Virus record (IMG/VR): IMGVR_UViG_3300012988_000009
Location: 1-47,311 of that record
Reading direction: 5' to 3' (one strand)
Source of the DNA: a virus
DNA: 47,311 nucleotides
Shown: in pieces, positions 1 to 47,311 of the stretch
Layout of the letters: every line of letters starts with the position of its first letter
Position numbering within the stretch: the first letter of the stretch is position 1
Translations under genes and position numbers: made by a program
The notes under the pieces: generated by a model
Database searches by the model: none
What the model was told of the DNA's origin: nothing
The model's input: only the letters and a program-made list of their open reading frames with translations

Positions 1-22
1 CGCCAGTGCAAGGTGATCGCCG
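1..22. repeat. Terminal direct repeat, left copy
   Basis: Bases 1-22 are identical to bases 47290-47311. The reading frame of the last rightward gene continues across the join without a shift, so the two copies are best read as one locus seen twice at the ends of a circular (or circularly permuted) genome. The unique length is then 47289 bases. A true short terminal repeat or cohesive end cannot be excluded. Confidence 0.9.
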
Positions 23-102
23 GCCTGCGCGGCGCACTGACGCGGCAGCGGAATCAGGCCGAGAAGAGGCGCATGCGTGCGCTGGACACGGAGCGCGAAT
101 GA
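1..102 (+). CDS. C-terminal end of the gene that wraps around from 47092
   Basis: Codons 1-102 are the last 33 residues plus TGA of the small protein that starts at 47092. The frame is kept exactly across the 22-base overlap. This end is very basic (many R and K), in contrast to the mixed N-terminal half. It overlaps the next gene by 4 bases (ATGA at 99-102), which suggests translational coupling. It has no start of its own and should be merged with the right-end feature. The complete protein is 99 residues, helical and charged; function unknown. Confidence 0.85.
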   Translation, partial: RQCKVIAGLRGALTRQRNQAEKRRMRALDTERE

Positions 103-404
103 GCCTGCACAAGACCACCATCGCCATCCTGGGCTGTCCGGTGTGGTTCGAGCACACGTACAAGAACCCGTTGGACGGGGCTTTCCAGGTCGAGATGGCG
201 GTGAACGCCCTCGGCAGCCTGCTCGAGAAGTCCGCCGTCAAAGAGGTCAGCCGCGACCTCAGCCCGAAGGTGACGCTCGTGCCGGTGCCGCTCGACTTGC
301 TGACGGCGCTCGTCGAAAGCAGCCCGATGAGCAACGCCGGCAGCCAGCGCCTCGAAAAGCTTCAGGCCAACCTCCGCCAGTGGATCGACGCCCATGTCCC
401 CTGA
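99..404 (+). CDS. Hypothetical protein, 101 aa
   Basis: The protein begins MSLHKTTIAILG and has no family that I recognise. The N-terminal stretch TIAILGCPVWF is a short hydrophobic strand, and the C-terminal third is helical and charged. The ATG at 99 is chosen because it overlaps the preceding stop as ATGA, the coupling used throughout this gene block; an in-frame extension upstream would overlap the previous gene fully. It overlaps the next small gene by 11 bases. Probably an early accessory protein by position; no function is inferred. Confidence 0.7.
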   Translation: MSLHKTTIAILGCPVWFEHTYKNPLDGAFQVEMAVNALGSLLEKSAVKEVSRDLSPKVTLVPVPLDLLTALVESSPMSNAGSQRLEKLQANLRQWIDAHVP

Positions 405-525
405 CATCATCGCCGACCAGTGGCGTCCTACGCCGACGGCCGCCACCCCAACCACTCCACCGCCTCCGATTCCTCCGCTGCCGCTGGCGTGGGCGAAGGC
501 CGTCATTGAAGGGCGAAAGCCATGA
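394..525 (+). CDS. Proline-rich small protein, 43 aa
   Basis: A short frame fills the space between the gene ending at 404 and the one starting at 522, with an 11-base overlap on the left and a 4-base ATGA overlap on the right. The product starts [10 protein letters not shown] and its middle is dominated by P and T (a run of PPPP followed by IPPLPL), ending in a short basic tail. No domain is recognised. Its support is the tight packing with both neighbours; without a homology search it could still be a chance frame. Confidence 0.5.
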
Positions 526-1196
526 AGTTCCAACTTGGAGATATGGTCCGCAAAACCAAGGGCAGCCAGTGGCATGGCAAAGTCGTCGGCACGTACAGTA
601 CGGAGCTGACGCCGGAAGGGTATGCTGTCGAAAGCTGGAGCGAGAAGGGCTCCGTGCAGATTTACCCGGCAGCGGCGCTGGAATTGGCACAGGCCGCCCA
701 GGCTCAGGGGGATGCGGCTGCTCGTCAGGCTGGTGCGCACGCCGCCGATCGTGTCCTCGCTGAAATGATGGCCGAGAGCCCCCCAGCCCCGTCGTTGCTG
801 CCCGCTGAAATAAAGAGTGGCAAGCGGCTGCATGTACTAAAGACATGGCCTGATTATTTCAGCAAGGTTACGTCCGGCGATAAGACGTTCGAGTGTCGTG
901 TTTGGGACCGCGACTATCGAGTTGGCGATCATCTGTACCTCTATGAATGGGACCCCAAGACCGCAAACATGACCGGACGCTCCATATACTTCCGCATTGG
1001 GTACATTCTCACTGGTCCGTGCTCACCGGTTGGATTTTGTGTGATGACGCTAGCGCCTGTCGTTGCCCTCCCTGCCCCCGGCGCGCTGGCGGGGTTGGTG
1101 GAGAAGTGGCGCAAGCGCGTTTGCGCCGACACCGGATACTACCAGGCGGTTGAAGACCTTTCGTCGGAGCTGGAGGCGGTTCTCCGCAATGGCTGA
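522..1196 (+). CDS. DfrB-like (R67-type) dihydrofolate reductase domain fused to DUF3850
   Basis: Residues 3-54 align without gaps to R67/DfrB, the trimethoprim-insensitive SH3-like dihydrofolate reductase. K11 matches K32 of R67, W17 matches W38, S44 matches S65, and Q46-I47-Y48 match the Q67-I68-Y69 active-site triad; [10 protein letters not shown] (29-38) is identical to R67. R67 works as a homotetramer with one central pore. Residues 55-100 are an Ala/Gln-rich helical linker. Residues about 102-178 match DUF3850, an ASCH/PUA-like domain thought to bind RNA ([29 protein letters not shown]). The tail 190-222 is a helix of a kind often seen at the end of small phage proteins (LVEKWRKR...LSSELEAVL). 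ATGA overlap with the gene before, 8-base overlap with the helicase after. Folate reduction is inferred from the conserved residues; no thymidylate synthase was seen in the genome, so an RNA- or nucleotide-binding role is also possible. Confidence 0.85.
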
Positions 1197-2877
1197 CATC
1201 CTCGCCCAACGCACGCCGACCGGGCGCCCGAAGTTCGTCCTCATCGGCGCACCCGGCGCCCTCGGACTGAAGCTGTCGGAGATCGGCTGGCAGCAGTGGT
1301 CGATGGGGCGTTGGACGACGACGCGCCCGGCGACGATCGCGGCGACGGATGCGCTGCTGCCGACGGTGCGCGACGAGAGTTGCACGCGGGCGTTGGCGTG
1401 GTGCAGCCGGGCGTATCGGGACAGTTCGGTTATGGCGTACCCGGGGGGTGGAGGTCCGGAAGTCGAGGAGGTGCTGGCGAAGGGCGCCCCCAAGCCGTTC
1501 CCATATCAGGCGTCCGGCGCGATATGGCTGGCCGGCAAACAGCGGGCACTGCTGGGGGATGACGCGGGCTGCGGCAAGACGAATCAGGCCCTCATCGCCT
1601 GCGCGATCGTCAACGCCAAGCGCGTTCTCGTTCTCTGCCCCACGACGCTCACCGGCCAATGGATCGACGAAGCCGACCGCTGGGTCGGGCTCGAACGCTT
1701 CGACGAGTTCCAGGCCGTCGGGTTCGGGCTGCTGTCGACGTCCGGGGAGCGGGCCGGCGAGACGTACTTCGACGCCGTCTTCCGCGAGAAGTGGGACGTC
1801 GTCATCATCGACGAATGCCACTACCTCCGCAGCATGGACAGCACGCGCACCTGCCGGATATGGGGCGGCCAGTCGATCAAGAACAAGATCATCAAAGGCA
1901 AGCACCGCCGGGTGAAGGGACCGAAGTTCGAGGGCATCGCCCACGTCGCCACCAGGGTGTGGGCACTGTCTGGCAGCCCCATACCCAACAAGCCGAAGAA
2001 CATGTTGCCGACGTTGCACGGCCTCGACCCCGAAGGCTGGCCGACGCAGCAGTACCTCGAACGCTACTGCGACCCGCGCTTCGACCGGGCGACGAACGCC
2101 ATCGTCTACGAAGGATCGAGCAACGAAGAGGAGCTGAACAAGAACCTCCGCGGCGGCGGCATCATGCTCCGCCGGCTGAAGGCAGACGTGCTGCCGCAGC
2201 TGCCGCCGAAGGTGCGCGGCGTCGTCCGGCTGGAGGTGACGAACCTCACCCGCGAGACCGAATTCCTGAAGTCGAATCGCCTGACGCTCGCCGACATCCG
2301 CGAAGCCGTCGGCCGCATCGGTGCGCTCTGCAATGCGGATGACGTGCTGGCCACCGTCCGCCAGCAGTCGTCGCTCGCCCGCGTCGTCAAGATGGTGCCG
2401 ATGATCCAGGCGTTGGCCGGCGACGAGTCGGTCCTCGTCCTCTGCAACCACCGCGAGGTCGCGTGGCAGCTGCACGCGAGCCTGCATTCGGCGAGGAACG
2501 AAGGGGCCGACGACGCCCGCGACTGCGAGGCGATGAGCCTCACGGGCGACGATGCGCCTGCCGAGCGGCGCGCGAAGGCGCTGGCGTTCACCGGCAAATA
2601 CCTCTGCGCGACGATCGGCGCCATCGGCACGGGCCTGGACGGGCTGCAGCGGGCGTACAGCCACGCGATCTTCGTCGAGTTCCCGTGGGCGCCCTCCGAC
2701 CTGACGCAGGCGGAAGACCGGCTGCACCGCATCGGCCAGACGAAGTCCGTACGCATCACCTACCTCGTTGAACCCGGTTCGATCGAGAGCGCGGTGCTTG
2801 CTGGCACCGCACGGAAAGCGGAGTGGAGCCACATGGTGCTTGACGCCTCCGTACAGCGCACTAACGTTTCCGTATGA
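1189..2877 (+). CDS. SNF2-family DNA helicase/ATPase, 562 aa
   Basis: A superfamily 2 helicase of the SWI2/SNF2 type. Visible motifs in order: the Q-like [10 protein letters not shown] just before motif I; motif [10 protein letters not shown] (about residues 122-130); motif Ia [12 protein letters not shown]; motif [10 protein letters not shown] (about 206), a DECH variant of DEAH; motif [12 protein letters not shown] (about 260); a C-terminal lobe with [11 protein letters not shown] and the hallmark [12 protein letters not shown] (about 510). These proteins translocate on duplex DNA and occur in many phage replication modules. The ATG at 1189 overlaps the previous stop by 8 bases; an upstream in-frame start at 1063 would lie well inside the previous gene. 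Stop overlaps the next ATG (ATGA). Confidence 0.93.
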
Positions 2878-3263
2878 TCCTCGATGCTTCGGGTCGCGCC
2901 ATCGCCCGCACCGCCCGCCACCGCCTGACCGACGCCGAAGTCGCCGACGTCCGTGCCAACGACTTCGAGTCCAAGGTCGAGATCGTCGTCACCCACCGCC
3001 GGCTGCCGTACCTGTCGGCGACGATGGCCACGCTCGCCGGCTGCGAGCGGCGCCCGGACTACAACCTCCAGGCCGTGATCGCCTTCTGCCCGGCGGATGC
3101 CCGCACGGTGCATGCCGTCGAGGGCTTCCGGAAGAACCTCGCCCAGGCGTGGGAAGAGGCTTTCGACCGGCAGCTGCATGCCCCCGGCGACACGGCACCC
3201 AATTTCACCGAACCCACCACCGACGACGCCGTCATGGCGATCATGGACGGAACCGCATTATGA
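2874..3263 (+). CDS. Hypothetical protein, 129 aa
   Basis: No recognised family. The sequence starts [20 protein letters not shown] and mixes a helical N-terminal part with a middle that contains two cysteines (LAGCERR, AFCPAD). No membrane segment or signal is visible. It is coupled by ATGA overlaps to the SNF2 helicase before it and the membrane protein after it, so it is co-expressed with replication genes. The start codon lies inside a TCCGTATGAT element that resembles the second half of the repeated promoter element seen elsewhere in the rightward block. Confidence 0.7.
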   Translation: MILDASGRAIARTARHRLTDAEVADVRANDFESKVEIVVTHRRLPYLSATMATLAGCERRPDYNLQAVIAFCPADARTVHAVEGFRKNLAQAWEEAFDRQLHAPGDTAPNFTEPTTDDAVMAIMDGTAL

Positions 3264-3877
3264 AATCCTTTCTCAAACACGTCTTCCGTGCAGAGCACAT
3301 CGGCTTCGCGCTGGTGCTGTTCGCCGCCAGCCTCTGCCGCTTCGGCTGCGCGCTGATCGCGTGCACGTCGTGGATCAACGGCTGGACGCCGATGCTCGTC
3401 GTCTTCGGTGCTGGCTCCCTGCTGTTCGACGTCGGCATCCGCTGGTGCGACATGTCGCTGTCCCGGTCGCTGGCGATCGACCACATGTGCGGCCTCGACG
3501 TGGACGTCGACAAGATGCTGGCGGATTCGGAGATCAATGTGGCTGGGACGGTAACACACCACCCGCCGCCCGGGCATGCGTACCCCGAGAATTGGGAAGG
3601 GCAGGTGCCGGTGCCGGAAGTCATACGCCGTGTTAACGAGGCGCGTGCGCAAGACCGTACCACCCAACTCGACATCCGCGCGCCGCTGTCGGCCGAGGAG
3701 CTGGCTGCCATCGAAAGCCTGCGCCGGCAGGGCCTCGCCACTGAAGCCGCTCTCGAAGGCCTGCGTCGGTCCTCTGTCGGTGGCGCCAACCAGTTCGCCG
3801 ACGACACCCCCGAACCCCACCCCCTGCCGGCGATCACCGGCCTCGACCCGAAGGATGACCCCAATGCCCCGCAGTAA
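3260..3877 (+). CDS. Membrane protein with two predicted TM helices, 205 aa
   Basis: Residues about 14-34 (IGFALVLFAASLCRFGCALI) and about 42-58 (WTPMLVVFGAGSLLFDVGI) form two hydrophobic segments with a short loop between them. The remaining 145 residues are soluble, with a proline/histidine patch (HHPPPGHAYPENW) and a helical segment LSAEELAAIESLRRQG, ending in a proline-rich tail. No domain is recognised. ATGA overlap with the gene before; it overlaps the next small basic gene by 14 bases. Could be an early inner-membrane protein or a holin-like protein, but position argues more for an accessory role. Confidence 0.65.
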   Translation: MKSFLKHVFRAEHIGFALVLFAASLCRFGCALIACTSWINGWTPMLVVFGAGSLLFDVGIRWCDMSLSRSLAIDHMCGLDVDVDKMLADSEINVAGTVTHHPPPGHAYPENWEGQVPVPEVIRRVNEARAQDRTTQLDIRAPLSAEELAAIESLRRQGLATEAALEGLRRSSVGGANQFADDTPEPHPLPAITGLDPKDDPNAPQ

Positions 3878-4040
3878 GCCCACCCCCAAGCAGCGGGCGC
3901 AGTCCGCTGAGGCCAAAGAGGCCGCCCGTCTCCGTGCCGCCGCGTGGCGCCAGAAGCAGAAGCGCAAGCTCGGCGTGCTGAAATTCCGCGCCCTCGAGGC
4001 CGCCCGCAAGCGCAAGGCCGCGAAGCCGCTGTTCAAGTAG
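3864..4040 (+). CDS. Small, very basic protein, 58 aa
   Basis: The product starts MPRSKPTPKQRAQSAEAKEA and is mostly K, R, A and Q, with the predicted form of one long basic helix. Such proteins often bind nucleic acid or ribosomes, but no family is recognised here. Its ATG at 3864 gives a 14-base overlap with the previous gene; longer in-frame starts would run deep into that gene. It is the last gene before a 120-base gap with a hairpin. Confidence 0.6.
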   Translation: MPRSKPTPKQRAQSAEAKEAARLRAAAWRQKQKRKLGVLKFRALEAARKRKAAKPLFK

Positions 4041-4091
4041 CGCCCTCGCCCACTACCCCTGGTGGAGGCGTACATCGCATCCACTACGAAG

Positions 4092-4121
4092 CCGCCCCTC
4101 GACGCCACCCCCGAGGGGCGG
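4092..4121 (+). terminator. Perfect 10-bp hairpin without a T-run
   Basis: CCGCCCCTCG (4092-4101) pairs with CGAGGGGCGG (4112-4121) around a 10-base loop, in the gap between the small basic protein and the primase/helicase. No T-run follows on either strand, so this may be a pause site, RNA processing site or transcript stabiliser and not a true intrinsic terminator. Confidence 0.4.
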
Positions 4122-4160
4122 TAGCGTCTCCGGCTCGCTGCACTCGACAGGACCTTCCAC

Positions 4161-6677
4161 ATGCACGTCTCCCTGTTCGCCGCTTCATGGGCAACGGAAC
4201 CCGCGGGCTCCGGCCCCGTCACCAAGGTGTACGAGGCATTCAAAGGCGGCAGATGGAAGGACAAGGTCGAAGGCGTACGCCGGCTGGCGAACTCCGAGGC
4301 GGCGTACCAAAACGCCAAGCGCAGCCTGCCCGCCGTCTCCTTCTCCTGCTCGGCCGCCACCCGCCGCGATGGCGCCAGCCCCGAGGAACAGAAGCGCGTC
4401 GGCTCCGGCCGGCTGCAGGTCGACCTCGACGACCAGTACGACACCGACGAAGCCTACGACGCCGTCAAGGCCGCTCTCCTCGCCCTGCCGTGGATCGAAG
4501 CCGTCTTCCGCTCCGTACGCCCCACGTCCCTGAAAGCCGTCGCTCGCATCCCTGCGTCGGCGAATGACCTCGACCACCTCGCCAGCTACATCGCGGTTGA
4601 GCGGGCGCTGGCGGACGTCTGGCTGACGCTCGACCCCGCGTGCAAGGACATCGGCCGGCTCTGCTTCGTCACCTACGACCCCGACCTCGTCTACCGCGAC
4701 GCCAGCGAGATCCAGGTGACGGCCGCCGACCGCGAGGCCGCCGTCCGCCGCACCGACGACCCGCAGACGATCCACACGTGGACCGACGCCAACGCCGGGA
4801 AGCTGCTGGCCCAGCTCGAGAAGTTCAGCGGCACCTGCCGCCACAACGAAGCCGGCGCCTGGGCCGGCAACGCGGTGCTCCTCGGCGCGCACGACGACTG
4901 GATCGGCGAGCAGCTGCGCGACTGGTTCGAGCGTCAGGGCCGCACCGCCGGCCGCGGTGAGATCAAACGCGCCATCACCTGGGCCCGCACCCGGTCGCAA
5001 CGCGGCGCCCTGAAGCTGATGGGCCCTGGCGCGCACAAGCTCGTCGATCCGCTGTGGGTGTTTGATGGCGACGAGGAGCTGCAGGCTCCGACGCCGGTGG
5101 CCGACGACGGCCCGCTGTTCGTCCTCGAGGACCCGGTGGTCGTGGCCAAGGCCGAGCTGGCGGTCAAGGACGCGGAGGAGTTCGACGCCGCGCTGGTGCC
5201 GGACGCCACGGGGCTCGTGCCCGCCGTCGTCCGCCTCTGCGACGTCATCTGCCAGGACCCGCAGATTTACGCCCGTGCCAACCAGCCACCGCAGATGCGG
5301 GACAGCGCGGGGGGCGGATACCACAATGCCATCTGCTGGCTCGCGGGGTTGGCCCGCACCGGCGGGGAGTACCTGTACCGCGACGGCCTCGACTGGATCC
5401 GCAAGCCGAACTCCATCGGCTGGACCGCCATCGCCCCCTCCGACTTCGACCGCCGGGTGCTCGCCGACTTCGGCCCGGCCCTCGGCGATCCCGCGCGGGC
5501 GTCCGGGGCCACGGCCCACCTGCGCGCCGTCGGCCAGCAGGCGCTCTCCCCGCGGAAGACCGACCTGCACCCGATGGAGGCCGCATTCAAGAACGGCGTC
5601 CTCGACTTCGACTTCTGGCTGCGCAACCCGATCGAAGCCCCGCAGCCGACGGCCGCCGACCTCTTCATTCCGTACGAGCCGCGGGTGGCGTGGGATGCGA
5701 CGGCCGAATGCCCGACGTGGCTGCAGTTCCTTGCGTCGACGAAGATGGGCCCCGATGGCGAGGCGCTGCTGCAGGAGTGGTTCGGCTGGAACCTCGTCCG
5801 CAGCGTGAAGCATCACAAGTTCCTGGTGATCGTCGGCCCGCGACGCGCGGGCAAGGGCACCATCCTGAACGTCCTGACCGACATGCTGGGGCATGAGTCC
5901 GTCGGCGCCGCGTCCCTCGCCGCGCTCGACGCGAACACCCGCTTCGGGCTGAACGGCTGGGTCGGCAAGCGCGCGGTCCTCTTCCCCGACGAGAACAACG
6001 TCGACGGCCGCGGGTTGACGGCGGCCTTCGCCGCACTGTTGCAGGTGACGTCGTTCGACCGCATCCCGCTGGAGAAGAAGGGCAAGGATGACGGTGCCCC
6101 GGTGCGGCTGTTCGCCCGCCTGACGATGTGCTGCAACACCATCCCCGACTTCCCCGACAAGGCCGGCGCTCTCTCCGGCCGCATGCTGGTGCTGCCGCTG
6201 ACGGAGAGCTTCCTCGACCGCGAGGACATCCACCTCGGCGACAAGCTGGCGGCGGAGACCGAGGGCATCGTGGTGTGGGCCGCCGAGGGCCTGCGCCGGC
6301 TGATGCGCCGAGGGGCGTTCACCGTCCACGGCTCCGCGGCCGACATGAAGCATGAGCTGTCGCTGCGGCAGTCGCCGGTCAAGGAGTTCGCCGAATCGCA
6401 CCTGACCGCCGGCGACGAGATGGACGACTTCGTCGTCGGCTCCGATCTATTCGACGCCTTCAACGGCTGGGCACCGCGGGCGAACCGGCTGAAGCGTACC
6501 AGCCCACACCTCCATGCCGAGATCCGCGGGGTGTTCCCCCGTGTCGAGAGCAAGCGCGTCGGCGACCGCAACGAGCGCCGGCTGTACGGGCTGAAGTGGA
6601 CGGACGCCGGCCGCGTGCTGCTCGAATCCGTGCGCGGGACCGAAGCGTTCGGAGACGAGAAGAAAAAAGATTCTTGA
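4161..6677 (+). CDS. Primase-polymerase / SF3 helicase fusion, 838 aa
   Basis: The N-terminal third resembles the BT4734-like/VirE N-terminal domain, a divergent PrimPol fold (GSGRLQVDLDDQYD at about 80, PWIEAVFRSVRPTSLKAVAR about 112-131). The C-terminal half is a D5/VapE-like superfamily 3 helicase: Walker A GPRRAGKGT (about 559), a Walker B-like VLFPDENN (about 606) and motif C with sensor residue CCNTIPDFPDKAGALSGRM (about 656-674). The product should prime and unwind at the phage origin. Length is normal for such fusions. Start at ATG 4161 follows AGGACC. Its stop codon lies inside the -35-like TTGACG of the next promoter. Confidence 0.88.
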   Translation: MHVSLFAASWATEPAGSGPVTKVYEAFKGGRWKDKVEGVRRLANSEAAYQNAKRSLPAVSFSCSAATRRDGASPEEQKRVGSGRLQVDLDDQYDTDEAYDAVKAALLALPWIEAVFRSVRPTSLKAVARIPASANDLDHLASYIAVERALADVWLTLDPACKDIGRLCFVTYDPDLVYRDASEIQVTAADREAAVRRTDDPQTIHTWTDANAGKLLAQLEKFSGTCRHNEAGAWAGNAVLLGAHDDWIGEQLRDWFERQGRTAGRGEIKRAITWARTRSQRGALKLMGPGAHKLVDPLWVFDGDEELQAPTPVADDGPLFVLEDPVVVAKAELAVKDAEEFDAALVPDATGLVPAVVRLCDVICQDPQIYARANQPPQMRDSAGGGYHNAICWLAGLARTGGEYLYRDGLDWIRKPNSIGWTAIAPSDFDRRVLADFGPALGDPARASGATAHLRAVGQQALSPRKTDLHPMEAAFKNGVLDFDFWLRNPIEAPQPTAADLFIPYEPRVAWDATAECPTWLQFLASTKMGPDGEALLQEWFGWNLVRSVKHHKFLVIVGPRRAGKGTILNVLTDMLGHESVGAASLAALDANTRFGLNGWVGKRAVLFPDENNVDGRGLTAAFAALLQVTSFDRIPLEKKGKDDGAPVRLFARLTMCCNTIPDFPDKAGALSGRMLVLPLTESFLDREDIHLGDKLAAETEGIVVWAAEGLRRLMRRGAFTVHGSAADMKHELSLRQSPVKEFAESHLTAGDEMDDFVVGSDLFDAFNGWAPRANRLKRTSPHLHAEIRGVFPRVESKRVGDRNERRLYGLKWTDAGRVLLESVRGTEAFGDEKKKDS

Positions 6678-6700
6678 CGTTCCGTACACTTCCGTACGGT
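6674..6700 (+). promoter_or_regulatory. Promoter-like element with tandem TCCGTAC repeats (copy B)
   Basis: TTGACG at 6674-6679 overlaps the TGA of the primase/helicase and is followed by TCCGTAC at 6681-6687 and 6691-6697, starts exactly 10 bp apart. A -10 is not clear: TACGGT (6695) is too close, and GATATA (6704) is too far. It precedes the 176-residue protein, nuclease and ssDNA-binding genes. The same layout is found at 41405, 41833 and 44154. Confidence 0.55.
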
Positions 6701-6739
6701 GCCGATATACCCAATGCGCACAGCGCAGGAGCCTGACCA

Positions 6740-7270
6740 ATGCCCATCAAACTCACCATCGAGATGACCGACGAAGCGGTCGAAGCCTTCGCCCGTGGCA
6801 TGGGCGGCAACGCCGCCGTCAATGCCCTGACCGCCGGTGCGCCGGTCGTCGAGTCGCAGGCCAAGGCCGCCCGTGCGAAGAAGGCCGACAAGGTCGAGGC
6901 CCCCGCCGCCGACGTCGGCACCACCCCGGCCCAGGCCGCGGACGCCAAGGTCGAGGCCGCGGCCGCCAAGGTCGAGGCCCCCGCCCCGGTCGTCGAGAAG
7001 AAGCCCGAGGTCGCCGGCCCCCCGGCGAAGACCATCCAGGAGCTGATCGCCCACTGTAATGCCCTCGTCGCGGTGCCCGGCAACACCAAGGCGATCGTCT
7101 TCGGCTGGTTCCAGACCGCGGCCGAGAAGGTCACCGGCGCCAAGGTGGCCAACCCCAACGCGCTGCCGGCCGACAAGGCGGGCGCGGTGTTCGCCGAGAT
7201 CACCCGCCTCTCGACGCCGGTGGCCGTGGCTGCGCCGACCGAAGCCGCCGCCGACCTGTTCCCCGGCTGA
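6740..7270 (+). CDS. Ala/Lys-rich hypothetical protein, 176 aa
   Basis: First gene after promoter-like element B, with a good ribosome site (CAGGAG, 8 bases before ATG). Residues 1-35 form a small folded start (MPIKLTIEMTDEAVEAFARG). Residues about 40-95 are low-complexity A, K, V, P and E, probably a flexible linker. Residues about 98-165 form a helical domain (TIQELIAHCNALVAV, VFGWFQTAAEKVTGAKV, ADKAGAVFAEITRLS) that resembles the small helical tail of some phage recombination proteins; that similarity is weak. It ends in DLFPG. It probably works with the nuclease and ssDNA-binding protein that follow in the same transcript. Confidence 0.65.
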   Translation: MPIKLTIEMTDEAVEAFARGMGGNAAVNALTAGAPVVESQAKAARAKKADKVEAPAADVGTTPAQAADAKVEAAAAKVEAPAPVVEKKPEVAGPPAKTIQELIAHCNALVAVPGNTKAIVFGWFQTAAEKVTGAKVANPNALPADKAGAVFAEITRLSTPVAVAAPTEAAADLFPG

Positions 7271-7292
7271 GCACAAGAAAGCACCCCGAAAA

Positions 7293-8489
7293 ATGCCCTC
7301 CGTCCATACCGTCCTCGGCGCGTCTAAAGCCCACGTCTGGACCGCCTGCCCCGGCGCCCCGCGTATCATGCGCAGGGCTCCGCCGCAGGAGCGCACGGAG
7401 TATATGGCGGAGGGTGTTGATCGCCACGCATGGCTCGAGCGGCTGATGCGCGCCGCCGACCCGAAGCATCTCGCCGGCAAAGGCGGGGTGCTCTCCACCC
7501 ACGCGCACGAGTGCAACATCCGTGGCGTCCTTCAGCTCATGCCGTCGAATCTCTTCGGCGACGCCAAGGTCTACCTCGACAGCGTGCAACACGCGCTGAC
7601 GAAGTTGGCCAAGGACTTCAATCTGACGACCCCGCCGGATGTGTGGGAGGTCGAAGTCCGCCTCGAAGACCCGACGATCCACGTGGAGTACGGCACCACC
7701 ATCGACCTGCTGGTCGGCTGGTCATGGGGGCCGCTGATGATCGTCGACTACAAGAGCGGCTGGAAGCGCGTGAACGCGAAGAACAACGCCCAGCTCAAGA
7801 TGGGCGTGCAGCTGGCGTGCGCCAAGTTCAGTGGCATCGCGGCCCGCGTCGGCATCTACCAGCCGATGGACGACGTGCCCTGGTCCTGGGACGACTTCAC
7901 CGACGCCGACATCGCCGGGCTCACCGAGTACTTCACCGCGGCGGCCAAGGCCACCGACGACCCCGACGCCCCCCTTCTCATCGGAGACCACTGCATGGAC
8001 TGCCCCGCCGCACACGACTGCCCCCAGCGCATCGCCGAAGCCGGCCTCATCACCCTCGCCACCCGCGAGGAGCTGGCCCAGGGCGAGAAGCTGGCCGGCT
8101 ACCTCAGCATGGTCGACCGCGTGCGCAAGCTGTGCGACGCCATCGAAGCCGCGGCATTCCCGCTGGCGAAGAAGGACGCGCTGCCCGGGTACAAGCTGGT
8201 GCAGGGCAAACCCGGCAACCGGAAGTGGAAGGACGAGGCGCTGGTGCGCAAAGCCGGCCACGTCGGCGTGGTGCCCACCCTCAGCCCGGCGGAAGTCGAG
8301 AAGCACCTCGGCAAGGCGGCCTTCGCCACGCTGTGGAACTCGAACATCGACCGGGCGCCCGGCAAGCCGCAGCTCGTGCCGGCCTCCGATCCGCGGCCGG
8401 CGTACGTCGTCGGCCTGTCGGCCTTCGACGGCGACGCCGAGGTGCAGGCGGCTGCCAACCTCACCGACGACAACAGCCCCCTCTTCTGA
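7293..8489 (+). CDS. RecB/Cas4-like Fe-S nuclease (DUF2800 type), 398 aa
   Basis: A PD-(D/E)XK nuclease: the core reads GTTIDLLVG (about 132-140) followed by LMIVDYKSG (about 148-156), giving the metal-binding D and the D-x-K pair. C19 (WTACPG) together with C234, C237 and C243 (CMDC...C) makes the 1+3 cysteine pattern known to hold a 4Fe-4S cluster in AddB- and Cas4-type nucleases. This is the pattern of the phage DUF2800 family, usually next to a DUF2815 ssDNA-binding protein as here. Likely role: 5'/3' end processing in phage recombination. The ATG at 7293 is the first after the previous gene; frames further upstream overlap it. Confidence 0.85.
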   Translation: MPSVHTVLGASKAHVWTACPGAPRIMRRAPPQERTEYMAEGVDRHAWLERLMRAADPKHLAGKGGVLSTHAHECNIRGVLQLMPSNLFGDAKVYLDSVQHALTKLAKDFNLTTPPDVWEVEVRLEDPTIHVEYGTTIDLLVGWSWGPLMIVDYKSGWKRVNAKNNAQLKMGVQLACAKFSGIAARVGIYQPMDDVPWSWDDFTDADIAGLTEYFTAAAKATDDPDAPLLIGDHCMDCPAAHDCPQRIAEAGLITLATREELAQGEKLAGYLSMVDRVRKLCDAIEAAAFPLAKKDALPGYKLVQGKPGNRKWKDEALVRKAGHVGVVPTLSPAEVEKHLGKAAFATLWNSNIDRAPGKPQLVPASDPRPAYVVGLSAFDGDAEVQAAANLTDDNSPLF

Positions 8490-8550
8490 ATCCTGTCCGC
8501 ATCCGCGGACCACACCGGGTCCATCGACCCACCTAGAAAGCGACCAGACC

Positions 8551-9261
8551 ATGTCTGACGGCAACAAGATCAAGATCGCGAAAGAGCACGCGGTCTACAT
8601 CGACATCGCGACCCCCACCGGCCGCCTCTCCCACCCCCACATCATCGCGATCGATACGATGGCGAAGAAGTGGAAGATCGGCATCATCCTGCCGCTCGAA
8701 GGCCCGCTGGTCGACAAGCTCAAGGCGGCGTTCGTCGAGGTGGCGAAGAAATGCACCCACCCCGGCTGGCCCGCTGAGCTGAAGCAGCTGCAGATGGCGC
8801 TGAAGAAGGGCGACAGCATCAACGCCAGCCGCGTGCTGGGCGGCAAGGCGCCGAACGAGCACCTCGTCGGCAAGTACTTCCTCTCCGCGACCCGCGTCGA
8901 GGCGCAGGGGCCGGTGACGGTTGTCGATCCGCTGCGCAACCCCGTCGACCCCAAGCGCGTGCTCGGCGGCCTGAACGGCAAGCTCGGCATCACCATCGCC
9001 CCGTATGCCACCAGCGAGCTGGTCACGAAGGAGGACGGCACCAAGTACTCGCGCATCGCGTACGGCGTCACCGCGTACCTGAACTCCATCATGCTCATGG
9101 GCGGCGGCGAGCCGTTCGGCGGCGCGGGCGACGGCACCGGCGTCTTCGAGGAGGACGAGGAGGTCGCCGCCGCGAAGAAGGCGGTCGAGTCCGGCAACTT
9201 CAGCCAGCCGGGCGCGGCGGCGGGAAGCGCGGTGCCGGCTGCCGACGGCGACGTGTTTTGA
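8551..9261 (+). CDS. DUF2815 single-stranded DNA-binding protein, 236 aa
   Basis: Matches the pattern of the DUF2815 (Enc34-like) family of phage ssDNA-binding proteins: an OB-fold-type body of about 190 residues (KWKIGIILPLEGPLVDKLK, VGKYFLSATRVE, LGGLNGKLGITIAPYAT) and a disordered Gly/Ala-rich acidic tail ending in DGDVF. An acidic tail with a terminal aromatic residue is typical of proteins that cover ssDNA and recruit partners. It follows the DUF2800 nuclease by 61 bases and is the last gene before the structured RNA candidate. Start ATG at 8551 after a weak purine-rich site (AGAAAG). Confidence 0.83.
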   Translation: MSDGNKIKIAKEHAVYIDIATPTGRLSHPHIIAIDTMAKKWKIGIILPLEGPLVDKLKAAFVEVAKKCTHPGWPAELKQLQMALKKGDSINASRVLGGKAPNEHLVGKYFLSATRVEAQGPVTVVDPLRNPVDPKRVLGGLNGKLGITIAPYATSELVTKEDGTKYSRIAYGVTAYLNSIMLMGGGEPFGGAGDGTGVFEEDEEVAAAKKAVESGNFSQPGAAAGSAVPAADGDVF

Positions 9262-9499
9262 CGAGCTGATCGTCATCGAAGGTCTCTAGCTGGCGAGCGT
9301 GATGGTGCCCTGTCACCGCGAGTACCAAGCGCGAAAACTCTGCGCAAGCCGGCGAGTAACGAGCACCCCGTGGCGTTCGCGCTAGATCGGGAGGAAACGG
9401 TCTGTCGGAGACCTGCACTTGCTCGACCCGACCCCAGGACAAGGGTCACGATGTCGCCGGCGAATCGGGCCGGTGTTGGACGACCTCCAAGGAACCCGG
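9262..9499 (+). ncRNA. Candidate structured non-coding RNA
   Basis: The 282-base gap before the polymerase gene has no usable frame but many nested complementary segments. Outer helix 9262-9266/9421-9425 (CGAGC/GCTCG); 9280-9286/9408-9414 (AGGTCTC/GAGACCT); 9286-9290/9381-9385 (CTAGC/GCTAG); 9293-9299/9374-9380 (one G-U pair). Inside these lie hairpins 9304-9307/9314-9317 (GGTG/CACC) and 9329-9332/9342-9345 (GCGC/GCGC). A 3' part has hairpins 9430-9434/9443-9447 and 9457-9460/9470-9473, then the strong terminator at 9500-9533. This is the layout of a phage small RNA or a long leader. No known RNA family was recognised; GC-rich sequence can form chance helices. Confidence 0.5.
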
Positions 9500-9533
9500 C
9501 GAAAAACCCACGGCTTCGGTCGTGGGTTTTTCG
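9500..9533 (+). terminator. Strong intrinsic terminator with UUCG loop
   Basis: A 15-bp stem (one G-U pair) closed by a C(UUCG)G tetraloop: 9500-9514 pairs with 9519-9533. The 5' arm has a run of five A and the 3' arm five T, so it can act in either direction. The stem ends only 10 bases before the ATG of the DNA polymerase gene, which leaves no room for a separate promoter between them. Confidence 0.85.
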
Positions 9534-9543
9534 TTAGAAGTAG

Positions 9544-11610
9544 ATGCCCATCGACGTACGCCACGACTCCGAGACCCGCTCCGAATGCGACCTGAAGGAG
9601 ACGAACGCCGACGTCTACAGCCGGCACCCGACGACGGATGTCATGTGCTGGTGCTGGCAGGTGCCAGAGGCGGGGCCGATCGTGCATTCGTGGTCGTCGC
9701 TGCTCCACGAAGACCTGCAGCAGCACATGCTCCTCGGGCTACGGCTGACGGCCCAGCGCGAAGATGCCCTGCACCACGCCTGGAACGTCAGCTTCGAGTA
9801 CTCGATCTGGCACAACGTCATGGTGCCGAAGTACGGCATGCCGCCGATCCCGCTCGAACGCTGGCGCTGCACCATGGCCCGCGCGCAGACGCACGGCTGG
9901 CCCCGTGCCCTCGCCCAGGCTGCCGCCGCGATGCGGCTGCCGGAGCAGAAGGACGGCGAAGGCCACAAGCTGATGATGCAGATGACGCGGCGGCACAAGC
10001 CGACGAAGACCCTACCCGCCCGGTGGAAGGAGGACGAAGCCAGCGTCCGCCGGCTGATCGCGTACTGCCAGCAGGACGTGCGTACGGAGGCTGCTGCCGA
10101 TGCCGCCATGCCGAAGTGGACGCCGCACGAAGAGACGCGGTGGCTGGCCTTCTGGCGGATGAACAACCGCGGCATCTATGGCGACGACGTGGCGGCCAGC
10201 CTGCTCAAGGCGGCGGCCGACGACGGCGTGGCGGAACGCCTGCACGCGGTACGCGATGTGGTGGAGAAGGCGACCGACTGGATGACGGCGGAGCACGTCG
10301 CCAGTGCCATCCGCGGCAACCCCAACGCGTTGCGGAAGTACATCACCGATCGCGGTGTCCAATGCCTCTCCTTCGACAAGGAAGGCGTCGGCGACCTGCT
10401 GGGCTGCGACAATCTGCCGGCTGACGTCCGCGAGGTGTGCCTCGCCCGGCAGGAGCTGGGGAAGTCGTCCTGCGCCAAGTTCGAGACGCTGCTCAACACA
10501 CGGGCTCCCGACGGCCGCATCCGCTTCGGGTTCAACTGGTCCGCGGCGCTGCAGACCAACCGCCTAGGCGGCGCAGACCTCCAGGTGCAAAACCTCCCCC
10601 GCGGCTCCGTCGATAAATCGGTGGTAAAGGCCATCTTCGCCGACATCGACCGCGGCAGCCTGGATGCCTTCAAGGCTGCCGCCCCATGGTGCGACGGTGC
10701 GCTGAAGACGGCGTCGAGCTGCATCCGCGGGTGCCTCACCGCGGCGCCCGGCAACAAGCTGGTCGTCGCCGACTGGTCCGCGATCGAAGCCCGCCTCGTC
10801 TTCTGGCTGGCGGGCGACCCGACCGGGCTGGCGTGGTTCCACGAGTTCGACGCGGAGACGGATCCGAAGAAGAAGAAGGACCTCGACATCTACCGCCGCG
10901 TCGCCGCCCGTTACCTGCGCAAGCACGTGTCCGAGGTGACGAAGGACGACCGCCAGCTCGGCAAGGTCATCGTGCTGGCCTGCGGGTACTCCATGGGCGC
11001 GAAGACGTTCGTCGAGTCTGCCAAGGCGTACGGCGTCATCCTGCTGGAGCACGAGGCACAGGCCGTCGTCACCTTCTACCGCCAGACCTTCGCCCCCGTG
11101 CGCAACCTGTGGTACGCCACGGGCGACGCGGCCATCGCCGCCGTGCAGAATCCGAACGTCGTCCAGCGCCCGTGCCCGCTGATCGCCTACCGCTTCGACG
11201 GCCAGCACCTACGCTGCCGGCTGCCGTCGGGCAAGGTCATGTGGTATCCGTACGCCCAGGTGCAGGACGTTTGGAACGAACGCTTTCAGAAGATGCGGCC
11301 CGAGCTGTCGTACATGACGCTGAACAGCATGACGAAGCAGTGGGAGCGCACGCGGACGTACGGCGGCTCGATGGTCGAGAACTTCACCCAGGCGTGCGGC
11401 CGGGAGCTGATGGCCGATGCCATGGTGCGCGCCGAGGAGCGTGGGTTGTTCACCGTCATGTCCGTGCACGACGAATTAGTTATTGAAAACCGTACGGAAG
11501 ACCCGTACGACCACAAAAACCTGGAAGCGCTGATGTGCGAACTCCCGGCATGGGCCGCGGGGTTGCCGATCGCGGCGGAAGGGTGGACTGGAAAGAGGTA
11601 CGCCAAGTGA
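9544..11610 (+). CDS. Family A DNA polymerase with 3'-5' exonuclease, 688 aa
   Basis: The N-terminal exonuclease shows HDSETRS (Exo I, D-x-E, residues 7-13), NVSFEYSIW (Exo II, about 80) and YCQQDVRTE (Exo III, about 178). The polymerase half shows motif A VVADWSAIEAR (about 405), motif B from KVIVLACGYSMG (about 474) and motif C MSVHDELVIE (about 638). All catalytic residues expected for a Pol I-type replicase are present; there is no 5'-3' exonuclease domain. A TAG stop sits directly before the ATG at 9544, so the start is fixed. The ribosome site is weak (AGAAG) and lies just after the terminator stem, so expression probably depends on read-through. The stop overlaps the next GTG. Confidence 0.95.
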   Translation: MPIDVRHDSETRSECDLKETNADVYSRHPTTDVMCWCWQVPEAGPIVHSWSSLLHEDLQQHMLLGLRLTAQREDALHHAWNVSFEYSIWHNVMVPKYGMPPIPLERWRCTMARAQTHGWPRALAQAAAAMRLPEQKDGEGHKLMMQMTRRHKPTKTLPARWKEDEASVRRLIAYCQQDVRTEAAADAAMPKWTPHEETRWLAFWRMNNRGIYGDDVAASLLKAAADDGVAERLHAVRDVVEKATDWMTAEHVASAIRGNPNALRKYITDRGVQCLSFDKEGVGDLLGCDNLPADVREVCLARQELGKSSCAKFETLLNTRAPDGRIRFGFNWSAALQTNRLGGADLQVQNLPRGSVDKSVVKAIFADIDRGSLDAFKAAAPWCDGALKTASSCIRGCLTAAPGNKLVVADWSAIEARLVFWLAGDPTGLAWFHEFDAETDPKKKKDLDIYRRVAARYLRKHVSEVTKDDRQLGKVIVLACGYSMGAKTFVESAKAYGVILLEHEAQAVVTFYRQTFAPVRNLWYATGDAAIAAVQNPNVVQRPCPLIAYRFDGQHLRCRLPSGKVMWYPYAQVQDVWNERFQKMRPELSYMTLNSMTKQWERTRTYGGSMVENFTQACGRELMADAMVRAEERGLFTVMSVHDELVIENRTEDPYDHKNLEALMCELPAWAAGLPIAAEGWTGKRYAK

Positions 11611-11723
11611 TCCTGACGAACGATGAGATCGCCCGACTGATGCGCGAAGCCGCTCGTCGTGTCGAGGCGGCACGGCTGGTGCGGCGCATCACGGCGAATG
11701 TCTGGCGGAGGACGGCCAAGTGA
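11607..11723 (+). CDS. Small basic helical protein, 38 aa
   Basis: GTG start overlaps the polymerase stop as GTGA, and its own stop overlaps the next GTG in the same way. The product (MILTNDEIARLMREAARR...) is one amphipathic, Arg-rich helix. No family is recognised. The double overlap is the main reason to accept it. An ATG start at 11625-11627 would give an even shorter form. Confidence 0.55.
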   Translation: MILTNDEIARLMREAARRVEAARLVRRITANVWRRTAK

Positions 11724-12016
11724 AACCGCTGCCGTCTCCTGACCAACTGAAGGAATGGGGCCTTCTCGGGCATCGGCCGGCCATCGCCGTCGTTCGCCGT
11801 CGGGTTGCACGGTATAAGGCAGGGATGCCGGTGGCGAAATTTAACGAGGTGTTCGCCAAAATAACTCCTCCGGCACTGCCTTGGGGCGGTTCAGACCTCG
11901 TGCTCGGCATCGGCGGCAACTTGGATTACTGGGTCCACTTGCTAAACGCGCTACGATACCGCGGGGTAATTCGTACGGAAGGATACCGCATGGAGATGCG
12001 GTTTTTCGTTCCATGA
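11720..12016 (+). CDS. Hypothetical protein, 98 aa
   Basis: GTG start in a GTGA overlap with the 38-residue gene, and a stop in an ATGA overlap with the resolvase gene. The product begins MKPLPSPDQLKEWG and contains a basic segment (VVRRRVARYKAG) and a C-terminal part with LRYRGVIRTEGYRMEMRFF. Its DNA is less GC-rich than the flanking genes. No family is recognised; its place between polymerase and resolvase suggests a DNA-metabolism accessory role, but this is only positional. Confidence 0.6.
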   Translation: MKPLPSPDQLKEWGLLGHRPAIAVVRRRVARYKAGMPVAKFNEVFAKITPPALPWGGSDLVLGIGGNLDYWVHLLNALRYRGVIRTEGYRMEMRFFVP

Positions 12017-12516
12017 ACTACCTCGGCATCGATCCCGGTAGCAAGGGGTACTGGTTCGCCATCACCGACGACGCCTGGGACTTTCGCCGGATGCCGCGGA
12101 CTCCCGATGAATGGCGCGCGCTGTCGGTCTGGCTCGACGGCCTCTGCCTGTTCACGACGACCCACGCCGTCCTCGAGGACGTGCACTCGATGCCCGGCGA
12201 TGGCAAGGATGCCGCCTTCAGCTTCGGCGTGAACTTCGGCCGCTGCAACCTTGCGCTGGAGATGGTCGGCGCCGAGCTGCTGATCCAGACCGTGACGCCG
12301 AGCGTGTGGAAACCGCGCATCGCCGGCCCGTTCCGCGACCCCACGCTGACGGATGAGAAGGCGATCGAAAAGGACAAAAAGCAGGCCGTCATCCGCTGGG
12401 CGCAGACGATCTATCCGAACATCTCGCTGATCCCGCCCGGCTGCCGGGTTCCGAACGACAACCTCGCCGAGGCGCTGGCCTTGGCCCATTACGCGAAGCA
12501 TAGGTGGAAACCGTGA
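12013..12516 (+). CDS. RuvC-like Holliday junction resolvase, 167 aa
   Basis: An RNase H-like fold of the RuvC type. MNYLGIDPGSKG places the first catalytic Asp at residue 7; AVLEDVHSMPGDG gives the second acidic position (about 55); the C-terminal NDNLAEALALAHYAKH gives the final Asp (about 149) in the usual D-x2-E/D-A helix. Length fits RuvC/phage resolvases. It should cut four-way junctions before packaging, in line with its position after polymerase. ATGA overlap with the gene before. Confidence 0.83.
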   Translation: MNYLGIDPGSKGYWFAITDDAWDFRRMPRTPDEWRALSVWLDGLCLFTTTHAVLEDVHSMPGDGKDAAFSFGVNFGRCNLALEMVGAELLIQTVTPSVWKPRIAGPFRDPTLTDEKAIEKDKKQAVIRWAQTIYPNISLIPPGCRVPNDNLAEALALAHYAKHRWKP

Positions 12517-12887
12517 AGATCATCGACGGCCCCGCCTTTCTCCATCTGCCGGCTGGCACCCTTTTCGTTGTGTGGGATCACGGCGGCCGAAGCTCGCATC
12601 TCGACTGCGGCACGCTGCGCATGAAGCACCAGACGAGCGGCAACAGCTGGGTCGAAGCGGACCTCGCTGGCATCGGGGCCCTCGACTGCACGAGCAGCGA
12701 GCAGATGCACGACCGCATCGAGATGATGTTTGCCGGGCGGGAGTTCCCTGCACTTCCTGAAGAATGCACGACTCGGGCTGGACTGCACGACTACGCCGAC
12801 GACCAGCTGTTCCTGGTGCTCGATCGGGCGGACGTGCAGGCGCTCGTCAACTGCATCGCCACGCACACCGGAGTACGCCCATGCTGA
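12513..12887 (+). CDS. Hypothetical protein, 124 aa
   Basis: The GTG at 12513 overlaps the resolvase stop as GTGA and has a good ribosome site (AGGTGG, 5 bases upstream). A GTG at 12504 would add three residues. The product starts MKIIDGPAFLHLPAGTLFVV and is rich in short strands at the N-terminus and acidic near the C-terminus (DDQLFLVLDRADVQALV). No family is recognised. It overlaps the next gene by 7 bases. Confidence 0.65.
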   Translation: MKIIDGPAFLHLPAGTLFVVWDHGGRSSHLDCGTLRMKHQTSGNSWVEADLAGIGALDCTSSEQMHDRIEMMFAGREFPALPEECTTRAGLHDYADDQLFLVLDRADVQALVNCIATHTGVRPC

Positions 12888-13147
12888 TCCCCGGCGTCAC
12901 CTACGCCGACATGATCGGCGTGCAGTGGACGGTCGACAGCGTCCACGAGTCCCAGGACATCGTCGTGGCTACCGAGGTCGGCACCCGCGCCCGCCGGCGG
13001 TGGTTCCACCTGAACGGCCGCTTCCTCGACGGCGGGACGCCGGCCGATCTGAAGGTCGACCGTGTGGCTGAGTCGGAATCGCTCATGTTCGAGGGCGTAC
13101 GGATCCACTGGGATCCGGTGCTGGCGCACGGAAAGAAGTGGGCATGA
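12881..13147 (+). CDS. Hypothetical protein, 88 aa
   Basis: Starts MLIPGVTYADMIGVQWTV and is predicted as mostly beta strand (DIVVATEVGT, RRRWFHLNGRFLDGG), a form common among small SH3-like phage proteins. No family is recognised. The ATG at 12881 overlaps the previous gene by 7 bases; its stop overlaps the next ATG. Confidence 0.65.
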   Translation: MLIPGVTYADMIGVQWTVDSVHESQDIVVATEVGTRARRRWFHLNGRFLDGGTPADLKVDRVAESESLMFEGVRIHWDPVLAHGKKWA

Positions 13148-13341
13148 ACAACACCCGCGTGTCGATGCCGAAGGGCGAGCTGGTGCCGATCGCGAGCACC
13201 AGGAAGTGGCTGACGTTCGGGGTGGACGACGCTGGCGAGACGATCTTCGTCGGGGAAACGTGCTCCCGCCAGCACGCGTACGACCTCTACGTGAAGACGT
13301 TCCCCGACGACAAAGACCTCTGCCTGAACTGCGGCAGCTAG
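13144..13341 (+). CDS. Hypothetical protein with C-terminal Cys pair, 65 aa
   Basis: Last rightward gene. It starts MNNTRVSMPKGELVPIAS in an ATGA overlap and ends in LCLNCGS, a C-x2-C pair that could be half of a zinc site with C41 (ETCSRQHAYD). The stop codon TAG (13339-13341) shares CTAG with the stop codon of the leftward 1962-residue gene, so there is no spacer and no terminator between the two convergent blocks. Confidence 0.65.
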   Translation: MNNTRVSMPKGELVPIASTRKWLTFGVDDAGETIFVGETCSRQHAYDLYVKTFPDDKDLCLNCGS

Positions 13342-16300
13342 AACCCCGCCGCCTTGAGCTGCGTGTCGAGGATCGCCCGGTAGTTCTCCGCGACAGCCTT
13401 CAGTTTCGGGTGGTCCTTGGTGCCACCCTCCGCCGCAGTCATGTACTTCGCGAACCGCAGCCCGGTGTGGTCGGCGTTCGGGTTCGCGATCTTCCACTTG
13501 TTCAGCCGCGCCTGCAGCTCGAGCGTCGGGTCGTTCGTCAGCTTCTTCTTCGTCTCCTCCCGGGCGAGCGTCGACGCCTGCTTCCGGGCGTCGCCGAGCT
13601 TCTTCATGTCGAGCGCGGTGGGCGACTCGGTGTTGATGCCCGCGCCGTCGGCGAGCTGCTTGAAGTACCCGCCGGCGAGACGGACGTGGGCGCTGTACTC
13701 CTCCCCCGTCATCGTCCGGTCCTTGCCGTCGATGCGGACGGTCGGGTCCCAGCCGGCGAGGGCCAGCTTCTGCGACTTATCCGGCTGCGTGGCGTTGTAC
13801 TTCTCGATCGCGAGGTCGTACTCGTTGGGCTTGTAGCCGAGCGGCAGCGCGCGGAAGAACCGCATCGCGAGGTCGCCGGTCGAATCGATGCGCTGGCCCG
13901 GGGCGTTCTCACCCCACACCGTCAGCACCTCGGCCGCCTGCTCGAGCCCGGCGGCCTGACGGATGCGGCGGCCGAACGTCGGCGACTTCTCGCCGGCGGC
14001 CGCCTCTTCGGCATTCGGCAGCTTGTCGATCGACCGGCGCTTCTCGCCTGTGGCCTGCGAGGCTTTGATCGACCCACGGATGATCGCGGGTACGATGAAG
14101 TTGCCGACCGTGCGGGCGGCGTAGTTCTCGAGCCCGTTGGTCACGTCGCCCTTCGAGACGACGTCTCCGAGCATGCCGACGACCGGCAGCAGCGAGTCGA
14201 GGATCGTGCCCGACGCGAGCCCGCGCAGGGCCTTGCTGTAGCTTTCCGCGCCGACGTGGTCGCCGTTGTGCACCGCGCGGGCGATGTCGGTCATGGACGC
14301 CAGGGCGGTGCCGATCGGCCCCAGGTCGCGGTAGCTGTACCACTTCCCCATGAGCTTCATCGAATACGACGGCGGACGCCGGCCTTCGTACTCCCCGGCG
14401 AATTCGGAGGCGTCATCCGACTGCGTGCCGGTGATGAGCGGATCGTCTTCGTCGCCGGCGAGGCCCATGACGGCCGCGGTCAGCAGCGAGCCGATCGCCA
14501 GCTGGGCGAGGTCCTGGGACAGCTCCTGGTTGTTTTCGCCGGCGTAGCCCCCGCGGTAGTACTTCCGCAGCATCCGGACGGCCTTCAGCGGCGGGATGTA
14601 GTCGGTGCCCTGGCGGGTGATTGCCGTCGGCGTGCTGACGAACGGCAGCACCAGCGACGCGAGGCCGGTGGGCTCGCCGTTCACCATCAGGTTCAGGCCC
14701 CGGACGACGTTCGTCAGGTCCGACTGGCTGCCGCCCTGGTCCTTGTCGAAGAGGTCCTGGAACGTGGTCTTCCGCGCTTCGACCATGGCCGCCGCCCAGG
14801 CGTCCGGGTTCGACGCCGGATCGCGCATGGCGTTGGCCATGGCGACGGCCTTCTGCTCGCGGTTGCCGGGGGCGAGGCGGTAGGCTTCCGCCCCAACGGT
14901 GGAGTACGCCGCGAGGGTTTTGATGAAGCTGTCGCCGGCGGCCATCGGGCGCACGGCCAGACCGAACAGCAGCGGCACCCGCGGGCCCTTGGTCTCCGCC
15001 GCGAGGCCTGACTTCGCCTTCTCGGCGGTCGTGAGCACGTCCTCGCCGGCGATGAACGACGCCATCGCGTTCTTGGCCGCGGTGGGCAGCCCTTTCAGGA
15101 AGCCGGCGTAGTAGCTGGCCAGCACGTCGAGGTCACCCTTGCCGAGGCTGGCGGTCTGGCGCACCGCGGCGCGCAGCCCGGCGTTGACGAAGTTCGAGCT
15201 GACGTTGACCACCGCGGTGGCGGGGAACGACAGCAGGCCCTGACGCCAGAATGCGCGCACCCAGTCGCCGACGTTGTAGTGGCGGTCGGAGATGGCGGTG
15301 GAGGCGTCGGCCAGACGCATGACGTTGGCGACAGCGTACGCATCGCTGAACACGGCGCCGAGGCGCGGGTCCAGCAGGTCGATGCCAGTCGACTTCTTCA
15401 TGCGGTCGATGACGCGGGAGACCTTGGCGAAGTGGCTGGCTTCGAGCTGTTTGATGCGGGCCTTGTTGCCCGTCTCCTCAGCCTTCGCCAGCTCGCGCCG
15501 GGTGTAGTCCGACATGGCGAACACTGGCCGCAGCATCATGCGCCGGCGGCCGTCTTCGGATTTGATCATGCCGCGCTGCCGGGCAACGCCCGCCCGGCCC
15601 CATGCGGTGCCCGCCACGTCGTCGGCGTAGGCCAACTTCGCCAGCCGCATCGCGTTGGCCTCGGTGAAGTTGGCCTCGGTCTTGGTGAACTGGTCTTCCA
15701 GCTCCTGCGCCAGGGCCGTCTGCTCGCGGTCGTTCAGCGCGATGCGGCCGTCCTTCGCCGGCAGCAGCGTGCCCGAGATGACCTTGTCCGCGATGCCCTC
15801 GGCGAGCTTCGGGTCGGCCTTGCGCATCGCGGCGGCGTCCGCCTCCCACTGCGTCGTCGACTCGCGCTCCGTCGGCTCCAGCTGCTCGCGGGTGCCCTGC
15901 GTGAAGGCGGCCGCACCGGTCTTCGGCGTGGCGTAGGTCGGCTTGCCCTGGGCGGCGTCGACCTCGCGGGCCTTGGCCACCAGCTCCTGCCATTCCGCCG
16001 AGGCGGTGTCCGGCTTGCGGTCGCCGTGGGCCTTGCGCCACTGCTTCATCAGCGCATCGCGGGTCAGGTCGCCGGTCTTGGGTGCGTCGAGCCGGGTGGC
16101 GTAGCCCGGCGCGTCGACGTTCTCGTCGCTGCCGGTCATGCGGTTGGGCTCGCCGGTCTTCTGCCCGACGTTGCCGGTGTAGACGTCCTCGAAGACTTCG
16201 TTCGACGTGCGCGCCATCGCGCCGGGGCTGGCCTTCGAGAGGCGGTCGAACAGGGCCTTCGCCGAGTTCTTGAGCCGCATCCAGACACCGCGGATGCCGG

Positions 16301-19226
16301 GCGAGACGGCGGTGCGCGCACGCTCGTCGCGGGCGTCGCGCCAGGACTTGTACTTTCCGTACGCGGCCTCGAGAAAGGCGGCGCTGGTCGGCTGCAGCTT
16401 GCCGAGCTGCGGGTCCTCGCGCTGCAGGATGCGGATGTCGGACGGCGGCAGCAGGGCGCCGACGGCCGCGTGGTTGCGCTCCTCGTCGATCGCGTCGGTG
16501 GTCTCCCCGCGGCCTTCGACGAGGCGGATGAGCGTCTGCGGGCCGAAGCCGACGGACTTCCCGCTGATGTCGGTGGTCGCCGCGATGGCCGGGGCGAACG
16601 CCAGCACCTTCGCCTTGTCGGCCGGCAGCAGCTTGCGGAACTCGGCGGCATTCTCGACGGGGCGTATGGCCGGGCGCCCGGCGGCGACCTCGGCGGCGCT
16701 GGCAGCCGCGACCACCGATTTGATCGCCTGCTTGTTGCGACCGCCTTCGGTGACGCTGTCGATCCACGACGTCTCGTTGATCTTCCCCAGGTCGGGGACG
16801 ATGTGGAAATCCACGGTCTTGCCCGACGGCAGGACCCAGCGAACGCCGCTCTCGCCGACGTCCTCGGTCTTGGTGCCCTTGAACTCCGTACCGGCGAGGG
16901 CCTGCTTCAGGCGCGTCCGGCGTTCCGCGTGGGCGACCGTGGCCTCCGCGGATGCGGGGGCCGGTGGTTGAGCCGCTGCCGGCGGGCTGCTACGCCCCGG
17001 CGCAGCTGATGGAAGTCCCGCAGGCTTCGCCACCACACCACTGCTGGGCGGTACTGCGCGCGTTGCAGGTGCCGGGGAAACAGCGGGCTGTGCATTGGCG
17101 GGGGTCCCTCCACGCTGGCGCTCGGCGACGAGGCGGGCGACGTTCGCCCGCGCCGCCCCGGACAGGCCCAGGTCGTTCATGCGTTTGATGCGGGCAGCCG
17201 GATTCGGCTGGCTGAAGACGTCCTCGGCCATCGCCTCGGGCGTGCTGCGCTGGGCTTCGATGATCGCGGCGGTGCGGGCATCGGCGATGCGCTTGCGGGC
17301 TTCGATCGCCGCGAGGGTCTGCTCGCCTTCGATCTGCGCACGCCCCTGCTGTTCCGCCAGTGCGGCGTCCTTCAGCGCTTGGTCGGCCGACGCGGCCTGC
17401 GCACCGGCGATCTGCTCACGCCGAGCGCGGGCGGCTTCGATCTTCGCCGGGAGCTTGCGCCCGCCGGGGATCGGCGCGGGGGCTGCCGGCAGTGGCTCGC
17501 TGAGGTCAGGCGGGGGAACTGGCGCCGGCTGCGTGAGCACCGCCCGGTGAGGGGCGGCCTCCGCGTCGAGTGCCGCAAGCATGCGCGCCTTGGGCGCCGC
17601 GGGCATGCGCTGGCCGAGGAGCGCCGACCGACGCCGCTCTATCTCGTCGAGCTTGGACTGGGCGTCCGCCAGCTGCGCCTCGTGTGCGAGTTGCAGCTCG
17701 GCAAAAGCGTCCCGGTCCCGGGCTCGCTCGGCGAGCAATTCGGCATGGGCCTGAGCATCCCGGGGGTCCAGGTAGCTACCGCCGGTGGCTGCTCGGGCCT
17801 GCTCCTGGCGTGCAAGGGCGGCATCCCGTTCGGCACGAATCGCGGGCTCGTTCCCCAGCGCCTCCAGTCCCTGCGCTTCGCGCTGGCGGACGATGTCCTC
17901 CGCTGCCGCCATCTCGTCCGCCGCGGGGCTGATGTCCGGGCGACGGGCCTGCTGCGCCTGGAATCCCTTCTCGTTGGCGAGCGCCACCTGCGTGCGACCG
18001 GCGTCCTGGACCAGCGCCTCCTGGTCGCCCAGGCGGGTGATATCGTTGGCACCTTCGATCAGGGTGTTCGCCGACGCCGCGGTGTTGGGCACGAGGTCAA
18101 CCGGCGACGGAGCGACCGCGGGTGCCGGCTCCAGCAGCGGAGTGGCGACGGGCTGCCCTTCGGCAAGCGCCTGGACGAAGTCGTCCTCCATCGTGCGCGT
18201 GGGGCTGAAGCCCTCCTTCACCGCGGCGATGCCAGCCCCGCCGGTGCCCGCGACCGAGGCCATCAGCAGCCGCTGGTTCTCGTCACCGTTGTCGATGCCG
18301 GCGAGGCGGTCCTGCAGGATCTGCGCCGCTTCGGTGCCGGGCTCCTCGAGGCCACCTTCCACCGCGACACCCCCGAGGCGGCGGGCGGCGGTCGGCAGAG
18401 CGGTGAGCGGCACCTGGGCGGCGCCACGGACGCCGGCCAAGGCCTCCGCACCTTCGTCGAGCCCGAGGCCGCGGGCGACCTTGCCACCCACCGCGGTGAA
18501 GAGGGATTCGGTCGCCAGCTGGCCGCCGGCATAGAGCGCAGCCTCCGCCGGCGTCAGCCCGCGGTCGATGGCCTGCTGGTAGTTGGGCTCGACCTGCGGG
18601 GCCGCAGCGCCAGCGCCGGCCGCCGCGGACGTCAGCGCGAGGCGCCGAGCGGCATTCATGCCCGCCGGGAGCACCGCACCGACGCCGCGGGCCGCCACGC
18701 CGCCCGGGAGCACCGTCTGGCCGATCGACTGGCCGATGGTCTCCGTGGCGCGGCCAACGAAGCCCTGGTCCTCCGGCCGCGTCTGCTCGACGACCTGCTG
18801 CAGGCCCTGGCGGGCGGTCTCGAACGGCCGCGGCACCGCGGTGTCGATGCCCAACGTGCCGCCCACAGCGTGCGCGAGCTGGGCGGCCGGCAGGCGCTCG
18901 CCGAGGTCCTGCGCGAGCTGGGCGGTGCCCAGCGACGCATCCACCGCGCCGACGATCGGCGAGGTCAGCGTGCGGTAGGTCTGGCCGGAGGTGTCCTGGT
19001 CGACGACGTCCGCCTCGCCACCGAAGGTCGGCGTGACGCCACGCTCGCGGCGTACGGCGTCGGCAATGCCGGCGACCAGCGCCTGCCGGTCCACGATCGG
19101 CGCACCTGCGGCGAGCGCCTGCTTGTAGCGGCGCTGCACCTCCAGGTTGATGTCCGCGGTCTCGTTGGCAGCGGCGACCGCTTCGTGCTGGTCGGCTTCT
19201 GCGATCTCATCCGGGGTAAACGGCAT
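13338..19226 (-). CDS. Giant ejection/core virion protein, 1962 aa
   Basis: By far the largest gene, last in the virion block, as for the large internal proteins of podoviruses that enter the host with the DNA. Regions: an Ala/Gly-rich N-terminus with possible membrane-active segments (about 150-290); a long charged coiled coil (about 440-640); a folded domain (about 755-930) with GVRWVLPSGKTVDFHIVPDL and DEERNHAAVGALL (about 905-918), which resembles a zincin-type EExxH helix; a helical domain with SMTDIARAVHNGD; and hydrophobic helices near 1330 (FPATAVVNVSSNFVNAGLR) and 1575 (AIGSLLTAAVMGLAG). The C-terminal region (about 1300-1700) looks like domains found in large phage polyvalent/core proteins. 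No clear lytic transglycosylase motif was seen. Confidence 0.75.
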   Translation of the reverse strand: MPFTPDEIAEADQHEAVAAANETADINLEVQRRYKQALAAGAPIVDRQALVAGIADAVRRERGVTPTFGGEADVVDQDTSGQTYRTLTSPIVGAVDASLGTAQLAQDLGERLPAAQLAHAVGGTLGIDTAVPRPFETARQGLQQVVEQTRPEDQGFVGRATETIGQSIGQTVLPGGVAARGVGAVLPAGMNAARRLALTSAAAGAGAAAPQVEPNYQQAIDRGLTPAEAALYAGGQLATESLFTAVGGKVARGLGLDEGAEALAGVRGAAQVPLTALPTAARRLGGVAVEGGLEEPGTEAAQILQDRLAGIDNGDENQRLLMASVAGTGGAGIAAVKEGFSPTRTMEDDFVQALAEGQPVATPLLEPAPAVAPSPVDLVPNTAASANTLIEGANDITRLGDQEALVQDAGRTQVALANEKGFQAQQARRPDISPAADEMAAAEDIVRQREAQGLEALGNEPAIRAERDAALARQEQARAATGGSYLDPRDAQAHAELLAERARDRDAFAELQLAHEAQLADAQSKLDEIERRRSALLGQRMPAAPKARMLAALDAEAAPHRAVLTQPAPVPPPDLSEPLPAAPAPIPGGRKLPAKIEAARARREQIAGAQAASADQALKDAALAEQQGRAQIEGEQTLAAIEARKRIADARTAAIIEAQRSTPEAMAEDVFSQPNPAARIKRMNDLGLSGAARANVARLVAERQRGGTPANAQPAVSPAPATRAVPPSSGVVAKPAGLPSAAPGRSSPPAAAQPPAPASAEATVAHAERRTRLKQALAGTEFKGTKTEDVGESGVRWVLPSGKTVDFHIVPDLGKINETSWIDSVTEGGRNKQAIKSVVAAASAAEVAAGRPAIRPVENAAEFRKLLPADKAKVLAFAPAIAATTDISGKSVGFGPQTLIRLVEGRGETTDAIDEERNHAAVGALLPPSDIRILQREDPQLGKLQPTSAAFLEAAYGKYKSWRDARDERARTAVSPGIRGVWMRLKNSAKALFDRLSKASPGAMARTSNEVFEDVYTGNVGQKTGEPNRMTGSDENVDAPGYATRLDAPKTGDLTRDALMKQWRKAHGDRKPDTASAEWQELVAKAREVDAAQGKPTYATPKTGAAAFTQGTREQLEPTERESTTQWEADAAAMRKADPKLAEGIADKVISGTLLPAKDGRIALNDREQTALAQELEDQFTKTEANFTEANAMRLAKLAYADDVAGTAWGRAGVARQRGMIKSEDGRRRMMLRPVFAMSDYTRRELAKAEETGNKARIKQLEASHFAKVSRVIDRMKKSTGIDLLDPRLGAVFSDAYAVANVMRLADASTAISDRHYNVGDWVRAFWRQGLLSFPATAVVNVSSNFVNAGLRAAVRQTASLGKGDLDVLASYYAGFLKGLPTAAKNAMASFIAGEDVLTTAEKAKSGLAAETKGPRVPLLFGLAVRPMAAGDSFIKTLAAYSTVGAEAYRLAPGNREQKAVAMANAMRDPASNPDAWAAAMVEARKTTFQDLFDKDQGGSQSDLTNVVRGLNLMVNGEPTGLASLVLPFVSTPTAITRQGTDYIPPLKAVRMLRKYYRGGYAGENNQELSQDLAQLAIGSLLTAAVMGLAGDEDDPLITGTQSDDASEFAGEYEGRRPPSYSMKLMGKWYSYRDLGPIGTALASMTDIARAVHNGDHVGAESYSKALRGLASGTILDSLLPVVGMLGDVVSKGDVTNGLENYAARTVGNFIVPAIIRGSIKASQATGEKRRSIDKLPNAEEAAAGEKSPTFGRRIRQAAGLEQAAEVLTVWGENAPGQRIDSTGDLAMRFFRALPLGYKPNEYDLAIEKYNATQPDKSQKLALAGWDPTVRIDGKDRTMTGEEYSAHVRLAGGYFKQLADGAGINTESPTALDMKKLGDARKQASTLAREETKKKLTNDPTLELQARLNKWKIANPNADHTGLRFAKYMTAAEGGTKDHPKLKAVAENYRAILDTQLKAAGF

Positions 19227-19256
19227 GCCCCAGTCTAGCGGGCACGCCGGCCGGGA

Positions 19257-20267
19257 CTATCCCCAGCCGAGTGCGCCGCTACGGCCGCCCATGGCACCCT
19301 CGAGCGCCCCTTCGTCGAGCGTCGGGGCGACGGCCGGCGCCAGCCCCAGGTGCTGCTCGTAGAGGGCCCGCAGTTCCGGCGGGAACTGGGCCAGCTTCTG
19401 CCGGACGTGCGTCACCACCGGCACGCCGGCCTGCTGCGCCTCGCGGCGCCAGCCCATCTCCACCCGGTCGGCGTCGACCGGATTGAACACGGACCCATCC
19501 GGCAGCGGGACGGGGGCCTTGACGTTGCCCACCGGCTCCGCGCTGGAGGGGGTCGGCTGCGCCGGCGGGGCGCCCGGGGGTGGCGCCTGCCCGGCCACGG
19601 CCGCGTTGAGGTCCATCGGCTTGCCGGCGAAGCCGGCGTCGAGCTTGTCCTGCACCGGTGAGCGGGGGGTGGCCTTCGCCGGCCTGGCCCCGCCGCTGAT
19701 GAGCTGCTGCAGCTCCGCCTCGGCGGCACGCTTGTCGCCCAGGTATTCGGGGTCGCTGACGATGCGGCCCAGGGCGTTGATGCGCTCGGTCTTCCCGCGC
19801 TCCGCCCGATCCGCGGCGGCTTCGCTGCGGTCCTGGGTCCGATTCATGCCCTCGATCTCGCGGTAGGCGGCGGCCTCCTGGTCGCGCTTCGTCTCGCGCT
19901 CGAAGTCCATCCCCTCCCGGGCGGTGCGGGCTTCCCGGTCGAGCTGGCGCTCGCGCTCCTGCCCGGCGCGGTAGTTGCCCTCATTCTGGTCACGGGTGGT
20001 CTCCCGGGCCGTGGCCTCCTCCTGCCGCGTCTGCACGCGGCCGGCGACGGCGGACTCCAGCTCGGAGTCCGACTTCCCGGTCGGGTCGACGCCGGTGGAG
20101 ATGGCGAGCTGGGCGAGGCGCTGGTGGTCGGCTTCGGCCTTGGCCTTGCGCAGCGCGTCGCGCTCGGTGCGCTTGGCGATGCCGCCGACGATGGCCGCGC
20201 CAAGCTCATCTAGCCCGGCCACGACCCCGCGGGGGGCCATCGCTGCGCGCGAGTCGATGTAGGGCAT
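19257..20267 (-). CDS. Coiled-coil internal virion protein, 336 aa
   Basis: Starts MPYIDSRAAMAPRG in a TAATG overlap with the previous gene. Residues about 50-200 form a highly charged coiled coil rich in E, R, Q and A (AREGMDFERETKRDQEAAAY). A proline-rich linker (PPPGAPPAQPTPSS) precedes a C-terminal folded part ending in Gly. No family name can be given. Its place between two other probable ejection proteins and the giant protein suggests it belongs to the same internal complex. Confidence 0.65.
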   Translation of the reverse strand: MPYIDSRAAMAPRGVVAGLDELGAAIVGGIAKRTERDALRKAKAEADHQRLAQLAISTGVDPTGKSDSELESAVAGRVQTRQEEATARETTRDQNEGNYRAGQERERQLDREARTAREGMDFERETKRDQEAAAYREIEGMNRTQDRSEAAADRAERGKTERINALGRIVSDPEYLGDKRAAEAELQQLISGGARPAKATPRSPVQDKLDAGFAGKPMDLNAAVAGQAPPPGAPPAQPTPSSAEPVGNVKAPVPLPDGSVFNPVDADRVEMGWRREAQQAGVPVVTHVRQKLAQFPPELRALYEQHLGLAPAVAPTLDEGALEGAMGGRSGALGWG

Positions 20268-20932
20268 TATCGTGCCGCTCCTGCCGCCCGCGCGGTGGTG
20301 CCGCCGATCGACTGTGCGAGGTTGGCGAACATCATCTTGTCCCAATACCCGGACTTCGGGCCCTTGTCGGCGAGGCGCGCACCCTCGAGGGCGCCGTACC
20401 GGTCGACGTACTGGCTGAGGAGGTCGTTGCGGTCGCGGAGGTCGCCGGCCTGACGCCCGAGGTCGATGTCGGATTCCCGCATCTGATCCCGTGCATCCGC
20501 GGTGCCCTGCGACATCCCGCGCCCGCGGGCGAGCAGCGCCGCCCGGGCGAGCTGCACGTCGCGGCCCGGGGCGGCGTTGGCCGTGACGCCCGCGCCCCAC
20601 CCGGCCGTCGGCGTGATGCCGCCAGTGTGCTCCATGACCGCTCGGCGGACGGCCGCCTCTTCCGCCGCGCCAGCCTGGGCCGACGCCTGCGGCAGCCCGG
20701 CGAGCGCGCCCTGCTGCTGCTGAAAGCGCTGCCCGGCGAGGTCGGTGAGCCCGGCCTGCGTGCCCCGGGCGAGGCGGGTGTTGGCGGTGGTCATATTGGC
20801 GTTGACCTGCCCGCGGGCAGCCGTGAGCCGTGCCTGCCGCTCGGCCTCGCGCTGCTGCGCCGTGCCGCCGGTGAACGCGCCCACGGCGCTCGTGGCACCG
20901 CCAATGAGCAGGCCTAGGGTGATGGGGTCCAT
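20267..20932 (-). CDS. Putative internal virion/ejection protein, 221 aa
   Basis: Starts MDPITLGLLIGGATSAVGAF, a glycine-zipper-like hydrophobic segment of the kind common at the N-terminus of phage DNA-ejection proteins. The rest is Ala/Gln/Arg-rich helix (QQREAERQARLTAARG) and ends in Ala/Gly-rich sequence. One-base overlaps on both sides (TGATG, TAATG) show tight coupling to its neighbours. Function is inferred from position and composition. Confidence 0.65.
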   Translation of the reverse strand: MDPITLGLLIGGATSAVGAFTGGTAQQREAERQARLTAARGQVNANMTTANTRLARGTQAGLTDLAGQRFQQQQGALAGLPQASAQAGAAEEAAVRRAVMEHTGGITPTAGWGAGVTANAAPGRDVQLARAALLARGRGMSQGTADARDQMRESDIDLGRQAGDLRDRNDLLSQYVDRYGALEGARLADKGPKSGYWDKMMFANLAQSIGGTTARAAGAAR

Positions 20933-21645
20933 CAGTTGACTCCTCCGGCGGCAAGGCCGCCGGCGGCTGGGGCGACGCTGCTGAACATGCCACCCAGCAG
21001 CTGGCTGCGGGCGTCACCGATGCGGTTCAGCGCCGCGGTGTAGTTGTTGCGGTCCCGGGCGGCCTGCGTTGCTCCACCGGCTTCCGCCGCGTAGACGTCC
21101 CCCTGCGCGGCGGAAGCCTGCCGGGCGATCGGGTCGCCGGCGAGGATGCTCGCCCGGATGTTCGCCAGCGTGTTCCGACGCGCGGTCTGGCGGTTGAACA
21201 GCGCGGCGCGGGCGGCGACCACCGCGTTGGTCACGGCCTCCGCCTGCATGTTCTTGACGCCGGCCTGGGCCTCCGCCTCGGTCGACGACCCGCGCTTGCC
21301 GCGCTGCACCGCACCCAGCGACACGTCGCGCTGGGCATCCGCGGCCTCGGCATTAATGCCGCCGATCGAACTGCCGAGTTCATCCTTGTAGAGCTGCTGC
21401 TCCTGCGAGTCGTCCCCCAGTGCGAGGTCGGCGGTCTGCAGGAGCTGTGCGCGGCGTGCGCCGGTCTGCTGCTCCTGGTTGCGGGCCTCCCCCTCGGCGG
21501 TGTCCAGCCCGGCGCGCAGGTCGCCGACGGTACGCGCCTTGTGGCCGCCCTTCGGCATCAGCTTCATCGCCAGCCCGAAGCTGCCAGAGATGGGGTTCGA
21601 GTAGATGGCCGTCCGCCGGAGCCCCCCACGATTGAAGAGGCTCAT
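20932..21645 (-). CDS. Putative internal virion protein, 237 aa
   Basis: Starts MSLFNRGGLRRTAIYSNPIS. From about residue 40 it is a long Ala/Gln/Glu-rich helix (GEARNQEQQTGARRAQLLQT), and the C-terminus is Ala/Gly-rich (VAPAAGGLAAGG) and could insert in membrane. It follows the glycine-rich adhesin by one base and is coupled to the next ejection protein by TGATG. No family recognised. Confidence 0.62.
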   Translation of the reverse strand: MSLFNRGGLRRTAIYSNPISGSFGLAMKLMPKGGHKARTVGDLRAGLDTAEGEARNQEQQTGARRAQLLQTADLALGDDSQEQQLYKDELGSSIGGINAEAADAQRDVSLGAVQRGKRGSSTEAEAQAGVKNMQAEAVTNAVVAARAALFNRQTARRNTLANIRASILAGDPIARQASAAQGDVYAAEAGGATQAARDRNNYTAALNRIGDARSQLLGGMFSSVAPAAGGLAAGGVN

Positions 21646-21646
21646 G

Positions 21647-23167
21647 TCAGTACTCGATCACGATCTGCCCGGCCGCGCCCGCCGCGCCGGTGGTGTACCC
21701 CGTGCCGCCGCCGCCGCCCGGTGCGTACCCGGGCAGCGAGCCCATCGACCCGCCGGTGTCGCTGACCGAACCCCCGCGCCCGCCCATGCCACCCATCGGC
21801 GAGGAGCCGCCGACGCCGCCGACAACGATCAGGCCGCTGGTGCCATCGAGCGAGGCCCCCGCGGCGCCGTCCTGCCCGTTCAGCGACAGGGCACCGGCGC
21901 CGGCCACGCCCACCGCGACAACGGGGATGCCGCCCGTACCGGTGTTGACGGACGACCGGCCCTTGCCCGCCGTCAGGCTGAAGGTGCCATCGCCGGAGTA
22001 GGCGACCGTGGTGTCCGTGCCATCGTTGTTGGCCGCACCCCCGGCGCCGACGGTGCCGGAGATGGTCTGCGCGGGCACGACCGTGAGGATGACTTCCGCG
22101 TAGGCACCGCCGCCACCGCCGGCCTTGGCGTTGATGCCCGAGTTGATGGAGTCGCCGCCGCCGCCGCCGCCCCAGGCGCGCACGCGGACCTTGGTCACAC
22201 CGGCGGGCACCACCCACGGGGAGATGGCTCCAGCCGCGGCGAAAGTGACGCGGGTGAACCCCGCGGCGGCGGGGACGTCCGGCAGCTGGTCAACCCGCAC
22301 CGCGTCGCCAGGATCGACGCCGGCGGCAAGATTGGTGATCTTCTTCGAGTTGGCGTCCATGTTGCCGCCGAGCTGCAACACGTTCGCCACCAGGGTGCCG
22401 GTGACCGTCCCGCCTGCGAGGGGCAGGTACGCACCCGCGATCATGCCGGAGATGGCGGCGAAGAGAGCCGCCGGATCGATGTCCTGCAGGCGCACCGCGT
22501 CGTCGGCGTCCACCGGTGCGGCGAGGTTCTTCACCGTGTTGCCGTCGGCATCCAGGTCGCCGGTCAGCGGCACCGACCCGTCCGCCTTCAGGTAGGTGGC
22601 CAGCGCCAGCAGTGTTTCGAGGTACGATGGATCGGTGAGGATGGCGCCGATCTCCGCCAGCACCACCTCGACCGTCACCCCGGTGAAGAATCCGCCGGTG
22701 TCGGCCACGTCCACGTCATCCGCCGCAACGGCGGCCACAGGCGCGGCGGCGTAGGCATAGATGACAACGATCGTGCCGACGAGTTGCGCCGGCAGGGTGA
22801 CGGTCGTGCCACCCGGATGGGTGATGACCGACGGGGCGAGCAGCACGCCGTTGGCGAAGGCCGCGATGGTGTCCGAGGCGTCGTACGACGGCACCGTGAA
22901 GGCGGTCTGGGCCGCCGTGGCGGTGATCTGCGTCGCCCAGCGCAGGGCCAGGGTGCCGACCGCCGCCTCCTCGCGGAGGGTGCCGTCGGGGTTGGTGAAC
23001 AGCCCGACGAAGCGGATGATGGCGTTGGTCGCCCGCATCATGTCGTCGCGTTCGGCGTCCTGCTGCCCGGCGGCGGCCTGATGCGCGGCGGCCGTGATGC
23101 CGGCAGCCAGCCGGCGGACGTAGCTTCCGCGGCTGAAGATCTGCGCAGGGAGTCCGGGGGCGGTCAT
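21647..23167 (-). CDS. Tail fibre/adhesin with polyglycine-rich C-terminus, 506 aa
   Basis: N-terminal about 80 residues are helical (virion-attachment part). The middle has two fibre-type repeats (VPLTGDLDADGNTVKNLAAP and LGGNMDANSKKITNLAAG), each followed by DAVR. The C-terminal about 180 residues start with WVVPAGVTKVRVRAWGGGG and are full of Gly-rich loops (GGVGGSSPMGGMGGRGG), as in phage receptor-binding domains made of packed polyglycine helices (gp38-type). It ends AAGQIVIEY. It should contact the host surface. This is one of two long fibre-like proteins in the genome, the other at 35686-37374. Confidence 0.8.
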   Translation of the reverse strand: MTAPGLPAQIFSRGSYVRRLAAGITAAAHQAAAGQQDAERDDMMRATNAIIRFVGLFTNPDGTLREEAAVGTLALRWATQITATAAQTAFTVPSYDASDTIAAFANGVLLAPSVITHPGGTTVTLPAQLVGTIVVIYAYAAAPVAAVAADDVDVADTGGFFTGVTVEVVLAEIGAILTDPSYLETLLALATYLKADGSVPLTGDLDADGNTVKNLAAPVDADDAVRLQDIDPAALFAAISGMIAGAYLPLAGGTVTGTLVANVLQLGGNMDANSKKITNLAAGVDPGDAVRVDQLPDVPAAAGFTRVTFAAAGAISPWVVPAGVTKVRVRAWGGGGGGDSINSGINAKAGGGGGAYAEVILTVVPAQTISGTVGAGGAANNDGTDTTVAYSGDGTFSLTAGKGRSSVNTGTGGIPVVAVGVAGAGALSLNGQDGAAGASLDGTSGLIVVGGVGGSSPMGGMGGRGGSVSDTGGSMGSLPGYAPGGGGGTGYTTGAAGAAGQIVIEY

Positions 23168-23194
23168 GGGCTCAGCACTTTCTCGGCAGAAGGG

Positions 23195-24604
23195 TCAGGT
23201 GACTCGGATCAGCTGATACTCGGTCCCACCGTTGTAGTCGGTGTTGTCAGCATAATTGACGTCAGGGAGATTGATACCGATGATCGACGACCCGTTGTGC
23301 GCGAAAACGGCACTCTCATACCCTGCGTTGAGTGCTTCGACGGTCGCGCCATCCAGCCGGGCGGTGCCAGGGGAGAACTCCGTCACCGTGTCACTGCTGG
23401 CGTAGGCGCACGCGTACGAATTGAACGCGCCAGGGGGCGCTCCGGGCTGGGCGTTCCACGCCCCGACACCGGTGTACCGGATCTTGTAGGTGCCAGCCGC
23501 GTGGTTGACCGCGCCGAACCGCTGGATCAGGCTGGTGGTCGCCGACATCCTCCGGGTCTCGATGGCGTAGGACACCGTGAATACCGCGGTGGTGACGGGG
23601 CTGATGTGCCCGTCCAGGTCGATGACGATGGCCTTCACCGTGATCGTGCCAGCGGTTGCCAGCACCACCGGCACGGTGTAGATGGGGCTGGATCCGTTCG
23701 GCGTGGACCCGTCCACCGTGTACCGGATGACCCCACCCACCTCGTCGGAGGTGATCGTGAAGCTGGACCCGCCGAGCACGGCGCCTCCGGGCGGAGCGAT
23801 GACCGGGGCGTTAGGCGGCGTCTCGTCTGGGACGGGCGGGAAGTCGGGCTCGACAGCCGGTGCCCGTTCCTCCGTATACACCCACCCGTTGCCGAACGTC
23901 ACCGGCGGCTGCACCGCGACGACGCCCGACTGGTTCCACCACGGGATGTCGCCCGGCAGCCCATCAACGTAGTCGACCGGGGTCTGCGAGGTGACAACGT
24001 ACCCGCCCGGAGCGCTCTCGTAGACGTACACCAGCCGGTCACGGAGGGAGACATACGAGAAGCGCCCGTCCTGCGGCAGCTCGAGGATCGCAATGCCGCC
24101 GGTGCACCCGGCGAGTTCGGTGACTTCGACCACCCGATCTTCGTCGAGGTCGTAGATCGACAGCCAGCCGGCCTTGTCGAAGGCGTACAGCTGGTTGCCG
24201 AACGACGAGACGAAGTCGGCAGCGTGCCCGCCGAAGCTGCCCTCGGCGCCGTTGTCGTCCTTCCACTCGGACGGCGAGCGGCCGGAAGAGAAGATGCGAC
24301 CGTCGGCGTATGCTGCCCAGGGCCGCGTGCAGCCATCGATCAACGTCGCCATCGTCGTGAGGGTATTGCCGGTCACGGTGATCGCGTAAGCCCCGCCCTC
24401 CGCATCGACGAAAGCCGCGGTGGTATCGCTGGTGCGCACGATGCCGAGCGGCCGCTCGTGCTCCACCCACCCCGACACCGCGATCTGCGTCGTGGTGTCG
24501 ATGAGCGCGATGCCGTTTTGGCAGGTCGCGAGGTAACGGTGGCCCGCGATGCGCACGCACTGGTACACGCGGTCGAGACGGCTGTCGCGGCGGAAGGAAC
24601 TCAT
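23195..24604 (-). CDS. Tail protein with beta-propeller-like start and CHB_HEX_C-like domain, 469 aa
   Basis: The N-terminal about 230 residues show repeated strand patterns (YLATCQNGIALIDTT, GGIAILELPQDGRFSYV) like a beta-propeller. Residues about 255-345 match the pattern of the CHB_HEX_C (chitobiase C-terminal, Fn3-like) fold: GGAVLGGSSFTITSDEVGG, IRYTVDGSTPNGSSPIYT and TAGTITVKAIVIDLDGH. The C-terminal part may be a jelly-roll carbohydrate-binding domain. It overlaps the stabilization protein by 4 bases. Probably a surface-exposed tail component that binds glycan; no catalytic motif was found. Confidence 0.68.
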   Translation of the reverse strand: MSSFRRDSRLDRVYQCVRIAGHRYLATCQNGIALIDTTTQIAVSGWVEHERPLGIVRTSDTTAAFVDAEGGAYAITVTGNTLTTMATLIDGCTRPWAAYADGRIFSSGRSPSEWKDDNGAEGSFGGHAADFVSSFGNQLYAFDKAGWLSIYDLDEDRVVEVTELAGCTGGIAILELPQDGRFSYVSLRDRLVYVYESAPGGYVVTSQTPVDYVDGLPGDIPWWNQSGVVAVQPPVTFGNGWVYTEERAPAVEPDFPPVPDETPPNAPVIAPPGGAVLGGSSFTITSDEVGGVIRYTVDGSTPNGSSPIYTVPVVLATAGTITVKAIVIDLDGHISPVTTAVFTVSYAIETRRMSATTSLIQRFGAVNHAAGTYKIRYTGVGAWNAQPGAPPGAFNSYACAYASSDTVTEFSPGTARLDGATVEALNAGYESAVFAHNGSSIIGINLPDVNYADNTDYNGGTEYQLIRVT

Positions 24605-26007
24605 ACGTCACACAGCTCCGCTTCGATGGTGGCGCCGAGGAAGTGGTACTCGCCGGAGCCGCGGACCTCGAAGCCGACACGGTGCCCGCGGCCACCCATC
24701 TTCCGGCGCTGCGCCGCGGCGGAACCGTCGACCGTCACCGCCATGCGCGTCTGCAGCGCGTCGTCGATGACGGGGGTCCAGGTCGCCAGCCCGGTCTGGC
24801 GGCAGACGAGGTATCGGAACCGCTTCCGCTGGCCGGCATAGCGGTCGAAGGCCAGCTGCCGCGGGCGGAAGAACCACGCGAGGTCTTCCGTCGCGCCCTC
24901 GTCCCGGCTGCCATCGACGAAGTCGTAGACGTCCCGCCCGGAGCGGATGTAGATCACCCCGTCCAGCTCGACGATGTCGTCCACCTCGACCGGCAGCGTC
25001 CACTTGCCCCAGGCGTTCACCGGCTTCAGGCCGGAGCCATCGCCGGGGAAGTTCGACCACGCGTAGATGGTGCTGCCGACGGCACACAGCATCATGCTCT
25101 TGGCGTCCCACCACACCGCCTTGGGGGTGACGCCGGCGGGGATGGTGATGAACGACCGGATGCGGTCGCCGAGGTTGGCCGCCCGCGCCTCGCCGACGAT
25201 CGTGTTCGTCCCGAGGTTGATGAAGGTGTTGCCCGAGAGGAAGACCGCGTCGCCGCGGACGTTCACGGCGCTGCCCGGGTACGCGCTGCCGGGCCCGAGC
25301 GTCTGCTGGTGCAGGATGTTCGCCGCCAGCTCATCCATCACCCACAGCTGCACCGAGTCCGCGTAGAGGCAGACCATCAGGTTGCGGTGGGTCCCGAAGC
25401 CGGCGATCTGCCGGCTGCCGGAGCTGAACTGCACCGCGCTCTCGAAGCCCGCGTCGCCGGTGACCGTCGGGTCCTGCTCCGCACTCCAGGCGATGGGCCC
25501 GAGGCGCGAGGAGCAGTAGTGGAACTTGCCGGTCAGCGGATCCGGGGCGATGATCTTGTTCGCCATGCGGATGATGTCGTCGCCGAGGGTGAACGGCACC
25601 GTGACGTACGTATCCCCGGGCGGGCGGATCCAATGCAGCTGGTTGCCGACCGCCGTGCGCACGAGGAGCACCGGCTGCGGGCCGAATTCGGCGGAGAACT
25701 CGAAGAACTCTGCCGCCAGCAGCTCCGTCGGCGTCGCGCCGCCCTGCAGCAGGTCGTACGTCACCAGGGTGCCGATGCCGGTGGGCGTGGACCCGGTGTA
25801 GCAGGTGCGCAGCCGGCCGCCGGTGACGTACAGCCCGACCGCCGACGCAGCGAGACGCGCGCGCTTTCGCAGCACCGGCCGCGAGGAGATGTCGCCGTTC
25901 GCACCGATGTAGATGTTGTCGCCGTCTTCGAGCACGAAGCGGTCCCGGTCGTCGGTGTCCTCCCGGCTATCGAGCCCGAGGCAGTTGCGGTACTGGGCGA
26001 CGGGCAT
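24601..26007 (-). CDS. P22 gp10-like tail stabilization/hub protein, 468 aa
   Basis: The sequence pattern fits the packaged-DNA stabilization proteins (P22 gp10 family), which form the hub under the adaptor. Features: N-terminal DGDNIYIGANGDISSRPVLRK typical of these proteins, repeated beta-propeller strands (LMVCLYADSVQLWVMDE, GDAVFLSGNTFINLG, KSMMLCAVGSTIYAW) and a C-terminal strand-rich domain. Three bases separate it from the adaptor gene start side and 4 bases overlap with the next gene, which supports a tail operon. Confidence 0.72.
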   Translation of the reverse strand: MPVAQYRNCLGLDSREDTDDRDRFVLEDGDNIYIGANGDISSRPVLRKRARLAASAVGLYVTGGRLRTCYTGSTPTGIGTLVTYDLLQGGATPTELLAAEFFEFSAEFGPQPVLLVRTAVGNQLHWIRPPGDTYVTVPFTLGDDIIRMANKIIAPDPLTGKFHYCSSRLGPIAWSAEQDPTVTGDAGFESAVQFSSGSRQIAGFGTHRNLMVCLYADSVQLWVMDELAANILHQQTLGPGSAYPGSAVNVRGDAVFLSGNTFINLGTNTIVGEARAANLGDRIRSFITIPAGVTPKAVWWDAKSMMLCAVGSTIYAWSNFPGDGSGLKPVNAWGKWTLPVEVDDIVELDGVIYIRSGRDVYDFVDGSRDEGATEDLAWFFRPRQLAFDRYAGQRKRFRYLVCRQTGLATWTPVIDDALQTRMAVTVDGSAAAQRRKMGGRGHRVGFEVRGSGEYHFLGATIEAELCDV

Positions 26008-26010
26008 GCG

Positions 26011-26709
26011 TTACCACCGTGCCCGACCGCGCCACGGCTGGCGGGCGGCGGCGAGGTCCATCGCGGTGTGGAACGACTGGCCGATGCGGAACACCGCCCC
26101 GCTGGGGTTCGCGGCGCGGGCGGCCGAGTCGAAGATCGCCTGCAGCTGCGCCTCCATCTTCCCCACCGCGGGCATGCGGGACGAGTCCATGGACAGGTAG
26201 TTGATCATCGTCAGCAGGATGAGCGGCTGGTCGGGAACCGTGACGTTCTCGTTCTCCTCCGTCAGCTCCGGTGACGCCTGCCGATGCCGCACGGTGAGCG
26301 TCAGGTCGATGACCGGCGCCGGTAGGAACTCGATGCCGGTCTGGTCGCCCTCCCAGGCCCACGGGCGGTTGTACATGTTCGACGAGATGAGCGCCGCATC
26401 GCGCATGCGCGCGTCGATGCCGTAGTCGATGGTCCAGATCTGCCGCCCGTCGTTCGCCTCGATGGCGACGATGGAGCCGGGGTCAACGCGGTCGGGCCAC
26501 GCCATGCTCACCGCGTTGGCAAGCAGCGTGACGACCGTGGACGTCTTGCTGACCATGTAGTTCGCGTTTTCCTCCATCCACCGGTGCGAGCGGCGGACGA
26601 AGGATGCGATCTGATCCCGGGTCTCGAGGCTGGCCCCTGCACCGTCGCCGGTCTGCTTCAGCACCTCATCGATGATCTGACCGAGGGTAGCAGGAGTGCG
26701 AAGGGCCAT
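26011..26709 (-). CDS. Head-tail adaptor (P22 gp4-like), 232 aa
   Basis: A helical N-terminus (LGQIIDEVLKQTG, IASFVRRSHRWMEENANYM), then a beta part with IEANDGRQIWTIDYGIDARM and GIEFLPAPVIDLTLTVRHRQ, then a helical end. This is the order seen in podovirus adaptor/head-completion proteins that bind under the portal. Position after capsid and before the gp10-like protein agrees. A hairpin with a run of T lies just upstream in its transcript, 35 bases before the start. Confidence 0.65.
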   Translation of the reverse strand: MALRTPATLGQIIDEVLKQTGDGAGASLETRDQIASFVRRSHRWMEENANYMVSKTSTVVTLLANAVSMAWPDRVDPGSIVAIEANDGRQIWTIDYGIDARMRDAALISSNMYNRPWAWEGDQTGIEFLPAPVIDLTLTVRHRQASPELTEENENVTVPDQPLILLTMINYLSMDSSRMPAVGKMEAQLQAIFDSAARAANPSGAVFRIGQSFHTAMDLAAARQPWRGRARW

Positions 26710-26744
26710 GGCCGGATCCTAGCGTGGCGGGGTACGGGAAAAAG

Positions 26745-26805
26745 GGTCGGCCCGGCCAGACGGAACCCCACGCACGAGACCACCCCGAACGAACGCCCGG
26801 CCGGG
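26745..26805 (-). terminator. Possible leftward terminator before the adaptor gene
   Basis: On the minus strand GCCCGGCC and GGCCGGGC pair across a loop of about 40 bases and are followed after a few bases by TTTTT. The 5' arm can also fold on itself (GCCCGGCCGGGC). The long loop makes it weaker than a standard intrinsic terminator. Confidence 0.4.
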
Positions 26806-26816
26806 CTCTCCCAAAG

Positions 26817-27311
26817 TTATGCCTCGGCGAAGAGGTCCTTCTCGCTGGCGAGCGCCTGGGCCTCGGCGACGGTGGCGACGGTGGGTTTGATGCCCGCCTT
26901 CTCCATCACCTCGCGGGCCTTGGCGGCGCACGCCTTCATCGTCAGCGCGAAGCCGTCCTCGACGCCCTGGTCGGGGTACGCCATGGCGAAGATGGCCTTG
27001 CCCCACTTCCGGAGCAGGCGCTTGGTCTCCGACTCGAGGATGGTGCCCTCCACGGTCTCGCGGGGGTACTTGATCCGGCCCATGTCCTTGAACTCGAGCG
27101 CGGCCTTGCCCGCCCAGTACTTGCGGACGCAGGGGATCTCGTGCTCGAAGATCGGGTAGGTGTTGTAGGTCTTCTCAATAGCGACGCGCTCGGCGTTCGG
27201 CTTCGGCTTGACGGTCACCTCGAACACCCGCAGCGGGTACTCGGCGTAGAGCCCGCGGGCGCCGGCGCCGTGCGAGAGGTGGAAGAGGGGTTCGACGAGC
27301 TGGATGCCCAT
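26817..27311 (-). CDS. Hypothetical structural-region protein, 164 aa
   Basis: Sits between the capsid gene and adaptor with terminator-like hairpins on both sides, so it is a separate unit. It starts MGIQLVEPLFHLSHGAGARG and has a strand-rich first half (YPLRVFEVTVKPKPN) and a helical second half (LTMKACAAKAREVMEKAG). No family is recognised. Possible roles are capsid decoration or head completion, both only from position. Confidence 0.65.
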   Translation of the reverse strand: MGIQLVEPLFHLSHGAGARGLYAEYPLRVFEVTVKPKPNAERVAIEKTYNTYPIFEHEIPCVRKYWAGKAALEFKDMGRIKYPRETVEGTILESETKRLLRKWGKAIFAMAYPDQGVEDGFALTMKACAAKAREVMEKAGIKPTVATVAEAQALASEKDLFAEA

Positions 27312-27342
27312 GGTGTTCTCCGGGTGGGGTTCGACGACGAAA

Positions 27343-27367
27343 CCCTCCGACCACGACGGTCGGAGGG
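27343..27367 (-). terminator. Hairpin terminator after the capsid gene
   Basis: CCCTCCGACC (27343-27352) pairs perfectly with GGTCGGAGGG (27358-27367), loop of 5 bases. On the minus strand it is followed by TTTCGTCG, a poor T-run. It sits 20 bases after the capsid stop and 32 bases before the next start, so it could cut transcript level after the capsid gene or protect its 3' end. Confidence 0.6.
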
Positions 27368-27386
27368 CTCGAAGGTTCGCGGCCGA

Positions 27387-28481
27387 TCAGCTGGCGAAGG
27401 ACAGCATCAGGTTGCCGGCCGGGGCATCGCACGCGACGTGGTACGTCGAGTCGATGTCCATGCGGCTGATGCGCTGGTTGCTGGGGTCCGGCGGAGCCGA
27501 CAGGGTCTTGTAGCGCCCGATCTGCTTCTTGAACTTCCAGTTCGCCTTGCTGACGCCGATGGCGCGCAGGGTGTAGTCCGGCGCGGCGGCCGGGATCGCG
27601 GTGTCCATGTAGTCCATGGTCGGATCCCACACCATCGGGATGCCCTCGTAGAAGAGGACATTGTCGGGGATGCCGAAGTCGAACCGCTTCAGGACGTCGT
27701 TGACGTTCCGGTCGATGCGGTAGTTGTTCAGCTCGCCCCACTTCTTCGCACGCTCCATCCAGCCGGCGCCGCAGAAGAACACGTCGATGTCGCCGGGGAG
27801 GCCGTTGTCGTGCATGTACTGGCGGGTGCTGCGCAGCGCGAGGTCCATCTTGGTGCGGAAGTCGCTGTTCGCGGCCGGCACCTGGATGGTCAGGTCGACG
27901 TAGTGGCGGACGACCGACTCGGTCGCACGGTCCACGCCGCCGACGAGGCCAGTGGTGTTGCTGTCGGTGAGGATGCCGAACACGCCGTTGGTGTCGGTGC
28001 TCAGGACGGCGGGCAGGTGGATCAGCTGATCCAGGCGGCGGTCGTGGTTGTCCTGGTGGCCCTCGACCAGCTCCTCGACGTAGTGGATGATCTTGTAGGC
28101 GTCGTCCTTCGACTTCACGCGGACCTGGAAGCTGCCCTTGCCGTTGGGCTCGACGCTGTAGCCCATGCGGGTCAGCAGGTCATGCTTCACGGTGATCGCC
28201 GTGACGAAGTTGCAGTAGCCGAAGCCCATGTTCAGGGCGAAGTCGGGGTCGGTCGCCGCGATGGTGTCATCGCCGGCCCAGGTCTGGCCCTGGTCGGTGA
28301 AGGACTTCTTCACCGTGTAGGTGATCTCGCCGGACTCGAAGGTCGAGTCCTTCATCATCGACTCAGCCCAGCGCAGCATCGGGCGGCGCTTGCGGTCGGG
28401 CTTCTTCGGGTTGCGGGACTCGACGCGCGAATACGTCGAGCGGATGACCTTGCTCAGGTCGAGGGCGGTGAGGGCAGCCAT
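27387..28481 (-). CDS. Major capsid protein, 364 aa
   Basis: Identified from order (portal, scaffold, capsid) and from its HK97-like pattern: a basic N-terminal arm (IRSTYSRVESRNPKKPDRKRRP), an E-loop-type strand region (FESGEITYTVKKSFTDQG), a spine helix (IIHYVEELVEGHQDNHDRRLD) and a C-terminal beta-rich P/A domain with VFFCGAGWMERAKKW and FYEGIPMVWDPTMDYMDT. There is a good ribosome site (GAAGGAAG) before ATG. A terminator hairpin follows. Residues expected for crosslinking cannot be judged here. Confidence 0.85.
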   Translation of the reverse strand: MAALTALDLSKVIRSTYSRVESRNPKKPDRKRRPMLRWAESMMKDSTFESGEITYTVKKSFTDQGQTWAGDDTIAATDPDFALNMGFGYCNFVTAITVKHDLLTRMGYSVEPNGKGSFQVRVKSKDDAYKIIHYVEELVEGHQDNHDRRLDQLIHLPAVLSTDTNGVFGILTDSNTTGLVGGVDRATESVVRHYVDLTIQVPAANSDFRTKMDLALRSTRQYMHDNGLPGDIDVFFCGAGWMERAKKWGELNNYRIDRNVNDVLKRFDFGIPDNVLFYEGIPMVWDPTMDYMDTAIPAAAPDYTLRAIGVSKANWKFKKQIGRYKTLSAPPDPSNQRISRMDIDSTYHVACDAPAGNLMLSFAS

Positions 28482-28500
28482 GTGCGTCTTCCTTCATTGG

Positions 28501-28536
28501 TGGGGGTAGGTCCCCGGTTCGGAGCGCCTACCCCCA
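28501..28536 (-). other. Perfect 10-bp hairpin between scaffold and capsid genes
   Basis: TGGGGGTAGG (28501-28510) pairs with CCTACCCCCA (28527-28536). No T-run follows on the minus strand; the sequence after it leads into the capsid ribosome site. It may be an RNA processing or stabilising structure that raises capsid expression relative to scaffold. Confidence 0.5.
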
Positions 28537-28549
28537 CACGGAGCGGGCG

Positions 28550-29650
28550 CTAATTGGTGATGTCGGCCAGCAGCTCGTCGTCGGTCAATTCCTTGTTGGC
28601 CGGGCGGCGCTGCGTGGTCGGAGACGAGACGGAAGGTTTCACCGTGGTGGACGGCCGGGCGGGCTTGGCCGCCTGGAGCTTGGCGGCAACGGCCGCCATC
28701 TTCTCGAGCACCAGCTTCTTCGTCGCCTGGGGCGACATGACGCCGTACTCCTTCACCTCGGCCAGGATCTTCTTCGACGCCGCGGGCCAGTCGCTCGGCC
28801 AGCGGGCGAGGTATTCCTTGCCCTTGGTGCCGATCTCGGCGTAGATCTTCTGCGCCTCGGTCTGCGCGGCCTTGGCCGCCGCAGCCTTCTGCTGTTCCGC
28901 CTGGGCCCGCTCGTCGGCTTTCGCCTTCTCCTGGGCGGCCTTGGCTCTGGCCTCGGGCGTCTCAGACAGGCGCTTGCGCGCGATGATCTCGGCCTCCTCC
29001 TTCGACATGATCTCAGCCGTGACGGCTTCCTTCAGGTCGTTGGGCAGCTCGATCGGCGGCGGGGGCGGAGGCAGCGGCGACACCTTGTCCGCGAGGGCGC
29101 GGAGGTAGGCGGCGGCCTGCTCGGGCGGCAGGCTGTTGAGCTGCCGCTCCTGTTCGACCAGCGCGGCGATGGCCGCGTCGTCGTACTGCAGCTCCGTCTT
29201 GAGCGTACGGATGGGCGCGGCCTCGGCCTCGAGGGCTTCGGTCTGCTTGCGCAACTCCTTACGTTCGGTGAAGAGGCGGGTCATGCCCTCACGCTGCTTC
29301 TCGGTCTTCGCGGTGCCCAGCAGGGCCTCGTCCGCGTCGTCGAGTTCCAGCTCGAGGGGCTTCTCCTCGCCTTCCGCCGGCTTCTCGGCATCGGCGTCGT
29401 CGGCAGGAGCGTCCTCGCCCTCTTCCTTGGCTGCCGGCTCCAGCTTGGCGTCGGGTTCCGCATCCGGATCCGCGTCGGCAAACAGGGAGTCGATCAGCTC
29501 AGAATCGGTCTGAACCTTCGTCTCGTTTGAATTGTCTCCGGCGTTGCCCTGCGGATCGCTTCCCTGGTCGCCGTCGTCCTGGGAGCCTGCGCTGTCGCCG
29601 ATCGGATCGGGAATCTCTTCCCCTGCGTTCGGAGTGGGTTCATCGGCCAT
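28550..29650 (-). CDS. Scaffolding protein, 366 aa
   Basis: Between portal and capsid genes, and with scaffold composition: an acidic, disordered N-terminus (ADEPTPNAGEEIPDPIGDSA; then runs of D/E/A), a central coiled coil (TRLFTERKELRKQTEALEAE, AAQEKAKADERAQAEQQ) and a basic Pro/Ala/Lys-rich C-terminal segment (KLQAAKPARPSTTVKPSV), the part that usually binds capsid. The ATG at 29650 (MADEP) has AGGAAG upstream; a longer frame to 29671 would use GTG. Confidence 0.8.
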   Translation of the reverse strand: MADEPTPNAGEEIPDPIGDSAGSQDDGDQGSDPQGNAGDNSNETKVQTDSELIDSLFADADPDAEPDAKLEPAAKEEGEDAPADDADAEKPAEGEEKPLELELDDADEALLGTAKTEKQREGMTRLFTERKELRKQTEALEAEAAPIRTLKTELQYDDAAIAALVEQERQLNSLPPEQAAAYLRALADKVSPLPPPPPPIELPNDLKEAVTAEIMSKEEAEIIARKRLSETPEARAKAAQEKAKADERAQAEQQKAAAAKAAQTEAQKIYAEIGTKGKEYLARWPSDWPAASKKILAEVKEYGVMSPQATKKLVLEKMAAVAAKLQAAKPARPSTTVKPSVSSPTTQRRPANKELTDDELLADITN

Positions 29651-29703
29651 GGTAGTCCGTACTTCCTGCACTGCAAGAGTGCGTGGGGTGGTTCATCGTG
29701 GGG

Positions 29704-31926
29704 TTACGCGGCCACCGGCGCCGCGCTCGCTGCGGGCCGCTCGGCGGCCACCATCGTCTGCGTCTGCGGCTTCGCCTGGGGCTCGGCCCGCTGCTGGGCA
29801 CCGGCGGTGGCCTTCGCCACCGTCGCGCCCGTCGGATTCTTGGGTGCGCCCTGCACCGGCTGCTCGCCGACCGACACCAGGGGGGCCGCGGGCAGCATGT
29901 ACTGCTCGACCTCCTCCTTCCAGCCGATGATCTGCGCCGCCTTCTGCGCGAAGACCACTGGGTTCGGGGCACCGCCGGTGCTGGCGATGATGCCGGCCAT
30001 CCACTCGAGATTCGCCTTCTCCTGGGCGACGTTGGGCATCGCGGTGCTGCCTCCCTCGACCTCGAGGGTGAGATTCTGCCACAACTCCTCGCGGCTGAGG
30101 GCCGGCCACACCGCGCCCGGACCGGCGATGGCCTTGGCGTTCTCCTCCGGCAGCGCCTGCACCAGCACCTCGGCGCAGTCCTGGAAGATCGGCGTGAGGA
30201 TCTGCGTCTCGAGGATCCAGCGGTGGTACGCCGTCAGCACATCCTGGCCCTGGTTGGCGAGCGCGGCCTCGGTCGCGGAGTCCGCGCCGTCGGTGGTGAT
30301 GCCGACGGACGTGTTCGCCGCGCCCATCATCGTGCCCAGCTCGGTCTTCTCCTCCGTGACGTCATGCACCTCGGCGTTGTAGTTGCCGGAAATGGTGTGG
30401 ATCTTCTCGCGGATGTCCTTCACCGACTTCTGCGTGGTGACGACACCCTCCGGCGGGCACTCCTCGAGCTTCTGCATCTCCTGCGCGTCGAAGAGGCCGT
30501 TCTCGGCGATGTAGCGGTTGTACGCCCCGCGCTTGGCCTGCCGCTTCCAGGTGCGGGCGAGGTTGATCTCGTCCTGCAGGCTGCGGCCCAGGTCCACGTT
30601 CGACACGCCGATCAGGCGGCCGGACACGCGGTTGAACTGCAGCATGTAGAACGGGAAGAAGCGCTTCGACGTGGCCGTAGCCAGCTCGTTGCGCAGCAGC
30701 CGGCGCGAGCCGCGGATCCAGTGGTAGACGCGGCGGGTGAGCGCGTCGTGGTACTCGACCACGGCGTACCGGTCCCCCTTCATCACGTCGTCCAGCCCCT
30801 CGCGGGCGCCCATGTCGCTGGCGTCGGTCTCGAAGAAGTTGCCGTTGAGCCACGAGGACGCGCTCTCCGGATCCGACGCCATGCCGCCGACGAGGTCGGT
30901 CTCCGGCGAGAGGCTGAACGTGCGGCGGATCTCGGCGTCGGTCATCCACGACACATGCCACATGAATCCGGCGTTGTAGAACTTCTCCGGCTGCACGATC
31001 GCCGGATCGATGCCGAAGTCCTCCATGAAGATGAGGTCGAACTCGAATCGCCGCAGCTGCGGGATCGCCTCCAGCTCCTCGATCGTCGGCAGGTCGGCCG
31101 TCCACTTGAACTTCCGCGGGTCGTTGTCGACCGGGTAGTTGATGGGCTTCACCTGCAGCGTCATCTCGCCGGTCGCAGGGTCGGCGACGGCTTCCATCGT
31201 CTCGTCGGGGTACGCGGCCGCGCGCCACGCCTCGGCCTCGAGGGTGCTCTGGATGTCGGCGGACAGCTGCCGCAGCTTGAGCCCGTCGGGGCCTTCGTCG
31301 AAGACCGCCGGTCCCAGGTTCTCGCGCTTCTCGAGCAGGCGCCGGGTCTCCGCGATCATCACCTGCATGTCGGTCAGGCGGGTGGTGCCCACCGGGTCGC
31401 GGGTCATGTCCTCGCACCAGCGGCGTTTGATGATGATCGCCGCGGTGGTGTCCGCCTCTTGGATGGCGCCGGAGACGATCGACCGCAGTCCGGCGTCATT
31501 GGTGAACGCCTCGACCAACAGCTCGGTGGTCTTGCCGAAGTCGACGAGCATCTTCTTCGTCTGCTCGGACATCAGGCCCATCTTCTTCCGTACGCGAGCG
31601 CGGACCTCGGGGTCGCGGGCGAACAGCTGGGCCATGTGGATCGACTGGTAGCGGAGCAGGTAGTTCGAGCTGACGCCGCCGGGCACCTCCGGCATCTGCG
31701 CCGTGGTGTGGATGTACTTCCGGTTGGCGTCCATCCCCTGCAGCACGTCCTTCAGCGCCGACGGGCGGGACATGCTCGCCTCCATGCGGGCGATGGCCTC
31801 CTCCTCCGCGGGGTCGCAGTAGTTCGGGTCCGGGACCTCTTCGGCGGTCTCCGGATCGAACAGCAGGCCGTCGTCCTCCGCAGGCGCGGCGTACGGGTTC
31901 ATATCGTCGGCGGGGGCGAGGGGCAT
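29704..31926 (-). CDS. Portal protein, 740 aa
   Basis: Large podovirus-type portal. Visible features: an acidic N-terminus, helices GGVSSNYLLRYQSIHMAQLF and EARVR-type segments, a central conserved stretch around FLLRY/RDALTRRVYHWIRGSRRLL, an LGRSLQDEINLARTWKRQAKRG stem, and a helical C-terminal barrel that ends in Ala/Gln/Pro-rich sequence. It forms the dodecameric DNA channel at one capsid vertex. It lies directly before the scaffold and capsid genes. The ATG at 31926 is preceded by AGGAT; a start nine codons in (MNPYAAP) is possible. Confidence 0.8.
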   Translation of the reverse strand: MPLAPADDMNPYAAPAEDDGLLFDPETAEEVPDPNYCDPAEEEAIARMEASMSRPSALKDVLQGMDANRKYIHTTAQMPEVPGGVSSNYLLRYQSIHMAQLFARDPEVRARVRKKMGLMSEQTKKMLVDFGKTTELLVEAFTNDAGLRSIVSGAIQEADTTAAIIIKRRWCEDMTRDPVGTTRLTDMQVMIAETRRLLEKRENLGPAVFDEGPDGLKLRQLSADIQSTLEAEAWRAAAYPDETMEAVADPATGEMTLQVKPINYPVDNDPRKFKWTADLPTIEELEAIPQLRRFEFDLIFMEDFGIDPAIVQPEKFYNAGFMWHVSWMTDAEIRRTFSLSPETDLVGGMASDPESASSWLNGNFFETDASDMGAREGLDDVMKGDRYAVVEYHDALTRRVYHWIRGSRRLLRNELATATSKRFFPFYMLQFNRVSGRLIGVSNVDLGRSLQDEINLARTWKRQAKRGAYNRYIAENGLFDAQEMQKLEECPPEGVVTTQKSVKDIREKIHTISGNYNAEVHDVTEEKTELGTMMGAANTSVGITTDGADSATEAALANQGQDVLTAYHRWILETQILTPIFQDCAEVLVQALPEENAKAIAGPGAVWPALSREELWQNLTLEVEGGSTAMPNVAQEKANLEWMAGIIASTGGAPNPVVFAQKAAQIIGWKEEVEQYMLPAAPLVSVGEQPVQGAPKNPTGATVAKATAGAQQRAEPQAKPQTQTMVAAERPAASAAPVAA

Positions 31927-31935
31927 GCGGGTATC

Positions 31936-31958
31936 CTACCGCCGAAGGTGCGGCGGGC
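31936..31958 (-). other. Short hairpin before the portal gene
   Basis: CCGCCG (31939-31944) pairs with CGGCGG (31951-31956) with further imperfect pairing outside. No T-run follows. It lies in the 38-base gap between the structural protein gene and the portal gene and could affect translation of portal, whose start is close by. Confidence 0.3.
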
Positions 31959-31964
31959 TACGGC

Positions 31965-33425
31965 TTAGAACTCGTACCAGTCGACCTCGATATCGAGGTT
32001 GCCGCCGGTGAGGGTGACGCTGTTCAGGTTGACCGCGATGCCCTGCGCCGTGCCCGACAGGATGATGCCCTTGCCCTTGTCACCGAAGTTGAACTCGACG
32101 CCGGAGGCCATGGGCGTGGCGGCGGCCTGGATCGGCACGTACTGCCGGCGCAAGGCGCCCACCAGCGTGCCGGTCGTAGGATTGGCGGTGTAGACGCCCG
32201 GAACCGAGCTGGCAGCGCTGTCGGTCGCGTCCAGCGGCACTGCGGTGCCGGCGACACGCGTGCCGACGGTGTTGGCCGTCGACCGCTTCACCACCAGCAT
32301 CTCGGGCATGCCGCCGGTGGTCTGGATGCCGGTGATCTTCAATCGGGTGACGACGACCGTGGTCGTGCCGTTGCCGAAGAGGTCCATGACATCCGTGGGC
32401 GTCGCCGCAGGCGCGGCGAGGTTCATCGCGGCGCTGAAGCTGCGGGCGGACTTCTCGAAGTTGCGCGTCAGCATCGCGCCGAAGCGGTCGACAGCCATCT
32501 CCGAGTAGTCGGCGGCGGCCGACGCGGAGGTGGTCAGCGCATCGCGGCGGACGCCGAGGGCCATGACGCCGGTATCGCCGGAGGCTGCCACCGCGTCCTC
32601 GGCCTTGCCGAGGTTGGCCGCACCGGTGCCGGGGGTCAGGGTGGTGGTGCCCGACAGGGTGGTGACGGTCGTCACGGTGGTGACCGTGCCGAGGTTGCCG
32701 AGCGAGTTGGTGCCGGTCGGCAGAGGCGAATCGACCGAGACGACCGTGGCCGCGCCCTGGATGGCGCGCAAGGTGACGGTCGCGGTGCCGGTGACGGCCG
32801 CCAGGGCGGTGATGCGCGCCTTCTGGAACCCGCCGACGTCGGCCTGGAAGACGCTCTGCAGCGCGGAGGTGATCGACGCGAGCAGGCCACCGGTGTTGAC
32901 GTTGAGCAGCGGGGTGCCGCCGACGGTGATCCAGTTGGTGCCGTCGATCGTCACCTGCAGGGATAGGGCGCCGGTGTAGACGCCCGTGACCTGGACGCCG
33001 ATGGACGCCGCACCGCGCAGGGTGATCTCGACCGCCGAATTCGCGGTGGCCACGCCTGCAGGGACGAGATTCTGCGTGGTGATGTTCGTCGCCGCGGTGG
33101 TGGCGGAGGAATCGAAGTCGCTGGCGAAGATCACCGACTGCGAGGCGGTCGTCACCTTCTGGCCCAGGCCCGGCAAGCCGGACATGATGCCCTTCAGCAG
33201 CGAGATGACCGACCACGGCGTGGTGTCGAAGCTCGTGGCCTGCGGATCGGCCTTCGCGCCCTGCGTGACGTCCGCGCCGTCGGCGATCGTCGCAGCGCCA
33301 CCACCTCCGCCACCACCCGCGGCGACGTAGGCGCCGGTCTCGTCGGTGAGCTGGACGCGCTGGATGGACCAGGACGTGCGCTGCTGCTGTCCGGTGATGT
33401 TCGGCTGCGGGTTGTCGACGCCCAT
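31965..33425 (-). CDS. Virion structural protein, beta-rich, 486 aa
   Basis: A secreted-like composition of A, T, V, G and S without a signal peptide, as for phage surface proteins. N-terminus MGVDNPQPNITGQQQRTSW, a Gly run (res. about 37-44), then strands such as VEITLRGAASIGVQVTG, LSLQVTIDGTNWITVGG and KARITALAAVTGTATVTLR, a pattern found in a family of phage structural proteins. C-terminal strands FNFGDKGKGIILSGTAQG and LDIEVDWYEF. Probably a tail or head-surface component just downstream of the putative lysis-type pair in transcript order and upstream of portal. Confidence 0.62.
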   Translation of the reverse strand: MGVDNPQPNITGQQQRTSWSIQRVQLTDETGAYVAAGGGGGGGAATIADGADVTQGAKADPQATSFDTTPWSVISLLKGIMSGLPGLGQKVTTASQSVIFASDFDSSATTAATNITTQNLVPAGVATANSAVEITLRGAASIGVQVTGVYTGALSLQVTIDGTNWITVGGTPLLNVNTGGLLASITSALQSVFQADVGGFQKARITALAAVTGTATVTLRAIQGAATVVSVDSPLPTGTNSLGNLGTVTTVTTVTTLSGTTTLTPGTGAANLGKAEDAVAASGDTGVMALGVRRDALTTSASAAADYSEMAVDRFGAMLTRNFEKSARSFSAAMNLAAPAATPTDVMDLFGNGTTTVVVTRLKITGIQTTGGMPEMLVVKRSTANTVGTRVAGTAVPLDATDSAASSVPGVYTANPTTGTLVGALRRQYVPIQAAATPMASGVEFNFGDKGKGIILSGTAQGIAVNLNSVTLTGGNLDIEVDWYEF

Positions 33426-33430
33426 GGCAG

Positions 33431-33991
33431 TTAGACCTTCGTATCTGGAGGAAGTTGGCGGGCGTACGTCTCGGCGCGGGCATTCGCCGCGTCCGCCTTC
33501 GCGTAGCCTTCGGTGGCGTCTTGCTCGTGGAAATCCGCACGTTTGCGCTGCTCACGGGCCTCCGCGGCCTTCTGCGTGGCATAGGCCGTCGCGGCGGTCG
33601 TCACGAGCGCCAGGAGCCCGCCGCCCGCATGCTCCGGGGTGATCCACGGTTCGCTTTTCGCCTCGGGGAGGAAGGGGCTGGCGGCGGGCACCAGCTGCTT
33701 CACGGCGACCACCATCGCGCTGACCGCCTGCTTGACGATCGCGTCCGTGTCGACGGTGGTCTTCGTCTGGCTGGCGCCGTCGGCGATGGCCTTCTCGACC
33801 CAGGTACGCTCGAACTTCAGGTCGATGGGCAGCTCCAGCGCCGGGGTGGTGGCGGTGGCCGGGATCGTCACCGTGCCGGCGAGCGTCGCGGTCTCGCGGT
33901 GCTCCGTGTCGGTGTTGACGTGGGTCTCCCCGCGGGATGCGCACCCGACGAGGAACACCGCGATCACAGCGAGGAACAGGACGGCGCGCAT
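33431..33991 (-). CDS. Lipoprotein, possible outer-membrane spanin-like subunit, 186 aa
   Basis: A clear lipoprotein signal: MRAVLFLAVIAVFLVGC with Cys at residue 17 (LVGC lipobox). The mature part is mixed and contains a second apolar segment (GGGLLALVTTAATAYAT, about 122-138) and a charged helical end (AEAREQRKRADFHEQDATEG). It follows a one-TM coiled-coil protein with a one-base overlap (TGATG), the gene order of inner- and outer-membrane spanins. It is larger than usual o-spanins and lacks their proline-rich part, so this remains tentative. Confidence 0.5.
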   Translation of the reverse strand: MRAVLFLAVIAVFLVGCASRGETHVNTDTEHRETATLAGTVTIPATATTPALELPIDLKFERTWVEKAIADGASQTKTTVDTDAIVKQAVSAMVVAVKQLVPAASPFLPEAKSEPWITPEHAGGGLLALVTTAATAYATQKAAEAREQRKRADFHEQDATEGYAKADAANARAETYARQLPPDTKV

Positions 33992-34452
33992 CAGAACCTC
34001 TTGTGGACGGCGGTGGTGATGATCTTCGGGTCGCTCGGCTCATCGATCTCGGTGGGCACCGGCACGGCGTAGACCGGGATGTCCGGGCCGGCCGGGTGCC
34101 GGCGGCCGGGCTCCACCGCGCGGTGGATGTCGCTCGTCTTGCCCGCAAGGTGCTCGAGCACCTGCTTCAGGCCGCCGATGTAATCGAGCAGCTGCGTCGT
34201 GGTCGCCTGGGCGTCCGCCGTGCGCGCATCTTCGAGGGCGCGCACGCGGCGGATGAGCTTCGTCTCACGCTCCAGGCACTCCTCGGTCTGCGCGTCGAGC
34301 GCGCATTTCAGCGCGACTTCGGCGCGCGTCATCCGCTTCTTCGCCGCTCGGACGTCGAAGAAGATGTACGCGCCGCCGAGGACCACGGCGACCCACAACA
34401 GGGGCGACACCCCTGCCGGGGCCATGGCCAGGAGAGCGGTAATAAGCTCCAC
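33991..34452 (-). CDS. N-terminal TM, coiled-coil protein; possible inner-membrane spanin or holin-like, 153 aa
   Basis: Residues about 3-32 are hydrophobic (LLAMAPAGVSPLLWVAVVLGG, then AYIFFDV), followed by a basic stretch and a coiled coil (RETKLIRRVRALEDARTADA) to about residue 105, then a Pro-rich tail. That topology fits an i-spanin. The short overlap with the lipoprotein gene supports a pair. A holin role is also possible; no clear endolysin gene was found nearby. Confidence 0.45.
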   Translation of the reverse strand: MELITALLAMAPAGVSPLLWVAVVLGGAYIFFDVRAAKKRMTRAEVALKCALDAQTEECLERETKLIRRVRALEDARTADAQATTTQLLDYIGGLKQVLEHLAGKTSDIHRAVEPGRRHPAGPDIPVYAVPVPTEIDEPSDPKIITTAVHKRF

Positions 34453-34461
34453 CGCAGGCTC

Positions 34462-34749
34462 TTAGGTAAAGAGCAGGAGCTTCGTCGCGTTGGGGATGAC
34501 CAGCTTCTCGGTCACCACCGCGCCGGCCGTCTTCAGGCGGATGACCCAGTCGCCGCTGATGAGCACGCGCCCCGGGGCGACGCCACGGTGCTGCACGCCC
34601 GAGAAGCCGTCGAGATACCACGCGTCCGGCAGCACCCACTGGCCGGGGACCTGCCCGGCGACCGCGCCGAGGGCCGCTGCCTGGGCGTCGGTGCCGTCGT
34701 ACTGCTGCATGTCCGGCGTGCCCGCGAGGGCGGTATTGGTGTAGGCCAT
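34462..34749 (-). CDS. Hypothetical virion-block protein, 95 aa
   Basis: Starts MAYTNTALAGTPDMQQYDGT; the central part is a beta pattern (VLPDAWYLDGFSGVQHRG, RVLISGDWVIRLKTAG), and it ends EKLVIPNATKLLLFT. No family is recognised. Its Shine-Dalgarno sequence is buried in a 9-bp hairpin (see 34756-34796), so its translation is probably controlled. It could be a small tail or head protein. Confidence 0.6.
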   Translation of the reverse strand: MAYTNTALAGTPDMQQYDGTDAQAAALGAVAGQVPGQWVLPDAWYLDGFSGVQHRGVAPGRVLISGDWVIRLKTAGAVVTEKLVIPNATKLLLFT

Positions 34750-34755
34750 GAAATA

Positions 34756-34796
34756 GACTCCTGGAGGATGTGGTTGTCCACCATACCCCAGGAGTC
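34756..34796 (-). promoter_or_regulatory. Hairpin that sequesters the ribosome-binding site of the 95-aa gene
   Basis: On the minus strand GACTCCTGG (34796-34788) pairs with CCAGGAGTC (34764-34756), 9 bp perfect, with a smaller inner hairpin (GTGG/CCAC). The 3' arm contains AGGAG, which is the only good ribosome site before the ATG at 34749. The fold would block initiation unless opened. Confidence 0.6.
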
Positions 34797-34818
34797 GTCT
34801 ACCGCAACGGGCGGTCGA

Positions 34819-35031
34819 TTAGATGGCGCCGGCGGCCTTCAGCAGCACGTCGAGGTGGGCTTTGGCCACCTGAGACAGCGCGGCCTTGCGCGCCGGCTGC
34901 GGCTCGCCTTCGACGACGAGGTTCAGGACGAATTGCGCCGTCTGGACGAGGTCGACCGGCTTGGCCGCCTCCAGGGGGACGGCCGGTTTGATCGGCGGGG
35001 CCTCGGGGGCGCGGGGTAGCTTGCGGGACAT
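34819..35031 (-). CDS. Hypothetical protein, 70 aa
   Basis: Starts MSRKLPRAPEAPPIKPAVPL, a proline-rich basic N-terminus, then a helical body (VQTAQFVLNLVVEGE, LSQVAKAHLDVLLKAAG). The ATG at 35031 has CGGAG upstream; upstream in-frame sequence overlaps the gene before. No family recognised. Confidence 0.6.
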   Translation of the reverse strand: MSRKLPRAPEAPPIKPAVPLEAAKPVDLVQTAQFVLNLVVEGEPQPARKAALSQVAKAHLDVLLKAAGAI

Positions 35032-35060
35032 GGCATCTCCGTACGTGGGGGCCATGGACC

Positions 35061-35363
35061 TTACGGCTCGTACGGAGGAATCAACCCTGCAGCCAACTGC
35101 TCGGCGTACTTTTTCTTGATAATCCGGTCGAGCGTGTCGGCCACGAGCAGGTGGTCGGGGTCCGTCGGGTTGAATTCGATGTCGAGGTCCAGGCTGCACT
35201 GCCGCCGGCGCGGGCCCCCGGTGTATTCGCCGGCGACGGTCGGCACGGTCTCACCGAGGGCGGACAGCCCCTTCACACCCGCCACGGGGTTGCGCAGCGT
35301 CACCTCGAACCACCGCGGCTTCGGGATGTAGGTGACGGGGGCGAGGAAGATGTCTTCGGCCAT
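35061..35363 (-). CDS. Small virion-block protein with DIFL/RWFEV N-terminus, 100 aa
   Basis: The first 28 residues (EDIFLAPVTYIPKPRWFEVT...) are clearly similar to those of the neighbouring 103-residue protein. The rest differs: a strand region with GEYTGGPRRRQCSLDLDIEF and a helical end DTLDRIIKKKYAEQLAAG. Good ribosome site (GGAG). Probably a small tail-associated protein that shares a docking segment with its neighbour. Confidence 0.62.
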   Translation of the reverse strand: MAEDIFLAPVTYIPKPRWFEVTLRNPVAGVKGLSALGETVPTVAGEYTGGPRRRQCSLDLDIEFNPTDPDHLLVADTLDRIIKKKYAEQLAAGLIPPYEP

Positions 35364-35372
35364 GGTGGTCTC

Positions 35373-35684
35373 CTACGGAAGTTCGATCTGCTGCCCGGGC
35401 TGAGCCGTCGGCGTACCAGTTCCGGTCACCGCGGTGACGATGCGCCGGTATTTGCCGGCGGGAATGACCCCAGACAGCATCACGGTGTTGATGTTCGTCA
35501 GGCTGAGGACGCCGGCGATGGAGTTTCGCCCGGAGCACACGGTCACAAGGTTCGTGCTCATGCCCGAGTTGTCGGCGTACTGCAGCGTCGCGGTGAGCGA
35601 GGCGTTGCCGAGCACGACCTCGAACCACCGCAGCTTCGGGGTGACGATCGCGGTCTCCGGCTGGAGGAAGATATCGTCTGGCAC
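35373..35684 (-). CDS. Small virion-block protein with DIFL/RWFEV N-terminus, 103 aa
   Basis: GTG start two bases after the tail-fibre stop. N-terminus DDIFLQPETAIVTPKLRWFE matches the next gene product, followed by an Ig-like beta pattern (ATLQYADNSGMSTNLVTVCS, SGVIPAGKYRRIVTAVTG). No family name is known to me. The tie to the fibre gene suggests a fibre-base or virion surface part. Confidence 0.62.
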   Translation of the reverse strand: MPDDIFLQPETAIVTPKLRWFEVVLGNASLTATLQYADNSGMSTNLVTVCSGRNSIAGVLSLTNINTVMLSGVIPAGKYRRIVTAVTGTGTPTAQPGQQIELP

Positions 35685-35685
35685 G

Positions 35686-37374
35686 TTAGACTCCGATTAG
35701 CCCGATTGACAGGAGATGCTGCAGCAGCGCCGCGAGGGTCTGCGAGGTCTGCAACAACGAGGCGGTGAGGCCGGGGAAATTCGCTGTGATGGAACCGTTG
35801 GTGGGCGTTCCGTAGCCGGAAGGCTGGACGACCGGAGTAGCACCCCACCACGCCTGTTTCTGGTTCGCCGCCTGCCCCCACTTCGTGCCGGTGCCAGTTC
35901 CAAGTACCACGTCGCGAGCATCGGCAATCACCAGTGTCCGATCGCGGATCGTCAGGTCGATATTTCGGGCGGCCTCGCCGGTGAAAGTCGTAGCGAAGCT
36001 GATAGCCGTTCCGGTGTTCGTTCCTGAGATATACGTCTCAGTCGCGAACAGGGCGATCAGCGCGTTGGACCCGGTGTACAGGCCGGTCGACGTGCGTCCG
36101 GCGGCGCCGATTAGCGTTACGTTGTCGTTCGCGGCGACCCCGGTTAGTGCGCCGCCCGGCGTCCCGTTCGTGCGGTAGCCGATGAAAAGCGTCGCGCCGC
36201 CGTAGGACTGGCCTTGCCAAGTCGCGTTGGCCGCAGAAGGACCAACCAGGACCGTACCAACCGGAGTTACCGGGGGCGCGGAGCCGGAGTAGTTGGCCAC
36301 AACTGCGCCGTTGGAGAAGTCGACGATTCGCGCGCCGCCGAGGGACAGGCCGACGTTGTTTGCCCCGATGCGGTAGAAGCCGGTGTCGGGATCGTTGAGC
36401 CACGAGTCTGCCGGAGCCGCGACGGTCCCGTCCGGCGCCAGCTCCTGGGCGTTCTGCCACCGACGCCACTCCGCTCCCGCCGTGCTTCCGTTCGACGTTC
36501 CATTGATAACGGCGAAGGTTCCGCGGTTGGTTGCACTCCAGGTGCCATCAGCGGAAATACCGATCGAAGCCGCTCCGCCCGTCGAATACGCGGTGCCGTC
36601 GAAGCCGAACGCCGTGATCCCGACGAACTGCGCTCCGCTAACCGTGGCCGCCGGCACCGCGCGGGTTCCTCCGATCGCCTGACCGACGATGTTGATCCCG
36701 TTGAAACCCCAGCCGCGGGCGATTAGTCGGTTCTGCACCCCGTCCGCACCGCGAATTAGCGCGAGCGCAGGAGACAAGGCCGTGGATGCGTCGGTGCCAG
36801 TTCCAGTATCAAAGAGCACCGCACCGCTCACACGCAGCCGGCTGGTGCCGCCGGGATCAGTGCCGACCACCAGCGCGGAGTTGACGGTGTCCCACGTCAG
36901 GCTCGCGCTGTCGACGAGGGTCGCGCCGGAGGCCGCGACGGGGATGCGGTTGGCGACCAACGGCGACAGCGCCCAGGTGTCGACGCCGGTGCGCCCAGCG
37001 ATGCCGGTGCCGGTGAGCGCCGCGATGGCGGTGAGGTCGGCGTCGAGCGGCTGGGCGTCGGTGATGCCGTAGCCGGCGAGCGTCGTCGGGGTATTGACGA
37101 TCGTCGACCAGTCGACCAGGCGCGTCGGCAGCTGCGCCGCGGGCACCTTGCCGGTGTTGTCCAGGCTGGCGTACCCGTTCGCCGTGCCCTTTTCGGCGAT
37201 CGTCTGGTAGCCGGCTAGATCCGGCGTGAACACCGACGGGTTGGCGGCGGCGTAGGCCGCGATGGTGGCGTCGAAGTCCGCTTCCAGAAGGTATTGCGTG
37301 TGCGGATCCGGGGCCAGCCAGTGCGACTGGAGGACGGAGGTCTGCAGCGCGTTGGCGGGTTCATTGCGTGGCAT
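35686..37374 (-). CDS. Tail fibre / receptor-binding protein, 562 aa
   Basis: N-terminal virion-attachment part (about 1-80), then the fibre stretch VDWSTIVNTPTTLAGYGITDA that is common in phage tail fibres and a collagen-free beta shaft with fibre-type repeats (DPDTGFYRIGANNVGLSLGG). The C-terminal receptor-binding part contains TGTKWGQAANQKQAWWGATP and ends in a helix LLQHLLSIGLIGV. It follows a terminator hairpin by only about 26 bases. Its DNA has lower local GC than neighbours between about 36200 and 36700, as often seen in exchanged receptor-binding domains. Confidence 0.82.
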   Translation of the reverse strand: MPRNEPANALQTSVLQSHWLAPDPHTQYLLEADFDATIAAYAAANPSVFTPDLAGYQTIAEKGTANGYASLDNTGKVPAAQLPTRLVDWSTIVNTPTTLAGYGITDAQPLDADLTAIAALTGTGIAGRTGVDTWALSPLVANRIPVAASGATLVDSASLTWDTVNSALVVGTDPGGTSRLRVSGAVLFDTGTGTDASTALSPALALIRGADGVQNRLIARGWGFNGINIVGQAIGGTRAVPAATVSGAQFVGITAFGFDGTAYSTGGAASIGISADGTWSATNRGTFAVINGTSNGSTAGAEWRRWQNAQELAPDGTVAAPADSWLNDPDTGFYRIGANNVGLSLGGARIVDFSNGAVVANYSGSAPPVTPVGTVLVGPSAANATWQGQSYGGATLFIGYRTNGTPGGALTGVAANDNVTLIGAAGRTSTGLYTGSNALIALFATETYISGTNTGTAISFATTFTGEAARNIDLTIRDRTLVIADARDVVLGTGTGTKWGQAANQKQAWWGATPVVQPSGYGTPTNGSITANFPGLTASLLQTSQTLAALLQHLLSIGLIGV

Positions 37375-37400
37375 TGCAGGCTGTAGCCTACCGCGGGGTC

Positions 37401-37434
37401 AAACGAAAACACCCGCCGATGCATTCGACGGGTG
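37401..37434 (-). terminator. Intrinsic terminator between terminase and tail-fibre genes
   Basis: CACCCG (37410-37415) pairs with CGGGTG (37429-37434) and an inner CGA/TCG pair extends the stem past one mismatch. On the minus strand GTTTTCGTTT follows. It should stop or reduce transcription from the terminase genes before the fibre gene. Confidence 0.75.
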
Positions 37435-37554
37435 CTCGCGTAGCGATAGTCTTGTGGCCCAAAACCACACCTTCGCAGAAAAGGGGCCGTCGGAGTACTG
37501 GCCGGAGAGCCCTCGTCAGGGGTCGCGGGGTTCGTCGTCGGGCCGGGGTCGACT

Positions 37555-37776
37555 CTAGCCGCCGTTGCCGGCCGTGTCCACCTCGGACTTGGGCTCGGCG
37601 GGCTTGGTCGGGTTGTCGACGCGGATCTTGCCGCCGCACTCGCCGACGGGGATGTCGATGAATTCGGCTGCGATCGGGGCGCCGACTTCGAGGGCGAGGG
37701 CGTCGAACTCCTCCGCGGTGGCCGGGGCACCGCCGACGGATAGGCGGCGGATGAGGGTTTCGGTGAGGTCGGACAT
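37555..37776 (-). CDS. Hypothetical protein, 73 aa
   Basis: Starts MSDLTETLIRRLSVGGAPAT, helical and acidic at first, with a GECGGKIRVD stretch and a Lys/Pro/Glu-rich C-terminal tail. It lies between the large terminase (44-base gap) and the terminator. No family recognised. Confidence 0.6.
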   Translation of the reverse strand: MSDLTETLIRRLSVGGAPATAEEFDALALEVGAPIAAEFIDIPVGECGGKIRVDNPTKPAEPKSEVDTAGNGG

Positions 37777-37819
37777 ATGTGGGCGCCTTGGTGGACCGGA
37801 AGCGTACGCCGGCCTTCGC

Positions 37820-39412
37820 CTACATCAACCTCCCGCGCTGGCCGAAGAGCGTCGTCGAACCGGGCGGGAGGCTGCTGCCCGTCGGCCGGTTGGCGCGGGC
37901 GATGGTCTCCTTCCACCGCGCAGGGGCGAGATGCCGCGGTTCCTCGACCTGCTTCATCATCGGTTTGAGCACTTCGTCGATGAGGTGCACCGCGTGGAAG
38001 GCGCAGTCGATGGAGTCGTCGTGGATGCCGCCGGGGAAGTGCTGGTGCTCGTCGCGGATGATATCCCGCCACACCGGCTCGTTCGCCCACCACACCCGGC
38101 CCTTGCGCTGGAACGCCTGATAGCCGCGGGCCTTCGTCGGCTTGTCGCCGACCTCGGGGACCTCGTGCAGCTGCACCAGCAGCCGACGACGGTCGATCTC
38201 GCGGTGCACATGCTTGTCGAGGCTGCCGGTGATCATGTCCTTTCCGACGCTGAGGTAGCCGCGTACCTTGTACCGCTCGCACAGGTCCAATGCGAGGTCG
38301 ATTGCTTCCTCCGGGTGCATGCGCTCGGCGAACGCCCCCGGCAGGAAGATGAGGTCCCCCGCCTCGCTGAGGCCGAACGCAGACCCCACGCTACGGTCGT
38401 TGACCTTCTTCTTCCCGAGGGCGAGGTCCAACGCCACATGCACATCGCCGACGATCGGCGGCGTATGCGGGTCGTAGACCTGCTTCAGGTGGTCCAGGGA
38501 GAAGTACAGCCCGCCCTCCGGCATTGGATTCTGCTGATGGATGGCGCTCCACTCCATCTCGCCCATGGATGCCCGCTTACGCCGGGCAATGGCGATGGCC
38601 TTCTCCCGCCCGACGCGTTCGGGGTGGAGGACGTCCGTCATGTCGGAGGGGTCGCCCGTACGCCAGCCGCAGTGGGGGTAGATGGCGAGTTCCCATTGGT
38701 CGGCGTCGGGCTCCTCCTGCGCCTTCTGCAGGAGTCGGCCGGCGAGGTCGCCCTGGGCCCACCGCGTGTGCATGATGAGGATGCCGCCGCCGGGGCTCAT
38801 GCGCTGGGCGATCGTGGCGTTGTACCAATCCCACACCGTCTTTTGCTCGGCGTCCGATGAGGCGGCGCTGCGGTCGGCGAAGGGGTCGTCGACGATGGCG
38901 ATGCGCCCCGGCCAGCCGGAGCCCGTGCCGACGGAGATGGCCCGCAGGATGCCCCCTTTGTCCGTCTCCATGTGGCCGGCGGCAGCGATGTCCCCGCGCA
39001 GTTGGCAGCCGGGGAAGATGTACGGCCACACCTCGCCTTGGATCTGGTTGCGCACCCACCGGCTGGAGCGGGTGGCGAGGTCATTGCCGTAGGATGCCGC
39101 GAGGAGGGACCAGTCGGGGTGTTTCCCCAGCACCCACGCCGGATAGAGCCGGCTGACGATGTCGCTTTTGCCGAACTGCGGCGGGGCGAACACCATCAGC
39201 CGCGGCGACTCCTGCCGTTCGACGGCCCGCGTGAAGCGCTCAAGCCGCTTCATCAGGTCGAGCTGCCATTCGCCGGGGGGATTGCCCACGCCGGCGGGGG
39301 CCAGCACGTCCCACAGCGCATGCAGCCGGCGGGGGGCTAGCGCACGCTGGGCAAGGACCTCTTCAGCGCGTGCGCCGGCATCGGCCACGTCCAGCCAGTC
39401 GTCATCGGCCAT
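37820..39412 (-). CDS. terL: Terminase large subunit, 530 aa
   Basis: ATPase motifs: a Walker A variant LMVFAPPQFGKSD (about 73-85), Walker B with RIAIVDDPF (about 170) and coupling motif region IMHTRWAQGD. The C-terminal nuclease part contains DVHVALDLALG (first Asp), an acidic middle and GIHDDSIDCAFHAVH near the end. It packages DNA through the portal. The ATG at 39412 has GGAG 8 bases upstream; a TTG at 39424 would add four residues. It overlaps the small membrane gene by 11 bases. Confidence 0.92.
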   Translation of the reverse strand: MADDDWLDVADAGARAEEVLAQRALAPRRLHALWDVLAPAGVGNPPGEWQLDLMKRLERFTRAVERQESPRLMVFAPPQFGKSDIVSRLYPAWVLGKHPDWSLLAASYGNDLATRSSRWVRNQIQGEVWPYIFPGCQLRGDIAAAGHMETDKGGILRAISVGTGSGWPGRIAIVDDPFADRSAASSDAEQKTVWDWYNATIAQRMSPGGGILIMHTRWAQGDLAGRLLQKAQEEPDADQWELAIYPHCGWRTGDPSDMTDVLHPERVGREKAIAIARRKRASMGEMEWSAIHQQNPMPEGGLYFSLDHLKQVYDPHTPPIVGDVHVALDLALGKKKVNDRSVGSAFGLSEAGDLIFLPGAFAERMHPEEAIDLALDLCERYKVRGYLSVGKDMITGSLDKHVHREIDRRRLLVQLHEVPEVGDKPTKARGYQAFQRKGRVWWANEPVWRDIIRDEHQHFPGGIHDDSIDCAFHAVHLIDEVLKPMMKQVEEPRHLAPARWKETIARANRPTGSSLPPGSTTLFGQRGRLM

Positions 39413-39545
39413 TGCCGACTCCAATCAGGATGACGACGGCGTATGCCGACAGCAGCGCCCCCAGCACGCCGATGGGCAGGGTGGCGGCCAACGCCAGCAA
39501 CGTGAGCGCCAGGGCGACGGACGGCCAGGGTTCGAGGCTACGCAT
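39402..39545 (-). CDS. Tiny membrane protein between the terminase genes, 47 aa
   Basis: Starts MRSLEPWPSVALALTLLALA and is almost all hydrophobic, with two predicted TM helices (about 9-23 and 27-44) and a short basic end GNGR. It overlaps the small terminase by 8 bases and the large terminase by 11 bases. Size and topology resemble class II holins, but the terminase position is unusual for one. A longer in-frame start exists at 39560 (adds five residues). Confidence 0.5.
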   Translation of the reverse strand: MRSLEPWPSVALALTLLALAATLPIGVLGALLSAYAVVILIGVGNGR

Positions 39546-40155
39546 CGTCGTCGTCCTCATCAGGCACGGCCGCCCGCATCGCCGCATCGGCCGTCCGGCG
39601 GGCGGCCGCCTCACGGTCGCGGGCGGACTTGGCCAGCGCCTCCAGCTGCGCCGACGGAAGCCGGCTGATGTCGGCGGCCGCCACCTTGCCGCCCTCGCTG
39701 GGGGGCGTCAGGAAGGCATGGGCCACCGCCACCCGCTTGGGCAGCAGCAGGTCGGCCTGCAGCTTCAGGCAGCCAAGGGCCGTGCCCAGGTCCGGCTCGG
39801 AGCCCGCCATCGCATGCAGGCGGACGTCCTCCGCGCTGGTGATGAGGCGGGCGACGACCTCACGGGGGTGCTCGGCGTGGGCGTCAGCGAACAGCCGCCG
39901 CACCCGGTCCATGAATTCAGCCAGCGGCGGCCCCTTGGTCGGCAGCCCATTCCGCCGGCACCAGTCCCGCACCGTCGAGCTATGCCAGCTGATGACGGGG
40001 TTGGCCCGCAGCCAATCGATGAGGGCATAGGCCTGGGCATCGCCGGCGACCGCCTCCGTTGGATCGGGGGGCGGTCGCCGGCGGTCGACCGTCGCTACCG
40101 CGGTGTGCGGGGCGTCAGCCAGCCAATCGTCGTCTGAGGTGGGCGTGGGGTCCAT
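39538..40155 (-). CDS. Putative terminase small subunit, 205 aa
   Basis: First gene of the leftward block, just before terL. N-terminal half contains a helix-turn-helix-like stretch (HSSTVRDWCRRNGLPTKGPP) that could bind the packaging site; the second half is a helical Ala-rich oligomerisation-type region (LTPPSEGGKVAAADISRLPS, LEALAKSARDREAAARR) and a strongly acidic end (DEDDDDA). Assignment rests on order and composition. Confidence 0.7.
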   Translation of the reverse strand: MDPTPTSDDDWLADAPHTAVATVDRRRPPPDPTEAVAGDAQAYALIDWLRANPVISWHSSTVRDWCRRNGLPTKGPPLAEFMDRVRRLFADAHAEHPREVVARLITSAEDVRLHAMAGSEPDLGTALGCLKLQADLLLPKRVAVAHAFLTPPSEGGKVAAADISRLPSAQLEALAKSARDREAAARRTADAAMRAAVPDEDDDDA

Positions 40156-40663
40156 GCAGACACTCTAGCCGGCTTTCGTCGGCCGTCGACGGCATATCTG
40201 ATCGAGAGACAAGGGCGACAGGCAATGGCCGTTTTCAGCATGTAGTAAAAACACAAAGGACTTACGACTTTTAACTAGACTTACATCAAAACTAGTAATT
40301 CGCCGACAAGAAATACGAGTCCGACATCAATTCTGGATTCCTCCATCCCCAGCCAGCCACAGCCCGCCCAGTGACTGCCGCGGTTGTGGCGGCGCTTTCG
40401 CCGGCTTACGCATCCTTCTCCAGTCGATAGCTATTTATACTAATACCCAGACAACTATAATACTACATAGTCTACTAATATTAACTGTATATAAGTCATT
40501 GTCATTCAATACTCCAAGCACAAAAACAAGCGATTGCCCGCATTAGCCCCAGTTTTCTTGGTATAACAACGTGCAACTGCCGTACTTACATACTCCACAC
40601 ATGTGCTTATGTAGTAGTTTTCCGAGACTTATACCTTGTCATATTTTTGAAAGCCGCCACAGT
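40156..40663. promoter_or_regulatory. AT-rich divergent intergenic island
   Basis: About 500 bases without a gene and far more AT-rich than the rest of the window, between the two diverging blocks. It has perfect -10-like TATAAT (40456-40461) on the plus strand, but no matching -35; TGTAGTA at 40241-40247 and 40610-40616 with its complement TACTACA at 40461-40467; and a GC-rich hairpin-prone patch around 40378-40406. Likely holds the outward promoters and perhaps the origin of replication; neither is proven. Confidence 0.6.
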
Positions 40664-41392
40664 ATGTGTATGCCTGCCAACACCGCACAATTTATCCCTG
40701 TCCTTGTTGATGCCGCGCTTTCCGGTGAAGACGAACGCCGTGCATTTGCCCGGGAGCATCTGTGGCCACATCTCGGCGCCGTCCACCGGGCAATCACTAC
40801 CGCTGCCGCCCTCCGTGATCCGCACCTGCCCGCCAGGGCCCTCTACCTCGGCGCTCGCGACGCCATCTCCGAGTGGTCGCTGCGGAAGATAGGGTCCGTG
40901 GAACTGGCCCGTCGCCTCGGTGAAGCGCAGACGCGAGCCCGGGAGGCGCTGGAACGTGCGACGGGCCGCCCGGGGATGTGGGCCATGCAGGAAGCCGTCC
41001 GGAGGATGTCCCGCGCGTTTCGCAAGCGGGTCAAGGGGGTGCGCTTGCCCCCCGTGGCCCGTCAGCATCCGCCGGCTGACGAGGTAGCACCCACAGGAGG
41101 CGTTGGCGTCACACCTGCATACCTCACGCGGTTGAAGACGCTCACCGTCACCTACGCCCCGACGAAATCCGGCCCGTACACATACTTCTTCGTCAGCCGC
41201 CGCGGGCCCAATGGCACAACGCTGCGCAAGGCGGTCAAGGAGCGAGAGGCCAACCGCGAGCGTGCCCGCTTCGGCCTCTCCGTCGCCCGCGCCCTGCGCG
41301 ATTACACCCGCGGTGCACGCTGGACGAAGCGGGGCGTGCGTTGGCCGGTTGTGGTCGACGTAGCCAACCCCGACACCCCCCTTTTCCGCTAG
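40664..41392 (+). CDS. Hypothetical protein, 242 aa
   Basis: First rightward gene. The chosen start MCMPANTAQFIPV lies at the edge of the AT-rich island; ATG at 40670 would remove two residues, and a frame open back to 40571 would lie in AT-rich DNA with poor coding character. The protein is helical and Arg-rich (ARRLGEAQTRAREALERATG, MSRAFRKRVKGVRLPPV). Middle (175-215) has a beta part with PYTYFFVSRRGPNGTTLRKA. No family recognised; could be an early DNA- or RNA-binding protein. Confidence 0.6.
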   Translation: MCMPANTAQFIPVLVDAALSGEDERRAFAREHLWPHLGAVHRAITTAAALRDPHLPARALYLGARDAISEWSLRKIGSVELARRLGEAQTRAREALERATGRPGMWAMQEAVRRMSRAFRKRVKGVRLPPVARQHPPADEVAPTGGVGVTPAYLTRLKTLTVTYAPTKSGPYTYFFVSRRGPNGTTLRKAVKEREANRERARFGLSVARALRDYTRGARWTKRGVRWPVVVDVANPDTPLFR

Positions 41393-41404
41393 CCAAAAAT
41401 AGCA

Positions 41405-41433
41405 TTTGCAATCTCCGTACGTTTCCGTATGCT
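41405..41433 (+). promoter_or_regulatory. Promoter with tandem TCCGTA repeats (copy C)
   Basis: -35-like TTTGCA (41405-41410), 17-base spacer, -10-like TATGCT (41428-41433). TCCGTAC (41414-41420) and TCCGTAT (41424-41430) start exactly 10 bp apart and fill the spacer and -10. Drives the small genes from 41490. Nearly identical to copy D over about 26 bases. Confidence 0.65.
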
Positions 41434-41489
41434 TCAGCCATACAGCCAACCGACGCTGCAAGTCGGCCATCAGATCCAAGGATCTACGC

Positions 41490-41657
41490 ATGCACCCCTA
41501 CGCCGTCTCCACGCTCAACGCCAACCGCGCCGCCTGTCGCCTCGCCGCGGCCATCGGCGCCGCCCACGTCCACATCGTCATCAAGCGCCGGTCGGCCTTC
41601 GCCAATTGGCTGCGCTCGGTCGCTGGGCTGTTCGATGCGGAAGGGTGGGAGGTATGA
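41490..41657 (+). CDS. Small hypothetical protein, 55 aa
   Basis: Starts MHPYAVSTLNANRAACRLAA with AAGGAT upstream. One strand (AHVHIVIKRR) and a C-terminal helix. No family recognised. Lies directly after promoter C and overlaps the next gene as ATGA. Confidence 0.55.
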   Translation: MHPYAVSTLNANRAACRLAAAIGAAHVHIVIKRRSAFANWLRSVAGLFDAEGWEV

Positions 41658-41824
41658 TCATGGCTGCTGACCTCGCACTCTACCTCGCGGCCTACGCCAC
41701 CGGCGACGCCACACATGCCCACGCCGTCGCCCGCACCTACTGGGGTGCGCAGGCCGATGCGGCTGAAGATGCCGCGGCCCGCGAGCGTACCTACGCCGGC
41801 GGATTCGCCGTCAGCATGGAATAA
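41654..41824 (+). CDS. Small hypothetical protein, 56 aa
   Basis: ATGA overlap with the gene before; MIMAADLALYLAAYATGDAT, helical and Ala-rich, ends GGFAVSME. A start at 41660 is also possible. No family recognised. Confidence 0.5.
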   Translation: MIMAADLALYLAAYATGDATHAHAVARTYWGAQADAAEDAAARERTYAGGFAVSME

Positions 41825-41832
41825 GCCCGCTG

Positions 41833-41861
41833 TTGACTTTCTCCGTACGCTTCCGTATGCT
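41833..41861 (+). promoter_or_regulatory. Sigma70-like promoter with tandem TCCGTA repeats (copy D)
   Basis: TTGACT (41833-41838), 17-base spacer, TATGCT (41856-41861). TCCGTAC (41842-41848) and TCCGTAT (41852-41858) start 10 bp apart. This is the best-formed copy of the repeated element; the 96-residue gene at 41911 follows with AGGAG before its ATG. Confidence 0.75.
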
Positions 41862-41910
41862 TCATCTGTCCCACCGGTGACTGACCGGCCAACGCTCCCA
41901 GGAGCCAACC

Positions 41911-42201
41911 ATGCCCCGCACCATCCTCCCCAGCGGCATCCGCACCAATAACACCACGATCAGCGACGTAGGATCCGGCGCTGACAGGGTCATAAGCTGC
42001 ATGCTGCACCGTACCGTGATCGCCGTCTACCGCCCCTTCGCTGGAACGGTGGTGCTCACCACCGGCGGGTACAATACGCCGACCACGATCCGGCGTATGA
42101 ACGAATGCCTCTACCACTGGGGCTTTAAGTCGCGAGTGTGCAAAGCCGACTTCAACGGTACGGATGAGATGCGCATTCAGTCGGCGGAGGCGCAGCAATG
42201 A
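41911..42201 (+). CDS. Phage hypothetical protein with GYxTPTTxRRMN motif, 96 aa
   Basis: Starts MPRTILPSGIRTNNTTISDV. The segment VVLTTGGYNTPTTIRRMNEC (47-66) resembles a motif of small phage proteins that carry LDSGGWRTxTTKxRMN; their function is not known to me. First gene after promoter D, with a good ribosome site. ATGA overlap with the next gene. Confidence 0.65.
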   Translation: MPRTILPSGIRTNNTTISDVGSGADRVISCMLHRTVIAVYRPFAGTVVLTTGGYNTPTTIRRMNECLYHWGFKSRVCKADFNGTDEMRIQSAEAQQ

Positions 42202-42935
42202 GCCCCGCCCTCCCCACCCTGCGCAAGCAGTACCCGGAAACCCCCTTCACCTTCAAGCGCGCGGTGCTCCTCACCGACTGGAAGGAATACCAGGAGAGCG
42301 GGCGGAAGTATCGCATCCGCGCGGAACTGCGATTTGATGACCAGTGCGGCAACGGCCACCGTACGTTTTCCCTGACCGGCGAGGTGCAGCGGGCCGGCGG
42401 GGGTGCGTGGGAGGAAGACTCCGGCGGGATGATCCACGACGAAATTGCCAAGCGTTTCCCGGGCCTCGCTCCATTCACCCGCTGGCATTTGACGTCGACT
42501 GACGGCCCGCTGCACTACGTTGCGAATACGGTGTACCTCGCCGGCGATCGTGACTATGACGGGCTGCGCAAGGGCGAAGTGCGGCAAATTCGCAACAGAC
42601 GCACCGGACTGCCATGCTGGCACTACGTCACGCGGGACGCTGACGGCAAAGAAGTGTACGGCGTGCCCCCCGTGGACAGCATGACCATGCCCCTGTCGCA
42701 CACATCCGCCTGGGAACCATTGAACCGAGTTGGCGAGGGCAAGGCGCGCCAGCTCGACGCAGCGCGCGAGGCGGCCGTGTGGCCCGACGCCACCGACGAA
42801 CAGCTCATGGCGGAGCCCGCGGTGCTGACGGCCGCCCTCCAAGCCCGTTTGCCGGCGTTGCTCGCCGACTTCCGCACGGCCATGGAGTCGCTGGGCTTCC
42901 CATGGGAGCTGGCGCAGGAAGGGGGTGCGAAGTGA
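42198..42935 (+). CDS. Conserved phage hypothetical protein, 245 aa
   Basis: Resembles a common small-phage-gene family with the pattern SGGMIHDEIAKRFPGLAPF and WHLTSTDGPLHYVANTVYLA followed by GDRDYDGL (about 75-120). N-terminal strands KYRIRAELRFDDQCGNGHRT. The C-terminal helix is found in some members. Biochemical function unknown. ATGA and GTGA overlaps on both sides. Confidence 0.72.
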   Translation: MSPALPTLRKQYPETPFTFKRAVLLTDWKEYQESGRKYRIRAELRFDDQCGNGHRTFSLTGEVQRAGGGAWEEDSGGMIHDEIAKRFPGLAPFTRWHLTSTDGPLHYVANTVYLAGDRDYDGLRKGEVRQIRNRRTGLPCWHYVTRDADGKEVYGVPPVDSMTMPLSHTSAWEPLNRVGEGKARQLDAAREAAVWPDATDEQLMAEPAVLTAALQARLPALLADFRTAMESLGFPWELAQEGGAK

Positions 42936-43315
42936 GCACCAAGCCCGCCCCCGTCGCCCTCACCGCGGCCATGCTCATGTCCCGGCGCCCCGCGGAGGGA
43001 TCCACCGGCCGGCTTGATCCGGAATGGATCGGCATTCAACGTAGCGCCGACCTCGCCTCCCGCCTGCATCGTCTCGCCAAGGGATGCCAGCTGGCGAACG
43101 AGCACGCGGACAACGAAAGCCGGACGTGCGCCATCTACCGTGAGCGCATCGATAAGCAGGTGGCCAAGCTGTCCAAGGAACTGGAGCCGTTCAACCTGTG
43201 GTGCAAGCGTAGCACGTACGCCGAATTTCCGTTGTTCCTCCACAGCACCGATCCGGACGTAGTGCCGTTGCCTAAGAACTGCGCACACACGGACGCATGG
43301 GGCATCAGCGCATGA
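42932..43315 (+). CDS. Hypothetical protein, 127 aa
   Basis: GTG start in a GTGA overlap. MSTKPAPVALTAAMLMSRRP, then a charged helix (LHRLAKGCQLANEHADNE, YRERIDKQVAKLSKELEPF) and a C-terminal part with CKRSTYAEFPLFLH. No family recognised. Confidence 0.6.
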   Translation: MSTKPAPVALTAAMLMSRRPAEGSTGRLDPEWIGIQRSADLASRLHRLAKGCQLANEHADNESRTCAIYRERIDKQVAKLSKELEPFNLWCKRSTYAEFPLFLHSTDPDVVPLPKNCAHTDAWGISA

Positions 43316-43536
43316 GGTGGCAGGAGAAAATCGTTAACGCCCGTGCGTTCCCGTTCGTGCTGGGGCAGCGTGTGGCGTACAGTGTGCAAGGGCTGCAGGA
43401 GCTGCACGCCCCCGCGAGCGACCGCGGCACCGTCATCGGCGCGAGTTGGGATAAGCGGTGCGTGCGGGTGAAATTCGACCGGCTCAATGCACCCCTCACC
43501 ATCGCGAAGCGATTCGTAACGAAGGCCGACGCATGA
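43312..43536 (+). CDS. Small beta-rich protein, 74 aa
   Basis: ATGA overlap. MRWQEKIVNARAFPFVLGQR, then strands VAYSVQGLQELH, DRGTVIGASWDKRCVRVKFD, an SH3-like layout common in phage proteins. No exact family. Confidence 0.55.
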   Translation: MRWQEKIVNARAFPFVLGQRVAYSVQGLQELHAPASDRGTVIGASWDKRCVRVKFDRLNAPLTIAKRFVTKADA

Positions 43537-43670
43537 ATCCCCACCTCATCCCATTCGGATTCACCATCGGAGAGCTGTGGTTGCTCATGGATGGGTCCGG
43601 GTCCGCAACGGACCGCCTCGCCCACGCGGTATGGCATGCGAACACGATACTGAAACAGGTGAAGGCATGA
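43533..43670 (+). CDS. Small hypothetical protein, 45 aa
   Basis: ATGA overlaps on both sides. MNPHLIPFGFTIGELWLLMD, then a helix RLAHAVWHANTILKQVKA. Too short to assign. Confidence 0.5.
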   Translation: MNPHLIPFGFTIGELWLLMDGSGSATDRLAHAVWHANTILKQVKA

Positions 43671-43939
43671 AGCCGTTTCCCTTCGACCGCCTCCGCTGCA
43701 TCGTCGACGGCGATCAAGCCCAGGCAGACATACGCCAGCGGCACGCCGACTACCTTGCGACGCTCACCGACCACGAGCGCGTGGTGTGGGAGCTGGCGTA
43801 CGATTCGGCGATGATCCACGCGTTTGAAGTCGTCTTCGAGTACGTGTATGGCGAGCCCGTCACGTACCTCGGCGGGCGTCCGCTTCTCCCCACTCCGCCG
43901 GTCCAACTGGGACCGCACACCATTGATGTAAAGGCTTAA
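43667..43939 (+). CDS. Hypothetical protein, 90 aa
   Basis: ATGA overlap. Helical acidic body (HADYLATLTDHERVVWELAY, MIHAFEVVFEYVYGEP) with a Pro-rich C-terminus. No family recognised. Ends two bases before the next ATG. Confidence 0.6.
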   Translation: MKPFPFDRLRCIVDGDQAQADIRQRHADYLATLTDHERVVWELAYDSAMIHAFEVVFEYVYGEPVTYLGGRPLLPTPPVQLGPHTIDVKA

Positions 43940-43941
43940 AC

Positions 43942-44157
43942 ATGCGCGGCGCACTCTACCTCTCCGGCCCGTCCAACGGGGCAATGCCCGACGTCATTAC
44001 CCTCGCCCTTCCCACCGGGCAGAAGCTGGAGCTGACGCTCGCGCAGGCCATGGCCATCAGCCGGATACTGCAGGACATGGTGGTGTTCGCTGGCCAGCGC
44101 AAGGGCCGAGGTGCTGCCATCACGCCGGAGGCACACGTCACCCGCTACGGCGCTTGA
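43942..44157 (+). CDS. Hypothetical protein, 71 aa
   Basis: MRGALYLSGPSNGAMPDVIT, strand then helix (LTLAQAMAISRILQDMVVF) and a basic end. Its stop codon TGA forms part of the TTGACT -35 of promoter E. No family recognised. Confidence 0.55.
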   Translation: MRGALYLSGPSNGAMPDVITLALPTGQKLELTLAQAMAISRILQDMVVFAGQRKGRGAAITPEAHVTRYGA

Positions 44158-44181
44158 CTCTTCCGTACGCCTCCGTACACC
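44154..44181 (+). promoter_or_regulatory. Promoter with tandem TCCGTAC repeats (copy E)
   Basis: TTGACT (44154-44159) overlaps the previous stop; TCCGTAC at 44162-44168 and 44172-44178, starts 10 bp apart; a poor -10 TACACC after a 16-base spacer. Precedes the DUF551 gene. Confidence 0.55.
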
Positions 44182-44216
44182 GTACATCCACCCCGTCACA
44201 CCGACTAGGACCGCAC

Positions 44217-44450
44217 ATGGCCGACAAAACCACATGGCATAAATGCACGGACGTCATGCCTAGCAGGTGCGAAGACGTCCTCGTCAGCGGCTGGCGGCAG
44301 GACACACTAGGCGGACGCCGCTGGTACATGGTGCTGGCGTACGACGGTGTGGGCTGGCAGACGCTGGACGACGGGACCGGTGAACCGTGGGGAGGGTATG
44401 AACCCACCCACTGGCGCTGGCTCGACGATAGCGAAATCCCCAACCAATGA
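44217..44450 (+). CDS. DUF551 protein, 77 aa
   Basis: Fits the DUF551 pattern: W..CTDVMPSRCEDVLVSGW at the start, WYMVLAYDGVGWQTL in the middle and PTHWRWLDD..IP at the end. These small proteins are common in phages and have no proven function. First gene after promoter E; ATGA overlap with the next. Confidence 0.75.
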   Translation: MADKTTWHKCTDVMPSRCEDVLVSGWRQDTLGGRRWYMVLAYDGVGWQTLDDGTGEPWGGYEPTHWRWLDDSEIPNQ

Positions 44451-44563
44451 TCTACGCCCGCGGCAGCCTCACCATCCGCCTCCTCCCCTTCTACGGCCCT
44501 GCCGCCGGTTCGCTGTTGCGCTACCGCTGGCTCGTTGCCGGCTTTCATACCTGGAGTCCGTAA
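44447..44563 (+). CDS. Small hypothetical protein, 38 aa
   Basis: ATG overlaps the DUF551 stop (ATGA) and its TAA overlaps the next ATG (TAATG). Product MIYARGSLTIRLLPFYGPAA, apolar and basic. Accepted mainly because it bridges its neighbours with overlaps at both ends. Confidence 0.45.
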   Translation: MIYARGSLTIRLLPFYGPAAGSLLRYRWLVAGFHTWSP

Positions 44564-45630
44564 TGCGTCTTCTCATCACCCAACTTTTCGACGACGGACG
44601 TGTGCATTCCGCCCCCGTTGCCAATCCGAACGCCATCCGTATCCGTGGCACGGCGGAAGTCGAGATCGTGTCGAACATAGCGGATGTCGCCGAGCTGGCG
44701 GACACGCCGCTCGACCGCAGCGCCCGCGAGCACGGCTGGGGTGTCTACCGTGGGGAGGCGATGAAGCTCCAGGGCTTCAAGACCTACGTCCACGATCGCC
44801 TCGACAAGGCTGGCGTCCCCGCCGATCCGAACCCCGAACAGACGGCGAAGACCGGCTGCCGCATCGAAGGCCGGCTGGATTGGGTGCTCAACGGCCGACA
44901 CTACGCCGCCCTCACCAAGACGTGCCACGAGATGATCGACGCCAGCGAAGGCGACCGCAGCGGCGGTGACTCGCTCCAGACGCGGCTTGAAGCGGTGCTC
45001 AACGCGCTGGATACGCTGCGGAAGCGCCCCTGCCCGGTGCGGCACGAACGCATCGACGAGCTGGAGAAGGAACTGTCCAACGTCAAAGTCGCGCTCTACC
45101 ACCGCGACGGCGAACGTACGCTGATGCTGGAGACGATGGACAAGGCGAACGGCGGCCGAATAGACCACCCCGTCGAGGCGCTGCAGGCCCTCGTCGCCTC
45201 CCGCGACCACGCCGCCACGATGGTCACGGAACTGACGCAGGACGTGGCCGAGGAGAAGCGCCGGACATCGGACGCCAAGGCCCACGTCACCGAACTCGAA
45301 CGCTGGCTGAAGTCGAAGGACGAGGAGATCGCCCGCCTCCGCCCACGTGCGCAGCTCGCCGACCGCTGCGTCGAACTGACGCGGGCGATGGTGATCGCCG
45401 GCAACAGCGGGCCGACGGTCTCGGTCTACGACGGTGGCGCGATGGTGCCGGCGATCACCAACACCAACGCGGTCTACGACCTGACGAAGGAAGATGACCG
45501 GCGTGCGGCGCATGCCGCCGGTGTGACGCTGCAGTTCAAACACGACTCCGTGCGCGAGTGGACGACGGTCGACCACGCGCACGAACTGCACGACGTCATC
45601 TCCGGGTTTTCGTGGCGGATCGCGCCGTGA
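44563..45630 (+). CDS. Coiled-coil hypothetical protein, 355 aa
   Basis: Largest gene in this accessory region. Globular N-terminal part (MRLLITQLFDDGRVHSAPVA; GRLDWVLNGRHYAALTK), then a central coiled coil of about 120 residues (DELEKELSNVKVALYHRDGE, TELTQDVAEEKRRTSDAKAH) and a C-terminal part with VSVYDGGAMVPAITNT. No enzyme motif visible. TAATG and GTGA overlaps link it to its neighbours. Confidence 0.62.
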   Translation: MRLLITQLFDDGRVHSAPVANPNAIRIRGTAEVEIVSNIADVAELADTPLDRSAREHGWGVYRGEAMKLQGFKTYVHDRLDKAGVPADPNPEQTAKTGCRIEGRLDWVLNGRHYAALTKTCHEMIDASEGDRSGGDSLQTRLEAVLNALDTLRKRPCPVRHERIDELEKELSNVKVALYHRDGERTLMLETMDKANGGRIDHPVEALQALVASRDHAATMVTELTQDVAEEKRRTSDAKAHVTELERWLKSKDEEIARLRPRAQLADRCVELTRAMVIAGNSGPTVSVYDGGAMVPAITNTNAVYDLTKEDDRRAAHAAGVTLQFKHDSVREWTTVDHAHELHDVISGFSWRIAP

Positions 45631-45857
45631 GCTGCGAACGCTGCGGCAGCCGGGCACATCGCACGGCCGTCTGTCCCCATGGCGCGGGCGTATGCCTGCC
45701 GCCCGAGCCCGAACGCGTCATCCAGCTGGCGACGCTGCCAGACGGACCACGGATGCACGAGTCGATCTATGCCCTCACCAACCGCGGGCGCATCTTTGTG
45801 TGGTCGGCGAACGATCTGAAGTGGGCGCTGGAACCCGGCCCGGACCTCAGCCAATGA
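45627..45857 (+). CDS. Zinc-knuckle protein, 76 aa
   Basis: GTG start in a GTGA overlap. C3, C6, H11 and C16 (CERCGSRAHRTAVC) give the exact C-x2-C-x4-H-x4-C spacing of a CCHC zinc knuckle, which usually binds single-stranded nucleic acid. The rest has an acidic strand-helix pattern (VIQLATLPDGPRMHE). ATGA overlap with the HNH gene after it. Confidence 0.65.
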   Translation: MSCERCGSRAHRTAVCPHGAGVCLPPEPERVIQLATLPDGPRMHESIYALTNRGRIFVWSANDLKWALEPGPDLSQ

Positions 45858-46249
45858 TCGAGATCTGGCGCCCGATCCCGTCGGCACCCGGCTACGACGC
45901 CAGCAGCCATGGCCGCATCCGCAGTTTGACGCGGCGGGTGCCGATAGGCCCACGTGGCATGACGCGGTGGGTGGAGGGCAAGGTGCTGTCGCCCGCTGCG
46001 CCCGCCGGACGCCGGCAGCATCTCATCGTGAAGCTGTCGGGGCAGCGGGTGGCGTACGTCCACGACCTCGTGGCCGAGGCATTCTTCTTCGCTCCGAAGC
46101 CGCCCGGCTGCGTCGTGCTCCACCTGAACGACGACCACGAAGACAACCGACCCATCAACCTGCAGTACGGAACGTACAGCGAAAACAACCAATCCACCGT
46201 CGACGCACGCCGTCGTGTGTCGGCATCCTACGCAGAAAGCGCATTTTAA
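45854..46249 (+). CDS. NUMOD4/HNH endonuclease, 131 aa
   Basis: N-terminal NUMOD4 pattern (IEIWRPIPSAPGYDASSHGR-IRSL) and C-terminal HNH_3 pattern: VHDLVAEAFFFAP, LHLNDDHEDNRPINLQ and YSENNQ. H, N and N positions of the active site are kept. A free-standing homing-type endonuclease of the sort often found in phages. ATGA overlap with the gene before. Confidence 0.85.
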   Translation: MIEIWRPIPSAPGYDASSHGRIRSLTRRVPIGPRGMTRWVEGKVLSPAAPAGRRQHLIVKLSGQRVAYVHDLVAEAFFFAPKPPGCVVLHLNDDHEDNRPINLQYGTYSENNQSTVDARRRVSASYAESAF

Positions 46250-46251
46250 CC

Positions 46252-46521
46252 ATGTGGCCCTTCAAATCCCGCAGGCCCAAAACCCCGGCCCCCTTTTTCT
46301 ACCACCGGTTCGAGCTGCAGCAGAGTGCACGCCCGGCGAACATCCAGACGATGACCATGCGTAGCACCCGGCTGCTTACGAAGGATGAGATCGACGCAGT
46401 GGCCCACGAGGGCACGTGCAGTACTTGGACCTTTCCGCCCGACGCCCTCGTGGACGGGCGGGTCGTTCGTTATCACAACGCGCAGGTGCTGTACGCCAGT
46501 GTCAACCGGTTGGAGCCGTGA
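46252..46521 (+). CDS. Hypothetical protein, 89 aa
   Basis: MWPFKSRRPKTPAPFFYHRF, a basic start with a strand-rich rest (VVRYHNAQVLYASVNRLEP). Two bases after the HNH gene and in a GTGA overlap with the next. No family recognised. Confidence 0.55.
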   Translation: MWPFKSRRPKTPAPFFYHRFELQQSARPANIQTMTMRSTRLLTKDEIDAVAHEGTCSTWTFPPDALVDGRVVRYHNAQVLYASVNRLEP

Positions 46522-46805
46522 CCACCCGCATCCAACTCGCCCAGCAGCTCAAAGCATACGCCAAGTTCACCCCGATCGGCCCGCAACGGACGATGATCGA
46601 CGAGTGCGTCATGGAGCTGGCCGCCGCCCCTCCAGGCGTGTCCCCGTCCCGACTCATCCGCTACTACCGGCAAAAGCCGTCGGCAAGCAGTCGTGAGGCG
46701 GCGCGAGAGTTTGGGGTGGACTGCGCCACGATCGTCCGTATGTGTAAGGCATACGGAATCCACCGCGTGATGCCGAAGCATACGCCGAAGAGGTACAAGA
46801 CATGA
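46518..46805 (+). CDS. Helix-turn-helix protein, 95 aa
   Basis: GTG start in a GTGA overlap. C-terminal half SASSREAAREFGVDCATIVR, then MCKAYGIHR, reads as a resolvase/Fis-type HTH with a basic C-terminal end. N-terminal half is helical. A possible transcription regulator. The codons of the recognition helix contain a perfect TCCGTATG/CATACGGA inverted repeat (46735-46757). Confidence 0.65.
   Translation: MTTRIQLAQQLKAYAKFTPIGPQRTMIDECVMELAAAPPGVSPSRLIRYYRQKPSASSREAAREFGVDCATIVRMCKAYGIHRVMPKHTPKRYKT
46735..46757. repeat. Inverted repeat of the promoter octamer inside the HTH gene
   Basis: TCCGTATG (46735-46742) and CATACGGA (46750-46757) are perfect inverse complements around 7 bases. The octamer is the same as the second repeat of promoters C and D. 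Confidence 0.7.
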
Positions 46806-47095
46806 GCCAACGCACGACTATCCTCCTGATCCTCATCCTGGCAGTGGCCGTCGCGGGCTTCCTGACCGCATGCGGCTCCCACCCGGGCGAATCGACGCCG
46901 GTGCAGACCGGCCGCTTCCGGGCGGAGTACCAAGGTGCATTCCACTGCGGCGAGCAGGACCGGGAGAGCTACCGCGCCACGTACATCATCACGGATACCG
47001 AGACCGGCGTCCGCTACCTCGCGGTGCAGGGCTGCGGCACGTCGCAGCTGGTGACCGCGCACCAGGGAAGAAGTTCGACGACGGTGGAGCGATGA
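46802..47095 (+). CDS. Lipoprotein with DUF6440-like domain, 97 aa
   Basis: Signal MSQRTTILLILILAVAVAGF with lipobox LTAC (Cys 24). The mature part contains YIITDTETGVRYLAVQGCG, similar to the DUF6440 pattern (VDKETGVxYL). ATGA overlap with the HTH gene and with the following wrap-around gene. Possibly a surface or exclusion-type lipoprotein; not a spanin by composition. Confidence 0.7.
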   Translation: MSQRTTILLILILAVAVAGFLTACGSHPGESTPVQTGRFRAEYQGAFHCGEQDRESYRATYIITDTETGVRYLAVQGCGTSQLVTAHQGRSSTTVER

Positions 47096-47311
47096 GCACC
47101 GACGACATACGCCAGTTCTCGCGCAATGTCCGCCGTGTCGAGGGCGACACGAACTGGGACCACGTCAAGATCGGTGCCCTCCTGCGCATCGCCGACGCCG
47201 TCGAGAAGTCGACGGAATACTTCGACAACATGCGCCGGCGGATGGAGTCGGCCGAGGCGTACAACAAGACGCTGCTACAGGAGCGTGCCCGCCAGTGCAA
47301 GGTGATCGCCG
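47092..47311 (+). CDS. Small helical protein, N-terminal part; continues at base 1
   Basis: ATGA overlap with the lipoprotein. MSTDDIRQFSRNVRRVEGDT, then a helix (MRRRMESAEAYNKTLLQERA). The frame leaves the window and is completed at 1-102; the complete protein is 99 residues, helical and basic at the end. Function unknown. Confidence 0.8.
   Translation, partial: MSTDDIRQFSRNVRRVEGDTNWDHVKIGALLRIADAVEKSTEYFDNMRRRMESAEAYNKTLLQERARQCKVIA
47290..47311. repeat. Terminal direct repeat, right copy
   Basis: Identical to bases 1-22. Reading frame is preserved through the join, so this marks circular closure of the contig. Confidence 0.9.

Follow-up and report, generated by a model that had tools for sequence, protein, structure and literature searches.

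A phage replication-module protein that joins an R67-type (DfrB) dihydrofolate reductase domain to DUF3850, and clues from its viral relatives to the native role of DfrB

An intact DfrB (R67-type dihydrofolate reductase, DHFR) domain was found at the N-terminus of a two-domain phage protein, the other half of which is a DUF3850 domain. The protein is encoded in a virus fragment from environmental DNA, linear and 47,311 bases long, which is a complete IMG/VR record and is here called the window. The best reading is that of a mosaic phage protein from an early operon, one of the many ways in which early-gene modules of phages have been combined, and we tentatively propose that it carries a working DfrB module (an NADPH/dihydropterin-type tetramer) that would serve viral nucleotide or DNA-base chemistry rather than having been selected for drug resistance. 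DfrB fusions of phages are an already known kind of protein, and the pairing with DUF3850 appears to be new.

The two-domain architecture had been proposed from the letters of the DNA, and Pfam and phmmer searches agreed with it. The DHFR_2 family (PF06442) matched with 76.9 bits (cut-off 25, E 1.1e-21) and DUF3850 (PF12961) with 76.6 bits (cut-off 22.9, E 1.8e-21); the DUF3850 part also gave an ASCH match of 24.5 bits, and PHROG 986, annotated as 'RNA-binding protein', matched residues 70-190 (E 2.1e-23). The ungapped alignment of residues 3-54 to R67 DHFR (1vie/6ny0) that the sequence-only reading had described was reproduced by phmmer (E 2.5e-16), with about 62% identity over the domain. 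The active-site positions given in that reading, K11, S44, Q46, I47 and Y48 for R67 K32, S65, Q67, I68 and Y69, were correct, and V45 (R67 V66) and W17 (R67 W38) are kept as well, whereas Thr (T24) stands in place of R67 W45 and Glu in place of H62. The positions of these features and of the neighboring genes are collected in Table 1.

Table 1. Position of the fusion gene, its parts and the adjoining genes in the window
Feature	Position	Strand	Basis or remark
Gene for the fusion protein (224 aa), with DfrB domain, helix/linker region, DUF3850 and helical tail in that order	522..1196	+	ATG start
DfrB (R67-type, PF06442) SH3-like domain, residues 3-54	528..683	+	Pfam, phmmer, model overlay on 2gqv/1vie
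K11 (R67 K32), binds negative charges of NADPH and DHF	552..554	+	phmmer alignment; 98% in viral relatives
W17 (R67 W38), dimer-dimer interface	570..572	+	phmmer alignment; 98% in viral relatives; role from PMC9835603
S44-V45-Q46-I47-Y48 (R67 S65 and VQIY active-site motif)	651..665	+	phmmer alignment; 98-100% in viral relatives
Predicted helix, residues 56-84, running into low-confidence linker	687..773	+	AlphaFold2
DUF3850 (PF12961, ASCH/PUA-like) domain, residues 104-176	831..1049	+	Pfam; PHROG 986
C-terminal helical hairpin, residues 186-223	1077..1190	+	AlphaFold2, pLDDT about 50-63; partly within PHROG 986 match
Upstream 43-aa ORF, stop overlapping the fusion start (ATGA, 522-525)	394..525	+	Sequence; no Pfam match
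SNF2-type helicase gene overlapping the fusion 3' end	1189..2877	+	Pfam SNF2-rel_dom, E 1.5e-17; PHROG 62 DNA helicase, E 2.9e-58

Structure prediction agreed with the sequence comparison for the DfrB half. Residues 1-60 were modelled by AlphaFold2 with block-mean pLDDT values of 87-98, and farther on the model has a long helix, a beta-rich domain and a helical hairpin, the DUF3850 half being of low confidence; the input alignment was limited to DfrB rows because MAFFT misaligned the joint rows of DfrB and DUF3850. By using this model in a Foldseek search, seven significant matches were obtained, all of them R67 structures, on which the single-chain DfrB domain overlays with an rmsd of 0.8 A (TM 0.88-0.94 on the target, 60-62% identity). 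Judged by homology, the protein would very likely form a tetramer, bind NADPH and, if expressed, act as a trimethoprim-insensitive DHFR.

The fusion gene belongs to a replication-module operon of the phage, because its reading frame overlaps those upstream and downstream of it and the helicase gene is followed by primase, DNA polymerase and RuvC genes. Elsewhere in the window, an open frame of 1962 aa on the minus strand (13338-19226) has a coding-like composition and no PHROG match.

Several published studies provide a frame for this protein. Lemay-St-Denis et al. described in 2023 (PMC9835603) a non-redundant set of 30 DfrB homologues; some of these are multi-domain proteins, among them one from a Pseudomonas phage and one from a Vibrio phage. 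In that work, the fused homologues DfrB-H4, H5 and H6 conferred trimethoprim resistance, DfrB-H5 formed tetramers with a pore like that of DfrB1, and DHFR activity was present in fused DfrB homologues, while neither a native function nor an origin of DfrB was assigned. Phage-borne dfrB has also been reported from freshwater viromes (PMC7265639), and eight dfrB genes from lytic phages (PMC12466917). The earlier description of DfrB as known mainly as a stand-alone cassette enzyme leaves out these multi-domain homologues published in 2023. Like DfrB-H3 to H6 (PMC9835603), the present protein carries the SH3-like domain inside a larger, mostly phage-type protein and keeps the pore residues; unlike them, it has DUF3850, which was reported in none of the four. 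Its DfrB domain is N-terminal, whereas that of the Pseudomonas phage PS-1 and Vibrio phage proteins is C-terminal or internal.

With regard to classification, the protein has PF06442 above the cut-off, the K32 and VQIY residues and W38, as expected of a type B DHFR. Canonical DfrB proteins, however, are stand-alone, of 78 aa, with a disordered N-terminal extension, and the fusion is a DfrB homologue and not a named-type DfrB, because it is a two-domain protein of 224 aa in which the domain begins at residue 3 and runs into a second domain. The second half belongs to the DUF3850/ASCH proteins of phages (PF12961, PF04266), which are modular and often fused, and residues 104-176 lie far above the Pfam cut-off. 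The partner in published phage DUF3850 fusions is a ParB-CTPase (PMC12704722), whereas here it is DfrB. The same pairing was then sought in other phages, as had been advised, and did not recur: the 49 other DfrB-bearing virus records examined all lacked DUF3850, no DfrB domain was seen among the best 80 of 310 viral DUF3850 loci, and no relative of the full-length protein was detected in viral contigs by a short-pattern scan.

The DfrB domain itself has many viral relatives. It was found in 26 phage records and, by a pattern scan, in at least 256 IMG/VR viral contigs, while a narrower pattern gave 40 bacterial contigs. Of 85 distinct viral domains, 53 (about 60%) make up a protein by themselves, and the remainder lies at the C-terminus (16), at the N-terminus (12) or in the interior (4) of a larger one. 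The fusion partners are mostly unrelated to one another; those named include the restriction-alleviation protein Lar and, at two loci, a MazG-like pyrophosphatase. The two DfrB-MazG-like fusions (L048:4180-4788 and L053:4989-5597) are nucleotide-linked. Two further occurrences were observed: a single 21-kb contig of a Polynucleobacter MAG (L112, L148; JALRHB010000011.1) carries two different DfrB genes of 107 and 72 aa, and the linear record of Aeromonas phage AsC4_1 opens with an unannotated DfrB stretch (PV158446.1, L011:3-125).

Conservation in this viral family is concentrated in the pore. Across the 85 distinct domains, K32, W38, Y46, T51 and S65-Y69 (R67 numbering) are 97-100% conserved, with the reservation that parts of the GSxWxG and YSTxLT motifs were set by the scan patterns, VQIY being left free in the scan that gave the 256 or more contigs; W45, A37, Q39, Q41, E60 and P63 are variable, and surface sites vary. 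Among 119 pairs of similar viral genes, which are not independent of one another, ten pore positions showed 7 non-synonymous vs 382 synonymous differences, as compared with 332 vs 1147 at the non-pore positions of the same pairs. All seven non-synonymous pore differences fall at G64 and none at 65-69. Strong purifying selection acts on the pore of the viral DfrB domains.

The gene neighborhoods of the viral relatives provide the strongest contextual clue. FolE, QueD and/or QueE were found within about 5 kb of dfrB in 39 fetched viral loci, and PTPS/QueD in 21 of 50 DfrB-bearing records, with QueC in one. When 31 loci with distinct domains were examined, dfrB lay within 25 nt of FolE, QueD, QueE or a TGT-like gene in 26, where about 3.5 would be expected if a different gene of these loci were taken instead, the cassette-bearing viruses forming one related large group so that the loci are not independent. 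The direct partner of dfrB was QueD in 11 loci, the TGT-like gene in 8, FolE in 4 and QueE in 4; because it differs between viruses, the arrangement is not one frozen gene order. Compared with the published 7-deazaguanine DNA modification cassettes of phages (PMC6884629), in the report of which the word 'dihydrofolate' does not occur, the relatives thus adjoin FolE, QueD, QueE and TGT/DpdA-like genes, but QueC is nearly absent from DfrB-bearing records. None of FolE, QueD, QueE, QueC or the TGT-like gene was found in the window itself, and the clue therefore bears on the fusion protein by family resemblance only.

Counted from the side of the cassettes, dfrB was present in only one of the 80 TGT-like loci and in none of the 79 QueD loci. 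Because of these counts, dfrB is regarded as an optional addition to the cassettes, and a role as an obligatory pathway step was rejected. No other reductase that might replace it was obvious downstream of QueD or the TGT-like gene when the leading clusters were read by eye. Where dfrB is present, it is placed between the TGT-like gene and a small gene family that usually follows directly. In 48 of 72 loci, the TGT-like gene is followed directly by a member of a conserved protein family with a length of about 175 aa (such as L311:6548-7081 and L078:5319-5888); no Pfam match was obtained for the member tested, and the family is a candidate for a further enzyme of the same modification.

The TGT-like protein is probably a DpdA-like transglycosylase, because it carries landmark motifs (DSGGFQ and FDC), aligns with bacterial TGT at these landmarks in hhalign (E 5e-4, with a probability of only 31%) and, as a model with a mean pLDDT of 53, places TGTs at the head of the VIA-align list (Z 11.9) in a second-look alignment. 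Searches of Pfam, PHROGs, PADLOC, PDB sequences and Foldseek gave no significant match for it. The protein is widespread in freshwater viruses, and viral contigs contain at least 590 relatives (examples are L033:3256-4998, L078:3286-4998, L016:39-1544 and the 80 loci L246-L325). The viral QueD proteins (L014, L027, L036, L045, L047) show a CNLIHGY motif; the usual QueD motif is CxxxHGH, and the viral Tyr stands at the place of the usual zinc His. The catalytic Cys, Asp and His of these proteins appear to be kept.

Taken together, a tentative mechanism may be drawn for the window protein. Four copies would come together by way of their SH3-like domains to form a ring of the R67 type around a single central pore. 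This pore would bind NADPH and a dihydropterin-like ligand and let a hydride pass between them, and the four DUF3850 domains, outside the ring, would probably read nucleic acid or nucleotides; binding of RNA or nucleotides by DUF3850 is suggested by its ASCH/PUA-like fold. The viral module might use NADPH to reduce a pterin or a 7-deazaguanine intermediate, a possible example being that 6-carboxy-tetrahydropterin is kept reduced, and this role is suggested because dfrB repeatedly adjoins folE, queD, queE or the TGT/DpdA-like gene. It is supported by the MazG-like and Lar partners, which are also nucleotide- or restriction-related. On the other hand, a gene-rich accessory region might simply gather small genes, and to our knowledge the textbook FolE-QueD-QueE route needs no reductase, which counts against a role in the cassette.

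A classical phage DHFR, which would regenerate tetrahydrofolate for dTMP and one-carbon supply like T4 Frd and to which DUF3850 would be incidental, seems rather unlikely. The intact active site and the DHFR activity of homologues (PMC9835603) speak for it, as does the ThyA-family gene in the DfrB-bearing isolates phiM9, ZX86 and RHph_I1_6. However, ThyX and FolA (PF00186) were each found in 0 of 50 DfrB-bearing records and ThyA-family genes in only 8, fragments being able to hide genes, and R67-type enzymes are slow (PMC9835603). The absence of a thymidylate synthase gene, pointed out in the first reading, was borne out for both ThyA and ThyX in the window, a linear fragment in which PF02511, PF00303 and PF00186 are all absent. 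Thus, of the suggestion that this is a phage folate enzyme, the intact active site stands, but the link to folate in the T4 sense is weak.

A non-catalytic scaffold is considered unlikely; in this reading the DfrB domain serves only for oligomerisation, the joint binding of RNA or DNA falls to the four DUF3850 domains, and binding of NADPH and DHF is incidental. Such a scaffold would accord with the mosaic fusions of DfrB to many unrelated partners and with the joining of DUF3850 to other folds, such as ParB-CTPase (PMC12704722). For oligomerisation W38 and the interface are required, whereas K32 and VQIY are dispensable, and yet the pore residues are almost invariant and the changes there almost only synonymous; moreover, 53 of the 85 distinct viral copies stand alone, with nothing to oligomerise. 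The earlier suggestion of an SH3-like module reused for binding is disfavored by this conservation of the pore.

It is quite improbable that the positively charged, symmetric pore acts as an anti-defence sponge for a nucleotide immune signal or for a molecule derived from NAD. Phage sponges of such design exist, the viral domain is small, often stand-alone and has a conserved nucleotide-binding pore, and several copies lie near integrases, methyltransferases or recombination genes, and a fusion to Lar exists; but no defence system or signal was tied to DfrB here, and PADLOC was null for ten cassette proteins, DfrB not being among them.

Phylogenetic analysis was used to examine the relationship between viral and resistance DfrB. 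In an unrooted tree of 58 columns, most deep forks of which are weak, the 18 distinct canonical sequences of the 78-aa type, R67 included, form one clade (support 100/99), the viral sequences are much more diverse, and the other bacterial rows are scattered among them; the window domain groups with viral sequences outside the canonical clade. Almost no viral homologues, and little shared context, were found near canonical bacterial DfrB loci. A recent phage capture of a bacterial resistance gene, kept for trimethoprim resistance, is highly improbable in spite of the close homology to DfrB, given that grouping, the missing canonical N-terminus and W45, and that no integron or resistance gene was seen nearby.

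These sequence relationships support, but do not prove, a viral source of the resistance enzymes, because the tree is unrooted and most of its deep forks are weak. The idea that phages form an ancestor pool for dfrB thus gains from the position of the canonical clade amid more diverse viral sequences, whereas the short, unrooted tree leaves it short of proof. A 2024 study named Burkholderiales as the original dfrB hosts, in a text without any mention of phages (PMC11662351). It may be speculated, as a rather unlikely possibility, that the whole DfrB family is viral, that its first job was NADPH-dependent reduction of pterins or deazapurines for phage DNA-base modification, that the integron and Burkholderiales resistance enzymes are escaped copies, and that the window protein is a derivative tethering the reductase ring to a PUA-like reader of nucleic acids or bases.

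The fusion matters chiefly for the hypothesis to which it pointed, one on the native role and the source of DfrB that can be put to the test. The function of R67/DfrB before the arrival of trimethoprim becomes open to experiment by phage genetics and with purified proteins, given hundreds of viral copies in which the pore is strictly preserved and the repeated placement of dfrB beside pterin and 7-deazaguanine genes. Viruses are also a reservoir of trimethoprim-insensitive folds that are missed by gene-length filters, such as that of a published survey limited to sequences of <100 aa (PMC9774602). Finally, the viral relatives, some of them in DNA-base-modification clusters, provide a hint of the source and the first job of a resistance enzyme.
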